DNA of 64,000 nucleotides from Verrucomicrobiota bacterium (lineage in GTDB: Bacteria > Verrucomicrobiota > Verrucomicrobiia > Limisphaerales > JADLHS01), in contig JAKQDQ010000178.1 of NCBI GenBank assembly GCA_029573725.1, positions 1-64,000 of the forward strand, given 5' to 3'. Made by a program: the position numbers and the translations under genes. This document shows, piece after piece, positions 1-64,000 of this stretch; position 1 is the stretch's first letter, and the number at the start of each line of letters is the position of its first letter. Under the pieces are notes generated by a model. That model saw only the letters and a program-made list of their open reading frames with translations, ran no database searches and was not told the origin of the DNA.

Positions 1-1
1 G

Positions 2-145
2 TCCTTCGCGGACGGGCACGTGGAAACGTGGAAGCTCCTCGATCACCGCACCCGAAATTGGAAGTCGCTGCCAATCCCGAATACACCGCTGAATCCCGAC
101 TGGCAAAAATTGCGTGACGCGACGACGAGTTTGCTGTCGGAATAA
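2..145 (+). CDS. C-terminal end of a prepilin-type H-X9-DG protein (5' cut by window edge)
   Basis: Only the last 47 residues are present. They open with SFADGHVETWKLL, the typical end of PVC-phylum prepilin-like proteins (N-terminal GFTLIELL helix, C-terminal DG motif, DUF1559 or H-X9-DG class). These proteins are exported by a type II/IV-pilus-like machinery and are often present in dozens of copies per genome. The reading frame stops at TAA 143-145. The prepilin leader lies outside the window, so class membership rests on the DGH motif and on similarity to the complete member at 18298-19140, which has [11 protein letters not shown] at the same place. Confidence 0.7.
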   Translation, partial: SFADGHVETWKLLDHRTRNWKSLPIPNTPLNPDWQKLRDATTSLLSE

Positions 146-152
146 CGTCTTA

Positions 153-392
153 CTATCTCGTCGGCACGCCGCGCTGGCGACAGACCTCGAACAACTTGCG
201 CGTCTGCGGCTCGATGCCTTTCGCGGAGTCAATCACCATGACCACCGCATCCACGGCGGTGAGCACGCGATAGGTGTCCTCGGAGAAATCTTTGTGACCG
301 GGCGTGTCGCGCAGGTTGATGCGGTAACCGGCGTAATCGAATTGCAGCACGGTGGAGCCGATCGAGATGCCGCGCTGCTTCTCCAGTTCCAT
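153..392 (-). pseudogene. prfC: isolated internal fragment of peptide chain release factor 3
   Basis: A 79-codon stretch reads as the GTPase-domain segment of RF3: [10 protein letters not shown] (switch I), then [16 protein letters not shown] (DTPGH G3 motif), then [14 protein letters not shown] and [13 protein letters not shown]. In full RF3 this corresponds to about residues 60-140 of some 530. The P-loop upstream and everything after RGVP are missing; the frame breaks off with TR and a stop where the family continues into the NKxD region. The stop codon of the upstream membrane gene lies in the same frame 24 bases before the ATG, so there is no room for the RF3 N-terminus. The preserved motifs suggest a recent or slowly decaying copy. 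A chimeric assembly join is the main alternative. Confidence 0.8.
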
Positions 393-416
393 TCCACCGG
401 CCGTGACGGCCCCGGT

Positions 417-1439
417 TTATTGACGGTGCTTGAAATTCACGGCGGTTTGGATGAGGAGAGCCCCAGCCAGCCCCAGCTTCAGCGCGTGGATTACCCACAA
501 CCCGCGCCAGCCGGAGCGCAGGAACTGATCCACGGCGTGGAGGGAAATCAGGTCCATCAGGATCAGCGCCAGATAAAGTTCCAAGCCAAAGGGCACGAAA
601 TTCAAATGCCGCCGCCGCTGTCGCCACCAGTTCACGCCGCGCGCCAGAATCGCCACCAGCACCAGGCTGAGGACGCCCTTTTGCCACCCGCCGCGCAAGT
701 AATACCAGTCGCCGGCCCGCGCCAGCGCGCGGCCGCGGCTGCCCACGGCGATTTCCCAACCAGCCAGTTCCCCAAGCCCGAGGATCGCCAGCGCCAGCGC
801 CCAGCCGCCCCACCGGCAAGCCTCCCGCCGTGTCTGGGGCGAATTCGCGCAGCGCCGCCACAGGCGTCCGGCCATTGCGGCGGCGGCCAGCAGCAAACAC
901 CCCATCACCACCCGCGGCCATGCCCACGGCGCATCATCAGTCTGCGCCGTCCGTTCGGGAGATGAATACAACCGCACCGGTCGCAACCGTTGCGGCGGCG
1001 CCTCATTGACGACGGGGATCGGTCCCGTGTTGGCGACGCGCGAATGGTCGCTCCACCGGCCGGTCGGGCTGAGAAAGATGATGCCGTTGACGAAGCGCAG
1101 CCCGGGCCGCGCTGGCACCGGCAATTTGAAGTCCAGAGTGTGGACGTTCGTGGAAACCCGCCGGGGCGGGCTGGCAACCAGAAAGCCCTGGGACGTGTGG
1201 TGATTGGTGGCCCAATGCAAATCCACGCACAGGTAGGCGGGCGCGGCCAGATGTGGCACGCTCACGCGCAAAATGAGGGATTGCCCGACCTCCACCGCCG
1301 CGGGCGCACTGACCCGCACCCAATCCACCCGGCTGTCCAATTGGCCGAGCCCCAACCAAACCGCCCCCACCGCCAGCAGCAGTGCGAGTGCGACCACGGT
1401 TGTTCGCTTGGCGATGAATGGCCGGCGACGCGTGTTCAA
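417..1439 (-). CDS. multi-spanning membrane protein of unknown function
   Basis: About 340 residues. An N-terminal membrane helix (VVALALLLAVGAVWLG) is followed by a ~150-residue extracytoplasmic beta-rich region containing PAPAAVEVGQ-like and VHTLDFKLPVP stretches. At least four further hydrophobic segments follow (VVMGCLLLAAAAMAG, WALALAILGLG, VLSLVLVAILARG, LYLALILMDLISL and a last one near LAGALLIQTAV). The open frame continues far upstream into the 3' part of the neighbouring LVIVD gene, which is not credible. I placed the start at TTG 1439, just before the first helix; TTG 1475 is equally possible and no clear ribosome site decides. I do not recognise a family. It lies in the same direction as the surface protein upstream and directly before the prfC fragment. 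Confidence 0.55.
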   Translation of the reverse strand: MNTRRRPFIAKRTTVVALALLLAVGAVWLGLGQLDSRVDWVRVSAPAAVEVGQSLILRVSVPHLAAPAYLCVDLHWATNHHTSQGFLVASPPRRVSTNVHTLDFKLPVPARPGLRFVNGIIFLSPTGRWSDHSRVANTGPIPVVNEAPPQRLRPVRLYSSPERTAQTDDAPWAWPRVVMGCLLLAAAAMAGRLWRRCANSPQTRREACRWGGWALALAILGLGELAGWEIAVGSRGRALARAGDWYYLRGGWQKGVLSLVLVAILARGVNWWRQRRRHLNFVPFGLELYLALILMDLISLHAVDQFLRSGWRGLWVIHALKLGLAGALLIQTAVNFKHRQ

Positions 1440-1591
1440 GCGGAGGCAGCATCGCTCACCCGCCCGCGCAGACAAGGACGAATTGTCACCCGTCCCGGAC
1501 GCTGCACGCGCGAAATCCCCGCGCGCGCATCCGGCGGTGCGGGCGGCAGTCAGGACGTCAATCCGCCCGTTGCTTGATGCGGCCCGCCCGG

Positions 1592-4500
1592 TCAGCGGAC
1601 AAAGACACGGTAGGGGCCACAAAATTGGTTGTCGAAAATCAATCGGGCGCGAGTGGCGGCAGGCGCCATCCGTGCGCCCGGGGCGGCGGCCTCGCTCCAA
1701 CCCACCTGCAACCGGTAGAAATTTTTGACCGAGTTGGTGGCGGCCAGCACAAACCGCCCGGTCCCATCCGCCTGATTGACTGGCGGGACCATGACTTCCG
1801 TCCACGGGGTCAAGCTGAGTTCCGGGCGGTGGAAGAGCTGGTAGACACGCCCGGCGTGCTGCGGCCAGAAGGAGAGGCTGGCCACGGCATTGGTCACGGT
1901 GACGGTAAATTTCAGGTGTGAGACCGCATTGGTGGGGTTGGTGCCCATGATGTATTCACGCGCGGTGTGATACCCGTCATTGTCCGGATCGGCGAGTGGA
2001 TCGGTCGGCCCCCCGAAGAAAGCATCCCGCCACCAGACCGGCACGGTGAGGTCGGTCGGCGCATCCTGCGCGGTGACGTATTCAAATTTGACCGCGTCAG
2101 CCAGCACCACGGAAGGGCCGGCTTGATTGGCGAGCCGCACGAAACCGCTGGTGCCCTTGACGAACTCCAGCCCCGCCGCCAGCAGCCGCCAACCTCCGCC
2201 GCCAGTTTTCTGGTTCACCTCCAGATGGGTCGTGCCGTTGGCGTGGACGATTTCAAAGGGCGCATTGTCGGCGCGATTGTTCCCCTGCGGGTACCAGATG
2301 TAAACGTCGTAGCGGCCGGGCGTGGTCAAATTGGGTCGCCAGGTGGCCGTGGCCGTCGGCGCGCCGGCAACGGAAGCGGCGAAGCGATAATCCGTCCCGT
2401 ATTTGTCGGTGGAACTCGTGCCCGGAGTCCAATCCCCCGTGAAGGTGGCGGCGGCGTTATCCAGGATCAGCGCGCCGGCGGTGGTGAACTGGTAAACGCC
2501 GGACAGATAGGTGTTCGTGCCGTCATGGGACAGCGCCTGATAACTGTACGTCGTGCCCGGCGTCAAACCGGTCAGCAGCAGCACATGGTTGGTGGTGCGC
2601 TCCGGGTCCAAATAGGAATCCGAGGCAAAGCTGCCCTGGGCCGCGGCGACGGCCTGATTTTGTTCCAGATCGGAGTCGGCGCTGAATTGCACCCGGCTGT
2701 CGGCCGGCACGGTGGTGGCCCAGGTGACGAGCGCACTGCAGGCGCCGGGCGCGGCCTGGACGGAGTTGAGGTAGGGCGAATCCAACAGCGTCAGGACGGC
2801 GGGCGGACTGGTGGTCTGTCCCGCCGGATTGAGGACGACCACGGTGTAGGCCCCAACGTCCTCGGGCTGCACATTCCAGCGGGTGTAACTGTTGTTGGTG
2901 GCTCCGGGAATCGGCGTGCCGTTGAATTGCCACTGGTAAAACAGCGGGGCGCCGCCGGTGGCGGCGACCGAGAAGGTGGCGGCGGCCTCCGGGAAAACGG
3001 CCACGGAAACCGGCGGGATGGAAATCACCGGCGGCGCCGGCAGCACGAGGGTTTCCACACGCACGTTGTCGAAAAGGACGAACGCCGCTTCCGCCGGCGT
3101 CGCGATGGAGTTGAACAAATCCATGTAGCCGAGCATCACGTTGCCGTTGGTGAAGGCGGAGGCGTTGACCCGCTGGGCGATGAGCTTTCCGTCGAGGCGC
3201 CAGGTGAGGACCTGGTTGAGGTCCTGGCTGAGTTCCACGGTGACCCAGCGTTTGCCGGGCGCGCCGGGGCTTTCAAATGGCGGGGCGGGAAAGAGGTCCA
3301 GCCAGACGGGATCGCCATGGTCCGCGCTGGTCGCGCCGCTGGCGCTGAAGCCACTGCTGGCAAAGGACAACGCGGTGGGGCGGCCGGCGGGGTTGCCCAC
3401 ATAGGCGCGATAATCCGGATTGGTGCCGCCTTCGCCATCCAGGGCAAAGAAAATTCCATCGCTCGGATCGGACGTGGCGGAGTCCCAATTGACCCGGGTG
3501 CCGGTGTGGTTGAGGCCGCAGGTGAAATGTTCGGTGCTGCCCGTGCCGCCTCCCGGTCCGCCCGGGTAATTCATCCAGAGATCGAACGTCAACCGGTAGG
3601 CGCCCTGGAAGAATTGATTCTTCGGATACAAACTGACGCCGGCGGGCGCGCCCAGCGCATCGTTGTTGTTCACCGTCAATCGCAGTCCGCGGGTGGTGCC
3701 GCCGGAGGCGTGCGGGGCCGCGGGAATGGGCGCGCCATGGAAGTCGCTGTAATACGTGCTGTAATCAAACGCCCACGTGGCGGTGTAATCGGAAATCCCA
3801 TTGCCGCTGCCGGCGAAGAGATCCCAGTCATCCGCCGAGGCGGGAGTGTCAAAATCATCCGCGAACACCGTCTGCCAGGTCTGCGGATAGGTGACGCTCA
3901 AGCTGGCGACGACGCTGGTGACGACGGCGGTGGCATTGGAGACCACCAGCGCGTAAGTGCCCGCTTGCGCGGCCTGCACGTTGGCCAGAACCAGATTGCT
4001 GCTGGTACCGCCGGGCAGATTCACGCCGTTGAAGCGCCATTGATAATGCAGGTCCGAACCGGTCACCACCGGGGTAAAGGCGGCTTCCGCTCCGGCCGCA
4101 ACGGTCTGGCTGCGGGGCGGCTGCACGATCAGCGGCGGGAAATCACCGGTGGGCGTCAGCAACCCGCTCCCATCCAGGATCAGCAGGCCGCGTTGAATGT
4201 CGCTGACGAGCAACTTATCGAAACCCAGGTGCGGAAACACCCCCCAGTTGCCCTGATACGAACTGGTGGCCGTGCCGGGAAACGTGTCGTAATACCCGAT
4301 GCGCACCGGCCGGTGGACGTCGGCGATGTCGAAGACCTGCAGACCGTTTTGATACCAGCTGAGAAACAGGTGATTGCCGATGACCACCGGGTTGTGGGGA
4401 ATGTTGGCGCCGAGGCCCATGCTGGCCGGCGTCAAGATGAGAAACGGCGCGGTGTTGGAACTCAACGCCGCCGGATCGGAGACGTCAAAAAAACGCACGT

Positions 4501-5362
4501 CGCCGCCGGGAATCTCGCGGCAAACGATCAGTGTGTCGCCATCCTCGGTCGGCCAGCTGCTATGCGAATTGTAGCCGGAGTAAACGCGCCCGAGCCATTG
4601 CGCCGGCTGACTCCCCAGCGCCGTGACGTCCCACAAATCCGTCTGCCCCGGCGACGCGGGATTGCCGTTGTCGTGGCCGCCCCAGCCCGAGGTGTAGAGG
4701 ATGACCCGGTCACCCTTGGGACGCACGGTGATTTGGTGAACCTTGGTGGTGTTGGTGGTAACGATGTCCTGGAGATACACCGGCGCCGCGGGATCGCGGA
4801 CGTCGAAAACCTTCACCGTCACAATGCCCGGCACGTGCGCCGCTTCATACAAAAAATCACGTTCCAGAAAGACCGTATGCACATAATCAAATCCGTTTGT
4901 GACGTCGCCGGTGGTGCCGCCGATGCGACACAGCAATTGCGGCGCGGCGGGATTGGTCAGCGAAACGATGTGCAGGCCGCCGCCGCTCCAGCTGCCAAAG
5001 TACCCGATGCGCTGGCGCAGCGCTCCCAGCTCGAACTGGTTCTGACTTTTGGGGCTGGGACAGTACACGCTCAACAGAACCGGCGCGGCGGGGTTGCTGA
5101 TGGAGTATATCCCCACGCCATAGTTGTAGGTGTCATACCGCAGCCAAACCCCCAGGCAGGCCAGATCGCCTTCGGCCCAAACATCCCCGTAGGAAATCGG
5201 GCTGGCCGACGGCCGGGTCTGGCTGACGAGCTGGAGGTTGAAATTGGTGGGGTTTTGAGCGGCGAGGACCGCGGGCCACAGACCCAGGCCGCAGGCCGCC
5301 AGGCGCGACAACCCGAAGCGGACGATACGAAACCCAATACACGCCATGATCTGTGGGCTCAT
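1592..5362 (-). CDS. large secreted LVIVD-repeat / Ig-like / golvesin-domain protein
   Basis: 1256 residues with a signal peptide ending near LWPAVLAAQ. Residues ~40-410 contain repeated LVIVD-type blades (LHIVSLTNPAAP, VKVFDVRDPAAPVYL, LQVFDIADVHRPVRIG), which form a propeller in the choice-of-anchor B group. Next come an Ig-like module (QPPRSQTVAAG to VVSN), a laminin-G-like region (~500-770), a second Ig-like module (FYQWQFNGTPIPG), an Fn3-like segment of the purple-acid-phosphatase type (TWATTVPADSRVQFS) and a golvesin-C-terminal-like domain (YDVYIWYPQGNNRAD to VVLADAVKFEYV). The end carries a calcium-binding-like DPDNDGYHTAREYIMGTNP motif and a terminal beta domain. The architecture suggests an exported adhesin or carbohydrate-binding surface protein; no catalytic domain is visible. 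A second in-frame ATG at 5347 is an equally good start, since it keeps the signal peptide intact. Confidence 0.8.
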   Translation of the reverse strand: MSPQIMACIGFRIVRFGLSRLAACGLGLWPAVLAAQNPTNFNLQLVSQTRPSASPISYGDVWAEGDLACLGVWLRYDTYNYGVGIYSISNPAAPVLLSVYCPSPKSQNQFELGALRQRIGYFGSWSGGGLHIVSLTNPAAPQLLCRIGGTTGDVTNGFDYVHTVFLERDFLYEAAHVPGIVTVKVFDVRDPAAPVYLQDIVTTNTTKVHQITVRPKGDRVILYTSGWGGHDNGNPASPGQTDLWDVTALGSQPAQWLGRVYSGYNSHSSWPTEDGDTLIVCREIPGGDVRFFDVSDPAALSSNTAPFLILTPASMGLGANIPHNPVVIGNHLFLSWYQNGLQVFDIADVHRPVRIGYYDTFPGTATSSYQGNWGVFPHLGFDKLLVSDIQRGLLILDGSGLLTPTGDFPPLIVQPPRSQTVAAGAEAAFTPVVTGSDLHYQWRFNGVNLPGGTSSNLVLANVQAAQAGTYALVVSNATAVVTSVVASLSVTYPQTWQTVFADDFDTPASADDWDLFAGSGNGISDYTATWAFDYSTYYSDFHGAPIPAAPHASGGTTRGLRLTVNNNDALGAPAGVSLYPKNQFFQGAYRLTFDLWMNYPGGPGGGTGSTEHFTCGLNHTGTRVNWDSATSDPSDGIFFALDGEGGTNPDYRAYVGNPAGRPTALSFASSGFSASGATSADHGDPVWLDLFPAPPFESPGAPGKRWVTVELSQDLNQVLTWRLDGKLIAQRVNASAFTNGNVMLGYMDLFNSIATPAEAAFVLFDNVRVETLVLPAPPVISIPPVSVAVFPEAAATFSVAATGGAPLFYQWQFNGTPIPGATNNSYTRWNVQPEDVGAYTVVVLNPAGQTTSPPAVLTLLDSPYLNSVQAAPGACSALVTWATTVPADSRVQFSADSDLEQNQAVAAAQGSFASDSYLDPERTTNHVLLLTGLTPGTTYSYQALSHDGTNTYLSGVYQFTTAGALILDNAAATFTGDWTPGTSSTDKYGTDYRFAASVAGAPTATATWRPNLTTPGRYDVYIWYPQGNNRADNAPFEIVHANGTTHLEVNQKTGGGGWRLLAAGLEFVKGTSGFVRLANQAGPSVVLADAVKFEYVTAQDAPTDLTVPVWWRDAFFGGPTDPLADPDNDGYHTAREYIMGTNPTNAVSHLKFTVTVTNAVASLSFWPQHAGRVYQLFHRPELSLTPWTEVMVPPVNQADGTGRFVLAATNSVKNFYRLQVGWSEAAAPGARMAPAATRARLIFDNQFCGPYRVFVR

Positions 5363-5397
5363 CTATACGACACCAGTGCGGTTTGGACAAATGCAAA

Positions 5398-5856
5398 TCA
5401 CGGCACAAGGATGTCGTGACGCGCCGCGGCCAGCCGGGCCGCGGGAACGGTGAGACTGGCCGCCTCCGCTGCCGGGGGCCCTGCAGATTCGGCAAGGACA
5501 TATTCGAGGACGGCTTTGAGGTCGTGAAGATCACGTTTGAAAATGTAGCCGGCCGCCCCGGCGGCGAACATGCGTTCCACCAGGCGCTGGTCGTTGCTGG
5601 CGCTGACAAAAATGAACGGAAGGGACGGAGCAAGATCCAGGGTGATCGCCAAGGCCCGGAATCCGTCGAAAATCTGCCGGTCGCCATCCGCCAGAATCAA
5701 ATCGGGCGGATGGAGCATCAGTTCCCGTCGAAAATCGGTTTCCGACTGCACCCGTGTCAGCACACAGGCAAAATCCGTCCGCTCCAATTCGCGCGCGATC
5801 GCTGCAGCGTCCGCCGGATTGTCTTCCACCAAAAGGATGCCCAATCGAATTGGCAT
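5398..5856 (-). CDS. CheY-like single-domain response regulator
   Basis: About 152 residues. LGILLVEDNPADAAAI carries the acidic pocket, LILADGDRQIFDGF holds the phosphoacceptor Asp region, FIFVSASND the conserved Thr/Ser position, and AGYIFKRDL the Lys of the receiver fold. There is no output domain, only a short tail after the receiver. I chose the ATG in front of PIRLGILLVED (5856) over the ATG at 5895 because receiver domains start there. It is probably part of the same minus-strand group as the NtrC-type activator and the FliK-like protein upstream. No cognate histidine kinase is in the window. Confidence 0.8.
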   Translation of the reverse strand: MPIRLGILLVEDNPADAAAIARELERTDFACVLTRVQSETDFRRELMLHPPDLILADGDRQIFDGFRALAITLDLAPSLPFIFVSASNDQRLVERMFAAGAAGYIFKRDLHDLKAVLEYVLAESAGPPAAEAASLTVPAARLAAARHDILVP

Positions 5857-5966
5857 GGTAACGGTGACTTGCTGACCGGCCATAACCTGACGCACGGAGA
5901 TGCCCGCGCAAGCCCGATTTTACAAAACTTATTCACCAATCGCTGCCCGCCGCCAACCGGGAATCA

Positions 5967-6233
5967 CTAAAATGCGCTGGTCACCAGGATGACCCGGATC
6001 CTCGCATCGCGGGCGGCCACCACCACGCGCCACTGGGCAGAGGTCTGTGTGCCACAGGGCGGGGCGCCGGGCGCGGGTTTCCCCGCCACCATGATCAATT
6101 CCGGCGCGGATTGGGAGGCCCCTCTCCCCAGGTTGAGACTGACATTGCACAGCGAAAAGCGTTGTCCGGTCAAACAGGCCCCGGTGCGGGTCTTCGTATG
6201 CAACATCATTGGCCGGAACGGATGATTCGCCAT
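5967..6233 (-). CDS. small unrecognised ORF, possibly translationally coupled to the FliK-like gene
   Basis: The ATG at 6233 overlaps the TGA of the upstream gene in the arrangement TGATG, a typical coupling junction. The 88-residue product has no membrane segment and two cysteines in the middle; the C-terminus WRVVVAARDARIRVILVTSAF is beta-like. No family is recognised. The overlapping start is the only positive evidence, and another long minus-strand frame covers the same bases, so it could be spurious. Confidence 0.35.
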   Translation of the reverse strand: MANHPFRPMMLHTKTRTGACLTGQRFSLCNVSLNLGRGASQSAPELIMVAGKPAPGAPPCGTQTSAQWRVVVAARDARIRVILVTSAF

Positions 6234-6817
6234 CAGCCCGGCAACGATTTGTTCGTCGCAACCGGCGGCGGTTGGTTGACGACCAACGATGCGGCATTCA
6301 ACGCCAGCGGTCGCGCCGCCGCCGGCCGGTCGGCAGCGAGCGACGACATCTGGAGCGACTCCATCGGGTCGCCCTGGAAAAACTCCGTGTAACCGGTGGA
6401 AGTGCGGTTGATCAGCCCCGCCAGGCGGACGTGATAATCAGCCAGATGCGCCTGCAGTTGCGGCCAGAGCAGGGCCAGGCTGGCGTGGTCGCCGCGATCG
6501 CACCAGGCCTGCACCGCCACCTGACCCTCGCGCCAGTGGAGCCGCAACGCAATCTGCGTCTTCAGGTTGGGGGTCAGAATGACCTCTACAAAATCGTCAC
6601 CGCCACGTTTGAACATGCGGATTTCGCGGGCGATGACTTCGCCCAGGCGAAGCATGGTCTGCTGGGGGGAGACCTCGAGTTCGGCGGCGGCCCCGGCATG
6701 TGCAGACCGGGACAGTGGAGGTCGGGAGGGACCAGCAGCGATCAGACTACGAGCCGTACCAGGCAAAAATTGCTGGGAGGCCCCGGCAACATCTTCCTTC
6801 TTGTCCATAGTTTTCAT
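6233..6817 (-). CDS. FliK C-terminal-like protein (flagellar/secretion hook-length control-like)
   Basis: 194 residues. The N-terminal ~70 are low complexity. Residues ~70-135 (VEVILTPNLKTQIALRLHW, then VAVQAWCDRGDHASL and LWPQLQAHLADYHVRL) follow the pattern of the FliK/YscP substrate-switch domain: an LxPxxxxxIxLRL strand, an acidic or polar strand, then a helix with LxxxLxxxxVxL. The family normally terminates rod or hook growth in flagellar and type III systems. It lies 161 bases downstream of the NtrC-type activator in the same direction. No flagellar structural gene is visible, so the role is inferred from one weakly conserved domain. Another divergent secretion-associated protein is possible. 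Confidence 0.45.
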   Translation of the reverse strand: MKTMDKKEDVAGASQQFLPGTARSLIAAGPSRPPLSRSAHAGAAAELEVSPQQTMLRLGEVIAREIRMFKRGGDDFVEVILTPNLKTQIALRLHWREGQVAVQAWCDRGDHASLALLWPQLQAHLADYHVRLAGLINRTSTGYTEFFQGDPMESLQMSSLAADRPAAARPLALNAASLVVNQPPPVATNKSLPG

Positions 6818-6978
6818 CGTGCCCCCACTTCAAGCACCGCCTGTGCCAGTCGTGCCCCAGTGGAGTCAGCGTGCCGGACATTGCGCCGGGAACGGTGGAA
6901 ACAGATGGACAGACGAGGGCGGGAGGCCGCGTCAGACGCGGCGCCCCGGGCCCGAAAAGAGCCAGCCGGATACGGTCC

Positions 6979-8409
6979 TCACGAAACGACGCCGGCGGTG
7001 GCGGCATCCCCCGCGCCGGCGGAGGCCTGGTCGCCCAGCTCGTACTCGTTCAGTTTATTGCGCAGGGTGCGAATGCTGATGCCGAGCTTGCGTGCCGCAT
7101 GCGTGCGATTGGCGCCGCACTGGTCCAAGGTTTCGAGGATGTGTCGCTTCTCCACCTCGCTTAACGTCAGGGGGGCGGCGGCGCCGAGCGCGGTGCCCGT
7201 GGTGGAAGAGAGCGGCAGTTGCGTGGCGGAGATCCCGGGCGGGGGACGGTGAAATCCCAGCGCCGCCGGCTGGATCGGCTCCCCATCCGTGCACAGGATC
7301 ACGGCGCGCTCAAGGACGTTTTGGAGTTCGCGCACGTTGCCCGGCCAGGCGTGGTTTTCCAGCGCCACGCGACTGGCCGCGGAGAGGCCGGCGGTACGCA
7401 CGCCGTGTTTCCGTTCGAAACGCTGCCGGAATTGTTCGGCCAGGAACAAAATATCCTCGCGCCGCTCGCGCAACGGCGGCATGGCCACGGGCACCACGTT
7501 CAGGCGGAAATATAGATCCTGACGGAACTCCTGCTTCTCGATGCTTTGCTCCAGATCGCGGTTCGTGGTGGCGAGCACCCGGACGTCCACCTTGATGGTG
7601 CGCGAACCGCCGACGCGTTCGAGTTCGCGCTCCTGCAGCACGCGCAGGAGTTTCGCCTGGAGCGGCAGGGGAATCTCGCTGATTTCATCCAGCAACAGGG
7701 TGCCGCCGTGGGCCAGTTCAAACCGGCCCTCGCGCCGGGTCAACGCGCCGGTGAACGCGCCCTTTTCATGACCGAAAAATTCGCTTTCAATGAGGCTTTC
7801 GGGAATGGCCGCGCAGTTCACCCGGATGAAAGGCCCCTGGGCGCGCGGGCTGGCCTGGTGAATGGCCCGCGCCACGAGCTCCTTGCCCGTGCCGCTTTCT
7901 CCGTGGATCAAGACCGTTGCCTGGGTGCGGGCCACTTTCCGGATGAGTTCCCGCACCTGCGCCAACGCCGGGCTTTGCCCCAAGAGCTCCGGCTCGTCGG
8001 CCACATCGGCCCGGGAGAAAAACCGGTTCACTTTGAGCAGGCGGGTGAACTCCTGCGCTTTTTGCAGTGTCACCTCCAACTGCTCACCAGAGAAGGGTTT
8101 GAGCAGATAATCAAACGCCCCGGCTTTCATGCAGGCCACTGCGGATTCAACCGAGCCGAAACCGGTCATCATCACCACCAGCGGCTTGCCCGGACGACTT
8201 TGGAGCTGCCGCAAAAATTCCGTGCCGTCGCCATCCGGCAACCGCACGTCGCATAACACCAGATCGAAATTGTCCTGGGCCAGGCACTCCTGGGCGGCGC
8301 TGATCGTCGCGACGCCGGCCACGTCATAACGGCGATGCCGCAGCAATTGCTCCAGGCTTTTTCGCACCAGCGCATCGTCCTCGAGTACCAGAATTTTTTC
8401 CATCGGCAT
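6979..8409 (-). CDS. NtrC-family sigma-54-dependent response regulator
   Basis: 476 residues in three domains. The receiver (1-~120) starts [15 protein letters not shown], with [13 protein letters not shown] holding the phosphoacceptor Asp and [12 protein letters not shown] the conserved Lys. The AAA+ sigma-54 activation domain (~145-380) has Walker [16 protein letters not shown], the sigma-54-contact loop GAFTGA, Walker [11 protein letters not shown] and a downstream [11 protein letters not shown] segment. The Fis-type HTH at the end reads [20 protein letters not shown] then [16 protein letters not shown]. All catalytic motifs look intact. The frame is open upstream to 8655, but that segment lacks domain similarity; I used the ATG at 8409 (MPMEK), with 8403 also possible. 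It probably controls sigma-54 promoters for the secretion or flagellar-like genes beside it. Confidence 0.92.
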
Positions 8410-8689
8410 GGTCGCAGCACTTTGGCGCCCCCGCCTGTGCAAGGCCGCGAACACCAAGTTGATGGCTGATTTAGCGATGGACCGCCGCGGCCTGGCAAGT
8501 TTTTTCTCGCCGCAGCCACCATTGGGCGGGACGGTGAAACCAACCGGCGGCGGAAGTTTCGGCACCAGGCAAAGGTGCGCCCGGCTTTCCTGCGACGTCG
8601 GTAACGCCGCAACGCCCGCCGGTCCGGCGTGGCTGCTTTGCAACGGTTCTGGCAATGTGGACCGATCCGTTGGATGCCGCTGGCCTTGC

Positions 8690-9104
8690 GGTCGCTGATG
8701 GCGTCAGGCGCATTGTCGCGACAATCTCCATCTCCGGCCGGGACTCCACTTGCCGCTTGGACGCAGAGTATCCAACGACTGGGCACGGAATTATTGACGG
8801 TCGTCGCGACTTGGCGGGTTTCTTTCCAGTGTACTTGGACATCAAACAACTGCGGACTCTATTCCCGCCCGGGGCGCAGTTCGCCTACAAACTCAAGCAC
8901 GCAAATCAAGGGGTGAACGTGGTGTTCACACCGTTCCCACGGCCCGACGCCACCGGGTACCAGACGGACTACAACAAGGCTGGCCAGATTTTGAGCGGCC
9001 TGACATTTCGTGTTGACGCTGCCGGATTGTCGGGGCCATCCGCATCTCTGAATTCTATCGCGACAGAAGACAAAGGCGTGTTTCTTCTCGAAGGCTGGGC
9101 ACAC
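8690..9104 (+). pseudogene. remnant of a large surface/repeat protein segment
   Basis: The frame beginning around 8690 contains a convincing protein-like stretch from 8820 to 9104: AGFFPVYLDIKQLRTLFPPG, FAYKLKHANQGVNVVFTPF and ATEDKGVFLLEG. I recognise this as a type of segment recurring in very large verrucomicrobial exported proteins (FFPVYLDI followed by YKLKHAD and VLIEG patterns), of unknown function. The piece has no start with a signal peptide, and the part after 9104 turns into low-complexity Arg/Pro-rich sequence. It is therefore read as a fragment of a deleted gene. It sits immediately before the aspS fragment, in the same decayed zone. Confidence 0.45.
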
Positions 9105-9575
9105 TGGGCATTCCGCGCGAGGAGGCGGGCGGGAGGCGGCACTTTGCCGGCCCGCTGGCGGAGCCCGAATTCACGTTCCGTTGCGCCGGCAGACGCGGGT
9201 TCTCCCAGAGCATCGGGTTTCGGAGCCGACCGGAAGCAAAAGCTGTATTTGACAAAAAGGAGCCACCCATTGGTGTGAGCGGTCAAGAGCGACAATAGTT
9301 TTCCGTCAGCCAGCTTTTCGTTTCTTAAAAGCTGTCTTGGTCTGTTCCGGCCGTTAGGGCGGGCGGCGTTCCAAGCGCGATTCCTTCCTGTCCTTTCGGT
9401 CGTTGTTGGCGGATGCCTCCTGCCCGTCAGGGAAGGGGATCCGTTCAGTCACCCATCGGGTTCCAGCGTGGCACGTCCGGCCTGGGTGTCAGTCCGGTCT
9501 GCCGTCGTTCCGCTGGCGCGGTTCGGCGGCGCACGCCCTCCGCCCGCGTTCGCGGAAGCCAGAAACCATTCAGTG
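9105..9575. other. 471-bp stretch without a recognisable gene
   Basis: The stretch lies between the surface-protein remnant and the aspS fragment. Both strands carry only short, arginine- and proline-rich frames typical of non-coding GC-rich DNA. No terminator, inverted repeat or RNA fold was obvious by eye. It may be degraded sequence of the genes that once flanked the two remnants. Confidence 0.4.
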
Positions 9576-9579
9576 CCAA

Positions 9580-10109
9580 ACCGGGTTCATTCAGTGTGGG
9601 TTATCGAATTTCCGCTGCTCGGTTTTGATCGGGAACAGAACCGCTGGTATTCCAGCCATCATCCGTTCACCGCGCCGGTGACCGAAGACATTCCCCTGCT
9701 CAAGTCCGACCCCAAGCAAGTCCGCGACCAGCATTACGACATCGTGGTGAATGGCGTCGAGCTCGGCGGCGGCTCGATCCGTATTCACCAGCCCGACGTG
9801 CAAAAGACCATCTACGAGGAACTGCTGCAGATTCCGCCGGACATGGTGAAGGCGCGTTTCGGTTGCATGTTGGAAGCCTTCAAATACGGCGCGCCGTCGC
9901 ACGGCGGCATCGCGCTCGGCTTCGACCGCCTCATCGCCATCCCCTGCAACACACCGAGCATCCGCGACGTCAGCGCGTTCCCGAAAACGGCGAAGGGCGG
10001 TGACCTGATGACCGAGGCCCCAGGCTTTACCGAACCGAAACAACCCCGCGACTTGCACATTGGGGTGAAGGGGAAGCCGCCGATGTTCCCGCCTCCGCCG
10101 AAAGTTTAA
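9580..10109 (+). pseudogene. aspS: C-terminal third of aspartyl-tRNA synthetase, 5' deleted
   Basis: From about 9590 the frame reads VWVIEFPLLGFDREQNRW, HHPFTAPVTEDIP, YDIVVNGVELGGGSIRIHQ (class II motif 2/3 region), GCMLEAFKYGAPSHGGIALG, FDRLIAIPCNTPSIRDV and FPKTAKGGDLMTEAPG, ending in KV and TAA at 10107. This is the last ~165 residues of the ~590-residue bacterial AspRS. The anticodon-binding domain and most of the catalytic core are missing, and the preceding sequence is unrelated. The fragment is well conserved, including the GxGRxD-equivalent GFDR, so the loss is either recent or the piece is maintained as part of a repeat or integration site. It cannot make a functional enzyme. Its stop overlaps the convergent stop of the nucleotidyltransferase gene. 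Confidence 0.85.
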
Positions 10110-10639
10110 CCCGGATCTGCGGAAAGCCGTTTGAGCCGGGCGAGAGCCACGTCAAGGCGTTCGCCGTTTAAGTTGGTCAGCCGCAAGCGTGATTCAACTT
10201 GAGCCGGGTCAACCAGCTTGTGGCGCAATAATTCTGCGACGTAGGCGGTGTCTTTTTCCCGCCCCGCCGCGAGTTTTGCCACGGCAAGATCGTGCGCTTC
10301 GAGGCATAATCCACAGCCGTTGCCGGTGTTGGAGTTTTGCAATCGGACCAGGCGTTCTTTCCAGCCAGGCGGAAGAATTGCCGTTTCCTCGGCGACGCCA
10401 TGTGCGTAATAGCCAAATGTCTGGTGAAAGGGCGAACCTTCGCCGATTGAACCGTCAATCAAGTCCGCGTCCGCCGGGTCGCGAAACGTGAACACGTCGG
10501 CCTCGATTGAAACCAGAAGTGCGGTGGGCGCGTGGGGAAATTGTCCAAGGAGGGCCTGGCTGCCGATCACGACAATCTCCGTCGCCCCGGTGATGCCGAT
10601 GGCGGCACGGATGATATGTTCAAGCTGCGGGCGTTGCAT
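10106..10639 (-). CDS. DUF6036-like nucleotidyltransferase, second gene of a toxin-antitoxin-like pair
   Basis: 177 residues. IVVIGSQALLGQFP gives the nucleotidyltransferase-fold GS motif, followed by VSIEADVF with the acidic pair. SPFHQTFGYYAHGV, ILPPGWKERLV and CLEAHDLAVAKLAAGREKDT are conserved stretches of the DUF6036 group. Family knowledge: minimal nucleotidyltransferase-fold proteins of this sort are found as partners in two-gene modules related in logic to AbiE-type or MenAT toxin-antitoxins. The ATG at 10639 lies inside the upstream gene, a 20-base overlap that implies coupled translation. Toxin activity is inference from gene arrangement and fold only. It lies in the decayed accessory zone, which fits a mobile module. 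Confidence 0.7.
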   Translation of the reverse strand: MQRPQLEHIIRAAIGITGATEIVVIGSQALLGQFPHAPTALLVSIEADVFTFRDPADADLIDGSIGEGSPFHQTFGYYAHGVAEETAILPPGWKERLVRLQNSNTGNGCGLCLEAHDLAVAKLAAGREKDTAYVAELLRHKLVDPAQVESRLRLTNLNGERLDVALARLKRLSADPG

Positions 10640-10949
10640 GGCGGAAGTGTTGCTTTACCTCCCAGACTTCACGCGCGTTCAAGACTCCGGCAAATGGTGA
10701 ATTTTGACGAAGCCGGCGGGCATTCTCGCTATTTGAAGTCAAGAGGCTGCAGATTTCTTCCAGTGGTCGGGCCAGAATGTCCTGCCATTCTGCGTAGCAA
10801 CGGAGCAGCAAGGGGGCGTTGGCGTTCTGCTTCGACCAGCGTGCCAGATTATCGTGAGCGAGTTGGAGCAGCCCGGGTTGCTGCCGCAGCCGCGCGGCGG
10901 TGCGGCGTCCCAGTTCCAGACTGATTTCATCCATCAACTCGTGACTCAC
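10620..10949 (-). CDS. small partner of the nucleotidyltransferase (putative antitoxin/regulator)
   Basis: 109 residues, mainly helical, without membrane segment. The pattern is DEISLELGRRTAARLRQQPG, a Trp-containing middle (LARWSKQ), CYAEWQDILARPLEEIC and the end RQNSPFAGVLNAREVWEV. That last segment matches the small proteins that regularly precede DUF6036 nucleotidyltransferases, where the (S/T)PFAGVL motif recurs. It is the promoter-proximal gene and overlaps the following gene by 20 bases. No classical HTH is obvious by eye. I infer the antitoxin or regulatory role from its position and size. Confidence 0.6.
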   Translation of the reverse strand: MSHELMDEISLELGRRTAARLRQQPGLLQLAHDNLARWSKQNANAPLLLRCYAEWQDILARPLEEICSLLTSNSENARRLRQNSPFAGVLNAREVWEVKQHFRHATPAA

Positions 10950-11242
10950 GCAAGCAACTTAACCGGGCCGAAACTGATGGTCAATCTTGCCAAATCCGCG
11001 AAGGGCGCGAACCACGCGAAAAGTGTCATGGAGTGCGCTGGCAGAGCGCAGCGGCGACAGCGCTTTCGGGCGCGTGAGGTTCTGTTGGAATTGGAGGTTC
11101 TCGTGGGTCCGAAAGCGGCGCTTCGCTTCCCGCCGCACTCCAAGATGCCGTTGGTGATACGAGAGGTCGCAACAGACCTGGTGGAGCTTCTCAACGCCGG
11201 AGGCGTGACATCGTTGTAGTTTCGGAATCTGAAATGGGACCA

Positions 11243-11289
11243 AGCTCCGTGGGAGCGCCATCGGCCGGATATTTCGCTCCTACGGAGCT
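11243..11289. repeat. inverted repeat (hairpin), copy 1
   Basis: Left arm AGCTCCGTGGGAGCG (11243-11257) and right arm CGCTCCTACGGAGCT (11275-11289) pair over 15 bp with one mismatch, around a 17-base loop. No T-run follows, so it is not a typical terminator. It is a palindromic core of the duplicated unit. Confidence 0.75.
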
Positions 11290-11359
11290 GGCTATCTTGG
11301 GCGGTGTATTCTACAAATATGCCGCACCTACGGCGCTACATCATTTGCGATGCCATTCC

Positions 11360-11470
11360 ATCCCGAAGACCGCGAAAGGCGCGTGCTTGATGACCGATTC
11401 GCCCGGCGCGGTTTCGTCGAAGCAACGGCGCGAGCCTTACATTGTTGTGAAGGTAGAGAAGCCGGAAGCG
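11360..11470 (+). pseudogene. decayed aspS 3' end inside repeat copy 1
   Basis: Translates as IPKTAKGACLMTDSPGAVSS followed by KQRREPYIVVKVEKPE. This aligns residue by residue with the end of the larger aspS fragment (FPKTAKGGDLMTEAPGF then KQPRDLHIGVKGKPP): KTAKG, LMT, PG, KQ and VK are shared. The preceding sequence is the hairpin repeat, not aspS. Only the last ~35 codons of the synthetase are therefore part of the repeat unit. Confidence 0.7.
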
Positions 11471-11739
11471 CCAACGGCAACAACTAACCGCGAACGGCGC
11501 GAACCACGCGAAAAGTGTCATGGAGTGCGCTGGCAGAGCGCAGCGGCGACAGCGCTTTTGGGCGCGTGAAGTTCTGTTGGAATTGGAGGTTCTCGTGGGT
11601 CCGAAAGCGGCGTGGCGCTTCGCTTCCCGCCGCACTCCAAGATGTCGTTGGTGATACGAGAAGTCGCAACAGGCTTGGTGGAGCTTCTCAACGCCGGAGG
11701 CGTGACATCGTTGTAGTTCCGGAATCTCAAATGGGACCA

Positions 11740-11786
11740 AGCTCCGTAGGAGCGCCATCGGTCGGATATTTCGCTCCTACGGAGCT
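11740..11786. repeat. inverted repeat (hairpin), copy 2, perfect
   Basis: AGCTCCGTAGGAGCG (11740-11754) is the exact reverse complement of CGCTCCTACGGAGCT (11772-11786), with a 17-base loop. This is the intact form of the hairpin at 11243. The conserved arms with few substitutions elsewhere suggest that the palindrome is the functional or recently spread part of the unit. Confidence 0.8.
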
Positions 11787-11855
11787 GACTATTTTGGGCG
11801 GTGGATGCTACAAATATGCCGCGCCTACGGCGCTACTTCATTTGCGATGTCATTC

Positions 11856-12005
11856 CATCCCGAAGACCGCGCAAGGCGCGTGCTTGGTGGCTGATTTGCC
11901 CGGCACGGTTTCGTTGAAGCAACTGTGCGGCCTGCCAGATGAGGGAAGGGAGAGTCTTCAACGCCTCCCTTCCGTCGACGTCGTGACTCATGGGTTTGTA
12001 GTAGT
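11856..12005 (+). pseudogene. more decayed aspS 3' end inside repeat copy 2
   Basis: Reads SIPKTAQGACLVADLPGTVS then KQL, clearly the same sequence as at 11360 with additional changes. After KQL the frame is interrupted by a perfect 9-bp-arm hairpin (GGAAGGGAG...CTCCCTTCC, ~11944-11973). HGFVVVKPTHG (~11985-12017) may be the displaced last residues of the synthetase tail. That last part is a weaker reading. Confidence 0.5.
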
Positions 12006-12014
12006 CAAGCCAAC

Positions 12015-13580
12015 TCACGGGGATGGAATGGGAATCCGATAGTTCAACTGGGCGGTCATTAAGAGCAGGACGGATTGTCCATCGGCCGCCACTGTTGGGT
12101 AAAAATCGAGTATCGGACCGGTCGAGTATTTTTCCCCTGAAGGAATCTGCCGCATTTCCGTCGTTTGCACTTGGGCTTGCCGACCATTCACGGTGGTGAC
12201 CGTCAGTGCGCTCGCCAGCGAGCCTCTTTCCGGGTCTTGTGTGCGCTGGAGGAGGTCGGCAGTTTGCTTTGGGTCCAGCATGATAAAACCTTCCGGTGTC
12301 TGCCTATCCTCATCGTAGAACCCTGAGAGGCGGAGGTCTTTGGCGGTCGATTCTGTGAATTCAACGACTTTAGAACTAACCCTGACTTGCTCATCGGTGT
12401 CTCCACGCTGAACTGTCGCCAAGACGAATGCACGCTTCCCATCCGGGGTTCTCCATCCGCCGGTGATCACGGTCTGATTCCATGAAACTTTCGCAATGGT
12501 TGTCGCCACGAAAGTTCGCACCGGCGGCGTGTTGGAAAACACGTCGAGAACTCTCGCTTGGAAGCTCATGGCATCCTTGGCCGCCGCCGATATCTCTTCT
12601 ACTTCCCGGCGCTGTCTTGCGACCTCACCGCGCAGGCGTAACATTTCGCTAAAATCCGGATTTGGAGTCTGGCTGGCGCTTGTCACAGATTCTTGGTTCT
12701 TTGCTTGTTGATTTGCCGTGGCAATTTGCTCCGTCAGAGATGTTACCGTTTGCTGCAACGCTTCATTCCGTTGACGCAATTGAAGGGCTTGGCGGGCCTC
12801 ATAGATTCCAAATCCAGCGAGAGCGGCGAGCGTGGCGGTGATGACAGTTTTCTGAAGTGCAGTCATGGCGATGGCTTTGGTGGCGGTGGCTGTTGCAGTC
12901 GTGGCGAGGGTGGTTCCGGTCAGTGCGGCGGTGGTCGAGATGGTCAGGGCAAGCCCGGCCGGCGCGGCTTGCACGGCGTGGGCTGAGATGACGACGGCCA
13001 ATCCACTCCCGCCAACGGTAACGCCACGTTTGGCAAAGAGTTCGCGCAATCGTTCCACTGCGCGGCTCACGCGTTTTTGCGCGGCATCATCGCTGATGCC
13101 CAGCGTCGTACCCACGGTGCGCAGGTCGTGATTTTTGAAATAGCGCAGGAGCAGCGCGTCGCGATCAGGTTCGTCCAGTTCAGCCATCGCATCGTCGAGG
13201 GCCGGGCGGAGTTGTTCCCAATCGGGAGCGGAGTCGGGTGCGGGGTGAATCTGTTCCATGGCCTGCCTTTCGCGTTGGGTGCGGCGGATTTCACCGCGAT
13301 TCAGGTCGCGCGCGGCGAACCGCGTGCCGCGATACAACCAGCCGACGAGGGAGGCTTCGGGAGGCAAGCTTCCACTCAAAGCGCCGGCCTTGCGGGCGAG
13401 ATCGGTGAAGACGCTTTGGGTGACATCGCGGGCGAGTTCGGGGGAATTGACCTGTCGCAGCGCGGCGGAATGGACGAGGTCGGTATGCCGCGCGACGATT
13501 TCGGCAAAGGCGGCTTCCGTGCCGCGTTGGGCGTAGGCGCGGAGCAGTTGAGCATCGGACTGGTCGTGCATCTCACCCAT
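12015..13580 (-). CDS. ECF-like sigma factor fused to a membrane-anchored secretin-like C-terminal domain
   Basis: 521 residues. Residues ~5-90 are sigma region 2 (LLRAYAQRGTEAAFAEIV to DVTQSVFTDLARKAG). Residues ~125-180 are region 4 with its HTH (DEPDRDALLLRYFKNHDL, then ISDDAAQKRVSRAVERLREL). An Ala/Thr-rich linker with a hydrophobic segment follows (LQKTVITATLAALAGFGIY), then a coiled coil (LRQRNEALQQTVTSLTEQIA). The C-terminal ~150 residues read VNGRQAQVQTTEMRQIPSG and TGPILDFYPTVAADGQSVLL, which resembles the outer-membrane secretin homology domain. Known: verrucomicrobial ECF factors often carry long C-terminal extensions. Inferred: the anchor tethers the factor and the C-terminal part senses the envelope. 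The ATG at 13580 was chosen because region 2 begins directly after it; the frame is open further upstream. Confidence 0.8.
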   Translation of the reverse strand: MGEMHDQSDAQLLRAYAQRGTEAAFAEIVARHTDLVHSAALRQVNSPELARDVTQSVFTDLARKAGALSGSLPPEASLVGWLYRGTRFAARDLNRGEIRRTQRERQAMEQIHPAPDSAPDWEQLRPALDDAMAELDEPDRDALLLRYFKNHDLRTVGTTLGISDDAAQKRVSRAVERLRELFAKRGVTVGGSGLAVVISAHAVQAAPAGLALTISTTAALTGTTLATTATATATKAIAMTALQKTVITATLAALAGFGIYEARQALQLRQRNEALQQTVTSLTEQIATANQQAKNQESVTSASQTPNPDFSEMLRLRGEVARQRREVEEISAAAKDAMSFQARVLDVFSNTPPVRTFVATTIAKVSWNQTVITGGWRTPDGKRAFVLATVQRGDTDEQVRVSSKVVEFTESTAKDLRLSGFYDEDRQTPEGFIMLDPKQTADLLQRTQDPERGSLASALTVTTVNGRQAQVQTTEMRQIPSGEKYSTGPILDFYPTVAADGQSVLLLMTAQLNYRIPIPSP

Positions 13581-13751
13581 TAAACAGCCACCGCCGGGAA
13601 AATCCGACAAAGTATTTTTGGGCGTCGGGGCCTGGACGGGCAACGATTCCTTGCCGTCACACCGGGCCGCAACTAGCAGCCTGCCGGACTTAGGAAACGC
13701 AATTTGAGCAAAGTGGATTGAACAGTTGCTGGGCGTGCGCGTCTGAAACGC

Positions 13752-14158
13752 ATGGCCACCCGTTTCGTTTCCGTTGACCGTGACACCCCGCTGCTCCTCC
13801 CGCCCCATCTGCGCGAGTGGGTGCCCGCCAATCACCTGGTCCACTTCATTCGCGATGCCGTGGACGCCCCGGACCTGCGCCAGGTCAAGGTCAACACCCG
13901 CGGCACCGGCAGCGAACAATATCCTCCGCACATGCTCTTGGGCTTGCTCCTCTACAGTTACGCCACCGGCACCTTCAGCCGCCGCCGCATCGAGCAGAGC
14001 ACTTACGACAGCGTGCCGGTGCGCCTGCTCACCGCCGATACCCATCCCGACCACGACACCCTCTGCACCTTCCGCCGCGAGAATCAGACCCTCCTCACCG
14101 AGAGTTTTGTCAAAGTCCTGCAACTGGCCCAACAACTCAACGTGCTGAAGCTCGGCTC
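13752..14158 (+). pseudogene. IS1182-type transposase, N-terminal fragment
   Basis: Starts MATRFVSVDRDTPLLLPPHL and continues GTGSEQYPPHMLLGLLLYSY, ATGTFSRRRIEQSTYDSVPV and HPDHDTLCTFRREN, the DUF772 N-terminal domain of IS1182-family transposases, up to LNVLKLG. Where the family goes on with TVS(L/V)DGTKI and the DDE domain, unrelated sequence begins. The open frame drifts on to 14351 but is no longer transposase-like. The DDE catalytic core is absent, so this is a dead element. The leader CAGCCTGCCGGACTTAGG (13678 onward) probably holds its left end. The truncation sits next to the IS3-type element, so the two events may be linked. Confidence 0.8.
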
Positions 14159-14330
14159 AGCGCGTACTCCTGAGCCGCCTCAAATCCCTGAAGGCCGAGA
14201 AGGCCCGGTCCCGCTTCTGCATGGCTCGTGTTTTGTGGTTCTCTGCTCTGCGCACAGAATCATTTTGGAAAAGCGAAGGCGACGCCACGCGCCGGCCTCC
14301 TCTCTCCCGTTTTGTTTAGGCCTCGTCATC

Positions 14331-15218
14331 TTACCGCCGCAGGCGGTCTGATTTCAACTCCCACTTCGCGGGCGTGGCCCCATGCGATTCGGGGAACCGA
14401 TACACCTCCCGCGGGGTGGCGTAGCCCAGTGCCTGATGCGGACGGCCCTCGTTGTAGTGGGCGAACCATTTGAACAGTCCGTCTTCCAACTCCAGCCCGT
14501 CTTCGTAGTCGCGCAGGTAAAGGTCCTCGTGCTTCACACTGCGCCACAGTCGTTCGATGAACACATTGTCCAGGCAGCGACCGCGTCCATCCATGCTCAC
14601 CAGCGTCCCGGCCTCTTCCACCGCTTCCACATCGGCCAGCGAGGTGAACTGCGAACCCTGATCGGTGTTGGAGATCAACGGCGCCCGGGTGCCGTTCTTG
14701 AGCGCCGTGCGCCAAGCCCACACGCAGAAGGCGGCTTCCAGTGTGTTGCTCAAGCGCCAGGCCAGCACGTAGCGACTCCACCAGTCCATCACCGCCACCA
14801 GATACATGAATCCGTAGCGCATCGGGATGTAGGTCACGTCGGCGCACCACACCTGGTCCGGCCCGGTGACTTCCTTTCCACGCAATAAATACGGGTAGAT
14901 CTCGTGCCCTTCGCCGGGCTGACGGGTCGCTTTCCGGGGATAGATCGCACGGATGTCCATCAAGGCCATCAAGCGTCTGACCCGCTTGCGATTGATCTCC
15001 CAACCTTCGCGTCGCAAGGTAGCCGCCAAGCGCAAGCTCCCGTAAACCGGCCGCTCCAGATGCCACTGGTCCAACCGGCGCATGAGGGCCAGGTTCTCGG
15101 CGCTCTCGGGGCGCGGCTCGTAGTCATACGCGTCGCGCGAGATGCCCAGCAACTCGCACTGCGCCCGCAACGACAGGCCTGCGGGAAGGCTTTCCACCAA
15201 GCTCACTCGCTCGGTCAC
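14331..15218 (-). CDS. IS3-family transposase OrfB (DDE integrase domain)
   Basis: 295 residues. The N-terminal HTH_21-like part includes ERPVYGSLRLAATLRREGW and INRKRVRRLMALMDI. The rve core follows with the three catalytic residues in context: WCADVTYIPMRYG (D), LISNTDQGSQFTS (D) and FIERLWRSVKHEDL (E), then YNEGRPHQALGYATPREVY near the end. The length is normal for the family. The GTG start at 15218 overlaps the orfA TGA in GTGA, so OrfB can be made by coupled re-initiation instead of the -1 frameshift used by many IS3 elements. All catalytic residues are present, so the protein may be active. Confidence 0.92.
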   Translation of the reverse strand: MTERVSLVESLPAGLSLRAQCELLGISRDAYDYEPRPESAENLALMRRLDQWHLERPVYGSLRLAATLRREGWEINRKRVRRLMALMDIRAIYPRKATRQPGEGHEIYPYLLRGKEVTGPDQVWCADVTYIPMRYGFMYLVAVMDWWSRYVLAWRLSNTLEAAFCVWAWRTALKNGTRAPLISNTDQGSQFTSLADVEAVEEAGTLVSMDGRGRCLDNVFIERLWRSVKHEDLYLRDYEDGLELEDGLFKWFAHYNEGRPHQALGYATPREVYRFPESHGATPAKWELKSDRLRR

Positions 15219-15508
15219 AAGCCCAGTTGCTTGGACTTTTTTTTGAGCCAGTCCAACTCCATCGTCAACTGGCCCACCTTGCGTTCCAGCCGTTCAATTT
15301 CCACCTCCCGCTCGGCTACCTGAGCGCTGGGACCGCTCGCGAAGACTTCGGGCAAGCGTTCCGCCACCTCGCTCTTCCACTGGCTGACCTGGTTGGGATG
15401 CACCTGATGCTCCCGTGCGATCTCGGCCACCGTTTTGACCCCTTTGAGGGCTTCCAAACCGATCCGGGCTTTGAGCGCCGGATCGAACCGTCGTCGTTTT
15501 GCTTTCAT
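15215..15508 (-). CDS. IS3-family transposase OrfA (HTH_8-type)
   Basis: 97 residues from the ATG at 15508 (MKAKRRRFDPALKARIGLEA). KGVKTVAEIAREHQVHPNQV then SQWKSEVAERL is the Tnp_1 helix-turn-helix that binds the IS ends. A leucine-zipper-like segment follows (EREVEIERLERKVGQLTMEL). The frame is open 14 codons further (MDERVKTK), but the basic MKAKRRRF start is usual for the family. The stop overlaps the orfB start by 4 bases. Confidence 0.9.
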   Translation of the reverse strand: MKAKRRRFDPALKARIGLEALKGVKTVAEIAREHQVHPNQVSQWKSEVAERLPEVFASGPSAQVAEREVEIERLERKVGQLTMELDWLKKKSKQLGL

Positions 15509-15809
15509 TTTGTTGTCTGTCCTTTCTTTCGTTTTGACTCGCTCGTCCATCGAGCGAGCCAGGAGCAGACACCAAAAATCACACCTTAACCAGTGGTCTA
15601 AAAAATGGGGTCCATTTCACTCTTTGACACACCAATCCACCGACAGACTGTGCCATTTGATCTCGTTTAGTTACAATCCGCCACTTTTGCATTGGCGGCA
15701 ATCGTCAGGCTGGCCCTTAAAACAAGGATGGCAATAACGTAACGCTGGATTTTGATGCGGACTAATCCGAGACTTTGCCAGATTGGCGTTAATCGAACAT
15801 GCAGCCCCA

Positions 15810-18251
15810 ATGATCGCCCGTGTCAGTCTGGAAATCGCCCTCCGCAAGGAGTTTGATTATTTCATCCCGCCGGAACTGGCGGGCAAAGTGGACGCGGGCA
15901 GCCGCGTGCAGGTGCCGTTCGGCCCACGCAAGGTCATGGGCGTGGTCACCGCCATCGCGGAGGAATCGGCGCACGCGAAACTCAAGCCGATCATCAAAGT
16001 CATCGGCGCGCAAACGCTCGTCACACCCAAGGTGCTCAAGCTCGCGCGCTGGATTGCGGAGTACTATTGTTGCGCGCCGGAGATTGCGCTCAAGAGTGTG
16101 CTGCCCGAAGTGGTGCGCCGCGAGGAATCCGGCTGGCGCGAACGGTTATTCGTGCGCGCCTTGCCGTTGAACGGGGAATTTCCCAAGCTCCCGAAACGCC
16201 AGCAGGAAGTTTGGAACATCGTCGAGGAACGGCGCGAATTGCCGCTCGCCGAATTGCTCGAACTGGCCGAAACCACCGCATCCACCGTGCGGCGGCTGGA
16301 GGATCGCGGGTTGGTGGAAATTTCCCCGCAGATTTCCGAACGTGATCCGTACGCGCGCGAACACATCCTGCCGACGCAGCCATTGACGTTGAATCCAAGG
16401 CAGGCGGAGGCATTGAAGCAAATCGAGACGGCGATGCAGCCCGTTGAAGGTGGCGCTTCGAAAATGGCGGTGGAAGCGCCCCGCGTCCCGGCCTCCGCCT
16501 CCTTGCGCGCCACCGCGCAGCGCGGAGAGGGGGACAAGCCCGCCGCCCGCCGCCCGCCGCCCGCCGCCACGTTGTTGCTGCACGGCGTCACCGGCAGCGG
16601 CAAGACGGAGATTTACCTGCAAGCCATCGCCCACGCGCTCGCCCAGGGCAAGGGCGCGATTGTGCTCGTGCCGGAAATCTCGCTCACGCCCCAGACCGTC
16701 GAGCGGTTCAAAGCGCGTTTCAGTTCCGGGCCGCAGCAAACCCTCGTCGCGGTTCTGCACAGTCATTTGTCGGCGGGCGAACGCCATGACGAGTGGCACA
16801 AAATCCGGCAGGGCCGGGCGCGGATTGTGATCGGGGCGCGGTCGGCGATTTTCGCGCCGGTCGCAGCGCTGGGACTGATCATTGTGGACGAGGAACACGA
16901 GCACACCTACAAGCAGGAGGAGTCGCCGCGCTATCACGCGCGCGACGTCGCCATCATGCGCGGGCAGATGGAAGGGGCTGTGGTGGTGCTCGGGTCCGCC
17001 ACGCCGTCGCTGGAAAGTTATTACAATTGCCAGCGAGGCAAGTTCACCCTGTTGACCCTGCCCGAGCGGGTGGACGATCAAAAAATGCCGTTGGTGCGGG
17101 TGGTGGACATGCGCCAGGCCGCGCGCAAGGAGAAGGGCAACTTGATCTTTTCACCGCAACTCAAGGAGGCCATCACCCAACGGCTGGAGCGGGGTGAGCA
17201 AACCATCCTGTTCCTCAACCGGCGCGGCTATTCGGCGGCGCTGCAGTGCGCGCAGTGCGGTTACGTTTGCGAATGCCCGAATTGCTCGCTCGCCCTGACG
17301 TATCACCGCGCCGAAGCCTTGTTGCGCTGCCATCTCTGCGGTTACCACGCGCCCGTGCCCAAGCGCTGCCCGAACGAAAAATGCCGCAACCCGGCATTCC
17401 GCTACTCGGGCCTGGGCACACAGAAGGTGGAGGAGGTCCTGGGCAAACTGTTTCCCCGCGCCCGGGTCAAACGCATGGACGCCGACGTCATGAAGCGCAA
17501 GGAGGATTACCGGCGCGTGCTGGGCGATTTTCGCGCCGGCAAAATTGATATCCTGCTCGGCACCCAGATGATTGCCAAGGGGCTGCATTTTCCCAACGTC
17601 ACCCTGGTGGGGATCATCCACGCCGACCTGGCTTTGAACCGGCCGGATTTTCGCGCAGGCGAGCGCACCTTCCAGTTGCTCACCCAGGTGGCGGGGCGCG
17701 CCGGGCGCGGGGACGTGGAGGGCGAGGTGTTCGTGCAGGCCTTTGCGCCGTATCATCCGGCGATTCAATACGCCCGCCGGCACGATTTCACCGGGTTTTA
17801 CGCGCAGGAGTTGGAATTCCGCCAACAGCTCCAATATCCGCCACTCCGCCGTGTGGCCCTGCTGACGCTCAAGGGGCGCAATGAACAAAAGGTCCAACTT
17901 GCCGCCGAACATGTGTACCAGCACCTGGCCGCGCTGCGCGAACCGCGCGCCCCGCGCGAAGCCCCGGGTCAACCCGCCGCGGAAACTGCATCGTTGTTTG
18001 CCGCCCCTCCGTCCGGGTGGGATCCTCCACCGCCCGCGCCCGCGCCCGCCGCTCCGCTCCGTGATTTGATCATCGCCGGGCCCGCACCGGCCCCGCTGTT
18101 GCGCGCGGCGACGTTTTATCGCCACCAAATCATGTTGCGCACGCGGGAGATGACGCGGTTGAGCCGTGAATTGGCGCGCCTGGTTCGGGATTTGGCGCTG
18201 CCGGATGAGGTGACGTTGACGGTGGATGTTGACGCGGTGGATTTTTCGTGA
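15810..18251 (+). CDS. priA: primosomal protein N' (replication restart helicase PriA)
   Basis: 813 residues. PriA reloads the replicative helicase at stalled forks. The N-terminal 3'-DNA-binding domain starts ARVSLEIALRKEFDYFIPPE with PFGPRKVMGVV. Walker A is HGVTGSGKTEIYLQAI, then LVPEISLTPQ, DEAH-box IIVDEEHEHTYKQEE, RYHARDVAIMR and LGSATPSLES. The zinc-binding cysteines follow (CAQCGYVCECPNC, RCHLCGYHAPVPKRCPNEKC), then helicase motif VI VAGRAGRGDVEGEV. Two unusual insertions stand out: ~45 residues rich in Ala, Arg and Pro directly before Walker A, and a Pro/Ala-rich segment at ~710-745. Both are encoded by repeat-like GC-rich DNA. I start at ATG 15810, which gives the canonical N-terminus. 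It lies downstream of the IS3 element. Confidence 0.95.
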   Translation: MIARVSLEIALRKEFDYFIPPELAGKVDAGSRVQVPFGPRKVMGVVTAIAEESAHAKLKPIIKVIGAQTLVTPKVLKLARWIAEYYCCAPEIALKSVLPEVVRREESGWRERLFVRALPLNGEFPKLPKRQQEVWNIVEERRELPLAELLELAETTASTVRRLEDRGLVEISPQISERDPYAREHILPTQPLTLNPRQAEALKQIETAMQPVEGGASKMAVEAPRVPASASLRATAQRGEGDKPAARRPPPAATLLLHGVTGSGKTEIYLQAIAHALAQGKGAIVLVPEISLTPQTVERFKARFSSGPQQTLVAVLHSHLSAGERHDEWHKIRQGRARIVIGARSAIFAPVAALGLIIVDEEHEHTYKQEESPRYHARDVAIMRGQMEGAVVVLGSATPSLESYYNCQRGKFTLLTLPERVDDQKMPLVRVVDMRQAARKEKGNLIFSPQLKEAITQRLERGEQTILFLNRRGYSAALQCAQCGYVCECPNCSLALTYHRAEALLRCHLCGYHAPVPKRCPNEKCRNPAFRYSGLGTQKVEEVLGKLFPRARVKRMDADVMKRKEDYRRVLGDFRAGKIDILLGTQMIAKGLHFPNVTLVGIIHADLALNRPDFRAGERTFQLLTQVAGRAGRGDVEGEVFVQAFAPYHPAIQYARRHDFTGFYAQELEFRQQLQYPPLRRVALLTLKGRNEQKVQLAAEHVYQHLAALREPRAPREAPGQPAAETASLFAAPPSGWDPPPPAPAPAAPLRDLIIAGPAPAPLLRAATFYRHQIMLRTREMTRLSRELARLVRDLALPDEVTLTVDVDAVDFS

Positions 18252-18297
18252 CCGCCGCCGGGTGCAGGGTTTCCTGCCGGGGCTCCGGCGCGGCGGC

Positions 18298-19140
18298 TCA
18301 CTCCGGCGCCGATGAGCGTTGAATCAGCCAGACCACATCGCGGTTGTCGCTCACGATTTTTCCGGTAAAATCAACGCGACGCACCGGCGTCACCGTGCTG
18401 TCCCGGCCGCCCGTCACCAACCACCGCCGGATCTCGCTGTGGCCGTCCACGAAATTGAACCCGCAACGGCCCGCGTGCTGGCTGCCGGGCAAATCCCGCC
18501 AGTAGTTTGGATTGGTAACCTCACTCACCATCCACCCGTCATTGATGCTGTCGGGATGCTCGTCCACCATCATCCAGAGTTCGGTGGGTTTGGGCAACAC
18601 CACCGCCGAAAGCCGATGATACACCCGCCAGCCCGGGTACGGCGTCGGTGCCGGGTGGCCGCCGGCGCTCGCGTTGCCGACGAACGCATTCATCGCCACG
18701 CTCCGGCAACGCGGCTGATAACCCGCCCCCGCGCGGCCCGGCATCAAATCCGCCGGACATTTGTACACGCCCGGATTTCGCGCATAAGGTCCGAGCACCC
18801 CGCTGAGCATCAAACGTGTATTGGTGTTTTCCAGGCCGCCCGTCCAATCCATCCTGCCCTGAACCCAACCGCCCGGCTGACTGCCCGAAATGTTCGGCGG
18901 CAGAAAGTCACTGGCATCGCCGGCATACAGGTGTGCCGCCATGCCGAGCTGCCGCAGATTGTTGAGGCAGGAAATGGCGCGCGCCTTTTCCTTGGCCTGG
19001 CCCAGGGCCGGAAGCAGCATGGCCGCCAGGATGGCAATGATGGCAATCACCACCAGCAGTTCAATCAGGGTAAAAGCACGTCGCCGGGCCGGCCGGACCG
19101 CCCCGGAGGTGTGACTCATTTCATTCGTCCCGCGTTTCAT
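18298..19140 (-). CDS. prepilin-type protein, H-X9-DG class
   Basis: 280 residues. [20 protein letters not shown] is a class III (prepilin peptidase) leader and transmembrane helix. It continues [20 protein letters not shown] and [15 protein letters not shown], standard for the verrucomicrobial prepilin family. The globular part includes [15 protein letters not shown] and ends with the H-X9-DG motif ([20 protein letters not shown]). Known: processed by a PilD-like peptidase and assembled by a type II/IV-pilus-like system; the substrate role of most copies is unknown. It lies 221 bases downstream of the polysaccharide operon in the same direction and may be co-transcribed. ATG 19119 is an alternative start. 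Confidence 0.9.
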
Positions 19141-19361
19141 GCCCGCCTTTCACCAGCCAATGTGGCATCGCGAAATTGCGCCCACCCAACCTCCCGAGGC
19201 GGCGCCGCCCGGCGTGGATCGGTGGTTGGCGCAGTTGTATCAGGTTCTGCGGCTGGTTGACCAACATATTTTCCCCGGTTTTGCCGCCCGGCAGCCGCGC
19301 CCTCCGGGCTCCACCAGAAAGGCGGGGGGCTGGCAGCCCGCACCTCCCCGTGGGGGAGAAC

Positions 19362-21563
19362 TCATCGCCGCGGGCCCACCGTCTGCATGCGCAGCGGTTG
19401 AAAGCCAAGTCGGAAGGCCGGGGATCCGGGCTGGAGCCGGAAATCATCCTGCGCCGGAGCCACAAAGAGCGGATCGGCGATGAGCGAATGTTGATCGTGG
19501 CCGCGGGCGCGCCATCGGTCCCAGGTCGTCCCGGCAAACTTCATCCCGGCGGGATGCTTGGCCAGACGCGTGTCCCAGTAAACGTTGTAGTCGAGGATGA
19601 ATTGATCGTTCTTCCAGGTGCTTCCCAGCAGCACGCCTTGATCGAAGTACACGATGTTGTTGGTGAAGCTGAAGCTCAGATGATCCTCGTCGCGCGAACG
19701 CTGGAGCTGCTGATCGCGCGCCAAGGCGAAGATGTTGTTCCGAATGATGTTCGTCTCGCCGTAGTGCTGGTGGAAGCCGCCGTGCGTGGTGCGATACACC
19801 AGGTTGCTCTCGATGAGAATCCCGCTGCTGCCTTCGTCGGTGTAGATGCCCCAACCGCCGTATTTCGTCGCGGCCAGGTCGTGCCACAGATTGTTCACAA
19901 CGCGCGTGCCGGGTTGTTTGCCCAGCATGTAGATGCCGGCCATGTCGCTGAGCACCGGGCCATCGCCATCCGACTTTACGCCGATGTGATGAATGTGATT
20001 GAACTCGACGAGGTTGTTCGACGCGAGCGCCGGCCCGTAACCCCACGTCCATCCAATCGAAATGCCCGTGTAATAGAAGTCGTGGATGAGATTATGCGCG
20101 ATGCGGTTGTTGGGCGACTGTCCGATCCAGACCCCGATGGCGCTTTGAAAGGTTTTGCCGCCATCGTAGATCCGGCAATCGGAAATCTCGTTGGCTCCCG
20201 CCTGCTCGGCTGCGTCCTGGCGGAGGGTGGTTTCCCCGATCTTGATGCCGCCCGCGCCGAGATCGGTGAACGCGCAACGCGAAATCCGGTTGGACTGGCA
20301 GCCGCGCGCCAGTTCCAGGGCATACGTTCCGAGGTGGACGAAATGGCAGTTCTGGAACAGACCGTTGCGCACGCCTTCCCCCCACACCGCGCCGGGCACA
20401 CCCACGGCCGCTTGATTGAACCCGCCGACCTCACTGGTGCGTGCCGGCCAGCTTGCAGGCGCATTCGTGTCGTCCGGCCGGGCCAGATTCCACTCCGCGT
20501 GTGCAAAGGTGATGCCGCGCACCTCCACCCGCTCCACGAACCGGCCCGCTTCCGGCTGGCCTTCCAGCCGCAGCACTTGTGTCAAGACGGGGGCGATGGC
20601 TTCAATACGCTCCGGACGTTCACCAGGCATGGGTGCGTAGTAGAGCTTTCCGGCGGCAGCATCCAGATACCATTCGCCCGGCACATCCAGCGCTTCAAAC
20701 ACGTGCTCGATGTAATAGAGATCGCCCTTTTGAAGCTCGAACACCGAACGCTTGGCAAAGTTCACGATGTGCTGCGACTCGTCCACGCCCGTCACTGGCA
20801 ACCGCGACTCGACCCAGCGCGTCATGGCCACGACTTCGGCGTTCGTGACCGAGGGCCAGGCTTGCAAATCTCCCTTGCGGAATTGGAATCGTTTGTGGCC
20901 TTGAGTCCACTCCGCGGCTTTGTCAGGCAGGCTCATAATGCTGAAGTAACCCTGGTTCGGGTGCCGTGCGCGAACGCGCCGTTCGCCGTCGATCCACAAC
21001 TCGCGGAAAAACCAATTGCCATGGCTGGCCTCGGGGATTTCCGCAACCCACAGGTTCTTGCCGCCGGCGCGGGTTTCTTTCCATCCGGTGATTCGACGTC
21101 CGCCACTGATGATCGGCTGCTCGTCGGGATATGCCTGCCAGGACAAGGTGGAATCTTCGGGGCGCAGGACGATGGGGGCCTCCAGGAAATGAACGCCGTG
21201 CCGTTGATAGAGTTGAAAGCCGGTGGAGTCGCCCGATTGCCGGCGCTGGGCGCGGATGGCCCGGAGGGCGTGGGAGACGGTGGCAAAAGGGCCGTCGGTG
21301 CGCTCACGATTGGGCCCGGCCAGCCTGCCGCTCCAGGCGTCGTTGCCGTTGGTCGCCACGAAGAACGTGTGGCCGCCCGGCTCGGGAATTGCCGCCATTG
21401 CGGGCACCACCCCGGCCAGGCCGGCAAGTCCCGCTAGCAACAGTCCAAGCGTTTGGCGACGGCGTTGGCACCATGCGGGGCGCAGGGCGCGGCGTTGCAG
21501 GAGTGCGGGGACGGACCTCCAGTCCGGGTTGCGGGAAGGTGACCTCCGGCCGGATTGGTTCAT
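19362..21563 (-). CDS. secreted right-handed beta-helix protein (polysaccharide-active)
   Basis: 733 residues with a signal peptide ending near GVVPAMAAIPEPG. HTFFVATNGNDAWSGRLAGP is the entry motif of secreted parallel beta-helix enzymes acting on polysaccharides. It is followed by a beta-strand-rich region and by helix coils such as CQSNRISRCAFTDLGAGGIK, NRIAHNLIHDFYYTGISIGW, NNLVEFNHIHHIG and SGILIESNLVYRTTHGGFHQ, with the asparagine ladder typical of the fold. I see no decisive catalytic signature. The ATG at 21563 overlaps the stop of the upstream gene in ATGA, which fixes the start and shows operon structure. Likely role: breakdown of a plant- or alga-type polysaccharide together with the upstream GH2 and pectate-lyase-fold proteins. 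Confidence 0.85.
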   Translation of the reverse strand: MNQSGRRSPSRNPDWRSVPALLQRRALRPAWCQRRRQTLGLLLAGLAGLAGVVPAMAAIPEPGGHTFFVATNGNDAWSGRLAGPNRERTDGPFATVSHALRAIRAQRRQSGDSTGFQLYQRHGVHFLEAPIVLRPEDSTLSWQAYPDEQPIISGGRRITGWKETRAGGKNLWVAEIPEASHGNWFFRELWIDGERRVRARHPNQGYFSIMSLPDKAAEWTQGHKRFQFRKGDLQAWPSVTNAEVVAMTRWVESRLPVTGVDESQHIVNFAKRSVFELQKGDLYYIEHVFEALDVPGEWYLDAAAGKLYYAPMPGERPERIEAIAPVLTQVLRLEGQPEAGRFVERVEVRGITFAHAEWNLARPDDTNAPASWPARTSEVGGFNQAAVGVPGAVWGEGVRNGLFQNCHFVHLGTYALELARGCQSNRISRCAFTDLGAGGIKIGETTLRQDAAEQAGANEISDCRIYDGGKTFQSAIGVWIGQSPNNRIAHNLIHDFYYTGISIGWTWGYGPALASNNLVEFNHIHHIGVKSDGDGPVLSDMAGIYMLGKQPGTRVVNNLWHDLAATKYGGWGIYTDEGSSGILIESNLVYRTTHGGFHQHYGETNIIRNNIFALARDQQLQRSRDEDHLSFSFTNNIVYFDQGVLLGSTWKNDQFILDYNVYWDTRLAKHPAGMKFAGTTWDRWRARGHDQHSLIADPLFVAPAQDDFRLQPGSPAFRLGFQPLRMQTVGPRR

Positions 21564-22873
21564 GGTCGCACCTCGTCGTCGGCGGCGTTGTTGGCGATGA
21601 CCGCCCGTCCCTGGCTGTGGTTGCGGATCCGGCTTTGTCCGCGCAGCAGATTCCCGGTGATCACGGCGCGTTGCACGCCGCGGCTTAATTCGATCTGCGG
21701 CTTGTTCTCTTGAAACTCGCAGCCGCGCACGACCACGCTGCCGCTCTCGACCTGCAGCGCGGGCCGGCCTTCCTGGTTGCGATCCCACTGCACGAACGTG
21801 CAATCGCTGAAACCGACCGTGCCGGTGCCGGCGATCTTTGCGATTTGATTGCAGGGGCCCCAGAAAGCGGAATTGACGAAGCGCACACTGCCCACATTGT
21901 TCGGGCTCACGCGAACCATCGTCGGGTCGGGGCCGTGGAAGGAAACAAACTCGCCATTGGAAATCAACAACCCGATGCGCGAGCATTGTTCAACTTCCAG
22001 GGCCGTGTAGCAATCGTCCGCGCCGATGCCGAGGAAGTTCCCGTTGCAATCCCCCGATTTCGTTTTGATGAATTTGTAGCCGACGTTGTAGCCGAAGCAG
22101 AACGTGTTGAAGACGTATTGCCAGTCGCTCTTGCCGAAGATGAACGCCTCGCCGTGCTGTTGCTGCCATTCAAACAACCGGGGCTGCATGCTCCACCACG
22201 GATTGAAATGGACGTTTTCGATGCGGCCAATGTCGTAGATGTGGTCCACGTAGATGCCGCGCCGCAGCGGCTGGCCGTGAACGTCACGGATCAGGTGACG
22301 TTCATTCCGTGACGCATCAATGCCATTGTAGGGATTGAGCAACTCCACCGCGAGCACGGCGGGATTTTTGCCGCGCATGGCGATGGCATAAGGATATGCC
22401 TTTGGCGCGGCATCCACATTCTGTTCCGGATAGTAAATCACCACTCCCTTGAGCGTGCAGTTATGGTTCAGCGTGATGAATGGCGGGCCGTCTTCCTTGC
22501 CCGCGCTTCCGGTCACGAGAAACGTCGTCCCGTCGTCGGTTGGCTTTGGCAACCCGGCGTCGCGGATGCCGTTGTGGGCCGGCACGGATTCCCAGACGCC
22601 TTTCAAGGTGACAGCCGGAGGCACGTTGAGATGTCCCGCAAAGAAATAATTCCCGCGTGGGGCGTAAACCATTCCCCCTCCGGCCTGGCCCGCCGCGTCC
22701 AGTGCCTTCTGAAACGCGGCGGTGTCATCGGTGATCCCGTCCGCTTTCGCGCCGAAATCGAGCACGGAAAGCGGGTCCGCCGCGATGGCGGACGCGAGGC
22801 AGGTGGCGAGGAAAATTCCGGTCAGGCCGGGCTGCATGAAGCCTTTGCGGGATGGCAGGGGATGCGTGGTCAT
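21560..22873 (-). CDS. secreted pectate-lyase-superfamily (Pectate_lyase_3 / GH55-like) protein
   Basis: 437 residues, with a signal peptide ending near [29 protein letters not shown] and [19 protein letters not shown] are the hallmark start of the Pectate_lyase_3 beta-helix family (rhamnogalacturonase/GH55 type, phage tailspikes). Later coils include [35 protein letters not shown] and [20 protein letters not shown]. Substrate specificity cannot be read from the sequence. The start ATG overlaps the GH2 stop and the end overlaps the next start, each by four bases. The three genes are therefore tightly coupled and probably expressed in fixed ratio. Confidence 0.87.
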
Positions 22874-24732
22874 TTTCCAGCGGCGGCGCGGTTGGCTGAG
22901 CTGACGGCGGCGGCGTCCATTTTAAGGATGGCGCGATCGTAAGTCAGCAAGCCGTTGACTTCGACTTCCACGTCGGTGGTCTGGGTGTAGATGCCGGCTG
23001 AGAGCCCGTCGGTTTGGGTCAACGGGGTCAACTTTTGCAGCAAATCCACATAGGCGGCGGTCAATTCGGTGGCGTTGGTAAAACTGCGATAGCCCCAATT
23101 TTTTTCGTCCTGCCAGGTATGGCCCTTGACCGGCAGCCCCAGACCGCCGAACTCGCCGAGCACCCTGGCGCGATCGGTCACCTGGAGCGGCAGACCGGGG
23201 CCGGGATACTGATGATGATCAATCAGGTCGCCGGCGGGGAAGTGGTTGCCGCCACTGGGCCCGTCCACCAGACGGGAGGGATCAAGCTGTCTGGTGAGAT
23301 TCAAAATGCGCACGGTGTCAAACTGTCCCCAGCCCTCATTGAACGGCACCCACACCACAAGGCTCGGGTGGTTGTAGCGTCCGGCGATGAGCGCCTTGAG
23401 TTCGCGCTCATAAATTGCCGCCGACTCGGGGGTGCGCTGCATCTCTTCCCCATCGTAACCGCTTGGGCCTTTCCACCTGGCGCTCTTGTCACCGCTGGGC
23501 ATGTCCTGCCAGACCAGCAGTCCGAGTTTGTCGCACCAATAATACCAGCGTTCCGGCTCCACCTTCACATGCTTGCGGACCATGTTGAAGCCGAGTTGCT
23601 TCGTCATTTCAATGTCGTAACGCAGCGCCGCATCCGTCGGCGCGGTGTATAGCCCATCCGGCCAGAACCCCTGATCCAGCGGTCCCAACTGAAAATAGGG
23701 CCGATTGTTCAGGCACATGCGGAGAAAGCCGTTTGCGTCCTTGCCCAGCGAAATTTTGCGCATGCCAAAATAGGAGTTCACCTCGTCCACCTTTTTGCCG
23801 TCTGCGAACAACGTGACGCGCAGGTCATACAGGTGTGGCGATTCGGGGGACCAGAGTCTGGCCTCCGGCACGGCGAGCGTGAGGCTGGGCAGGATTTGCG
23901 GCGGGAGCGAGCGGGTGGAAATCATTTGTTCCACCTCGCCCTCCCTCACGACGCGCCGGCCGTCCCGCACCTGCACTTTGAGCGTCATCTTCCCGTTGCC
24001 GCCGATGCCCCGCGCCTGAACCGTGACCGCCCCCGCATCCACGTCGGGGGTGATCTTCAACTCCTGGAGATGGGCCGGCGCGACGGGTTCGAGCCACACG
24101 GTCTGCCAGATGCCGCTCGTGGGCGTGTACCAAATGCCGTTGGGCTCGCGCACCTGCTTGCCGCGCGGCTGCGGACCGGCATCGGTCGGATCCCAAACCG
24201 CCACGACAATTTCCTGTTCGCCCCTGGGGCGGAGAGCGCCGGTAAGGTCGCAACTGAAACCGTCGTAGCCGCCGCGGTGCGTGCCCACTTCCTGGCCGTT
24301 GACCCAGACCGTCGCCTCCCAATCCACCGCGCCGAAGTGGAGCAGCACTTGTTTGCCCTTCCACAGGCGCGGCAGTTTGAACGTGCGGCGATACCACAGC
24401 CGCTGGGTGGCATCCACACGCCGCATCACTCCGGAGAGCGCGGATTCGACCGGGAACGGCACAAGGATTTGCCCCTCCCAGGTGCGGGGTTGGGGCGCCG
24501 CTTTGGGGGTGATGGCATAGTCCCACAAGCCATTCAGGTTGTGCCAGGTTTTGCGCACCATCTGCGGACGCGGGTATTCCGGATGCGCATTGTGCGGCGA
24601 CACCTCCGCCGCCCAGCGTGTCAGCAGGGGGCCGGAGGCCGGATGCCAGGACTCCGCCGCCGCCAGGGCGGAGGCACCGCTCAGAAGGGCGAGACTAATG
24701 AGGCCCCATCGTTTTCGTAGTGTGCTTTGCAT
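22870..24732 (-). CDS. secreted glycoside hydrolase family 2 protein
   Basis: 620 residues, signal peptide [14 protein letters not shown]. Domains: a sugar-binding jelly roll (~50-220: [22 protein letters not shown] then [20 protein letters not shown]), an immunoglobulin-like linker domain (~220-330), then the TIM barrel. [14 protein letters not shown] holds the acid/base Glu and [14 protein letters not shown] the likely nucleophile Glu, so it should be active. GH2 covers beta-galactosidases, -mannosidases, -glucuronidases and arabinosidases; the exact substrate is not deducible. I place the start at ATG 24732, directly before the signal peptide; the frame is open to 24783. It is the first gene of the three-gene polysaccharide operon. 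Confidence 0.9.
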
Positions 24733-24783
24733 AAAGTTGGGTGATGTTTCCCCGCGCCGACCGACCGGAATGCAGGCCCGCAT

Positions 24784-25104
24784 CGGCGAACCCGCCAGAC
24801 GCCGTGCATGACCGGCGGCCGGTGCAAATGGGGGCCGGCGGCCCGGTCGGTGTCAAAAAATAAACCGCGATGATTTGCATGGCCGTCTCAATCGTTTACG
24901 TCGCGCGCGGCTTCAGCCTGAACCGGTGCATTAAACCGGAGGGCACAAAGCCAAGTCAAGGAATGCTCGGGGAAGCTTTTTGAGTTGTCAGAAAAAGATT
25001 TTGGCGTAGGATGAGAGTGCAGCAAGAGATTGGCACCCGGGGTGCAGGACGCCAGACAAGCGGGAATCGCTCTTTGGAATCAAAATTTCGGACGAGGGAA
25101 TTTG
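24784..25104. other. intergenic leader region between the GH2 operon and the 6S-like RNA
   Basis: AT-richer stretch with no coding potential. The minus strand carries TTTTTTGACACCGACC (around 24850), which could be a -35 element for the GH2 operon, but I see no good -10 at the right distance. The plus strand must carry a promoter if the structured RNA downstream is transcribed from here; I could not identify a convincing one. Confidence 0.35.
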
Positions 25105-25275
25105 CCCTGCCTTGTGCGTGATTCGTAACGGAATCCTTGAACCGTAATAAATACGAAATCCTGGTGTGCGTCCGCGTGACCACCGACAGGCCTTGACTGG
25201 AAGTCGAACGTCTCCCGGCAAACACCACAAGTTGAACTCAACTTGTTCAAAGGAATTGTTACACACGGCAATGGT
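25105..25275 (+). ncRNA. ssrS: candidate 6S RNA
   Basis: A non-coding stretch folds into one long interrupted rod. Outer closing helix: UGCC-U-UGUG (25108-25116) with CACACGGCA (25262-25270), one mismatch. Middle helix: 25126-25142 with 25245-25261 (UAAC/GUUA, UCC/GGA, UUGAAC/GUUCAA, small bulges). A central open region follows: 25143-25161 on the 5' side, and on the 3' side a small hairpin CAAGTT...AACTTG (25228-25245). The apical arm starts UGGUGU/ACACCA (25162-25167 with 25222-25227). Closing stem, central bubble with a 3'-side hairpin and apical stem is the 6S RNA plan (an RNA that sequesters housekeeping RNA polymerase). From memory, 6S genes lie next to rarA in several phyla, and rarA is the next gene here. 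An intrinsic terminator follows at 25288. No sequence search was possible. Confidence 0.6.
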
Positions 25276-25287
25276 GGGGTGACTTTG

Positions 25288-25327
25288 ACGGGTGGCGCAT
25301 CGCCAGGAGGCGCGCCACCCGTTTTTC
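25288..25327 (+). terminator. Rho-independent terminator upstream of rarA
   Basis: ACGGGTGGCGC (25288-25298) and GCGCCACCCGT (25312-25322) form a perfect 11-bp GC-rich stem, followed by TTTTT and C. The T-run is only on the plus strand. No protein gene on that strand precedes it for more than 6 kb, so it must end a non-coding transcript or act as an attenuator for rarA, whose GTG begins 37 bases downstream. Confidence 0.85.
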
Positions 25328-25363
25328 ATTCCGGCGGTCCCGCCTTGCTGCTACGCTTGCACC

Positions 25364-26731
25364 GTGACGCGCGACGACCTGTTTGCCACCCACGACCCGG
25401 CGCCAGCCGTTCCGGCCGGGGCCCCGGTCACGGCCCCGCCGCGCCGGCCACCCCTCGCCGCCCGCCTGCGCCCGCGCCACCTGGACGAATTCATCGGACA
25501 ACAACACCTTCTCGCGCCAGGATTATTGCTGCGCCGGGCCATTGAAGCGGACCGGATTCAATCGCTGATTTTTTACGGTCCACCCGGCACGGGCAAAACT
25601 TCGCTGGCGCAAATCATCGCGCAGCAGACCACCAGCAAATTTGAACGGCTCAGCGGAGTGGAATCCAACGTGGCCGACATGCGGCGGGTGTTGAGCGGCG
25701 CCCATAACCGGCTCGAAAACACCGGGCAGCCGACAATTCTGTTCATTGATGAAATCCACCGGTTCAGCAAACCGCAGCAGGACGTGCTGCTGCCGGATGT
25801 GGAGAGCGGCGTGATCCGGCTGATCGGGGCCACGACGCACAATCCCTTTTTCTTCGTCAATTCGCCCCTGGTTTCACGTTCGCAAATTTTTGAACTGCGT
25901 CCGCTCGCCGAGGCGGACATATTTCAATTGCTGCAACGCGCGCTGGGCGATGCCGGGCGCGGCCTGGGTTATTTGCCAATCAACGCGGCGCCCGCGGCCT
26001 TGCGGCATCTGGCCGCCATGGCCGATGGAGATGCGCGCAAAGGGTTGAACGCGCTGGAAATCGCCGCGCTGACCACCGCCCCCGACGCCGCCGGCGTCAT
26101 CCAGCTGGATCTGGCGGCGGCGGAACAAAGCATTCAGAAAAAAGCCGTTGTCTATGACGGCGATGGCGACGCGCATTATGACACCATTTCGGCTTTCATC
26201 AAATCCATGCGCGGCAGCGATCCGGACGCCGCGCTCTACTGGCTGGCGAAGATGATCCACGCCGGGGAAGATCCGCGCTTCATCGCCCGGCGCATCGTCA
26301 TTCACGCGGCGGAGGATGTGGGCCTGGCCGACCCGATGGCGCTGGTGCTGGCAAACGCGGCGTTTCAAGCGGCCGAATTCATCGGCTGGCCGGAGGCGCG
26401 CATTCCGCTGGCCGAGGCGACGATCTACATCGCCACGGCCCCCAAGAGCAACACCAGCCTCAAGGCCATTGACGCCGCGCTCGCGGATGTACAATCCGGG
26501 ACAACGCTGCCGGTGCCGGAAGCGTTGCGCGACCCGCACCATCCGGGCGCCAAAACACGGGAGCGCGGCGCGGGCTACAAGTACGTCCACGATTACCCGG
26601 GCCATTTCGTCCCGCAGGATTACCTGGGCGCTGTCCGGCGCTATTACGAACCGACAGAGCAAGGCGCGGAGAAAAAAATCAAGGACCGGCTGCAGCACTG
26701 GCGTCAGGGGCGCGCCGCCCAACCGGAATGA
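25364..26731 (+). CDS. rarA: replication-associated recombination protein A (RarA/MgsA AAA+ ATPase)
   Basis: 455 residues. RLRPRHLDEFIGQQHLL leads into Walker A YGPPGTGKTSLAQIIA, then the ESNVADMRRVL segment, Walker B ILFIDEIHRFSKPQQDVLLP and sensor 1 LIGATTHNPFFFVN. The RarA C-terminal part includes KKAVVYDGDGDAHYDTISAF, IKSMRGSDPDAALYWLAKMI, FIARRIVIHAAEDVGLADP and YKYVHDYPGHFVPQDYLG. It acts at stalled forks with SSB. GTG 25364 gives the usual short Pro-rich N-terminus; the ATG at 25292 lies within the terminator hairpin and adds unrelated residues, so I reject it. Confidence 0.95.
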   Translation: MTRDDLFATHDPAPAVPAGAPVTAPPRRPPLAARLRPRHLDEFIGQQHLLAPGLLLRRAIEADRIQSLIFYGPPGTGKTSLAQIIAQQTTSKFERLSGVESNVADMRRVLSGAHNRLENTGQPTILFIDEIHRFSKPQQDVLLPDVESGVIRLIGATTHNPFFFVNSPLVSRSQIFELRPLAEADIFQLLQRALGDAGRGLGYLPINAAPAALRHLAAMADGDARKGLNALEIAALTTAPDAAGVIQLDLAAAEQSIQKKAVVYDGDGDAHYDTISAFIKSMRGSDPDAALYWLAKMIHAGEDPRFIARRIVIHAAEDVGLADPMALVLANAAFQAAEFIGWPEARIPLAEATIYIATAPKSNTSLKAIDAALADVQSGTTLPVPEALRDPHHPGAKTRERGAGYKYVHDYPGHFVPQDYLGAVRRYYEPTEQGAEKKIKDRLQHWRQGRAAQPE

Positions 26732-26789
26732 GCGCCGCCGCGCCGCACGCACTCGACAAAATCCGGCGGCCGCGTCATGCTTCGGGTGA

Positions 26790-27404
26790 ATGGCATTCGA
26801 ATCTGATTCGCCCCTGGATCAACTCTGGAAAAGCTACAGTCGCACCTTCGCCGCCTTCGACGACCTGACCCTGGCGCGCTGGCTGGCGCAAACCCTGGGG
26901 CAGCTTGAAGGGCGGGTCTGGCGGTTGTCACATCCGCTGGTCGGGGCGTATCGGCTGGCGGCATTGATTGCGCACGAGCGGCAGATCTGGTTGAAGCGCC
27001 TGGCCACCATCCCCGCGGTTTATCAGGATGCCGCGTGCTGCCGGGCGCCGGTGCTCCCGCTGCTGACCCGCGATGTGCGTGAATCCGGGTTGATCTGCCA
27101 GCACTGCAACGAAACGCTGATTGCCTTTTCCGATCTGCCCCATGAGGTGGCGGAACTGATCGCCGCCTGGGCGGACGAGTACGAACCCGTGCATGGCGTG
27201 GCGCACTGGGACGACTGCCGCCGCCGCAGTGCGGGGGACTACGAGCGCGCTTATGAAAACGCCGCACAACAGGCGGAGCAGCTGCTGCTGCGCGCCGGGA
27301 CGCAGCTGGCCCCGCGCCTGCTTGAACACTATCCCGCCATCATTTGGGAGGATCAGGACGAATGTCTCGAAGTGCGACCGGAAGATGTGCGGCCCGGCAG
27401 CTGA
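26790..27404 (+). CDS. conserved-looking soluble protein of unknown function with a CxxC pair
   Basis: 204 residues, acidic and helical, no signal peptide or membrane segment. LTLARWLAQTLGQLEGRVWR and LVGAYRLAALIAHERQIWLK are followed by a CC pair (QDAACCRAP) and GLICQHCNETLIAFSDLP, a possible zinc ribbon with CxxC. The C-terminal half is strongly acidic (EDQDECLEVRPEDV). It is placed 58 bases after rarA on the same strand and may share its transcript. I do not recognise a family. Confidence 0.65.
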   Translation: MAFESDSPLDQLWKSYSRTFAAFDDLTLARWLAQTLGQLEGRVWRLSHPLVGAYRLAALIAHERQIWLKRLATIPAVYQDAACCRAPVLPLLTRDVRESGLICQHCNETLIAFSDLPHEVAELIAAWADEYEPVHGVAHWDDCRRRSAGDYERAYENAAQQAEQLLLRAGTQLAPRLLEHYPAIIWEDQDECLEVRPEDVRPGS

Positions 27405-27411
27405 TTCGACA

Positions 27412-27440
27412 TTGAGCCAGGCGGCGGCCCTGCGCATACT
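27412..27440 (+). promoter_or_regulatory. possible sigma-70-type promoter for a leaderless transcript
   Basis: TTGAGC (27412-27417), a 17-base spacer and CATACT (27435-27440). The start codon ATG of the next gene lies at 27447, six bases after the -10, so transcription would begin at or next to the ATG. The match to consensus is 4/6 at -35 and 4/6 at -10; it is a reading by eye only. Confidence 0.35.
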
Positions 27441-27446
27441 GCGGCC

Positions 27447-28046
27447 ATGTGGCGTCTGATCAAATGGCTGTTCCTTGCGCTGGTGGTGCTGGGTGCGCTG
27501 GTGGTCGCGCTGTTGTTCTCCAAGGATGCGGTGGCGCGCGCGGCGGTGGAACAGCAATTCCGCGCGCAAACCGGGATGGAAATCCAGATCAAGAAGCTCT
27601 CGCTGAACGTGTTTTGGCCGGCCGCCACCCTGGAGCAAGTCACGCTCTATAATCCCGCGGATTTTGGCGGCGTGCCGTTCTTGCGGATCAACCAGATCCA
27701 GGTTGAATACGATCCGGAGGCGCTGGCGCACCGCGAGTTGAAGCTCAAGCTCATGAAACTCGACGTTGCCGAGATGGCGGTCGTGCGGAATGACCGCGAT
27801 CAAACCAATCTTCTCGTGCTGGCGGGCGGCCCGCAACCAGCGCGCCGCTCGGAATGGTTCGATTTCAAGGCCATTGACGTGGCCAACATCTCCATTCAGC
27901 GCGTCCATTTTGTGGACCTGCAAAACCAGCGCAACAACCGGCAAACCACCTGGAACGAGCACAATCAGATTTTTCGTGACCTCAAGTCGTCCGACGAATT
28001 TTATCGCGCCTTCGTGACGCTCTGGGAGCGCCGCCTGTCCCGCTGA
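27447..28046 (+). CDS. single-pass membrane/periplasmic protein, AsmA/DUF748-like N-terminus
   Basis: 199 residues. An N-terminal anchor (WLFLALVVLGALVVALLFS) is followed by KDAVARAAVEQQFRAQTGME and IQIKKLSLNVFWPAATLEQV, then TLYNPADFGGVPFLRINQIQ. This is the start pattern of AsmA/TamB-like or DUF748 repeat proteins, which bridge inner and outer membrane in lipid traffic (membrane helix, then beta-taco repeats with NP(x)FG-type motifs). Here the protein is much shorter than these families and keeps only one or two repeats. It could be an independent small member rather than a truncation, since it ends in a clean hydrophilic helix. The stop is 9 bases from the convergent cysE stop. Confidence 0.65.
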   Translation: MWRLIKWLFLALVVLGALVVALLFSKDAVARAAVEQQFRAQTGMEIQIKKLSLNVFWPAATLEQVTLYNPADFGGVPFLRINQIQVEYDPEALAHRELKLKLMKLDVAEMAVVRNDRDQTNLLVLAGGPQPARRSEWFDFKAIDVANISIQRVHFVDLQNQRNNRQTTWNEHNQIFRDLKSSDEFYRAFVTLWERRLSR

Positions 28047-28055
28047 CTTGGGCGT

Positions 28056-28991
28056 TCAAATTTGAAAATCCAAAATCAGGCCGGGATCGAGCGCGCCGGG
28101 CCGGTCGGTTTTGCTCAACACCCGCACATCGAGGCCATCGTAAACCACCAGGGAGTTGGCGGGCACACTTTTCATGATGAACACATTGCCGCCGATTGTG
28201 CTGCCGGCACCGATGACGGTCTCGCCGCCCAGAATGGTGGCGCCGGGATAAATCGTCACGTCATCCTCAATGGCCGGATGCCGCCGCTGTCCCCGCAGCT
28301 GTTGCCCGCCAGAGGTGCTGCGCGCGCCCAGGGTGACGCCGTGATACAGCTTCACGTGATTGCCAATGACCGCCGTCTCGCCAATCACCGTGCCCGTGCC
28401 GTGATCAATGAAGAAGTGCGAGCCAATCGTCGCGCCCGGATGCAGATCCATTCCCGTCCGGGAATGGGCCCATTCGGTCATGATCCGCGGAATGAGCGGC
28501 ACGTTTTTCAGATACAATTCATGCGCCAGCCGCTGCACTGAGATCGCCTCGATGAACGGATAGGCAACAATGATCTCCTCCATGCTGAACGCGGCCGGGT
28601 CGCCGTCAAATGCCGCCTCGGTGTCGGTGTGCAGGACCTGGCGCAGACGCGGCAGACTGCCCAGAAATTCCAGGGTGACCTGACGCGCCGTGGCGGCGAT
28701 GCCCCCGGGCGCCACCTGGTCGGGTGGATTGTATTCCAGGCTCTTGCGGATTTCGGATTCCAATTTGCCGAAGACGGTGTCCAACAACGCGGCGGTCTCG
28801 GCCTTGATGGCGGAGGAATGAATCAATTGCTCATCGAAAAACCCCGGAAACAAAAGCCGCAGCAGATCGCAGGTGATCGAAGTGATCGCCTGTTTGGAAG
28901 GGAGATTCTGGCCGTCCAGGTGGTTGATTCCGCCGACTTGTGCGTACGAGGCAATCAACTCATTTGTCAATCGGGTAACCGGATCGTTCAC
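28056..28991 (-). CDS. cysE: serine O-acetyltransferase (EpsC/CysE type)
   Basis: 311 residues. The helical N-terminal part (~1-190) includes FSMEEIIVAYPFIEAISVQR and LAHELYLKNVPLIPRIMTEW. It is followed by the left-handed beta-helix hexapeptide domain: TGMDLHPGATIGSHFFIDHG, GTVIGETAVIGNHVKLYHGV, RRHPAIEDDVTIYPGATILG and STIGGNVFIMKSVPANSLV. The catalytic His/Asp pairs are in place (FFIDHGTG, and RHP/IEDDV). It makes O-acetylserine for cysteine synthesis. The size and the long N-terminus fit the EpsC subgroup. No cysteine synthase gene is beside it. Confidence 0.93.
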   Translation of the reverse strand: MNDPVTRLTNELIASYAQVGGINHLDGQNLPSKQAITSITCDLLRLLFPGFFDEQLIHSSAIKAETAALLDTVFGKLESEIRKSLEYNPPDQVAPGGIAATARQVTLEFLGSLPRLRQVLHTDTEAAFDGDPAAFSMEEIIVAYPFIEAISVQRLAHELYLKNVPLIPRIMTEWAHSRTGMDLHPGATIGSHFFIDHGTGTVIGETAVIGNHVKLYHGVTLGARSTSGGQQLRGQRRHPAIEDDVTIYPGATILGGETVIGAGSTIGGNVFIMKSVPANSLVVYDGLDVRVLSKTDRPGALDPGLILDFQI

Positions 28992-29093
28992 GGAAACAGT
29001 ATTTGCGAGCGGACAGACGGTGGCAAGTTTCGGAACGAAACCCGCCCCGGTCCCACCCGCGCCGGCTGGCTTGAACCCTGCTGGAATTCCGGC

Positions 29094-29264
29094 ATGAACG
29101 CACTGGCTTTCAAGGTCACCCGGAAGAATGGCGAATATGTCAAGCCCACCCTGCTGCCCTCTCCGCGAAACCCGGCGCCCGCTTTTGGGCTGCTGGATGG
29201 CATCATGGCGGGAGTGTGTCTCGGCGGCCTGGTCGTGTTGATTTCGCTGCTGCTCCGGGGTTGA
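29094..29264 (+). CDS. 56-residue single-TM small protein
   Basis: ATG 29094 in GGCATGAACGCACTGGC begins MNALAFKVTRKNGEYVKPTL, then LPSPRNPAPAFGLLDGIMAG and the hydrophobic VCLGGLVVLISLLLRG at the end. A basic, hydrophilic N-terminus and a C-terminal membrane helix suggest a tail-anchored small protein. It lies in the gap between the divergent cysE gene and the MCE gene end. No family is recognised; the clean topology is the argument that it is real. Confidence 0.5.
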   Translation: MNALAFKVTRKNGEYVKPTLLPSPRNPAPAFGLLDGIMAGVCLGGLVVLISLLLRG

Positions 29265-29277
29265 TCCGCGCCGGGGA

Positions 29278-30480
29278 TCAAAGTCCGCCGTTGTGTGGCG
29301 AAGTGACGCGCGGCTTGGGCGGGGCCGGCAGGTCCGACGCGGGCTTCCGGGAGAACGTCGAACGAAAGAGCCAGTGGCGTTTCAAACCTTGCACGAATTC
29401 GTCCGCGTGCGCCACCGCATCGGAAACCGAGCTGAGGAGGTTGGGGTTGGCGGCCACTTGCGCGCGGAGATCGCTGGTGATTCCCGCCAGATGGTCCAGC
29501 GACGCCGCCAGATTTTCCAGGACCGCGGTCAGGTTGGTGTCGGCATGGGTGAGCAACCGATCCGCATTCAGCAACACCGCGTCCAGATTCTGCTGTCCGG
29601 TTGTACCCAAAGCCCATGTCCCCAGCGCCCCGGGGCCGCGGATTTCGGCGGTGAGCAGCGCCAGATTGGAGAGTGCCGGCTGTGCCCGCCCGACGGCCTG
29701 ATTCAAGTTGGAGACCAGCAGTGCGCCACTGTCCAGCGTTGCGTTGAGCTTGTTGGTCAGGCTTAAGAATCCAGGCAGGGCGGCTTCGACTTGACTGATA
29801 ACCTGCTCCAGGCGCTCGCTCACCGCCGGGGTCTCCAGGGGCATGATCCAGTAGCTCTCCTCGAGGTTCGTATAATATTGTTGCGGCTGCGCCTGCACCA
29901 GCCGTTCCAGTTCATCTTTCACACGCCGGTTGAACGCCATCTGGTTGGTGTGTTCCAGCCCGGGAAATTCCCGCCGGGTCCGTTCCGTCAGCTCCCGACG
30001 CGCCGCTTCCATGGCCTGCCAGGACAACATTTGCCGGGCCACGCGGTTGGTGTCCTCCAGCACCGTCGGGACGCCAAACGCCCCTTTCGTGACCTCCAAA
30101 AAGCGGTTGCCGAGCAGATCCGAGGAAACCTTCACGCGCGAATCGTCCCAGATGTAACCATAGTTGGGCCGGCGAATGGTGAAGTTGACCGTCACGCCGA
30201 ACCAGGCGTTGGGTTCATTTGGGATGATGTCGGTGATCGCGCCCACCGGAAAGCCCATCAACTTCACGGGATCCCCCACTTTGAGGCCGGCGGCGTTGTT
30301 CAGCGACGTTTGGTAATTCAATTTGGGCGTGAACCAGCCCTTGCGTTTCGCCGCGTGGTTCAGGTAATAGCCGAAGCCTGCCGCCAGCAGGGCGGCGGCC
30401 ACGAATACAAACCACCCGACCGCCCGCTCCATGCGGTTGAGGCGGGTGCGGAGCTGCGGCGTTAAATCCTGCTGCGCCAT
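29278..30480 (-). CDS. MlaD/MCE-domain protein
   Basis: 400 residues. One N-terminal membrane helix (WFVFVAAALLAAGFGYYL) precedes the MCE domain at ~45-140: YQTSLNNAAGLKVGDPVKLM then GFPVGAITDI and SSDLLGNRFLEVTKG, the standard A-GLxxGxxVxxxGxxVG pattern. A long helical region follows (LTNKLNATLDSGALLVSNL, LENLAASLDHLAGITSDL) as in MlaD/LetB proteins that form a periplasmic needle. It binds lipids and hands them between membranes with the MlaE permease and MlaF ATPase encoded directly upstream. It is the third gene of the operon, 58 bases after the ATPase gene. Confidence 0.9.
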   Translation of the reverse strand: MAQQDLTPQLRTRLNRMERAVGWFVFVAAALLAAGFGYYLNHAAKRKGWFTPKLNYQTSLNNAAGLKVGDPVKLMGFPVGAITDIIPNEPNAWFGVTVNFTIRRPNYGYIWDDSRVKVSSDLLGNRFLEVTKGAFGVPTVLEDTNRVARQMLSWQAMEAARRELTERTRREFPGLEHTNQMAFNRRVKDELERLVQAQPQQYYTNLEESYWIMPLETPAVSERLEQVISQVEAALPGFLSLTNKLNATLDSGALLVSNLNQAVGRAQPALSNLALLTAEIRGPGALGTWALGTTGQQNLDAVLLNADRLLTHADTNLTAVLENLAASLDHLAGITSDLRAQVAANPNLLSSVSDAVAHADEFVQGLKRHWLFRSTFSRKPASDLPAPPKPRVTSPHNGGL

Positions 30481-30538
30481 GCGGGTTCTTTCCGTTTTCC
30501 CCGGCTCACGGTTCCAAATTCCGGTTCACGGGACAATC

Positions 30539-31321
30539 TCATTCCCGCAACAGTTCCCGGACTCCGGCCGCCGGCTGCGCGACGACGGCGGCCCAGTCGC
30601 CCAGCACCCGGAATCGGCGTTGATGCAGGCAGGCGAAGTGACTGGCGGAATGCCGCCAGGGCTGCAGATTGTGCGCCGTGACGCAGAGGGTCAACGGTTT
30701 CCCGCCCATGATTTCATGGCCGCGCGAAAGTGCGGTCAGCATATCCAGCCACCACCAGGTGTGGCGGATGTCCAACCCGGCCAGCGGGCTGTCCACCAGC
30801 AACAATTCAGGCGCCAACGCCAGAACGCGCGCCAGCCCCGCCCGCTGCGACCAGCTCCGCGCCACCTGCGCAGGCATCCAATGCGCCCACGGGGTCAGTT
30901 CCATCGCCTCAAGCAATTGCGTCACCCGGCTCTGGATGTCGGCTTCCGCCCAGTGCGCGTGGTAGCGCAGGGGCAAGGCGATGTTTTCCGCCACGCTCAG
31001 TGAATGGAGCAGCTGTCCGCCCGCGAAGACCAATCCCAGTTTCAAGCGCCACGGCAGCTGTTCCTCCTCAAAAATGGGCAGCCGCTCCCCCCGAAACCAC
31101 ACCGCGCCGTCGCGCGGCGGCATCAGGCCGGAGGCCGTCATCAGGAAGTCGCTCTTGCCCGCGCGCTGGGGCGCCCCCACCACCCAGAACTCGCCGGGGT
31201 GAACCACCCAGTTGACGTGCGCGGCCACCACCCACTCCGGATTGCGCATTGCCGTGACCGTGGCATGCCGCATTTCCAGCACGGGCACGGCGGGCGAAGG
31301 CACTGGGGGCGTGGTGCTCAC
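30539..31321 (-). CDS. MlaF-like ABC transporter ATP-binding protein with degenerate motifs
   Basis: 260 residues. Walker A is present (VVGAPQRAGKSDFLM, GxxxxGKS) and the Q-loop region is replaced by FAGGQLLHSLSVAEN. The signature is SWSQRAGLARVLALAP instead of LSGGQ, and Walker B reads LLLVDSPLAGLD, so the catalytic Glu after the Asp is Ser. The H-loop His is present (CVTAHNL). The protein should bind ATP, but efficient hydrolysis is doubtful unless another residue takes over. The GTG start at 31321 overlaps the permease TGA in GTGA, which fixes the start. It is the middle gene of an Mla-type retrograde lipid-transport operon. Confidence 0.85.
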   Translation of the reverse strand: MSTTPPVPSPAVPVLEMRHATVTAMRNPEWVVAAHVNWVVHPGEFWVVGAPQRAGKSDFLMTASGLMPPRDGAVWFRGERLPIFEEEQLPWRLKLGLVFAGGQLLHSLSVAENIALPLRYHAHWAEADIQSRVTQLLEAMELTPWAHWMPAQVARSWSQRAGLARVLALAPELLLVDSPLAGLDIRHTWWWLDMLTALSRGHEIMGGKPLTLCVTAHNLQPWRHSASHFACLHQRRFRVLGDWAAVVAQPAAGVRELLRE

Positions 31322-32214
31322 AAAGTCAAATACGCAATGATGAACAGCGCATCCAGTAACACACAAGCCACCACACTCCACCCCACCGCCCGTACGGTGG
31401 CCCGCGAGATCTGTTCCAGTTGCAACGGCTGGGCGAGGCCGAAAAAACAGGTCACGATGGCGATGATAAAGCCGAAGCTGGCTGTTTTGAGCGCCAGCAG
31501 CACAAAATCGAGCGCCGTCAACGCACCCGCCAGCTGGCTGAAATAATCGGCGGGCTGGACCGGCAGTTCCTGCACAAACGCCCAGAGATAGCCACTCCCC
31601 AGAGCGCCCAATATCAGATAAACCGTCAGCGAAACCGTCCCGATCATCATCCCCACGACGCGCGGCACAACAAAATAATGCACGGGATCCACGCCCACGG
31701 CCTCCAGCGATTCCACTTCGCCCAGCGCCCGCGCCATCCCCAGCTCAACCACATTGGCCGTGCCCACACGTCCCAGCACGAGAAATGCCGTGAAGAGCGG
31801 CCCCAGTTCCCGCACGACCACAATGACCATGATGCTCCCCAACAGTTCGCTGGCCGCGCCCACGCGGCTCAACACCGCCACCGTCTGGCCAATCACCAGA
31901 AATCCCAACGCCAGCGCCGCAAACAAGAACATCGGCAGCAGGCGGATCCCCACGCGGAAAATCTCCTGCTCCACCAAGGGTCGAATCACCCCGGTGGCGA
32001 CGCCGAATTTGCGCAGCCCGACGGCCAGCGTAATCAATGCGAACGCGCCCAGCCCCCGCACGACCGCGCAAAAGCCGATGACGCGCCGGCCGGCCCAGCC
32101 GGCAGGGGCGGACCCGGGAAGCGCCCAACCCGGTGCGCCGGCGGATGCGGGGATCTCAACTTCCGGCATAACGATGGCAGGAAATCCAGGTTCCGCCCGC
32201 GGCCGTCCGCACAT
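31318..32214 (-). CDS. MlaE-family ABC transporter permease
   Basis: 298 residues. VIGFCAVVRGLGAFALITLA starts the membrane part, then the MlaE signature: FRVGIRLLPMFLFAALALGF, VVRELGPLFTAFLVLGRVGT, ELGMARALGEVESLEAVGVD, VVPRVVGMMIGTVSLTVYL and ASFGFIIAIVTCFFGL. The E-x-RELGPL and GxxMRVxxEVxAL-like cores are conserved. It forms the inner-membrane channel that extracts or inserts phospholipids for the MCE protein. The ATG at 32214 abuts the stop of the upstream gene (TGAATG); ATG 32169 is the more usual N-terminus length. Confidence 0.92.
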   Translation of the reverse strand: MCGRPRAEPGFPAIVMPEVEIPASAGAPGWALPGSAPAGWAGRRVIGFCAVVRGLGAFALITLAVGLRKFGVATGVIRPLVEQEIFRVGIRLLPMFLFAALALGFLVIGQTVAVLSRVGAASELLGSIMVIVVVRELGPLFTAFLVLGRVGTANVVELGMARALGEVESLEAVGVDPVHYFVVPRVVGMMIGTVSLTVYLILGALGSGYLWAFVQELPVQPADYFSQLAGALTALDFVLLALKTASFGFIIAIVTCFFGLAQPLQLEQISRATVRAVGWSVVACVLLDALFIIAYLTL

Positions 32215-33261
32215 TCATGGTTGCGGGCTGGCGGCCAGGCCGTTCAACAACAGACGCGCCACCGCCGGAATGATCGCTTTGTCCTTGGAGTGGTTCCGGG
32301 TGAAAATGGCGAAGACATATTTTCCACCGGCAGGCAGTTCCACATACGCCAGATCATGGCGCACCTCGCTGGTCCAACCGGCCTTGGACCACAATTTCGA
32401 TCCGGGTGGCAGTGCCGCACCCACATACTCCCGCGACTGCGTGTTGGCGTCGGCGGCAAACGGCTGGCGTTCGAGCAGGGACAACATCTGCCGGCAGCGG
32501 TCGGGAGTGACGGACCGGCCAGTGACAATTTCCGTCAGCAGACGCGCCGCGGCATCCGTGGTCAACCAGTTGCGATTGTTGGGCGGCGGTTCGTCGGCAA
32601 GCTGTTTCTCCCGGCCATAGGGACCTTCGCACCAGGTTTTCCGGCTCACATTGATCCGGGGGTAGCCCAGGGAGGCAAAGTATTCATTGACCACGTTGCG
32701 CCGCGCCGCCCAGGCGGCAAACGCTGCGGGGGGCAGTTCCGGTCCGCTCGTCGTCCCGCTTAACAGATCAAGAACGTAACCGGTGGGTTCGTTGTAGGAG
32801 TCCACAATCATGTCGTGCAGGGCGCGGCGCAATTCGGGAGTGTCAGCCATTCGCCCATCCTCCAGCCAGCGGTGGGCCGCCACGAGATAAAACGCCTTCA
32901 CCACACTGGCCGGATAAAATGGCGTGTCCCCGCCCTGATTGCCCCAGGCGGGCTTCCCGGTATCCTGCAAATCCACCAGCGTGACCGCCAGCTCGTCGGT
33001 CCGCAGCGGCAGCTCGGCGAACTGTTCCGTTGCCGCTGCAACCGCTTGCGCGACGACGGCCTGCAATCGGGGGGAGACTTGAAAAATCAACGGCGTCCTT
33101 GCAGCGTTTGCCACGGGGCGGAAAGGTAGTGCTGCCCGGCTGGAAAGAGAAGGCGAACTTTTTCGGGAACACCCGGTGAGGGCCAGCATTGCGGCCAGGG
33201 CGAGCCCCGCACACGCGCGGAGGATGGTAGCAGATCGCAGCATGCCTGAATGCGTTTTCAT
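32215..33261 (-). CDS. lipoprotein with class A beta-lactamase-fold serine hydrolase domain
   Basis: 348 residues. The signal peptide ends in a lipobox (MLALTGCSRK), so the product is an anchored lipoprotein. The hydrolase domain has FYPASVVKAFYLVAAHRWLE (SxxK: Ser-Val-Val-Lys), VDSYNEPTGYVLDLL at the SDN position (SYN), a long middle region with GPYGREKQLADEPPPNNRNW, and GSKLWSKAGWTSEVRHDLAY with KAG in place of KTG. These fit a class A beta-lactamase or carboxypeptidase-like enzyme rather than a dedicated resistance enzyme. It precedes mlaE without any gap and may belong to the same operon, suggesting an envelope-related role. Confidence 0.85.
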   Translation of the reverse strand: MKTHSGMLRSATILRACAGLALAAMLALTGCSRKSSPSLSSRAALPFRPVANAARTPLIFQVSPRLQAVVAQAVAAATEQFAELPLRTDELAVTLVDLQDTGKPAWGNQGGDTPFYPASVVKAFYLVAAHRWLEDGRMADTPELRRALHDMIVDSYNEPTGYVLDLLSGTTSGPELPPAAFAAWAARRNVVNEYFASLGYPRINVSRKTWCEGPYGREKQLADEPPPNNRNWLTTDAAARLLTEIVTGRSVTPDRCRQMLSLLERQPFAADANTQSREYVGAALPPGSKLWSKAGWTSEVRHDLAYVELPAGGKYVFAIFTRNHSKDKAIIPAVARLLLNGLAASPQP

Positions 33262-33548
33262 GGTAATGGTTGCAGCAGACCCGGGTCAGAAAATGCGCGA
33301 TTTTCCGCTCCGTCGCAATCCTCACGTGCAGAATCCGTCTTTCCCCCGCGCAAAGTCCAACTGCACTCGAACTCCGCGACGACCGTCAAAAGGATGATTT
33401 ACCGGCTCACCGGACATGGGAATGGTCCGCAAGTTCATCGTGGGCGGGGCGCCGGCGGGAGGCGGGGAGCTTCCGGAGTACGCGCTGCCGGTTTGGTTCC
33501 CGCTCCGATTTTCACGCCCGGCCGCCGCGGCGGCCGCGCGGGCTGCAT
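33262..33548. other. intergenic region between divergent operons
   Basis: It separates the minus-strand serine hydrolase/Mla operon from the plus-strand SPFH operon. No convincing gene or RNA fold was seen. It must hold the promoter of the hydrolase/Mla operon, which I could not locate. Confidence 0.3.
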
Positions 33549-33577
33549 TTGCCCCGCTGGGAAAACCCGCCTACACT
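33549..33577 (+). promoter_or_regulatory. possible sigma-70-type promoter of the ABC/SPFH operon
   Basis: TTGCCC (33549-33554), a 17-base spacer and TACACT (33572-33577). The -10 matches TATAAT in four positions. Transcription would start near 33584, about 75 bases before the first operon gene and just in front of the small leader frame at 33591. It is a reading by eye. Confidence 0.4.
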
Positions 33578-33590
33578 GCGGGCCGACAAC

Positions 33591-33635
33591 ATGAATGCGG
33601 TTTACATTCCAGCCGGAAATTTCCTAGGTTGTTGA
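33591..33635 (+). CDS. possible 14-residue leader peptide
   Basis: ATG AAT GCG through TGT TGA encodes MNAVYIPAGNFLGC and ends 24 bases before the ABC-2 permease gene. It begins within ten bases of the predicted transcription start. Such a frame can occur by chance; there is no attenuator hairpin that I can see. Confidence 0.2.
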   Translation: MNAVYIPAGNFLGC

Positions 33636-33659
33636 CGATTATCGTTACGCAGCATCGCC

Positions 33660-34622
33660 ATGCGACAGTTTGCCACCATTGCTTCCAACGCGTTCATGGA
33701 ATTGATCCGGCAGCCGGTTTTTCTCCTGCTGACCACGGCGACGGCGGCATTTGAGATATTTCTGGCGACGCCGTATTACTTCGCGTTCGGGGACGAACCC
33801 AAGCTGGTCAAGAATTCGGTCCTGGCCGTGATGCTGCTTTCCGGGCTGTTGAGCGCCGTCTTGAGCGCCTCCGCCTCGGTGGCGCGCGAAATCCGCACCG
33901 GCACGGCACTGGCCGTGCTGGCCAAACCCATCAGCCGGACCCAGTTCATCCTCGCCAAATATCTCGGTTTGATCGCGGCGTTGAGCGTGGTGATCTACGT
34001 GAATCTGGTGGCCGCGCTGGTGGCGGGGCGAATGACCTTCGATGCTTATGGCGGCACGGACATCCCTGCGGTCCTGATTTTCGGGGCGGCCATTTTGGTG
34101 GCCTTTGCGCTGGGGGGGTTCAGCAATTTTTTTCTGAATCGCCCCTTCGTCAGCGACGCCGTGCTGGCACTGGTGGTTACCGTCACCCTGGGGGCCGCCG
34201 TCATTTTTGCCTTCACCCAGCAAACCCAGAGCCTGGGCGAGATGGCGCAGGTGGACTGGCGCATGGTGCCGGCCGGCGTATTGATCCTGTTCGCCGTGTG
34301 GATCATCGCCGCCGTGGCGCTGGCCTGCTCGACGCGGCTGGACACCCTGGCTTCGCTGGCCATTTGCACGGGAGTGTTTCTGATTGGGCTGATGTCTGAT
34401 TACCTGTTCGGCTTGCCCGCCGATCGGGGCGAATGGTGGGCAAGGATTCTTTACACCGTGGTGCCAAACTGGCAAAACTTCTGGCTGGCTGACGCGCTGG
34501 ATGCCGGGCGGAGCACCTTTCACTGGGGCTACGTGACCAAGGCGTTCATTTACGCGGCAAGCTACATTGGCGCCATGCTGGCGGTCGCCGTGGCCCTGTT
34601 TGAAGAACGGGAACTGAATTGA
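33660..34622 (+). CDS. ABC-2-type permease
   Basis: 320 residues, six or more membrane helices. The pattern includes SNAFMELIRQPVFLLLTTAT at the start, LSGLLSAVLSASASVAREIR then TGTALAVLAKPISRTQFILA, which is the ABC2_membrane_2 signature (amphipathic helix, R-E-x-xxG-T, L-xxP-I-SR-xxxxx-K), then GLIAALSVVIYVNLVAAL and a last helix at VTKAFIYAASYIGAMLAVAV. It pairs with the ABC ATPase at 40971 rather than with a neighbour, since no ATPase gene is adjacent. It is the first gene of the long plus-strand block containing the SPFH and P-type ATPase genes. Confidence 0.85.
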   Translation: MRQFATIASNAFMELIRQPVFLLLTTATAAFEIFLATPYYFAFGDEPKLVKNSVLAVMLLSGLLSAVLSASASVAREIRTGTALAVLAKPISRTQFILAKYLGLIAALSVVIYVNLVAALVAGRMTFDAYGGTDIPAVLIFGAAILVAFALGGFSNFFLNRPFVSDAVLALVVTVTLGAAVIFAFTQQTQSLGEMAQVDWRMVPAGVLILFAVWIIAAVALACSTRLDTLASLAICTGVFLIGLMSDYLFGLPADRGEWWARILYTVVPNWQNFWLADALDAGRSTFHWGYVTKAFIYAASYIGAMLAVAVALFEERELN

Positions 34623-34698
34623 GGGCGGTTCACCGGCCGCGAAAACCGGCCCGCCGCCAGAGGCGCACAGGATCGACAGATCAACCGACAACAAAATT

Positions 34699-36594
34699 GT
34701 GGATCGGCAGACTATACAACGGAATGGCCTGGTCAATTTTCTGACCTTGTTGCTGCTGGGCGGCGCCGTCTTCGCGGCCGGCCGCTATGCCAACGCGCTG
34801 ACCGGACAGGTGGCGGCGATTTTCTTCGGCATTGGCGCCTTGATCGCCTTCGTCAGCTGGTTCCAAATGCGGCTCGAAGCGCGGGAAGCCGCGGAGCAGC
34901 TGGAATTGGAGGAACTGGCCCGGACCAGGAGCCGTTCCGCCCTGTTCGAAAGCAAGGAAACCGCCTTTCTGCCGGCGCAACGCGCGCGTCAGACTTTCGA
35001 AAAATACTTCGTCACCGGCTTCATGGTGGTCCTGTTGCTGGTCGAGCTGACCGGCACCATCCTGCTGTGGCGCGGGTTGAACCGGGCGGATTACACCGGC
35101 GTGGACGCCGGGCGCGTGTTGGTGGCTTTGGGGCTGTTCGGGGGATTGGCCCTGATTTTGTTCATGCGCGGCCGATTTGCCGTCACGTTGGCGCGCCTGG
35201 AGAGCAACCGCCTGCTGCGACCCGCCGCCAACTTTGTGCTGCTCGGTGCGTACCTCTGCGCGGTCACCCTCCTGGCATTGCTGGGCGATAAAATTGATTT
35301 CCCGCGGGCGGATTTCGTCGGGGCGAAACTCTTCACCCTTCTCCTTGGCCTGCTCGCGCTGGAGCACCTGGTCACGCTGGTCCTGGAGCTCTATCGTCCC
35401 CGCCTGAAAAACCGGATCGCGCGTCCACTCTACGATTCGCGCCTGGTCGGGTTGCTGGCTCAACCGGAGGGTTTGGTAGCCACCGCCGCGCAAACCCTGG
35501 ATTACCAGTTCGGCTTCAAGGTTTCGGACACCTGGTTCTTTCGGGTCCTGAAGGAAAAACTGCCGGCCATTGTGCTGATTCAACTGGCCGCCCTCCTGCT
35601 GTCCTCCTGCTTCATTTTCATCGAAGCCGGCGAGGAGGCCGTGGTGGAGCGGTTCGGGAAACCGACGGCCAACGGTCGTGTGCTTGGACCGGGGGCGCAT
35701 CTGAAGTGGCCGTGGCCGATTGATGTGGTTTACCGGTACAACACCCAGCAAATTCAGACCCTGCGGATCGGCTCCACTCCCAAGGAGGAGGATGCGGAAC
35801 ACAAGGTCGTGCTCTGGAATGTTTCGCACGTCAAGGAGGAGGTGAATTACCTCGTCGCCAATCGCAGCGTCCGCGACACTCCGGCCGCCCCGGCCGGTCC
35901 GGATCACAAGAAAGTTCCGCCCGTCAGCCTGCTGACCACCAGCATTCCGATCCAGTACCAGATCACCAACATCACCGAGTGGATCTACGGTCACGAAAGC
36001 AGTTCCAACGCGTTGCTCAACGTGGCCACCCGCGAAGTGGTGCGTTTCCTCGTCAGCGTGGACACCACCGAACTGATGTCCACCAAACGCGAGGCCTCGG
36101 CGCACACCCTGGCGCGACGCATCCAGGCCGCGGCCACCCAGCGCGCGCTCGGAGTCAAAATCCTGCATGTCGGCCTGCAGGATGTCCATCCCCCGGTCAA
36201 GGTGGCGCCGGAATATCAAAAAGTGGTCGCCGCCATCCAGCAGAAGCAGGCGAAGATTGTGGCCGCTGAAGGTGACGCGATCATGACCAATGCCTGGGCC
36301 GGCGCCCAGGCCACCGTCATCACGAACACTGCCGAAGCCGACCGGCTGAACCAGGAGCTGATCACCACCGCGCGCGCGGCGGCCTTCACCAACCAGATTC
36401 CCGCGTTCCGGGCCGCGCCCTCGGTGTATAAACAACGCCTCTACGCCCAGGCATTTCCGCGCGCCACGGCGGAAGCCCGCAAATACCTTCTGGTCACAAC
36501 CAACACCGACAACGTCATCATCTTTGACCTGCAACACAGCGCCGTGGACAACATGATCCAGCAACAGGCGGAAGCCATTTTGAACTCCAAATAA
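34699..36594 (+). CDS. SPFH/Band 7 protein with an extra N-terminal membrane domain (HflK-like)
   Basis: 631 residues. Six or seven membrane segments occupy residues ~10-310 (FLTLLLLGGAVFAAGRYAN, FGIGALIAFVSWF, YFVTGFMVVLLLVELTG, LVALGLFGGLALILFM, FVLLGAYLCAVTLLALL, IVLIQLAALLLSSCF). The SPFH domain starts at GEEAVVERFGKPTANGRVLG and PGAHLKWPWPIDVVYRYNTQ, followed by SIPIQYQITNITEWIYGHES, REVVRFLVSVDTTELM and a coiled region (YQKVVAAIQQKQAKIVAAEG). HflK proteins normally have a single anchor, so the N-terminal polytopic extension is unusual. The start is GTG 34699; no in-frame ATG is near. It lies 76 bases after the permease gene. Confidence 0.85.
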   Translation: MDRQTIQRNGLVNFLTLLLLGGAVFAAGRYANALTGQVAAIFFGIGALIAFVSWFQMRLEAREAAEQLELEELARTRSRSALFESKETAFLPAQRARQTFEKYFVTGFMVVLLLVELTGTILLWRGLNRADYTGVDAGRVLVALGLFGGLALILFMRGRFAVTLARLESNRLLRPAANFVLLGAYLCAVTLLALLGDKIDFPRADFVGAKLFTLLLGLLALEHLVTLVLELYRPRLKNRIARPLYDSRLVGLLAQPEGLVATAAQTLDYQFGFKVSDTWFFRVLKEKLPAIVLIQLAALLLSSCFIFIEAGEEAVVERFGKPTANGRVLGPGAHLKWPWPIDVVYRYNTQQIQTLRIGSTPKEEDAEHKVVLWNVSHVKEEVNYLVANRSVRDTPAAPAGPDHKKVPPVSLLTTSIPIQYQITNITEWIYGHESSSNALLNVATREVVRFLVSVDTTELMSTKREASAHTLARRIQAAATQRALGVKILHVGLQDVHPPVKVAPEYQKVVAAIQQKQAKIVAAEGDAIMTNAWAGAQATVITNTAEADRLNQELITTARAAAFTNQIPAFRAAPSVYKQRLYAQAFPRATAEARKYLLVTTNTDNVIIFDLQHSAVDNMIQQQAEAILNSK

Positions 36595-36613
36595 ACCGTC
36601 GTCCCATTCCTGC

Positions 36614-37519
36614 ATGAAAAAAAATCCCCTCACCATCATCGTCAGCCTCGTGCTGGCCCTGATTTTTGTGATGGTCCTGTTTGTGTTCCAGGTGCGCCAG
36701 TCCGAGGTCGCGGTCGTGACCCGCTTCGGCAAACCGGTCAAGACCTACACCCAGCCCGGATTCAAATTCAAACTGCCGCCCGGCATTGAAACCGTTTACA
36801 AGCTGGACCAGCGCATTCAAAATTTCGAGGACACCTTCAGCGAAGGCTACACCGCCGACGGCAACAACCTGATGAGCAGTGTGTACGTCGGCTGGCGCAT
36901 TGCCGACGCGCAGGCCTTTTTCCCGAAATTCAAGAACGGGTCGGTGAAGGAGGCCGAACGCAACCTACGCGACATCGTCATCTCGGCCAAAACGGCCGTC
37001 GTGGGCAGCCACCCGCTCAGCGACTTCGTCAACGCCCATGACCAGAACTTGAAATTTGATGCCATCGAACAGGAGATCCGCGCGCTTGTTCAGGAAAAGG
37101 CGGCGGCCAACAATTCCGGCATCCAGATCGAATACCTCGGCATCAAACGGCTCGGACTGCCCGAAAGCGTGACCGAGTCGGTCTTTGCCCTGATGACGGC
37201 GGATCGCCAAAAGCTCGCCGGCCAATACAACGAGGAGGGCGCGGCGGAAGCCCGTAAAATCCGCTCGGCCGCCGATCGTGAGGCCGCCCAGCAAATCTCA
37301 ATTGCCGAAGGCGAGGCCCGCCGCATCCGGGGTGAGGGCGACGCCGCCGCCGCCAGGGTTTATCCGGTGTTTGAGCAGGCGCCCGAGCTGGCCAAGTTTC
37401 TCCTGGACCTTGAAGCGCTCGAAGCCGCGTTGAAGGAGCGTTCGATTCTGATTTTTGACTCCCGCACGGCCCCCTTTAACCTGCTGACCGAAAGCCTCAC
37501 CAACTCGGTTTCCCGTTGA
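36614..37519 (+). CDS. hflC: SPFH/Band 7 protein, HflC-like
   Basis: 301 residues. Anchor at IIVSLVLALIFVMVLFVFQV, then the SPFH domain QSEVAVVTRFGKPVKTYTQP, GFKFKLPPGIETVYKLDQRI and SVYVGWRIADAQAFFPKF. The HflC-specific part includes GIQIEYLGIKRLGLPESVTE and SVFALMTADRQKLAGQYNEE, then GAAEARKIRSAADREAAQQI. In E. coli HflC with HflK encloses FtsH and modulates membrane proteolysis. Here it sits between two HflK-like genes, so it may form a mixed assembly with both. The ATG at 36614 follows the previous stop by 19 bases. Confidence 0.9.
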   Translation: MKKNPLTIIVSLVLALIFVMVLFVFQVRQSEVAVVTRFGKPVKTYTQPGFKFKLPPGIETVYKLDQRIQNFEDTFSEGYTADGNNLMSSVYVGWRIADAQAFFPKFKNGSVKEAERNLRDIVISAKTAVVGSHPLSDFVNAHDQNLKFDAIEQEIRALVQEKAAANNSGIQIEYLGIKRLGLPESVTESVFALMTADRQKLAGQYNEEGAAEARKIRSAADREAAQQISIAEGEARRIRGEGDAAAARVYPVFEQAPELAKFLLDLEALEAALKERSILIFDSRTAPFNLLTESLTNSVSR

Positions 37520-37522
37520 GTT

Positions 37523-38629
37523 ATGGCCGCGAAAGCACCTGTCCCCCCTCCGCCCCCCGCGCAGCCGATTGACGCCGGCGCGCAGGCGCTGGCCGATGCG
37601 TTGCACAGCAGCTTCGGCATCGTGAAGTTCGTGATGCTGCTGTTGTTCCTCGCCTTTCTCTTCTCGGGTTTCTTCACCGTGGGCCCCCGCGAGCAGGCCA
37701 TTCTGCTGCGCTTCGGCAAACCGCAGGGCGAAGGGGACAAGGTTCTGTTGGGGCCGGGCATCCATTTCGGCCTGCCCTATCCGATTGACGAAGTGGTGCG
37801 GATTCCGATCACTGAGGTGCAGGAGGTCCGCTCGCGCACCCACTGGTTTTTCCAGACGCCAGTGCAGGAAGCGCAGGGGGAAATTCCGTTCGCGGGCCCG
37901 ACCTTGAATCCGGAGGTGGACGGTTATGTTCTGACCGGCGACGGCAACATTCTGCACACCAAGGCGGTCCTGCGCTACCGCATCGAGGACCCGGTGCGCT
38001 GCGTCTTTGAGTTTTCCTCCGGCGGCGACCAGGCCTATGGTCTGAATGGGTTGTCCAATGCCGTGTTGAATGTCCTGGACAACGCCCTGGTTTACGCCGC
38101 CGCGCAGAGCCGCGTGGATCAGGCCCTGTTTGAACGCACCGCCTTCCAGGATGCCGTGCAACGGCGGGTCAACCAGTTGGTGCAGGCCGAGCAATTGGGC
38201 ATCGCCGTGGAGCAATGTGTGGTGGAAACGCGCCAGCCGCGCCAGTTGGACACCGCCTTTGCCAATGTCACCACCGCCGGCCAGAAAGCCCGCCAGGCGC
38301 TCACCGAAGCGTTGACGTATCGCGACAAGAAGCTCAACGAGGCCGCCGGAGAAGCGGCGGCGCGCCGTAACACTGCCCAGGCCGAACGTAACGACATGCT
38401 GGCCAAACTCAACGGGGATGCCAAAACCTTCCAGGAAGTGCTGCCACGCTACCGGGCCAATCCGGCGCTGTTTCGACAGCAACGCCTGGCCGAAACCCTC
38501 GGCCGCGCCCTCGCCGGAGTGGATTACAAGATGTATCTGCCCTCCCATCCCGACGGCCGGCCGCTGGAACTGCGCTTGAACCTGAACCGCGCCCCCGTCA
38601 AATCCAAGCCCGAATCCCCCCAGCCTTGA
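37523..38629 (+). CDS. SPFH/Band 7 protein, HflK-like, with Pro-rich N-terminus
   Basis: 368 residues. The Pro-rich start (AAKAPVPPPPPAQPIDAGAQ) is typical of cytoplasmic HflK tails. One membrane helix follows (FVMLLLFLAFLFSGFFTVGP), then REQAILLRFGKPQGEGDKVL, LGPGIHFGLPYPIDEVVRIP, GDGNILHTKAVLRYRIEDPV and a long helical C-terminus (ALTYRDKKLNEAAGEAAARR then NTAQAERNDMLAKLNGDAKT). The gap to the HflC-like gene is only 3 bases. The three SPFH genes in a row, each distinct, suggest a hetero-oligomeric membrane ring. I infer, but cannot show, that it serves the ABC or P-type transporters of the same operon. Confidence 0.88.
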   Translation: MAAKAPVPPPPPAQPIDAGAQALADALHSSFGIVKFVMLLLFLAFLFSGFFTVGPREQAILLRFGKPQGEGDKVLLGPGIHFGLPYPIDEVVRIPITEVQEVRSRTHWFFQTPVQEAQGEIPFAGPTLNPEVDGYVLTGDGNILHTKAVLRYRIEDPVRCVFEFSSGGDQAYGLNGLSNAVLNVLDNALVYAAAQSRVDQALFERTAFQDAVQRRVNQLVQAEQLGIAVEQCVVETRQPRQLDTAFANVTTAGQKARQALTEALTYRDKKLNEAAGEAAARRNTAQAERNDMLAKLNGDAKTFQEVLPRYRANPALFRQQRLAETLGRALAGVDYKMYLPSHPDGRPLELRLNLNRAPVKSKPESPQP

Positions 38630-38658
38630 ACCGGAAACTCCGCTAACTTATCTGGCGT

Positions 38659-40683
38659 ATGCAAGTCACCTCCCTGCTCAGTCGCGAAGAAACCGGTCCG
38701 CACCATCACTCCGGGGACGGCTGCGGGTGCGGTCACGACCACGAACACAGCAACGTCGGGCTGACGTGGATGCTGTTTGGCTTGGTCTTTGTCATCAACG
38801 CATTCATTGTGGACTGGGTGTTCACCGGGGCGCATGTCGTCGCCGGGGCCAGCGCCATGGTGGGCGCGATCATTCTCGGTTACCCGATCATGGTGACCGC
38901 CATCCAGGATTTGCGCAAAGGCCGGTTGAGCATCAACGAGCTGGTCGCCATTGCGGTCCTGGCCGCATTTGCCTCCGGAGACTACAAAACTGCGGGTGTC
39001 GTTGCCTTCTTCATGCTGCTGGGCGAGGTGATTGAAACCCACACCGCGGAAGGCGCGCGCGCCTCCATTGAATCGCTCATCAAGCTCACGCCCACCAAGG
39101 CGCGCCGCCTCCGGGCGGACCAGTCCGAGGAGGAAGTGGCGGCCAGCGAACTGGCCGTGGGCGACGTCATTCGTGTCCGGCCCGGAGACAACGTGGCGGC
39201 CGACGGCGTCATTCTCAGCGGACAGGGTTCGTTCAACCAGGCCACGATCACCGGCGAATCGCTGCCCGTGGACAAAAAAGCCGGCGACGAAGTCTTTGCC
39301 GGCACCATGAATCTCACCGGGGTGCTGGAAATCAAAGTAAACCGCGCCGGGCAGGACACCACGCTGGGGCGGGTGCGCGAGCTGATTCTGGCGGCCGAAA
39401 AGACCAAGCTGCCCATCATGAAAATCGTGGATCAATACATGGCGTTTTACACGCCGCTGGTATTGGTCATTGGCGCGCTGGTCTGGGCATTCACCCGGGA
39501 TCTGGACCGCGTGATCGCCGTGCTGGTGGTTTCCTGCCCCTGCGCGTTCATTCTGGCCACCCCCACGGCCATGGTCGCGGCGCTCTCCGCCGCCGCACGA
39601 CTGGGCATCCTGATCAAGAACGTCGCCGACATCGAGGCCGCCGCCAAAATCAACGCCTTCGTTTTCGACAAGACCGGCACGCTCACGACGGGCGAACTGG
39701 CCGTCAGCCGGCTCAATCCGTTGGCCGACGTGAAACCGGCGGAACTGCTGCGCATCGCGACGAGCGCGGAAAAGTACAGCAACCACCCGACGGCCAAGGC
39801 ACTGGCGAAGCTCGCCACCGAGGCCGGCGTGCCGCTCGTGGAACCGCAAAATTTCGCAGAAACCGCCGGCCGCGGCGTCAAAGCCGACATCGGTGGTGCC
39901 CGGGTGCTGGTCGGACGCGCTCAATGGCTCACGGATAACGGCATCAACGGGGAGTTTGAAAAATCGGTGGACCTGAACATCACGGAAGGTTGGAGCCTGA
40001 TTTTCGTCGCCCGGGAGGGCAGGTGCATTGGCTGGATCGGCCTGCAGGATCAAACCCGGGCCGAGGCCCGCGAGGTGTTGAGTGATTTACGCGAATTCGG
40101 GGTGCGCCGCATCGCCATGGTTTCCGGTGATCGTCAGCCCGTGGCGGCGCGGGTGGCGGCGGAAATCGGCTGCGAGGAAGCGCAGGGCGACTGTCTCCCG
40201 CAGAACAAGGTGGATTTCGTCCGCAGCGTCAAATCGAAAGGCTACAAGGTGGCGGTGGTCGGCGATGGCGTGAATGACGCGCCCGCGCTGGCGGCCGGCG
40301 ACATGGGCATCGCGATGGGCGCCGCGGGCAGCGAAGTGGCGATCCACAGTGCCACCATTGCGCTGATGAACAACGACCTGCGCCGCCTGCCGTTCCTGGT
40401 CAAGTTGTCCCAGAGCACCCGCGCCGTCATCAACCAGAACTTTCTCTTTGGCGTGCTGTTCATCATCAGCGGCTTGAGCGCCGCCGCCTTTGGCTGGCTG
40501 ACGCCCATCGTGGCCGCCATCCTGCATAACGTTGGCTCGTTGATCGTGATTTTTAACAGCGCACGACTGGTCCGCAAAGGCGAAGAACTGGAACATTATC
40601 ACCCGGCCCCCGGACCGGCCGGCCGCGGCCGGCCGGATGCGCCCGCGGCGACGCCGGAGCAACTTACGCCCGCGGCGGCTTGA
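38659..40683 (+). CDS. P1B-type heavy-metal-translocating ATPase with His/Cys-rich N-terminus
   Basis: 674 residues. There is no HMA domain; instead the N-terminus has HHHSGDGCGCGHDHEH, an evident metal-binding tail. Core motifs: GDVIRVRPGDNVAADGVILS, TGESLPVDKKAGDEV, the ion-path VVSCPCAFILATPTAM (CPC), the phosphorylation site FDKTGTLTTGEL, the HP-type YSNHPTAKALAKL, and VVGDGVNDAPALAAGDMGIA. The last membrane helix reads LHNVGSLIVIFNSARL, lacking the Asp of typical Zn/Cd pumps and the MxxS of Cu pumps, so the metal is open (Cu or Zn group). It follows three SPFH genes by 29 bases in the same direction. Confidence 0.93.
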   Translation: MQVTSLLSREETGPHHHSGDGCGCGHDHEHSNVGLTWMLFGLVFVINAFIVDWVFTGAHVVAGASAMVGAIILGYPIMVTAIQDLRKGRLSINELVAIAVLAAFASGDYKTAGVVAFFMLLGEVIETHTAEGARASIESLIKLTPTKARRLRADQSEEEVAASELAVGDVIRVRPGDNVAADGVILSGQGSFNQATITGESLPVDKKAGDEVFAGTMNLTGVLEIKVNRAGQDTTLGRVRELILAAEKTKLPIMKIVDQYMAFYTPLVLVIGALVWAFTRDLDRVIAVLVVSCPCAFILATPTAMVAALSAAARLGILIKNVADIEAAAKINAFVFDKTGTLTTGELAVSRLNPLADVKPAELLRIATSAEKYSNHPTAKALAKLATEAGVPLVEPQNFAETAGRGVKADIGGARVLVGRAQWLTDNGINGEFEKSVDLNITEGWSLIFVAREGRCIGWIGLQDQTRAEAREVLSDLREFGVRRIAMVSGDRQPVAARVAAEIGCEEAQGDCLPQNKVDFVRSVKSKGYKVAVVGDGVNDAPALAAGDMGIAMGAAGSEVAIHSATIALMNNDLRRLPFLVKLSQSTRAVINQNFLFGVLFIISGLSAAAFGWLTPIVAAILHNVGSLIVIFNSARLVRKGEELEHYHPAPGPAGRGRPDAPAATPEQLTPAAA

Positions 40684-40970
40684 TTGGACCGCCGCACCGC
40701 GGTGCGAACCCGGTTGATTCGCCCCGGCCCGATGCCGCCAGAAACAAAATCATTTACGACGCAAACAACTTGACGAGTGTCGAAAACCGTGGCGGCACGC
40801 GGCTTCGGCCAGCGCCGGACCGCCGGCTTGGAGCGGTTAACGAACCGGCGCCGCAATCAAGGCCGCGGGCAGGCCGGATTAAAGATTGCGGCCGGATTCG
40901 AAGCCGCGGAGGAAATTTAAAATGATGAACCGTATGACTGGTCCGCAACGACTGAAACCGGAATGATGCC

Positions 40971-42197
40971 ATGGCTGCGCCTGCCTCCTCCCCCTCCTCT
41001 GCCCCCGCGCCCGTACCCGCCTCACCGGAGGTGGTGGTGTCGGTTCGCGGTCTGACCAAGGTCTTCAAGGATTTTTGGGGCCGGCCCCGGGCGCGCGCCG
41101 TGGATAACGTGGACTTCGACGTAAGGCGCGGGGAGGTGTTTGGATTGCTCGGGCCGAACGGCTCGGGAAAATCCACCACGGTCAAGATGCTGCTTGGGCT
41201 GCTGTATCCCACCAGGGGGCAGATCGCCGTTTTCGGTGAATCGCCGCGGCATGTCCAGACCAAGGCGCGCATCGGTTATCTGCCCGAGGAATCCTACCTC
41301 TACCGCTATCTTGATTCCCGTGAAACCCTGAATTTTTTCGGCAACCTGTTTCATCTGGAGCGCAATGACCGCGACCAGCGCGCGGAGCAGCTGCTCGCCA
41401 TGGTCGGCCTGGACCAGACCCGCACGCGCACGGTGGGTGAATTTTCCAAGGGCATGCAGCGGCGCATTGGTCTGGCGCAGGCGCTGATCAATGACCCCGA
41501 CCTCGTGATTCTGGACGAGCCCACGGCCGGCCTGGACCCCATTGGCTGTCGCGAGATCAAGGATTTGATCATCGCCCTCGCCAAACGCGGCAAAACGGTC
41601 ATCCTCAGCAGCCACCTGTTGTCCGACGTCGAGGATGTTTGCGATCGCGTGGTGATTTACTACGGCGGCAAAATTCAGGCGCTCGGCACGCTGCGGGAAC
41701 TGCTGGCCAAACCCGACACCCTGCGCATCACCACCCCGGTGCTGCCGCGCCCCACCCTGGAACGTGTGCTCGAGTTGATCCGCAAAGACGCCGGCGGGGG
41801 CGAAGTGCGGGTGGACAATCCCACGCAAAATCTCGAAAGCTATTTTCTTGAAGTCGTGGAGCAGGCAAAACGGGCGGCCCAACCGACCAGCGGCGCCCAG
41901 TCCGGCGCGCAGGTGGCGGAATATCTGCGGGCCGGGGTCGAAACCACCCCGACTCCGGACAAGCTGCTGGAGAAACTCACCCTGCCCGCCGCTCCCGCGA
42001 CCGCGGCCGCCCCCCCGCCCTCCGCCCCGGCGGTTGTGGATGAACAGAAGCTGGAATCATTGACGCGGGCGGAGCCGCCCCGTGCAGAACAACCCGCCAC
42101 CACGGCGGCCGCCGCGGCGGCGGCTGATCTGGCGCAGGCGGACGCAAAACTTTCCTCCCTGCTGGGGCCAAAGGAAAACGATCCCGGCCAACCCTGA
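40971..42197 (+). CDS. ABC transporter ATP-binding protein with long Ala/Pro-rich tail
   Basis: 408 residues. VRGLTKVFKDFWGRPRARAV, Walker A GLLGPNGSGKSTTVKMLLGL, Q-loop region IGYLPEESYLYRYLDSRETL, signature FSKGMQRRIGLAQALINDPD, Walker B LVILDEPTAGLDPIGCREIK and the H-loop VILSSHLLSDVEDVCD are all complete, so it should hydrolyse ATP. The ATPase ends around residue 300. The last ~100 residues are Ala/Pro/Thr-rich (APATAAAPPPSAPAVVD and TTAAAAAAADLAQADAKLSS), which is unusual. It is followed 8 bases later by an ABC-2 permease, its likely partner, and probably also serves the permease at 33660. Confidence 0.93.
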   Translation: MAAPASSPSSAPAPVPASPEVVVSVRGLTKVFKDFWGRPRARAVDNVDFDVRRGEVFGLLGPNGSGKSTTVKMLLGLLYPTRGQIAVFGESPRHVQTKARIGYLPEESYLYRYLDSRETLNFFGNLFHLERNDRDQRAEQLLAMVGLDQTRTRTVGEFSKGMQRRIGLAQALINDPDLVILDEPTAGLDPIGCREIKDLIIALAKRGKTVILSSHLLSDVEDVCDRVVIYYGGKIQALGTLRELLAKPDTLRITTPVLPRPTLERVLELIRKDAGGGEVRVDNPTQNLESYFLEVVEQAKRAAQPTSGAQSGAQVAEYLRAGVETTPTPDKLLEKLTLPAAPATAAAPPPSAPAVVDEQKLESLTRAEPPRAEQPATTAAAAAAADLAQADAKLSSLLGPKENDPGQP

Positions 42198-42205
42198 GCA
42201 CCGGC

Positions 42206-43594
42206 GTGAAACCGATTTTGACCATCGCAGTGTTGACGTGGAAGGCGGCCTTCCGATTCCGGCTGTTCCTCGTTTTGGCGCTCCTGTTGCTGGCGGCGGT
42301 GGTGGGGCTCCCGCTGCTGATCAAGGACGACGGTACGGCCCGCGGCTTCACCCAGATCCTCCTCACTTATACGCTGAGCAGCATCACCGGATTGCTGGGG
42401 CTCTCGACCCTCTGGCTGGCCTGCGGCACGCTGGCGCGCGACATTGAGGAAGGGCCGATGCAAATGGTGGTGGTGAAACCCATTGCCCGCTGGCAAATCT
42501 GGATTGGCAAATGGATGGGCTTGATGTCCTTGAACGCCGCCCTGGTGCTCCTCTCCGGGCTGGGGGTGTTTGCCACCCTGCAATGGCGCGCCGCACGTCT
42601 GCCGGCGGCGGAACAGCAAAAACTCCGCAACGAAGTGCTGGTGGCCCGCGCCTCGGCCCGCCCCCCCTCGCTGGCCGCGGAAATCACCCAGGAAACAGAC
42701 GCCCAATTGCAGGCGGCCCGGGAGAAAAATCCGCACCTGACCAGGCCGGAGGTGGCGCAATTACGCGAGCAAATCCGCCAGAACCTGCTGGCCTACATCC
42801 AGAATGTCCCGCCCGGGTACCAACAGAGCTGGAAAATTGACCTTGGCTACGCCAGAAACTTTTTGCACGGGCAACCGTTGTATCTGCGGATCAAATTCAA
42901 CACGTCCGAACAAAATGTGTCGCAAACCTTCCCGGTACTCTGGCAGGTGGGCGTGCCCCAGGAAACTCCGCTGTGGCAAACCGCAGAACCCATGAGCCTG
43001 GCGCCGGACACCTTCCACGAATTCGAAATTCCGTCGGACCTCTTCGATTCACACGGCATCCTGACCGTGACGGTGATCAATCCCAACAACATCGCGTTGC
43101 TGTTCACCACCACGGAGGGCATCGAGGTCCTGTATCGCGACGGGAATTTCGCCCTGAATTTCGCGCGCGGACTGGGCATCATTTTTTGCTGGCTGGCGTT
43201 GCTGGCGGCGCTGGGGCTGACGATGGCCAGCTTTCTCTCCTTTCCGGTCGCCGCCTTTGCCGCCTGCGCCGCGTTGGTGGTGGTCTTTTCCTCGGGTATT
43301 TTGAAGAACGCTGTTGCCGAAGGCACTTTCATGACCTACAACCAGGAAACCGGCGAGCGCGGTTCGCCGTTGGATCCGGTGGTCATCCCCATCTTTCAAG
43401 GCATCCTGACGGTCATCAATCTTGCCAGGGATTTTTCGCCCATTGACCAGTTGAGCGCCGGACGGAGCATCACCTGGCTGGAACTCTGCCGGGCCGTGTT
43501 GCAGATCATTTTCGTGCTGGGTGGAATCCTGGCCGCCTGCGGCATCTGGGCCTTTACCCGGCGCGAATTGGCCGCCGCCCAGCCGCAATCCTGA
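42206..43594 (+). CDS. ABC-2-type permease with large extracytoplasmic loop
   Basis: 462 residues; GTG 42206 in GCGTGAAACCGATTTTG. The N-terminal helix pair is FRLFLVLALLLLAAVVGLPL and LTYTLSSITGLLGLSTLWLA. The cytoplasmic coupling segment follows (CGTLARDIEEGPMQMVVVKP then IARWQIWIGKWMGLM, the ABC-2 RD-IE-xG-xxxxxxxKPI pattern). A ~250-residue extracytoplasmic domain then precedes the C-terminal helices GIIFCWLALLAALGLTMASF, FAACAALVVVFSSGIL and VLQIIFVLGGILAACGIWAF. The large loop, with beta-rich content (LYLRIKFNTSEQNVSQTFPV), is suggestive of binding. It is likely the partner of the ATPase directly upstream. Confidence 0.87.
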   Translation: MKPILTIAVLTWKAAFRFRLFLVLALLLLAAVVGLPLLIKDDGTARGFTQILLTYTLSSITGLLGLSTLWLACGTLARDIEEGPMQMVVVKPIARWQIWIGKWMGLMSLNAALVLLSGLGVFATLQWRAARLPAAEQQKLRNEVLVARASARPPSLAAEITQETDAQLQAAREKNPHLTRPEVAQLREQIRQNLLAYIQNVPPGYQQSWKIDLGYARNFLHGQPLYLRIKFNTSEQNVSQTFPVLWQVGVPQETPLWQTAEPMSLAPDTFHEFEIPSDLFDSHGILTVTVINPNNIALLFTTTEGIEVLYRDGNFALNFARGLGIIFCWLALLAALGLTMASFLSFPVAAFAACAALVVVFSSGILKNAVAEGTFMTYNQETGERGSPLDPVVIPIFQGILTVINLARDFSPIDQLSAGRSITWLELCRAVLQIIFVLGGILAACGIWAFTRRELAAAQPQS

Positions 43595-43607
43595 CGCCGT
43601 CCCGCTC

Positions 43608-45137
43608 ATGACTGCCCGCCCCAAAAAAATTCTGCTCCTGCTGCTGGCGCTCCTCATGTTGCTCGGGACGACCTTCATGCAGCGCCGGTTGAATCACGAT
43701 CGGGAAACGCTCGGGTTGACCCGCGTGACCCCGCTGCAAAACGCGCCGCCCTTGCTGGCCTTCACCACGGTGGCGCTGGGCGGGTTTCGGGGCCTGATCG
43801 CCAACTTCCTGTGGATTCGCGCCACGGAATTGCAGGATGAGGACAAATTTTTCGAGATGGCGCAGCTCTCCGACTGGATCACCAAGCTCGAACCGCACTT
43901 CAGCGCCGTCTGGGTGTTCCAAGCCTGGAACATGTCCTACAACATTTCGGTCAAATTCAAGGATTATCCGGATCGCTGGCGCTGGGTGCAGCGGGGCATC
44001 GAACTGCTCCGGGACGAAGGGCTGAAGTATAATCCCAACGACGTCCAGCTCTACCGCGAACTGGCCTGGCACTTTCAGCACAAACTGGGGGCCAACCTGG
44101 ACGATGCGAACGTTTATTACAAAAACGAGTGGCTCAAGGAAATGTCCGAGGTGTTCGGCAAAGGCGAACCGCAGCTCGATCTTTTGCTGCACCCCCAAAC
44201 CCCGGAGGAATTTCAACGCCTCGAGATCCTGACCAACCGGTTCAAGATGGACCCGGCGTTCATGGTCCGGGTGAACGAAACCTACGGACCCCTGGAATGG
44301 CGGTTGCCGGAAGCGCACGCAATTTATTGGGCCGCGCTGGGACTCGAGAAGGCCCGGCAGCACCCCACCAAGGTCAAGAAGGAGGATTTGATTCAACTGC
44401 GCCGCGTCATCTATCAATCCATGCAGTTGAGTTTCCAACGCGGCCGTCTGCTGGCCGATCCATTCACCAAGACGTTCGACACCCTGCCGAACCTCGACAT
44501 CGTCCAGAAGGTCAGCGACGCCTACGAGCAGGCCATGATTGACGAACCGAACATGCGCAGCAACATCGAGACCGCGCACCGCAACCTGCTCATCAACGCC
44601 GCCTATTTCCTTTACGAAAACGACCGCATTCCGGAAGCGCTCAAATGGTATCGCTACCTTGGCCAGAAATACCCGGATAAACCGCTCATCACCGGCCAGC
44701 CCGATTCCCTGCCCGGCAAAATCACCCTGGAGGAGTTCGCCTTGAACCGCATCACCGAAGACGTCAGCGAGACTTCCCGCGACCGGGTCCGGGCCGCCAT
44801 CCTGGGTCAGACCATCACGAGCTACCGGGAATTGATTTTGGGCAACAAACAACGCTACGAAGGCTTGCGCCACCTGGCGCGCATCCTCCGCGCCACGTAC
44901 ATGAAAAAAATCGGCGGCAGTCAGGGGCGCATTGACGCCATCGGACTGCCTTCGGACCAGGAAATGGAGAAGGAAGCCCTGCAAGCGGTCTTGGACCCCG
45001 AAAAGGCGCTCTGGCCCTATGAAATGCGCGCCGCGCTTCGCGCCGCCCTGAACCTGCCGCCCGAACCGCCGCCCGCCGATCACCCGGAAACGCCCCCGGC
45101 CGCCACCACCAATGCGCCCGCCGCCTCACAGAAATAA
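43608..45137 (+). CDS. membrane-anchored periplasmic helical-repeat protein of unknown function
   Basis: 509 residues. N-terminal anchor KILLLLLALLMLLGTTFMQR, then a large soluble part. LLAFTTVALGGFRGLIANFL starts a region of helical repeats: WIRATELQDEDKFFEMAQLS and DWITKLEPHFSAVWVFQAWN, then WVQRGIELLRDEGLKYNPND and RNLLINAAYFLYENDRIPEA then LKWYRYLGQKYPD, reading like TPR-type units. The C-terminal tail is Pro/Ala-rich. It sits 13 bases after the permease gene and is likely the last gene of the operon. No family name is known to me. I infer a scaffold or assembly role for the transporter. Confidence 0.75.
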   Translation: MTARPKKILLLLLALLMLLGTTFMQRRLNHDRETLGLTRVTPLQNAPPLLAFTTVALGGFRGLIANFLWIRATELQDEDKFFEMAQLSDWITKLEPHFSAVWVFQAWNMSYNISVKFKDYPDRWRWVQRGIELLRDEGLKYNPNDVQLYRELAWHFQHKLGANLDDANVYYKNEWLKEMSEVFGKGEPQLDLLLHPQTPEEFQRLEILTNRFKMDPAFMVRVNETYGPLEWRLPEAHAIYWAALGLEKARQHPTKVKKEDLIQLRRVIYQSMQLSFQRGRLLADPFTKTFDTLPNLDIVQKVSDAYEQAMIDEPNMRSNIETAHRNLLINAAYFLYENDRIPEALKWYRYLGQKYPDKPLITGQPDSLPGKITLEEFALNRITEDVSETSRDRVRAAILGQTITSYRELILGNKQRYEGLRHLARILRATYMKKIGGSQGRIDAIGLPSDQEMEKEALQAVLDPEKALWPYEMRAALRAALNLPPEPPPADHPETPPAATTNAPAASQK

Positions 45138-45260
45138 TTTCCCACGCCCACCCGGGTGGGATAGACATTCCGCGCTGCGGCATCGGCCCGCCGGGTGCAT
45201 GGACGGCAGTTTCCACGGCTTTGCGCTTGCCAGGCTTCCGGTTGTGGATTGAAGCTGGGG

Positions 45261-45917
45261 ATGATGAAAATCGTGGCCCATCTCCATGTGATCGTGTTCT
45301 TGCTTTGCGGGGTTCGTATCGCCGCCGGCGCGGAAGAATTATTTCGCGACGAGTTCAAACATCAGCTGGGAAAGGACTGGGTGTGGATTCGGGAGGACGC
45401 GACGAATTGGCGGGTCGGCACCAACGGCCTGGAAATCCGTCCGCGCCCCGGCAATTTGTGGGGCCCGCCCAATGACGCGCGCAATGTGCTTACCCGCCCG
45501 GTGGCCGCCCCCACAAATGCCACGCTGGAAATTTCCGTGATGGTGGAAAACCATCCTTCCCATCAGTACGAGCAGGCCAATCTGGCCTGGTATTATGATG
45601 ACCGCCACATGGTCAAATTGGGATTGGAGTTGGTGGACGAGAAGTTGTGCATCGTGATGGGCCGTGAAGAACAGGATCGAACGCGAACGGTGGCGTTGCT
45701 GCCGGTTGCCACGAATCGCGTGTCCCTGCGCCTGACCGTCCGGGACCACTCCCTCCGCGGCGACTATCAGCTCGGCGACGAGCCCGCCTGGCGCACCGCC
45801 GGGCAATGCACGCTGCCGGTTCACGGCGCGCCCAAAATCAGCCTGCAGGTTTATCAAGGCACCGAAACCACCGCGCATTGGGCGCGCTTCCGTGATTTCG
45901 TAATCCGCCGCCGCTGA
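45261..45917 (+). CDS. secreted DUF1349-like (laminin-G-fold) protein
   Basis: 218 residues from ATG 45261, which is preceded by GGATTGAAGCTGGGG and followed by a signal peptide ending near VRIAAGAEE. The mature part is beta-rich: LFRDEFKHQLGKDWVWIRED, TLEISVMVENHPSHQYEQAN, LAWYYDDRHMVKLGLELVDE and KISLQVYQGTETTAHWARFR DF. It resembles the GH43-C2/DUF1349 concanavalin-like domain seen in carbohydrate-related secreted proteins. No catalytic residues are recognised. It converges with the GDSL gene that ends 39 bases downstream. Confidence 0.75.
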   Translation: MMKIVAHLHVIVFLLCGVRIAAGAEELFRDEFKHQLGKDWVWIREDATNWRVGTNGLEIRPRPGNLWGPPNDARNVLTRPVAAPTNATLEISVMVENHPSHQYEQANLAWYYDDRHMVKLGLELVDEKLCIVMGREEQDRTRTVALLPVATNRVSLRLTVRDHSLRGDYQLGDEPAWRTAGQCTLPVHGAPKISLQVYQGTETTAHWARFRDFVIRRR

Positions 45918-45956
45918 TTTGTTCCCCGGCTTGACGGCCGCCGGTGGAAACCCAAC

Positions 45957-47108
45957 TCAACGCGCAGACTTCAGGGCGCGCTGCAGGTCGGGCTGCAGCC
46001 CTTCCGCCATCCGCGCAAAACCCAGATCCGTGGGGTGTACGCCGTCCACCGTGCCCAAGCCATCCAGACCGATCAATTGACCGCCGGAAACATAGGTCAG
46101 GTGTTTGATCCCCGCTTCCTGCAGACGCTGATAAACCTGTTGCAACGCGGCGTTCTTGGCGGCGATGTTCTCACGCGTGGCCGTCACCAGTTCTCCGGCA
46201 GGGTAATCAATGCTTTCCACCAACAGAATGGGCGTGTCCGGATGCGCCTGCCGCAGAGTCTTCACCAACGGCTCCAAACGTTCGGTGACCATTTCCGCCG
46301 TCATATTGGGCAGCGGATCCAGGACGTAAACGGCCGGGGCCAGCTCGGCCAGCAAAGCGGCCATTTCGGGCTCACTGTGGGCATTGCCGGAAAACCCCAG
46401 ATTGATCGTCGGCCAGTCCAGGCTCCGGCCGAGCAGCGCGGGATAGGCCATGCCTGAACGTGACGCACATCCCCCCTGTGTGATGGAGGTCCCGTAAAAC
46501 ACGACGGGTTTGGCGGTCGCCGGGGGCGCGGCGCGCAATTTCGCTTCCGGTGGAACGCCAAGCTGCAATTCTTTGACGCCGTTGTACAGCGGCAGGTACA
46601 GCGCAAATTCCCGTTCCTTTGCCGCCAGTCCGCTCACGAGCGACTTCTCATTCGTCGGGAAGTGTTCCGGACGCCCGGTCCCGATCCAATGCCACCGGCC
46701 GTTTTCCTTGACATACAAATCCAGCCCACTGACGCCGGTGGCCGCCATGTGCGACATCGCGAGCGACTCCTTCCGCACGGTCCAGCGGGCCGACAACGCC
46801 GTGGCATCGGTCACAAAGCGCACGCGCAATCCGGCGGAATCGTGGCTCAGACCCCAGACCGAAGCGCGCACCCGCCCTTCCGCTTTCGCCGGCAGCCGGT
46901 CGTAAAAGTCCTTGGTGTCCGACCAGCCCCGGCCTTCAAGGGTCAATTCGCGCGCGTCAACCCACCGCGGTCCCGTTGCCGGCGGCGTCACCGGCGTCCC
47001 GGCACACCACGAGTTGCGCATGCCGCCAGCCATCAGCAGGCCAAGCAGCACGCCGATGCGCCCCATCCGGCAAGGGGCGTTCCGCAGTGAAAGGCTTCCA
47101 GTCATCAC
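45957..47108 (-). CDS. secreted SGNH/GDSL-type hydrolase
   Basis: 383 residues, with a signal peptide in GRIGVLLGLLMAGGMRNSWC. A beta-rich N-terminal jelly-roll-like domain precedes the SGNH core: VVFYGTSITQGGCASRSGMA (block I, Ser), INLGFSGNAHSEPEMAALL (block II, Gly), PNMTAEMVTERLEPLV (block III, Asn) and DGVHPTDLGFARMAEGL (block V, Asp and His). All catalytic positions are present. Known relatives include acetyl-xylan esterases and sialate O-acetylesterases, often beside carbohydrate loci. Transcription starts independently, since an intrinsic terminator closes the upstream operon. Confidence 0.9.
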   Translation of the reverse strand: MMTGSLSLRNAPCRMGRIGVLLGLLMAGGMRNSWCAGTPVTPPATGPRWVDARELTLEGRGWSDTKDFYDRLPAKAEGRVRASVWGLSHDSAGLRVRFVTDATALSARWTVRKESLAMSHMAATGVSGLDLYVKENGRWHWIGTGRPEHFPTNEKSLVSGLAAKEREFALYLPLYNGVKELQLGVPPEAKLRAAPPATAKPVVFYGTSITQGGCASRSGMAYPALLGRSLDWPTINLGFSGNAHSEPEMAALLAELAPAVYVLDPLPNMTAEMVTERLEPLVKTLRQAHPDTPILLVESIDYPAGELVTATRENIAAKNAALQQVYQRLQEAGIKHLTYVSGGQLIGLDGLGTVDGVHPTDLGFARMAEGLQPDLQRALKSAR

Positions 47109-47192
47109 CGGCTATTCAACGAAACCCGGCCAGCCACGGCAATCTTGAACATGATTGCCGTCGCCATGGGGACAGCGGCAGGCCATCCCGAC

Positions 47193-47216
47193 AAAAAAGG
47201 CGTCCGTACGGACGCC
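47193..47216 (-). terminator. Rho-independent terminator of the TIM-barrel/DUF1080/ThuA operon
   Basis: On the minus strand GGCGTCC-GTAC-GGACGCC (47216-47199) is a perfect 7-bp stem with a tetraloop, followed by TTTTTT (47198-47193). It lies 22 bases past the stop codon of the small lipoprotein gene. Confidence 0.9.
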
Positions 47217-47238
47217 CTGACTGAATCCACGTGCTCCG

Positions 47239-47625
47239 TCAAGGATTGGCCTGCTCCACAATCTGCAAGGTATAGGTCTTGGAGGAGGCGCTGCCTTTTT
47301 TGGGGCCGCCAAAATCGTTGTACAGATAATCGAACTTGTAGTGGTAGCGCACGGAACTCACCCCGGCCGGCACGGGGATCAACGCCTCCCAACGATCACT
47401 CATCAGATGCGTCCGCTTCATTGGATAGGTTTCCTTCCCGACAATCACTGCGGCTTGGATGCTGTCCCAGCGCAGGGATTGCTGTTCGGAAGAAAACTTG
47501 ACCTCGACGAGATAGAGATCGGTGGGATTACGCGGTTGACGTTGCGCGGAAATATTGGTGCTGACCGCGGCGCAACCCGCCACCAGAGCGAGCGCGGCCA
47601 GAAGGAGCAAGGATTTCTTCCACAT
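47239..47625 (-). CDS. small lipoprotein of unknown function
   Basis: 128 residues. A lipoprotein signal (LLLLAALALVAGCAAVS, lipobox VAGC) is followed by a ~105-residue beta-rich domain: DLYLVEVKFSSEQQSLRWDS, IQAAVIVGKETYPMKRTHLM and SVRYHYKFDYLYNDFGGPKK. No family is recognised. The ATG at 47625 was chosen from the lipoprotein signal; the frame is open upstream without signal-like content. It lies 106 bases after the ThuA gene and is followed by the terminator. Confidence 0.75.
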   Translation of the reverse strand: MWKKSLLLLAALALVAGCAAVSTNISAQRQPRNPTDLYLVEVKFSSEQQSLRWDSIQAAVIVGKETYPMKRTHLMSDRWEALIPVPAGVSSVRYHYKFDYLYNDFGGPKKGSASSKTYTLQIVEQANP

Positions 47626-47731
47626 AACGCTGCGTAGCCTGACATGACCCCGGCGCGTTTGTAAAGGTGGATTTCCACGCGCAACCATCGCCAGCCGGAG
47701 CTCTCCAACCCGGCGGTTTTCCAGCCAGCCG

Positions 47732-48664
47732 TTACCGGCGAACCGGCGCGGGCGCCCCCGGTGCGCGCGGCGGCGCCGGCGGCCGTCGCGGTCCCTTCTC
47801 GTCCTGATTGGCGGCCAGTTGAGCCGGGGTGGGATGACTGTCCACTCCGCCTGCCGGAACTTCCACGTGCGCTGTCCAGAGAATCGCATTTAACACCAGT
47901 TTACGCATGTGGTCATTGGCCCAGTTCTTGTGAAAATGTCCGCCGGTGAAACCAAACCCCCGTCCGCCGCCCGCCCGCTCCGCGGCCCAGGCCACGTGTT
48001 GCAAATCACCGCGCGCCACCATCGCGCGCATGGCCGGATTGCCCTCGTGCGGACCGTCGTGGCGATTGGTCGTGCTGCCGTCCGGCACGGCGCTCAACAG
48101 GGGCGTAACGCCGGTCATGCCGTCCCGAAAGCGCATGTTGAAGTACCATTCGTCCAGGATGTGAAACGGTTTCACTCCCCGCGCAACCGGATGCTCCGGC
48201 AGGGATTGGAAGTGGGCGTCCCAGTGGGGATTGACCGACCAGTTGATCTCAAACGCGCCGCCGATCCATTTCAAAAATTCCCGCTCGCCCTTCTCCATGG
48301 TTGGTTCGGTGGCATAGTGCAGACAAACCAATCCCACCCCCTGATCCATCAACGCCCCGATGGTTTTCAGATGATCCCCCTGGAGCAGCGGATGGCCGCC
48401 GCCGCCGTCGGCATAGACCACAATGGTGGCGGCGTTTGCAAATGCCTGCGGATCGGCCGGCCAGCCGTTGGAATAAACCACGGTTGTGAGGCCCGGGGTG
48501 TTTTGCAGGCAGGTTTGGAACAGCAGGCAGCCCGCCCGGTGCTCATGTTCCCCCGGGCCGTGGCTCGGAGTACCGGCAATGAACACGATTTTCTTGTCGG
48601 CCGCCTGTAAAGCCAGTGCGGCCAGCCAGCCCAGCACGCCCAAACCCACGATCAGTTTTTTCAT
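47732..48664 (-). CDS. secreted ThuA-domain protein
   Basis: 310 residues, with a signal peptide ending ALALQAADKK. The ThuA (class I glutamine-amidotransferase-like) fold follows: KIVFIAGTPSHGPGEHEHRA, AATIVVYADGGGGHPLLQGD, VGLVCLHYATEPTMEKGERE, WYFNMRFRDGMTGVTPL and GGRGFGFTGGHFHKNWANDH. The conserved H and E residues of the family are visible. Family knowledge: ThuA proteins accompany trehalose and related disaccharide 3-oxidation/isomerisation loci, and their exact activity is unsettled. The Pro/Arg-rich tail is probably linker. It lies 26 bases downstream of the DUF1080 gene. Confidence 0.88.
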   Translation of the reverse strand: MKKLIVGLGVLGWLAALALQAADKKIVFIAGTPSHGPGEHEHRAGCLLFQTCLQNTPGLTTVVYSNGWPADPQAFANAATIVVYADGGGGHPLLQGDHLKTIGALMDQGVGLVCLHYATEPTMEKGEREFLKWIGGAFEINWSVNPHWDAHFQSLPEHPVARGVKPFHILDEWYFNMRFRDGMTGVTPLLSAVPDGSTTNRHDGPHEGNPAMRAMVARGDLQHVAWAAERAGGGRGFGFTGGHFHKNWANDHMRKLVLNAILWTAHVEVPAGGVDSHPTPAQLAANQDEKGPRRPPAPPRAPGAPAPVRR

Positions 48665-48690
48665 GTGCTCCTCGTGTCAACAGCGCCGGT

Positions 48691-49782
48691 TTATTTGCGC
48701 CGACAGGTGATGATGGCCTCCCCAAAATCGGGTGCCCCGTCAAAATGAGTCGGCCGTCCTGCGCCGTCCTGCGTTGAAAAACGAATGCGCAAAACGTCGT
48801 CGTTAAATTCGTAGATCGCCGGAATCAGCCGCCCGGCCCCAGGTCCGGTGTCGGGAAAAATATCCAGCCGTCCGGGCGTCTGGCTGGCGTCCAGGGCAAT
48901 CGTGCCCGCGTCCCCTTCGCCATGTTTCTCCGTGCGGTATTGCTTCCCGTTGATCGTGATGGACATACGATCGAAATCCTCCTGGAGCGTGCCGGTGTTG
49001 TCCGCCTGGACGTGGGTGACAAGCCACGCGCCCTGCAGGGCGGCGAGATCGCCGGCCGTGCGGTTGGTCAATGACTTGAGGCGCAGGTCCTTGAACTCAA
49101 CCGTCATGGGGCTGCCCGCGTGCAGCTGCAGGGCCACCACGCCGGAACGCAGCGCTTTGTCCGCACACGCATCAATCACGTCCACCGTCTGGCGGCCGTT
49201 GATGAAATGCTGCAAATGATTGCCCCGGGCAATGATTGTGTAGTCGTTCCAGGCACCGGACTTGATGGCGGCTTGAATTTCCGCCGAGTCACCCAGCGAG
49301 CCGGTGACTTGTTTTTTACCGTCAGCATCCCAAATCACCTTTTCCCCGCGCAACGCCATGATGCCTCGATTTCCCGCGCCGCCCTGTTCATCATAAAGAA
49401 TGCCGGTGTAATTCGGCCCCGCTTCCATGTCCGCCTGGTACCCGCCCACGGCCCAGCCCGGGCGCTTGAGGACCTTGCTGCGATACTGGATGCCCGAATT
49501 GGCAAAACCTTCGTTGTTATTCGGAGTAATCCGAAACGAACAGCGCAACTCGAAATCCGCAACTTCGCCATTGGTCCAAATCAGGAAGGTGTTCGCCTTG
49601 AGCGGATAATCCACCGTCGTTCGGCCCACGATGACGCCCTCGCGCGCCGACCACAGTTTCGGATCGCCCTCCCAGCCGTCCAGATTTTTGCCGTTGAAGA
49701 GGGGCGTAAAATCATCCGCCGCCAAGGCGGCCCCCGTCGCCACGACGCCCAGGGCCAGCGTGAAAATCCAATGTAGTTTCAT
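48691..49782 (-). CDS. DUF1080 protein (3-keto-glycoside hydrolase/lyase-like) with C-terminal TIGR03067-like domain
   Basis: 363 residues, signal peptide ALGVVATGAALAADD. DUF1080 at ~22-225: FTPLFNGKNLDGWEGDPKLW, TNGEVADFELRCSFRITPNN, NEGFANSGIQYRSKVL and GNHLQHFINGRQTVDVID, the complete concanavalin-like pattern. The second domain at ~240-363 reads LAALQGAWLVTHVQADNTGT and RIRFSTQDGAGRPTHFD, typical of the planctomycete/verrucomicrobial TIGR03067 family. DUF1080 members include enzymes that cleave 3-keto-glycosides after oxidation of the sugar C3. The neighbouring TIM-barrel and ThuA genes support that pathway. The gap to the upstream gene is 18 bases. Confidence 0.88.
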   Translation of the reverse strand: MKLHWIFTLALGVVATGAALAADDFTPLFNGKNLDGWEGDPKLWSAREGVIVGRTTVDYPLKANTFLIWTNGEVADFELRCSFRITPNNNEGFANSGIQYRSKVLKRPGWAVGGYQADMEAGPNYTGILYDEQGGAGNRGIMALRGEKVIWDADGKKQVTGSLGDSAEIQAAIKSGAWNDYTIIARGNHLQHFINGRQTVDVIDACADKALRSGVVALQLHAGSPMTVEFKDLRLKSLTNRTAGDLAALQGAWLVTHVQADNTGTLQEDFDRMSITINGKQYRTEKHGEGDAGTIALDASQTPGRLDIFPDTGPGAGRLIPAIYEFNDDVLRIRFSTQDGAGRPTHFDGAPDFGEAIITCRRK

Positions 49783-49800
49783 GATGAGATTGCTGACGGT

Positions 49801-50646
49801 CTATTTGAGGGTTCGCTGCAAAAACGCGAGGCCCTTGACGGCGATTTCATTCCGGGTCGGTTCAATCCGCCGCCAGATGGCGGCGGCGCGGGCAATCACC
49901 TTCACGTCCGTGGTGAAGGATTCAATGGTGACGTTGCCTTGATAGCGAATGTCCTTGAGCGCCTTGGCGATGGCGGGCCAGTCCAAATGATCGTTGCCCG
50001 GGGTGCCGCGATCGCTGCCGCAGGCGTGGAAGTGTCCCAGATGCCGGCCGGCTTTGCGAATGGCGTCCGCCTGAAACTTCTCTTCGATGTTCATGTGAAA
50101 GGTATCGAGATGCAGCTTGAGCGCCGGACTGCCGACGGCTTGAATCAGTTTCAAGCCTTGATCGCAGGTGTTGATGAAGTCGGTTTCAAATCGGTTCAAC
50201 GGCTCGAAGCAAATTTGTCGCCCGCGTTTTTCCGCGTAAGCGCATAGTCCCTTCAAATGCCGCACCACCGTCGCCCATTGCTTGCGATATTCCCCCGGCG
50301 GCACCGCCTCGGCGCGGCCCACCGCCGAATAGACCGGGCCGATCAGCGAGGGGCAATCCAGCACCACCATCTGATCCAGCAACCGCTTCAGGTAGGTCAG
50401 GCCGGTCTTTTGTTGTCTGGCGTTGCCGCGCAAATCCCGGTCCGGACTCATCGCCACGCACACCGAACCACAAATCAACCCGTGCCGGTCCAGTTCACGC
50501 TTGACGCGCACCGGATCAATGTGCGCGGGGTCCTCGATGGGGATTTCCACCGAATCAAACCCCCAGTGCTTGAACTGTTTGAACCAGCGCGTGCTCGCCG
50601 TGGTGAACGGCGAGGTGAACAGGAAGGTGTTGATGCCGAACTTCAT
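49801..50646 (-). CDS. TIM-barrel sugar epimerase/isomerase (tagatose/psicose 3-epimerase family)
   Basis: 281 residues from ATG 50646 (MKFGINTFLFTSPFT). AP-endonuclease-2-type TIM barrel: WGFDSVEIPIEDPAHIDPVR, CFEPLNRFETDFINTCDQG (metal Glu), LKLHLDTFHMNIEEKFQADA (Asp/His), LGHFHACGSDRGTPGNDHLD (His) and NVTIESFTTDVKV (Glu), the four metal ligands of D-tagatose 3-epimerase-like enzymes. It has no signal peptide, so it works in the cytoplasm. It is the first gene of the TIM/DUF1080/ThuA/lipoprotein operon and could act on 3-keto sugars imported after extracellular cleavage. Confidence 0.88.
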   Translation of the reverse strand: MKFGINTFLFTSPFTTASTRWFKQFKHWGFDSVEIPIEDPAHIDPVRVKRELDRHGLICGSVCVAMSPDRDLRGNARQQKTGLTYLKRLLDQMVVLDCPSLIGPVYSAVGRAEAVPPGEYRKQWATVVRHLKGLCAYAEKRGRQICFEPLNRFETDFINTCDQGLKLIQAVGSPALKLHLDTFHMNIEEKFQADAIRKAGRHLGHFHACGSDRGTPGNDHLDWPAIAKALKDIRYQGNVTIESFTTDVKVIARAAAIWRRIEPTRNEIAVKGLAFLQRTLK

Positions 50647-50808
50647 GACAATTTCCGGCACAAGCTACCCCAGCGGTGGCACGGGCAAAAGCTATTTTTC
50701 AGCGGAACGCTGGCCAGAGGGTGGTCTGAATGCGAAACATGCTCGCCACGCCATCACCTGTTTGTAGTACGCGGATTCCGCTGCTTTTCGCGAAGGAATC
50801 TGTAATTT

Positions 50809-51073
50809 ATGTCAATTCGTGGAATCCGTCTCAAAGCACAAGCTGAAATTGACGCCAATAGGAAGCAGGGTTTCACGTTGATTGAACTGCTGGTGGTTAT
50901 TGCGATCATCAGTCCGCAGGGCGAAGATCACAGCCCGGGCGAGGACCTCCCAACGGCAGCCGGAAAGCGGCCCGAGCCGGGGGCGCTTGGTTTTCGGCCT
51001 GGGCGCGTTCGGATTTCCGATTCTTGTGTTTCGGTTCCTTACCCGCGAGCACCAAACCGTCACACCACCATGA
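50809..51073 (+). pseudogene. chimeric remnant: prepilin 5' end joined to the 3' end of a lost paralog gene
   Basis: Codons 1-34 give [17 protein letters not shown], an intact prepilin leader and helix start. At ~50911, where IAILAAM should follow, the sequence switches to DNA homologous to 54851-55070. In the shifted frame it reads VRRAKITARARTSQRQPESG and LVFGLGAFGFPILVFRFL, the C-terminal anchor of the 371-residue protein at 53898. The prepilin frame simply runs on out of frame. A deletion removed the body of both the prepilin gene and an upstream paralog of the tail-anchored gene. It marks the left edge of the AT-richer cassette. Confidence 0.75.
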
Positions 51074-51130
51074 CCTCAAGCAAACTCCAAATTCTCCCGG
51101 CCGGGGCCCGGCATTCCGCAGGCGACAGCT
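50911..51130 (+). repeat. ~220-bp direct repeat flanking the cassette, left copy
   Basis: It corresponds to 54851-55070 in the same order, including TCACAGCCCGGGCG, CCTCCCAACGGCAGCCGGAA, CACCACCATGACCTCAAGCA and GCATTCCGCAGGCGACAGCT. By eye nearly nine of ten bases agree, with equal overall length. It is the 3' end of a gene plus ~70 bases of the downstream region. Confidence 0.85.
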
Positions 51131-51338
51131 GTAAACAGCATCCCAAAAAACTGAAAAAAGGTCTTGCCTTTTTTTTTTTTGGCGGCGCCATGTTCACGAC
51201 TCACGAAGTATCAGCAGAAGGGACACAAAATGGCATACGCCCATTCACCGAAATCCAGCTTGCGTTCCTGGCGATGGCGGGAGACAAATACCCAGTTACT
51301 TTCCCACGTACAGGCGCGGCAGCCAAGATGCGAAGGTC
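51074..51338. other. non-coding stretch with terminator-like hairpin
   Basis: The stretch lies between the left repeat and the first cassette gene. Apart from the A/T-rich hairpin at 51154-51180 it contains only unconvincing frames; the plus frame ending at 51342 (LAFLAMAGDKYPVTFPRTG) may be decayed coding sequence. Confidence 0.35.
51154..51180 (+). terminator. terminator-like hairpin with 12-T run
   Basis: AAAAAAGG (51154-51161), loop TCTTG, CCTTTTTT (51167-51174), continuing to twelve T in total at 51169-51180. The stem is A/T-rich but long. It would end transcription coming from the prepilin/paralog remnant and so insulate the cassette. Confidence 0.5.
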
Positions 51339-52679
51339 ATGAACCACTTAGGAGACAGTCCTGTGCTTGTGATTCCACCAAAGCTGGATGGCGCATTTCC
51401 CCGTGTGCGCGAATGCCGCCCTAGCAACTCCTCGCACAACGTGAACGGATTGAGAGAGTTTTTGCGAGCTGTGCGATCAGACTGGCAGGGAAGCCCAGCG
51501 ACTGAAGTCGGGTCATCGCTGGAGAAGTTCAGAACAAGGACGTTCCTGGCTTGTGTAAGTTTGAAGGTGCTGTGTTGGTCACTGGTCTTTTTCTCCCAGG
51601 GGCAAATTGCTGGCGCTTCTGAGCCTTATGAAGTGACAGGCCATGTTAGGTTCCGGCACTTTGAGGATGACCGCCCCAAAAACTACAACTTTTCCGTGTT
51701 GGTTGATGGCTGTCGGTGGCGCATTCGTGATACGAACGCTGTGGTTGACGTTTTTGATTTCCAAGAGGTCAGTTGGGATGGGGACCAACTCTACCATTTA
51801 GTTTCACAGCGGTCTCAGATCGAAAGAGCGAATAAATCCGTTAACCACGACTCGCAAAAAGTAACCAATGTTGGGCTGGCCCTGGTGTCACAGACCGAAA
51901 TTCTTCATGATTTGACTTCCCATGAAATTGGCCCGATCTGGCTGATGCTGGCCTCTTCTTGCTATTTCGGCAAGCGAGATACTGGCGACTTGATTGAGCC
52001 GGTGGTGTGTTTCGGCCTCGGCCCAGGCGGACCTTACAGCTTTTGGAAGCATCCGTTCAGGCAGGTTGCGCACTGGCGATTATCACCGTCGTTGCCATTC
52101 CTCCCGGAAGAGGTCTGTTTCTTAGATGATGGCGTGCTCAGGCACCCTGGGAGGGCAGTTGATTTGGGGAGGAGGGCGACTCCATTTGCCAACGGCTTTA
52201 CCAATGCCATCTATTCAGTAGTTGAAAAGACGAACGTGGGCTCGATTATCCTGCCCTCCAGATCCTGCTTGAAAATCAACTCCGTAAACGAAAGCGGTCA
52301 GTTGTGGGTCCTCGCGGAATATATCATCACTGTTGACTCGGTAAGCATTGCTCCAGTGCTGGAAACGTTTATTCCGACCATGGAGGGGAGGACACTTGTT
52401 ACGGACAGCCGCTTCCCCGAGTTGGGACTCTGGACTTATGAAGTGACAAATCGCGAATGGCCTTCCAAGGCAGTGGTGCAGCAATCCAAAGTCTATCGCG
52501 AACAATTGCAGTATGTGGACTCTCAACGTGGCGAAACCCCCACTCAAAGCCGCTCGCGTAAGAGAGTAACGATTTTGGCGATGTTTTGTGCGCTGGGAGC
52601 ATTGCCAATTGTGTGCTTGGCATTGTTGCGCAGCCACAGCAAAAAGAACCGCCCAGCGTATAACGAAGGAAAACCATGA
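51339..52679 (+). CDS. exported tail-anchored protein, paralog A of the cassette
   Basis: Up to 446 residues. A signal-like segment (FLACVSLKVLCWSLVFFSQG QIAGAS) precedes the mature part YEVTGHVRFRHFEDDRPKNY. Then come FSVLVDGCRWRIRD, WLMLASSCYFGKRD, VCFLDDGVLRHPG and GFTNAIYSVVEKTNVGSIIL. A single C-terminal membrane helix ends the protein (VTILAMFCALGALPIVCLAL) with a basic tail. Most stretches align with the protein at 53898. About 80 residues precede the signal segment when ATG 51339 is used, so the true start is probably internal; GTG or another rare start near residue 46 would fit the paralog. No family recognised. The topology suggests a domain facing the periplasm or cell surface. It overlaps the next gene by 4 bases (ATGA). 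Confidence 0.7.
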   Translation: MNHLGDSPVLVIPPKLDGAFPRVRECRPSNSSHNVNGLREFLRAVRSDWQGSPATEVGSSLEKFRTRTFLACVSLKVLCWSLVFFSQGQIAGASEPYEVTGHVRFRHFEDDRPKNYNFSVLVDGCRWRIRDTNAVVDVFDFQEVSWDGDQLYHLVSQRSQIERANKSVNHDSQKVTNVGLALVSQTEILHDLTSHEIGPIWLMLASSCYFGKRDTGDLIEPVVCFGLGPGGPYSFWKHPFRQVAHWRLSPSLPFLPEEVCFLDDGVLRHPGRAVDLGRRATPFANGFTNAIYSVVEKTNVGSIILPSRSCLKINSVNESGQLWVLAEYIITVDSVSIAPVLETFIPTMEGRTLVTDSRFPELGLWTYEVTNREWPSKAVVQQSKVYREQLQYVDSQRGETPTQSRSRKRVTILAMFCALGALPIVCLALLRSHSKKNRPAYNEGKP

Positions 52680-53050
52680 AGCTAAAAACCATACAAAATG
52701 AAAGTATCGTGATGATTGTAACTCTCGGCCTGATCGTGGTTGCACTAAATGTTTACGCAAAATGTGAGGATTATAAACCTAGCAATGACAACACTTATGG
52801 CGCGTGTGGTTGTAGCTACGATGATTTTAAGCCGAAGGGATCGGCATGTACCATTAAGACATTTAGTACGGGGAAAAATGGAACGTGTGACTGCGGTAGC
52901 GGTGGGTGTCAAGATGGGAGTCATTCCGAACTTCTAACTTGGACAGAAACCTCAGGAACTTGTGGCTTGATTGGTTGCAAGACTCGGGGGAGCGGCACAA
53001 CAACCTCAGGAACCGTGAAGATCAAAGTTGCAGGCTGCCCAGGTTCTTGA
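52676..53050 (+). CDS. small secreted cysteine-rich protein
   Basis: 124 residues. N-terminal signal or anchor IVMIVTLGLIVVALNVYAK, then a ~95-residue mature part with ten cysteines: CEDY, GACGCSYDDF, SACTIK, GTCDCGSGGCQDG, GTCGLIGCKT and AGCPGS. The even number suggests five disulfide bonds, formed after export. Gly/Ser/Thr-rich spacers and no hydrophobic core motif fit a secreted structural peptide, toxin-like or pilin-like product; nothing identifies a family. The ATG overlaps the previous stop in ATGA, so it is translated together with paralog A. The MauE-like redox protein gene follows and may supply oxidising equivalents. Confidence 0.75.
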   Translation: MKLKTIQNESIVMIVTLGLIVVALNVYAKCEDYKPSNDNTYGACGCSYDDFKPKGSACTIKTFSTGKNGTCDCGSGGCQDGSHSELLTWTETSGTCGLIGCKTRGSGTTTSGTVKIKVAGCPGS

Positions 53051-53278
53051 ATTGTTGGCGCTTGCCACTCGCTAGAATCGCAAGCGGCTCCAGCGATAGC
53101 GTGCCATCAAAGCCTTGGAATTTCTGACGTGACGCAACCCCAACTTAATGGGCTAGAGCCAAGACCCTGTGATCGTGGGTCTGAAGCCTCCGTGGGGGAA
53201 GGCAGAGTGGCGGTCATGGTTGAGTCCAACTCAAGCCGTGAGAGTTTTGGTGGATAAACCGGATGAGCAAGTCTGATC
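53051..53278. other. intergenic region between the Cys-rich and MauE-like genes
   Basis: 228 bases with no convincing frame, although GC content and codon-like composition are similar to the neighbours. No hairpin with a T-run was found. It may hold a promoter for the MauE-like gene, but I could not identify one. Confidence 0.3.
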
Positions 53279-53799
53279 ATGTCTGAGATCTTTCCAGCGC
53301 CCCGGCCTGAGGGCAGGTCGTGTCCCATCGCTTCAGCTGGGTCCAAGTTCAGCAATTCTGCCGGTGCAATGCTGCTATTGACTGGTGCGGCTAAAGTTTG
53401 GAGTGCATCCGGCAACTCCAAATTCTTGTCCTTGGTGAACCCCATCATCGGCATCAAGTTTGGGCACTTGATCCTGATGGTGGGGATGGTCGAGATCGCG
53501 ATTGCATTGATTTGCTTTTTCGGCAAACGGCAATCTCTGGCGCTCGGGTTGGTGGCCTGGTTGAGCACCAACTTTGTGGTCTATCGCCTCGGCCCGTGGT
53601 GGCTGCATTGGAACAACCATGCAGTTGTCTTGGCAACCTCACGGACGCTCTCCATATCTCTCCGCAAACCGCCGACAACCTCATGAAGGTGGCGCTGGCC
53701 TATCTGCTCATCGGCAGTTATGGGCTGTTGATCTGGCAGTGGCGGAAATCCAAATCGAGGGTAGCGAATGGAGGATTGAAACCGTCGGAGGCCCTTTGA
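53279..53799 (+). pseudogene. MauE/DoxX-like redox-associated membrane protein with a one-base frameshift
   Basis: Frame 1 (53279-~53617) reads SAGAMLLLTGAAKVWSASGN, LVNPIIGIKFGHLILMVGMV, EIAIALICFFGKRQSLALGL and VAWLSTNFVVYRLGPWWLHW. In another frame from ~53617 the natural continuation appears: PCSCLGNLTDALHISPQTAD and NLMKVALAYLLIGSYGLLIW, ending RVANGGLKPSEAL. Joined, this is a ~174-residue four-helix MauE/DoxX protein with the CxC (CSCLG) redox-type motif. One base is missing in AACAACCATGCAGT at 53612-53625, where AACAACCCATGCAGT would restore the frame. It is either a fresh pseudogene, a sequencing or assembly error, or programmed frameshifting. MauE-type proteins are linked to periplasmic disulfide chemistry. 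Confidence 0.75.
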
Positions 53800-53897
53800 A
53801 TACAGAATACGCCCATTGTACGAAGACGGGTCAATTTGCTCCGACCGTTCTGTTCGCTCCAGCAGTATTGTTGTCGAGCGCCGTATTGAAATCAGGC

Positions 53898-55013
53898 ATG
53901 GCGGCGGGCAGCCTGAATTGGAGAATCGCGCCGGTCCTGGTCTTTTGGGTTTTTGTGTGTGGTTTGGCAAACTGCTGGGGACAGGCTTACGAGGTGGTGG
54001 GAACAATTACCTACAGGACTTTCCTGGCCGGCCAGGAGCAGTTTGGCAGCCGGAAAGAATTCAAGGTGAGCGTGAAAGGATGCGACTGGCTAATCCGTGC
54101 GAAGGATTCAGATACCGGCGATTCCGTGGAGATCGGGTTTGAGAACGGGGTTGCGTACAGGCTCAATAGCTTTGCCAAAGCAAATACCAACGTGCTCTCC
54201 GCATTGATCGAGTGGGAAGAAGTGCCCAATGGTGACGGCTCACTGACGGCTTACCTGTGGCTGGCTTTCGCTTCAGCCTGCCATTTCGCACAGATCACAA
54301 ATAAACTTCTAACTCCTGTGTGGATCCTGGATGATCCCAACCTGCGGCATGAGAATTTCAAAATGAGTGCCGAATGGGCCACTGCGGACCAGCCGCCCCA
54401 CCTTCCAACAAGAGTCACTTATTTCAACGATGGGATTTTTCGTGTTTATCACCCCGTGAAAAAGGAGCGCGTTTCGTTCCGGGCGCAGAAGCCGTTCGAT
54501 CAAGGATACGTCAATGCGACCTACGAGGTCTTGCAGCGCACGAATTGTGGAGGGCTGGCCGTGCCCACAGAGTTCGTTTTTACAAGGTATGCGATTCCCA
54601 TCAGCGCGCGAACCAACAGGCAGGATTCCAACCTCAATGTTGCGACCAACCGGAGTAATCTCATGGTTAGAAGTGTGGTCAGGGTGGCGGGTGCCACGGT
54701 GAGCCCGGGAAGCCCGGCTACATCGTTTCGCCCAAGCTTTGCTGCGACATTGACATATATGGATCAGCGATTCGTGCGTTCGAATCCTGGGGCATTGAAC
54801 GTCTTGAACACGATCACGAATGGGAATTGGCCAGAAATTACTCCCGAGTTGGTCCGTAGAGCGGAGATCACAGCCCGGGCGGCGACCTCCCAACGGCAGC
54901 CGGAAAGCGGCCAGAGCAGCAGGGTTCGTTTGGTTTTCGGCCTGGTCGCGCTCGGATTTCCGATCCTGGTATTTTTCTTCCTCAAAAAAAACAAAACCGC
55001 AACACCACCATGA
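53898..55013 (+). CDS. exported tail-anchored protein, paralog B of the cassette
   Basis: 371 residues from ATG 53898 (MAAGSLNWRIAPVLVFWVFV, signal peptide ending near NCWGQA). The mature part is YEVVGTITYRTFLAGQEQFG, FKVSVKGCDWLIRAKDSDTG, LWLAFASACHFAQITN, VTYFNDGIFRVYHP and GYVNATYEVLQRTNCGGLAV, then a Ser/Asn-rich linker and a C-terminal anchor (LVFGLVALGFPILVFFFL) with a basic tail. It is clearly homologous to the product at 51339: same order of motifs, same signal-plus-tail-anchor topology. The open frame extends upstream to 53574 over the MauE-like gene, but that part is the shadow of the other gene. The function is unknown. Confidence 0.75.
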   Translation: MAAGSLNWRIAPVLVFWVFVCGLANCWGQAYEVVGTITYRTFLAGQEQFGSRKEFKVSVKGCDWLIRAKDSDTGDSVEIGFENGVAYRLNSFAKANTNVLSALIEWEEVPNGDGSLTAYLWLAFASACHFAQITNKLLTPVWILDDPNLRHENFKMSAEWATADQPPHLPTRVTYFNDGIFRVYHPVKKERVSFRAQKPFDQGYVNATYEVLQRTNCGGLAVPTEFVFTRYAIPISARTNRQDSNLNVATNRSNLMVRSVVRVAGATVSPGSPATSFRPSFAATLTYMDQRFVRSNPGALNVLNTITNGNWPEITPELVRRAEITARAATSQRQPESGQSSRVRLVFGLVALGFPILVFFFLKKNKTATPP

Positions 55014-55070
55014 CCTCAAGCAAACTCCAAATTCTCCCGGCCGGGGCCGGGCATTCCGCAGGCGACAGCT
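54851..55070 (+). repeat. ~220-bp direct repeat flanking the cassette, right copy
   Basis: It starts inside the last 54 codons of paralog B and extends 57 bases past its stop. It is homologous over the full length to 50911-51130, 3,940 bases upstream. Its final GCATTCCGCAGGCGACAGCT occurs once more in altered form at 55232-55251 (CACACTCCGCAGGCGACAGC). Confidence 0.85.
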
Positions 55071-55431
55071 TTCGATCAGGCCGTGGGAGTCTTTCTGAAA
55101 AGTCGTATTGTCGCGCCAGCCATTCAGGACGGGGTGCGCCCGTCCTCGGGCGCAGCAACGCGGGCAGGTCGGACGGCGTGGAGAAATCGAGAGCGTTCGT
55201 CGGTTGAGCAATACTGTGGTCGGGGACGGCCACACTCCGCAGGCGACAGCTTCAAACGACCGGGCTCAACTTTCTGGACCACTGATGTGTTAGTCCAAGC
55301 ATTGGTTTGAGTTTATGTTTTCCTGCTTTCCTTGTCCATGCCCCGCTCCGGTCGGGGAGCCGCCGCAGTAAAGCCGCGCCGCGCCATGCGTCGGGATTGT
55401 CATCGGGTCCGGATTCGGAGACGATAGAGCC
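55071..55431. other. gene-free stretch between the cassette and the O-antigen-ligase gene
   Basis: It contains a third partial copy of the CCGCAGGCGACAGCTT tail of the flanking repeat (55238-55253) and a short CCCCG...CGGGG hairpin near 55343-55359. I see no gene or terminator. It is probably degenerate repeat sequence. Confidence 0.35.
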
Positions 55432-57882
55432 ATGGCCCGGCGACTCTTCACAGCTTTCGTGCCCGCGGCTTTGGTCGGGCTGGTCTCGGCGGCGCTCTTT
55501 GGCGGATTCCTGACTCATTGCCGGATTGAGTGGCTGCAAATGGTCGCTCGTGAAATTCAGGCGACCTGTCGGGACGCGGGCACGCAGTGGATGGTGGTTG
55601 TTTGCCTGCTGAGTTATCTCGTCACGTTTCTGATTCTGCAGAGGCGATTGCCGGAAAGAGGCCCAGACGGCGCAAACGTAAAACATTCGACACCTCACCC
55701 TGGCCCGCTCCATGAACCGGAGTGCCGATCACCTGATCGGCTCGATTCCAATCCTGATCCGCAACAGCCCGATCCGGAGATCGGCGCTCCGCGTGGTTCC
55801 GGGGGTCAAGGCGCGGACCTGAGCTCGGGGAAATTTCTCCCCGGTCGAGGCGGAGAAGGTGCGCTTTTTTGCCGGCTCATGGTAAATCCTGATTTCTGGC
55901 TGGTCGGGTTGGTGGCGTGGGTGCTGTTGCGGTATGCGGTGGATTACACGAACGCGGCAAAGTCGTTGCAGGTGGTGGTGCTGTTGACGGGGCTCGTGAT
56001 GGGCAAGGGCGTGGCGTTGTGGGTGAGATGGCCGAAACGTCCCCTCACCCTGACCCTCTTCCCATCCGATGGGGAGAGGGTCAGGGTGAGGGGAACATTG
56101 AGCCTGTTGCTTTTCTTGCTTGCCGCGTCCGCACTCTGGCAGCCGGAGTGGGGGATGGAATTTCACTATCGCGGCGTCCGCCGCTGGGAAGGTGTCTGGA
56201 ACAATCCCAACATTTACGGGCTGTTGATGGGCGTGGGTCTGACGTTGGCGACAGGATTGTTGGTTTCAAGTTCCAGGTTCCAAGTTTCAGGTTGTGGCGA
56301 TGCTGCGCGTGGTTTCCTGTCACGCGCGTTGTTGTTCGCCGCAGCGGGTCTATGTTCGTTTGGTCTGCTCAAAAGTTACAGCCGGGGCGCGTGGCTGGGA
56401 ACAGCGGTGGGCATCGGCGTCCTGCTGTGGCACTGGATTCACCGCAGCCCCTCGGAAATGCGCGAAGGAGATGCTTCGACGGTGGCGGTAAACCTCACCG
56501 GGCAACCTTCAAGTCCGCGTGTCGGTTGGGTGTCGCGGTTGAAAGCGCAGTTGCGCTTAAACTGGCTTCCCGGCTCCATCCTCCTGCTCTCCCTTTTCGT
56601 CCTTGGTTTCTGGCAGTTTCGCGACACGGAGTCGCGGTTGGTGCGCCGGGTGTTCTCAGTTGGCAACGTCAACGATTTTTCCTGGCGCAACCGCGTCGCC
56701 GCCTGGGAGGGCGCGGGCCGCATGTTGCGGGCCCGGCCGGTGGTTGGATTTGGTTGGGGACAGGCCGAGGAAGCTTACCGGGAGAAGTATCACGCCGCGC
56801 GCCTGGAGGAAACCGCCGCCATTCAATTGAACGATTATCTAATGCTCGGCATCTCCGCGGGCGTGCCGGCGCTCGGCGGGCTGATCATCTATCTTGCGCT
56901 GGCGCTGAAAGCGGCGGCTCGCGGATTCCAACACCGCGCCCCGGCGCCAGCGGATCATTCGGCGCGCGGCGGTTCCGATCCGCAGCCAACTTTTCCCCAA
57001 AGCGGAAACGGCGGCTCCCCGGTTGAGGCGGAGCGGGGGACGATCCTCGCAGCCATCGCCGTGGCCAGCGCGTCCGTTCTGTTGGTCGGGTTCTGGTTCG
57101 ATGGCGGCCTGTTCAAACTGCCGACGTGCGCGGTGTTCTGGGTTTTGTTGGAACTGGCGCGCGCCTCGCTTCCGAGCCGTTGTCCACCCGCTCCCCGAGC
57201 GCTCGCGAGGAAGCTGGGTGAGGAGCCGCAGCGCCCTCCGCTGTCACCAGCGCCAATCGCCCTGCGCTGGCTGGCCGGAATCGCGGCGCTGCTCGCCATC
57301 GGTCAGACGACGCTGCACCTCGGTCTGCCACGATTCACAGTCGGTCCGCGCACGTTGGCCCTGGCGCGTTCCTGGCTCGTGCCGGCGCGCGAGAAGGCGG
57401 ACTTCGATTTTCTGGCGGCAAAACAAATCTGGTCCGGTCGGCCCCTCCAGGGGTTGCTCGAACACAGCCATCTGGCCAACTACAACCGGCAACTTGTGAA
57501 CTGGCAGGTGGAGGCGACGCTGTATCAGTCGTTCGTGCTGTCGCCGGAAATTGATCCAGCATTCGACGGCGACCTGGATTGGCGGCGGCCATTGTGGGAG
57601 TTTTTCTACCCGCGCATTCGCAAGGAAACGAGCCTGACCGCGGCCGCGGAGACGATCGCCCGGCAGTTGCGTGAACGGGTGAAACCCGGCACGACGGACG
57701 GCCCGCCGGGAACCATCACGGAAATGTGGCGGCACGGGCGCGCGAATGATCGCGGAGCGGAAGCGCTGGCAGTGGCGGCTTCGCGGGCAGTGGGAATCCC
57801 CGCGCGTCTTGCCACCGAGGGGAGGGCCGAGTTTTGGAACGGCGGGGAATGGGAACCAGTGGCCGCGCCACCGCCACCTTGA
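55432..57882 (+). CDS. O-antigen-ligase-like membrane protein with C-terminal transglutaminase-like segment
   Basis: 816 residues with ten or more membrane helices. The Wzy_C-type core includes WEGVWNNPNIYGLLMGVGL, FGLLKSYSRGAWLGTAVGIG, WRNRVAAWEGAGRMLRARPV, VGFGWGQAEEAYREKY and LNDYLMLGISAGVPALGGLI. The C-terminal ~130 residues resemble a transglutaminase-like fold (MWRHGRANDRGAEALAVAAS then RAVGIPARLATEGRAEFWNG). Four hydrophilic inserts break the membrane part: ~84-146 (PHPGPLHEPECRSPDRLDSN...), ~204-219 (PLTLTLFPSDGERVRVRG), ~503-537 and ~580-605. Their DNA looks like dispersed palindromic repeats. Members normally link O-antigen or exopolysaccharide; substrate unknown. The gene lies 418 bases downstream of the cassette, on the same strand. 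Confidence 0.8.
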   Translation: MARRLFTAFVPAALVGLVSAALFGGFLTHCRIEWLQMVAREIQATCRDAGTQWMVVVCLLSYLVTFLILQRRLPERGPDGANVKHSTPHPGPLHEPECRSPDRLDSNPDPQQPDPEIGAPRGSGGQGADLSSGKFLPGRGGEGALFCRLMVNPDFWLVGLVAWVLLRYAVDYTNAAKSLQVVVLLTGLVMGKGVALWVRWPKRPLTLTLFPSDGERVRVRGTLSLLLFLLAASALWQPEWGMEFHYRGVRRWEGVWNNPNIYGLLMGVGLTLATGLLVSSSRFQVSGCGDAARGFLSRALLFAAAGLCSFGLLKSYSRGAWLGTAVGIGVLLWHWIHRSPSEMREGDASTVAVNLTGQPSSPRVGWVSRLKAQLRLNWLPGSILLLSLFVLGFWQFRDTESRLVRRVFSVGNVNDFSWRNRVAAWEGAGRMLRARPVVGFGWGQAEEAYREKYHAARLEETAAIQLNDYLMLGISAGVPALGGLIIYLALALKAAARGFQHRAPAPADHSARGGSDPQPTFPQSGNGGSPVEAERGTILAAIAVASASVLLVGFWFDGGLFKLPTCAVFWVLLELARASLPSRCPPAPRALARKLGEEPQRPPLSPAPIALRWLAGIAALLAIGQTTLHLGLPRFTVGPRTLALARSWLVPAREKADFDFLAAKQIWSGRPLQGLLEHSHLANYNRQLVNWQVEATLYQSFVLSPEIDPAFDGDLDWRRPLWEFFYPRIRKETSLTAAAETIARQLRERVKPGTTDGPPGTITEMWRHGRANDRGAEALAVAASRAVGIPARLATEGRAEFWNGGEWEPVAAPPPP
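56041..56093. repeat. near-perfect palindrome inserted in the O-antigen-ligase-like coding sequence
   Basis: CCCCTCACCCTGACCCTCTT... on the left and its reverse complement on the right form arms of ~25 bp with one T/G mismatch and a loop of at most three bases. It keeps the reading frame and translates as PLTLTLFPSDGERVRVRG. This is the form of a dispersed intergenic REP-like element caught inside a gene, in a loop between membrane helices. Confidence 0.9.
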
Positions 57883-58139
57883 GTCGCCCGACTCTTGTTT
57901 CGCGTTCTCAACCAGCGCTGCAGTGGGATTGGGGAGCGCGCTCTTATGGCCCGCTCGTGCGGACGAAACCAACCGCCCCTTCCGGCCAAGATGGCGTACG
58001 CAACGACATTCGCGAGCCGGGCCGCCGGGTTCAGACTGCGGAGCCACGTTGTTTCGGCAAGCGTGCCCATGGCAAGGCCGCCCGGGGTGACGATGGCGCC
58101 GGTTTGCGCTTCCACCAACGCCCAACCCGGCCCTTGGGC

Positions 58140-61100
58140 TCAGTGGGAAATCAGGTACTTCAGCAACTCAATCTGTTCGCGGTCATTCAAGCTGTCGAGC
58201 AGACCCTCCGGCATCAGCGACTTCTCGCTCCGGGTGCGTTGCGCGATCCCGGCTTTCGGAACCACGGTGACCCCGGTGATCGTTTGCAACGTGACGGCGC
58301 TGGAGGTTTCCGCCCGGACCAGTCCGGTGATCAGGTCGTCGTTCGTGGTGACGATCAACGTTGCCTGGAAATCCGCGCCGATCACCGCATCCGGATCAAT
58401 GATGTTTTCCAGGAAATACCGGATGCCCAGTTTGCCGGCCCCGGTTAATTCGGGCCCGAGTGGTGTGCCGGTGTTGCCCAGCTTGTGGCAACTGCCGCAA
58501 AGGGCCTGAAAATGTGCGCGCCCCGCACGCCCGTCATACGCCCATAACGGCGCCTCCGTGAACGTCTTTTCCAACTGCTCGATTCTGGCCCGCTTCTCCA
58601 CTGGCGTCGTCTGGATGCGCCCCCAGGTCGCCGCCACCCGGCGGTCCACCCCGGCATCCTTCAGATCGGTCAGTTGGCGGATGTGAAATGCGCTCAGTTG
58701 ATCCCGCGCAATGGTTCCCGTCGCCACCGCTTCCAGCAGCGGCACGGCGAAATTCACGCGACGGGTCAGGGTGTTCAACGCGGCGGCGCGGTCCGCGGGC
58801 GGGAAGCCGCCAAAACGCTGGAGGAGCGCAGCGGGAATTTGCGGAGCATCGAAGCGCGCCAGCACGGATATCGCCGAAGCGCGAAAATCCGGATCATCCA
58901 GCAACTGCAAAAACACCGGCAGCGCGTCCGGATCGCCGGCGCGGCTCAGCAGGGCAAAGGCGTGTTGCCGCGCCGCCTGCCCGGCTTTGGCATCCGCCAG
59001 GGTGCGGCGCAATCCGGGAAACGCGGTGCGATCCCCAAACGCGGCTGCCAGGCGTTCCGCGTCCCGGCGGATGCCCACATCGGGGCTCGCGTACAGATCC
59101 GGGGCCCGTGCCGACCAGGCGGCGGGCCGGGGCACATTCGCCCGCGGTTCGAGCGCCAGCCACAAGCCGGCCAGGCGGCGGCGCAATGCCGTGCCGTGCA
59201 GATTTTCCAGCGAGGCCACGGCCTGATTCAACGCGTCACCCTCTAGTGTCGCCGCGTACCAATAAATCCAGTCCGCCAGCTGAGGCAGCGGCGTGCGGCG
59301 CGCCAGGTCGAACCCGCGGGCGAAATCCCGCGCACAGAGCGGCGCCAAGTTATGCCAGAGCAGAAACGGCAGGTTGCGATCCGCCCGATCTTCGCCGTGC
59401 TGGGCGAGCGCTTCCGCCAGCTCCCACGCGGCGGCCTCCGGCAGCCGGCCCACCGCCGAAGCGAGGAAGCGACGCACGACGGGCGAGGGATCCTGCCGGG
59501 CCAGGCGCACACACGCGGCAGGGAAGGCCGGGTCCAATCCGGTCGCCTCGGCGGCGAGTTGAATGGTCCAGCCGCGCAGGTACGGCTCCGGCGCCTGGAG
59601 CAATTGGCGCCGGTCGGCTTCGGTCAACCCGCCGGTGAGATGCAGCGCCCACAGCGCGCTCAGTCGGGCGTGGAGGGATTGGCCCGCGGCGATCTGCCGC
59701 CGCAATTCCGCCCGGGTGTCCGCCGCCAGCGCCCCCGCCCCGGCGCGCTCGTGCAACAAGCGGCGCGCCATCCGGCCGTACCACGCGTTCGGATGGTTCA
59801 ACAGGGCGGCCAGCTCGGCATCCGTCCGGGCGGCCAGATTTACCTGGACGGGCCGGTAGGTGGCCTGCCATTGCATGCGATAAACGCGGCCGTTGCTGCG
59901 GTCCCATTGTTCCGTGTTGGGATTGTGGCAATGCTGCGGGTCATACCAATCAATGGAATACACCGCGCCATCCGGGCCGGTTTGCAAATCCACCGCCACG
60001 TACTTCGGATCAGTGCAGAAGAAAACATCCTGCCCGGCATGCACCGTATCGAAACCGGAACCCAGCGGCTGATTGATCTGCTGATTGATCTGGTGGCCGC
60101 CGAGATTGTGCGTGAACAAATGCCCGCGGTAGGCTTCCGGCCAGTTGTCCCCCTGGTAAATCAATGTTCCAACGTGCGCGTGGCCACCGTAAATCGCGTC
60201 GCTGCCCGGTTTGCCCGCCCCGCCCGCACCATGCCCATACCGGGCGGAAGCCAGCAGGTAATTGCGAAATTCGGGAAAGTCTCCGGGGGGATCGGCGACG
60301 ATGAACGGCGCGTAATTGCCGTTGACCTGATTCCAAAACTGGCCGCCCTGCAGCACGTGCGTCGTCGGTCCCCGGCCCCAATAGCTGCGGCAGTGCGTCA
60401 TAAACAACTGCCCGAACTCGTCGTAATCCAACCCCCAGGGGTTGCTGCCGCCGTGCGCGAAGATTTCGAACGTGTGCCGCGTGGGATGGTAACGCCACAC
60501 CCCCGCGCGCAATTCCGTCCGGCGCGCGTGCGGCGCGCCGGGTTTGCCGATGTACGCGGTGTTGAACACCCCCTGGTTGCCGTACAACCAGCCGTCCGGT
60601 CCCCAGAGAAAGCTGTTCAATGTTTCGTGGGTGTCTTGAAAACCAAAGCCGTCCAGCAACACCTCCGGCGGTCCATCCGGTTGATCGTCCCGGTCACGAT
60701 CCGGCAGAAAGAGCAGTTCCGGAGCGGCGCCAACCCACACCCCGCCATAACCGACTTCAATCGCGCTGGCGAGATTCAAGCCCTCGGCAAAAACCTTGCG
60801 GGTTTCAAACCGGCCATCGCCATCCGCATCAGAGAAAATGACGACTTTATCCAACCCCTCGCCGGGCGGACGTTTGGTGGGATAGCTGCAGGCTTCAATC
60901 ACCCAGAGACGCCCGCGCTCGTCCCAGGTGAACGCCACGGGCTGATGCAGGTCCGGTTCCGCGACGACCAGCTCGACTTTGAACCCCTCCGGCACATGCA
61001 TCTGGGCGAGGGTTCGTTCCGGCCCGGTCACGGGCGGGTGGGCGATCGGATTGGGCCGGAGCTGACGCAACACCGGACTGGTTTGCAACCGCTCCACTTG

Positions 61101-61205
61101 CGGCAATGGCTCTTCCGCATGCGCCGGCCAGAACCGGTCGGCCAAAATTATCAATCCCCAACAGAGCATTAGCTTGAACGCTGGGTTTCGGGAAACAATT
61201 CGCAT
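58140..61205 (-). CDS. PVC-type heme-binding CxxCH protein (propeller, HEAT repeats, cytochrome c)
   Basis: 1021 residues with a signal peptide near WPAHAEEP. The N-terminal propeller (~50-450) contains LAQMHVPEGFKVELVVAEPD, LHQPVAFTWDERGRLWVIEA, KVVIFSDADGDGRFETRKVF and FGFQDTHETLNSFLWGPDGW. HEAT-like repeats follow at ~480-860, then the cytochrome c module ALCGSCHKLGNTGTPLGPEL (CxxCH) with IDPDAVIGADFQATLIVTTN and the end ELLKYLISH. This is the exact plan of the large family found almost only in the PVC superphylum, thought to act in oxidative carbohydrate use. Heme attachment and an extracytoplasmic location are inferred from the motif and signal. It is divergent from the next gene, with 160 bases between the starts. 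Confidence 0.93.
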   Translation of the reverse strand: MRIVSRNPAFKLMLCWGLIILADRFWPAHAEEPLPQVERLQTSPVLRQLRPNPIAHPPVTGPERTLAQMHVPEGFKVELVVAEPDLHQPVAFTWDERGRLWVIEACSYPTKRPPGEGLDKVVIFSDADGDGRFETRKVFAEGLNLASAIEVGYGGVWVGAAPELLFLPDRDRDDQPDGPPEVLLDGFGFQDTHETLNSFLWGPDGWLYGNQGVFNTAYIGKPGAPHARRTELRAGVWRYHPTRHTFEIFAHGGSNPWGLDYDEFGQLFMTHCRSYWGRGPTTHVLQGGQFWNQVNGNYAPFIVADPPGDFPEFRNYLLASARYGHGAGGAGKPGSDAIYGGHAHVGTLIYQGDNWPEAYRGHLFTHNLGGHQINQQINQPLGSGFDTVHAGQDVFFCTDPKYVAVDLQTGPDGAVYSIDWYDPQHCHNPNTEQWDRSNGRVYRMQWQATYRPVQVNLAARTDAELAALLNHPNAWYGRMARRLLHERAGAGALAADTRAELRRQIAAGQSLHARLSALWALHLTGGLTEADRRQLLQAPEPYLRGWTIQLAAEATGLDPAFPAACVRLARQDPSPVVRRFLASAVGRLPEAAAWELAEALAQHGEDRADRNLPFLLWHNLAPLCARDFARGFDLARRTPLPQLADWIYWYAATLEGDALNQAVASLENLHGTALRRRLAGLWLALEPRANVPRPAAWSARAPDLYASPDVGIRRDAERLAAAFGDRTAFPGLRRTLADAKAGQAARQHAFALLSRAGDPDALPVFLQLLDDPDFRASAISVLARFDAPQIPAALLQRFGGFPPADRAAALNTLTRRVNFAVPLLEAVATGTIARDQLSAFHIRQLTDLKDAGVDRRVAATWGRIQTTPVEKRARIEQLEKTFTEAPLWAYDGRAGRAHFQALCGSCHKLGNTGTPLGPELTGAGKLGIRYFLENIIDPDAVIGADFQATLIVTTNDDLITGLVRAETSSAVTLQTITGVTVVPKAGIAQRTRSEKSLMPEGLLDSLNDREQIELLKYLISH

Positions 61206-61365
61206 GGTGGGGAATTAGCGGATTCGGCGGACAAAGTCAAAATCCCGGCGCTTCAGACGAGCCGGGCAACGGCAACCTCAAACCACCAGCAAACGCGCTC
61301 CGATGTTCCGGCGGACTGATTCTTCTGGCTTGCGCTGACTGGACAGTTCCTGAACCCTGCCATTA

Positions 61366-64000
61366 TGGAGAAGCTCTTATCGTTGGCTGGCAGCGGGCTG
61401 GCCTGTCTGGCCGTGCTCGCGTCGGTCCAAGCCGCGCAACCGGATTTGCCGCCAGGCGCTCATCTTGCGGTGGTCGGCAATGCGCTCGCGGACCGGATGC
61501 AGTTCGATGGTTGGTTGGAGACGCTGCTCTACGCCAAATACCCACAGCACGATCTCGTTTGCCGCAATCTCGCCGCCTCGGGCGATGAGGTCGCCACCTG
61601 GCATCGCTCGGAAAATTTTGGCTCCCGCGATGAATGGTTGCGGCGCGTCCAGGCGGACGTGGTGCTGGCTTTTTACGGCTTTAATGAATCATTCAAGGGT
61701 GATTCGGGATTGGCCAAATTTCGCGACGATCTGACCCGGTTCATCAAACACACTCGCGCCACCAATTACAGCGGCAAAGGCGCGCCGCAGCTCATCCTCT
61801 TTTCGCCCATCGCCTGCGAAAAACTGGCGGACCCCGATCAGCCGGACCCCACGGCAAACAACGAACGCCTGCGCGCTTACACCGCCGCGATGGCCGAGGT
61901 GGCTCAGGCGCAGCAAGTGCGCTTCGTCAATCTGTTTGAAATGTCGCAACGGCTCTACGCGGAAGCCGCCGAACGCGGCCAATCGCTGACCTTCAACACG
62001 TTCATGCTGACTGAAGCAGGAAACCAGCGTCTGGCCACCGCGATTTTTCAGGCGGTATTTGATGAACAGCCGCCCCCACAATCACTTGAAAAGCTCCGCA
62101 GCGCCGTGCTCGACAAGAACGCGGAATGGCACGCGCGCTACCGCACGGTGGATGGTTACAATGTTTACGGCGGCCGCTCACAACTGAGCTTTCCCCGCGC
62201 CGGCAAGGATTCGGAGAAGATCACCAATTACGAAGTCATGCAGGAAGAGATGCGGCAGCGCGACGTGAAAACGGCCAACCGCGATCGCCGCATCTGGGCG
62301 GTGGCGCGCGGCGGGGATCTGGCCGTGGACGATTCCAACCTGCCACCCGTCGCCACCTTTCAATCCAACAAACCCGACATCGCTCCGTTTTTGAGTGGCG
62401 AAGCCGCCATCAAACACATGACGGTGGCAAAAGGTTGCCGCGTCAATCTCTTCGCCAGCGAGGAAATGTTTCCCGAACTGGCGAGTCCGGTGCAGATGGC
62501 GTTCGACACCAAGGGCCGGCTCTGGGTGGCGGCCTGGCCGAGCTATCCGGAGCGCCGCCCGACCGATGTCGTCGCCGATAAATTGCTCATCTTTGAAGAC
62601 ACCAACGCCGACGGCCGGGCGGACAAGGTGAAGGTTTTTTTGGACGGACTGAACTGCCCGACCGGCTTTCAATTTTACCGCGACGGCGTGCTGGTCATGC
62701 AGGCGCCGGATTTGTGGTTCGTGCGTGACACGGACGGGGATGATCGGGCGGACTGGAAGGAGCGGGTGTTGATGGGCATGGATTCGGCGGACTCGCATCA
62801 CACCGCCAATTCCATGGTGTTGGAGCCGGGGGGGGCCACCTATCTCAGCGACGGCGTGTTTCACCGGACGCAGGTGGAAACGGCCTGGGGGCCCGTGCGC
62901 AACGTGGACGGCTGCATTTACCGCTTCGAACCCCGCACCGGGCGGTTTGAGCGTTATGCGCCCTACGCCTTCCTTAATCCGCACGGGCGCGTGTTTGACT
63001 ACTGGGGCAACGACATCATCACGGACGCCACCGGCAACAACAGTTACTTCGGGCCGGCGATCAGCGGCCACCTCGCATTCCCAGCCAAACACGCCGACAT
63101 CAAGGAATTTTGGGCGCGTCCCTCCCGGCCGTGCGCCGGCACCGGCCTGCTTTCCAGCCGGCATTTCCCCGCCGAATTCCAAGGAAATTTTCTCAACTGC
63201 AACGTCATCGGTTTCCAGGGCATCTTCCGCGTCAAAGTCACCGAGGACGGCGCGGGTCTGAAGGGCGAAACCATCGAAGACCTGGTGAAATCCGACGACC
63301 CCAATTTCCGTCCCTCGGGCGTCGGCGTGGCGCCGGATGGTTCGATTTATTTCCTGGATTGGGCCAAACCGCTGATCGGCCACATGCAACATCACATTCG
63401 CGACCCGCATCGTGACAAGACCCACGGACGGATTTACCGCATCACTTACACAGGTCGCCCATTGTTGCAACCGCCTCCCGTGGATGGACAGCCTGTTGAC
63501 AAACTTCTGGACCTGCTGAAGTCACCGGAGGATGGATTGCGTCTGCGCGCCAAGATCGAATTGGGCAAGCACGACCGCGCCCAAGTGATTGCCGCGCTGC
63601 AGCTCTGGATCGCAGGGTTGGACCCGCAAGACCAGGATTACCCGCACCATCTGACCGAAGCGCTCTGGGTGCATCAGTGGCACAATGTCGTGAACCAGGA
63701 TTTGCTCCGCCAACTGTTGCGTTCGCCAGATTATCATGCGCGCGCCGCCGCCACGCGAGTGCTTTGCTACTGGCGGGATCGCGTCGAAAATCCGCTCGAT
63801 TTGCTCGCGGCTCAAGCCCAGGATGAAAACCCGCGAGTGCGTCTGGAAGCCGTGCGGGCGTGCAGTTTCTTTCCGACGGCGAAAGCGGCGGAAGTGGCGT
63901 TGCTCGCTTTGGATAAGGAAGCGGACCCCAGCCAGCCGGATTACTACATCAAGTATTGCCTCGATGAAACCATGAAGGCGCTCGATCCCTATCTGAAGTG
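61366..64000 (+). CDS. PVC-type protein: N-terminal GDSL-like domain plus propeller and HEAT repeats (3' cut by window edge)
   Basis: 878 residues are visible from ATG 61366 (MEKLLSLAGSGLACLAVLAS, signal peptide ending VQAAQP). Residues ~25-225 are an SGNH/GDSL-like domain (LAVVGNALADRMQFDGWLET, VVLAFYGFNESFKGDSG, TFMLTEAGNQRLATAIFQ); the Ser of block I is replaced by GNAL. Next comes the PVC membrane-bound dehydrogenase-type propeller: VAKGCRVNLFASEEMFPELA, DTKGRLWVAAWPSYPERRPT, LIFEDTNADGRADKVKVFLD and NPHGRVFDYWGNDIITDATG. HEAT-like repeats start after 730. A cytochrome c module may follow beyond 64000. Divergent to the CxxCH gene, so the pair may share one regulatory region (61206-61365). 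Confidence 0.9.

Follow-up and report, generated by a model that had tools for sequence, protein, structure and literature searches.

6S RNA is a small RNA that shuts down the transcription machinery in other bacteria. BoxA is a signal used by bacteria to push RNA polymerase through ribosomal RNA genes, and it has also been described in a few mRNAs and ahead of CRISPR arrays. The gamma-proteobacterial boxA consensus is GYTCTTTAANA, the suhB gene of E. coli is a further case of boxA and NusB-NusE, and the survey of gamma-proteobacterial boxA elements left non-coding RNAs out (PMC5725501). Lactic acid bacteria and B. subtilis are already known to have rarA beside 6S (PMC8414754), so the synteny described below is not new. 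A literature search of limited coverage gave no report combining boxA, NusB and 6S RNA.

The window analysed here is the whole stretch of 64,000 nucleotides, in which a 6S RNA had been predicted from the letters alone and a comparison with the Rfam 6S model proposed. At an E-value threshold, RF00013 matched 25101-25284 on the plus strand over its full length (model positions 1-187 of 187; 44.1 bits, E = 1.2e-7), and this was its sole match in the whole 4.28-Mb genome (E = 2.1e-7). The gathering score, which serves as the automatic cut-off of Rfam, is 46.4 bits, leaving this copy 2.3 bits under it; a scan of the window at the Rfam default cut-off reported nothing, and annotation based on that cut-off would therefore miss 25101-25284. 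R2, a covariance model built from 38 sequences from other families of the order, with the window's own family left out, gave 130.5 bits (E = 7.5e-34) at identical coordinates. It is virtually certain that 25101-25284 is a canonical 6S RNA, and its identity is secure. As a gene it is ordinary, being one further member of a known RNA.

The original prediction had asked whether 6S RNA is already catalogued in this lineage. For most relatives the existing model suffices: RF00013 found 6S in 50 of 57 genomes of the order (the window's own included), with 45 of the 57 above the cut-off, and copies slightly under it, such as the one in the window, are likely to be unannotated. The lineage model recovered 6S in three of the seven genomes negative with RF00013. 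Neither model found it in the other four (G008, G026, G028 and G055), three of which have a completeness of 90-97%; possible reasons are loss, divergence and gaps in the assembly. In one assembly (G003), two separate contigs each carry a near-identical 6S locus with rarA, which may reflect a strain mixture or a duplication.

Folding of 25100-25330 gave -92.5 kcal/mol, compared with -70.0 ± 4.9 kcal/mol for dinucleotide shuffles (z = -4.6), and none of 200 shuffles was as stable, in agreement with the plus-strand rod and following terminator that had been predicted. The rod is as it was described, except that the closing stem is longer, beginning at 25102, so that the 5' end lies a few bases upstream of 25105. 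In an alignment of 50 6S sequences, 96% of the cells at consensus pairs were paired, and 57 cells were changed on both sides compared with 16.9 in shuffles. When the partner was slid by one to three columns, pairing fell to only 30-43%. It is mainly the apical helices that covary; as the closing stem and the inner helix vary little, they are less informative. The closing stem, central bubble and apical arm are kept by compensatory change, as conservation in relatives was expected to show. Open reading frames cross the 6S stretch on both strands, supported by nothing but being open.

By analogy with E. coli 6S, the template side of the central bubble for product RNA (pRNA) is expected at 25134-25148 on the plus strand (UCCUUGAACCGUAAU). 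The template strand UCCUUGAACCGUA is nearly invariant across the 50 sequences. The predicted pRNA would read about 5'-ACGGUUCAAGGA, with a start site uncertain by 1-2 nt.

Downstream of the rod, an intrinsic terminator is predicted at 25287-25326 on the plus strand (-28.7 kcal/mol). A stem followed by a T-run had been foreseen here; the stem comprises 12 bp rather than 11 bp (25287-25298 with 25312-25323), contains a small additional inner hairpin and is followed by T5 at 25322-25326. Relatives of the same genus have a hairpin of different sequence and a T-run at the equivalent position. A BjrC68 match on the minus strand coincides with this hairpin and was rejected (26.8 bits, cut-off 39).

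Both neighbouring genes were correctly named in the original prediction. To the left is a gene for a GH2 enzyme (22870-24783, minus strand) and to the right is rarA (mgsA; 25364-26731, plus strand, probable start GTG at 25364), identified by the Pfam domains MgsA_C (226.5 bits) and AAA_assoc_2 (93.2 bits). Of 51 6S loci of the order, 36 have a rarA gene downstream in the same orientation, mostly 40-210 nt past the 6S end. The remaining 15 have no rarA in the available DNA, the downstream sequence being short in some. Other classes of the phylum share this arrangement, as do metagenome-assembled genomes labelled Omnitrophota, Firestonebacteria, Nitrospirae and Bacillota, in line with the statement in the original prediction that 6S genes lie beside rarA in several phyla. 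Since 80 nt separate the 6S stretch from rarA, which follows on the same strand, and since the stretch has a terminator at its end, the structure might be read as a long 5' leader or attenuator of rarA and not as an independent RNA. This is extremely improbable given the full-length matches to RF00013 and R2, the occurrence of 6S without nearby rarA in several genomes of the order and in sampled other orders of the class, and the position of the terminator between 6S and rarA. Transcription of rarA would probably start from a promoter of its own. Just 5' of its start, a TGCTAnnnT motif (25345-25364), seen by eye at the same place in relatives, suggests an extended -10 promoter of rarA with a very short leader or none.

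Upstream of the coordinates given in the original prediction, and absent from it, are a putative promoter and a leader with a boxA-like element. The element, CGCTCTTTGGAA, is at 25068-25079 on the plus strand, matches the consensus at 11 of 12 positions and ends approximately 21 nt before the mature 5' end. The boxA of the same genome's own rrn leader reads AGCTCTTTGAAA; on a wider reading, the two sites are AGCTCTTTGAAAATTGAA before 16S and CGCTCTTTGGAATCAAAA before 6S. At position 10 the 6S element differs from the rrn consensus, with GGAA in place of GAAA. With a matrix made from rrn-leader boxA alone it ranked fourth of 127,974 window positions. Since its score is equalled or exceeded at three further sites of the 64-kb window, the element is not significant for the single copy and the case rests on conservation.

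When the upstream regions of 6S genes of the order were set side by side, TCTTTG recurred approximately 20-40 nt before the mature start. A hexamer count made with no prior motif over the 55 nt preceding each of 51 6S genes put TCTTTG first (35 of 51). A boxA consensus match of at least 10 of 12 within 150 nt upstream was found at 43 of the 51 loci. None of the 26 tmRNA loci in these genomes had such a match, and it occurred in 98 of 4865 random segments (2.0%); this 12-letter consensus was written after the 6S loci had been seen, a circumstance of which the hexamer and rrn-matrix tests are free. With the matrix trained on rrn leaders alone, the 6S loci had a median score of 9.7 versus -2.3 for dinucleotide shuffles, and 26 of 51 were over the 1% line, compared with 0 of 26 tmRNA loci. 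The strict pattern of TCTTTG plus a 6S start was found in 73 of 196 genomes of the order (reversed-pattern control, 1), a number that includes a few chance matches (G002:C84 and G448:C700 are unlike 6S starts) and, as the genomes are related, does not count independent events. The element is absent from a few 6S genes of the order (for example, L158 and L160). It is also present at 6S genes without rarA and thus goes with 6S, not with rarA; for the same reason a role of boxA in read-through to rarA is unlikely.

The rrn leaders of the order carry TGCTCTTTGAAAAT approximately 120-185 nt before 16S. Using a 16S pattern adapted to the lineage, in which the 16S start reads AGAGTTTGATTCTGGCTCAG, the same element was found at that distance in 29 of 30 loci. 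The exception (L186) has a mismatched 16S pattern and probably does not mark the start of a 16S gene.

A predicted σ70-type promoter (TTGTCA-N16-TAGGAT) was located at 24985-25012 on the plus strand from a consensus scan and the motif of relatives, in which the equivalent site is CTTGAG(A)-N16-18-GATAnT. Transcription would be expected to start near 25018-25020. TTGAG was found upstream of boxA in 36 of 47 loci of the order compared with 3.3 in shuffles, and TTGAG followed at 16-18 nt by a -10-like hexamer in 28 of 47 compared with 4.2. In these loci the motif ends about 40 nt before boxA. In the window, the promoter position would place boxA in a leader of approximately 80 nt, ahead of mature 6S. 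This predicted leader includes a small hairpin, GGCACCCGGGGTGC (25032-25045, plus strand), recognized from sequence and fold, which is boxB-like by position only and whose role can be suggested only tentatively. The 6S leaders of the window's family have a GGCAC-N5-GTGC hairpin some tens of nucleotides before boxA. In rrn leaders of the same family (L171-L176), a boxB-like hairpin such as GGGTGG-nAA-CACCC directly precedes boxA.

We consider it quite likely that the 6S gene is made from a leadered precursor whose boxA leader is bound by Nus factors, which would then accompany polymerase through the untranslated 6S RNA. A housekeeping promoter near 24985-25012 would start an RNA of about 300 nt, and the boxA in its leader would be bound by NusB-NusE (S10), as in the rRNA leader. 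The Nus-modified polymerase would cross the untranslated, highly structured 6S without Rho-dependent termination, perhaps also aiding 6S folding, and the unit would end at the hairpin at 25287-25326. The leader would then be cut off to leave a rod of approximately 184 nt. This rod would mimic an open promoter, bind the housekeeping polymerase holoenzyme and be freed by pRNA synthesis. NusB is encoded in the window's genome (TIGR01951, 147.9 bits), as is Rho, for which there are two Rho-like genes, G000:C30:24381-25619 (685 bits) and G000:C87:104462-105547 (478 bits, below the curated cut-off).

It is also possible, although unlikely, that this is an ordinary 6S gene and that the TCTTTG element is unrelated to Nus, being a processing site, an upstream activator site or a promoter-associated motif. 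The element is connected to boxA by sequence similarity alone, it stands anywhere from about 13 to 67 nt away from the 6S start, and many 6S genes manage without it. However, in these genomes the match to the rrn-leader boxA extends well beyond TCTTTG, and the element is downstream of the conserved promoter motif, in the expected transcribed leader. Furthermore, a processing or activator site would have no obvious reason to copy the rrn boxA. Another explanation is based on pairing: the leader UUCUUUGAA imitates the 5' strand of the inner helix, UCCUUGAAC, and might hold the precursor in an inactive fold. The leader element can indeed pair with the conserved GUUCAAAGGA strand, with up to about -8 kcal/mol, but pairs from one genome had no advantage over swapped ones (46 of 300 swaps were equally good), and the rrn boxA pairs just as well with the inner-helix strand, which makes such a role very doubtful.

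The boxA-like element is not confined to the order. Many 6S genes from other classes of the phylum are preceded by TGTTCTTTnnnA, at a distance of 38-63 nt. Among 62 such loci, 11 were above the strict rrn-matrix line (expectation below 1), and in most of 18 other-class pairs the TCTTT core is present in both the 6S and the rrn leader of one genome, although the rrn site of one pair (L296) is further away and doubtful. In contrast, boxA is mostly missing from 6S genes of other orders within the window's class and of one further family group, where a σ70-like promoter usually ends 3-11 nt ahead of the 6S start; 1 of 28 of these genes was above the rrn-matrix line. As we read the tabulated upstream regions, 6S genes of the phylum appear to come in two designs, one with a leader and one lacking it. 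Outside the phylum, no convincing boxA was found at the rarA-adjacent 6S genes checked, among which locus L222 was not counted.

At several other-class loci (L035, L036, L039, L052 and others) the bases flanking the 6S start and end pair with each other, for example ccgggggtaaaaa with ttttgcccccgg, in the manner of rRNA processing stems. Over the 62 other-class loci, leader-trailer pairing averaged -14.2 kcal/mol versus -11.95 kcal/mol for swapped pairs, and none of 200 swaps was as good. Such leader-trailer pairing is absent in the window's order.

On balance, we think it somewhat more likely than not that 6S RNA, across much of the Verrucomicrobiota, belongs with rRNA to a Nus-factor (boxA) regulon and is synthesized via the rRNA antitermination machinery, with 6S and rRNA competing for, or tuned by, the same NusB-S10 pool. 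If Nus factors do help to make 6S, a global inhibitor of housekeeping transcription would be wired to the machinery of rRNA synthesis, and untranslated RNAs besides rRNA would need protection during elongation. The designs with and without a leader in one phylum would provide natural controls.

The RNA has the same length, closing stem, central bubble and apical arm as 6S RNA elsewhere (RF00013; ssrS of E. coli and 6S-1 of B. subtilis). Ms1 RNA is structurally related to 6S and also binds RNA polymerase, but it binds the core enzyme and was described in Actinobacteria (PMC9130861), whereas the match here, with Ms1 covered by the Rfam scan alone, is to 6S. In lactic acid bacteria rarA is upstream of 6S (PMC8414754), whereas here it is downstream on the same strand. 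The region upstream of E. coli ssrS has no element comparable to boxA, in contrast to the predicted boxA-containing leader of the gene described here, which judged from its sequence is a new variant of 6S gene design. With the boxA of rrn antitermination by NusB-NusE, the 6S element shares the TCTTTG core and most flanking bases and, as in rrn, it is in the predicted transcribed leader of an untranslated structured RNA. The targets of the rrn and suhB boxA elements are rRNA or mRNA, whereas the target here would be 6S RNA.
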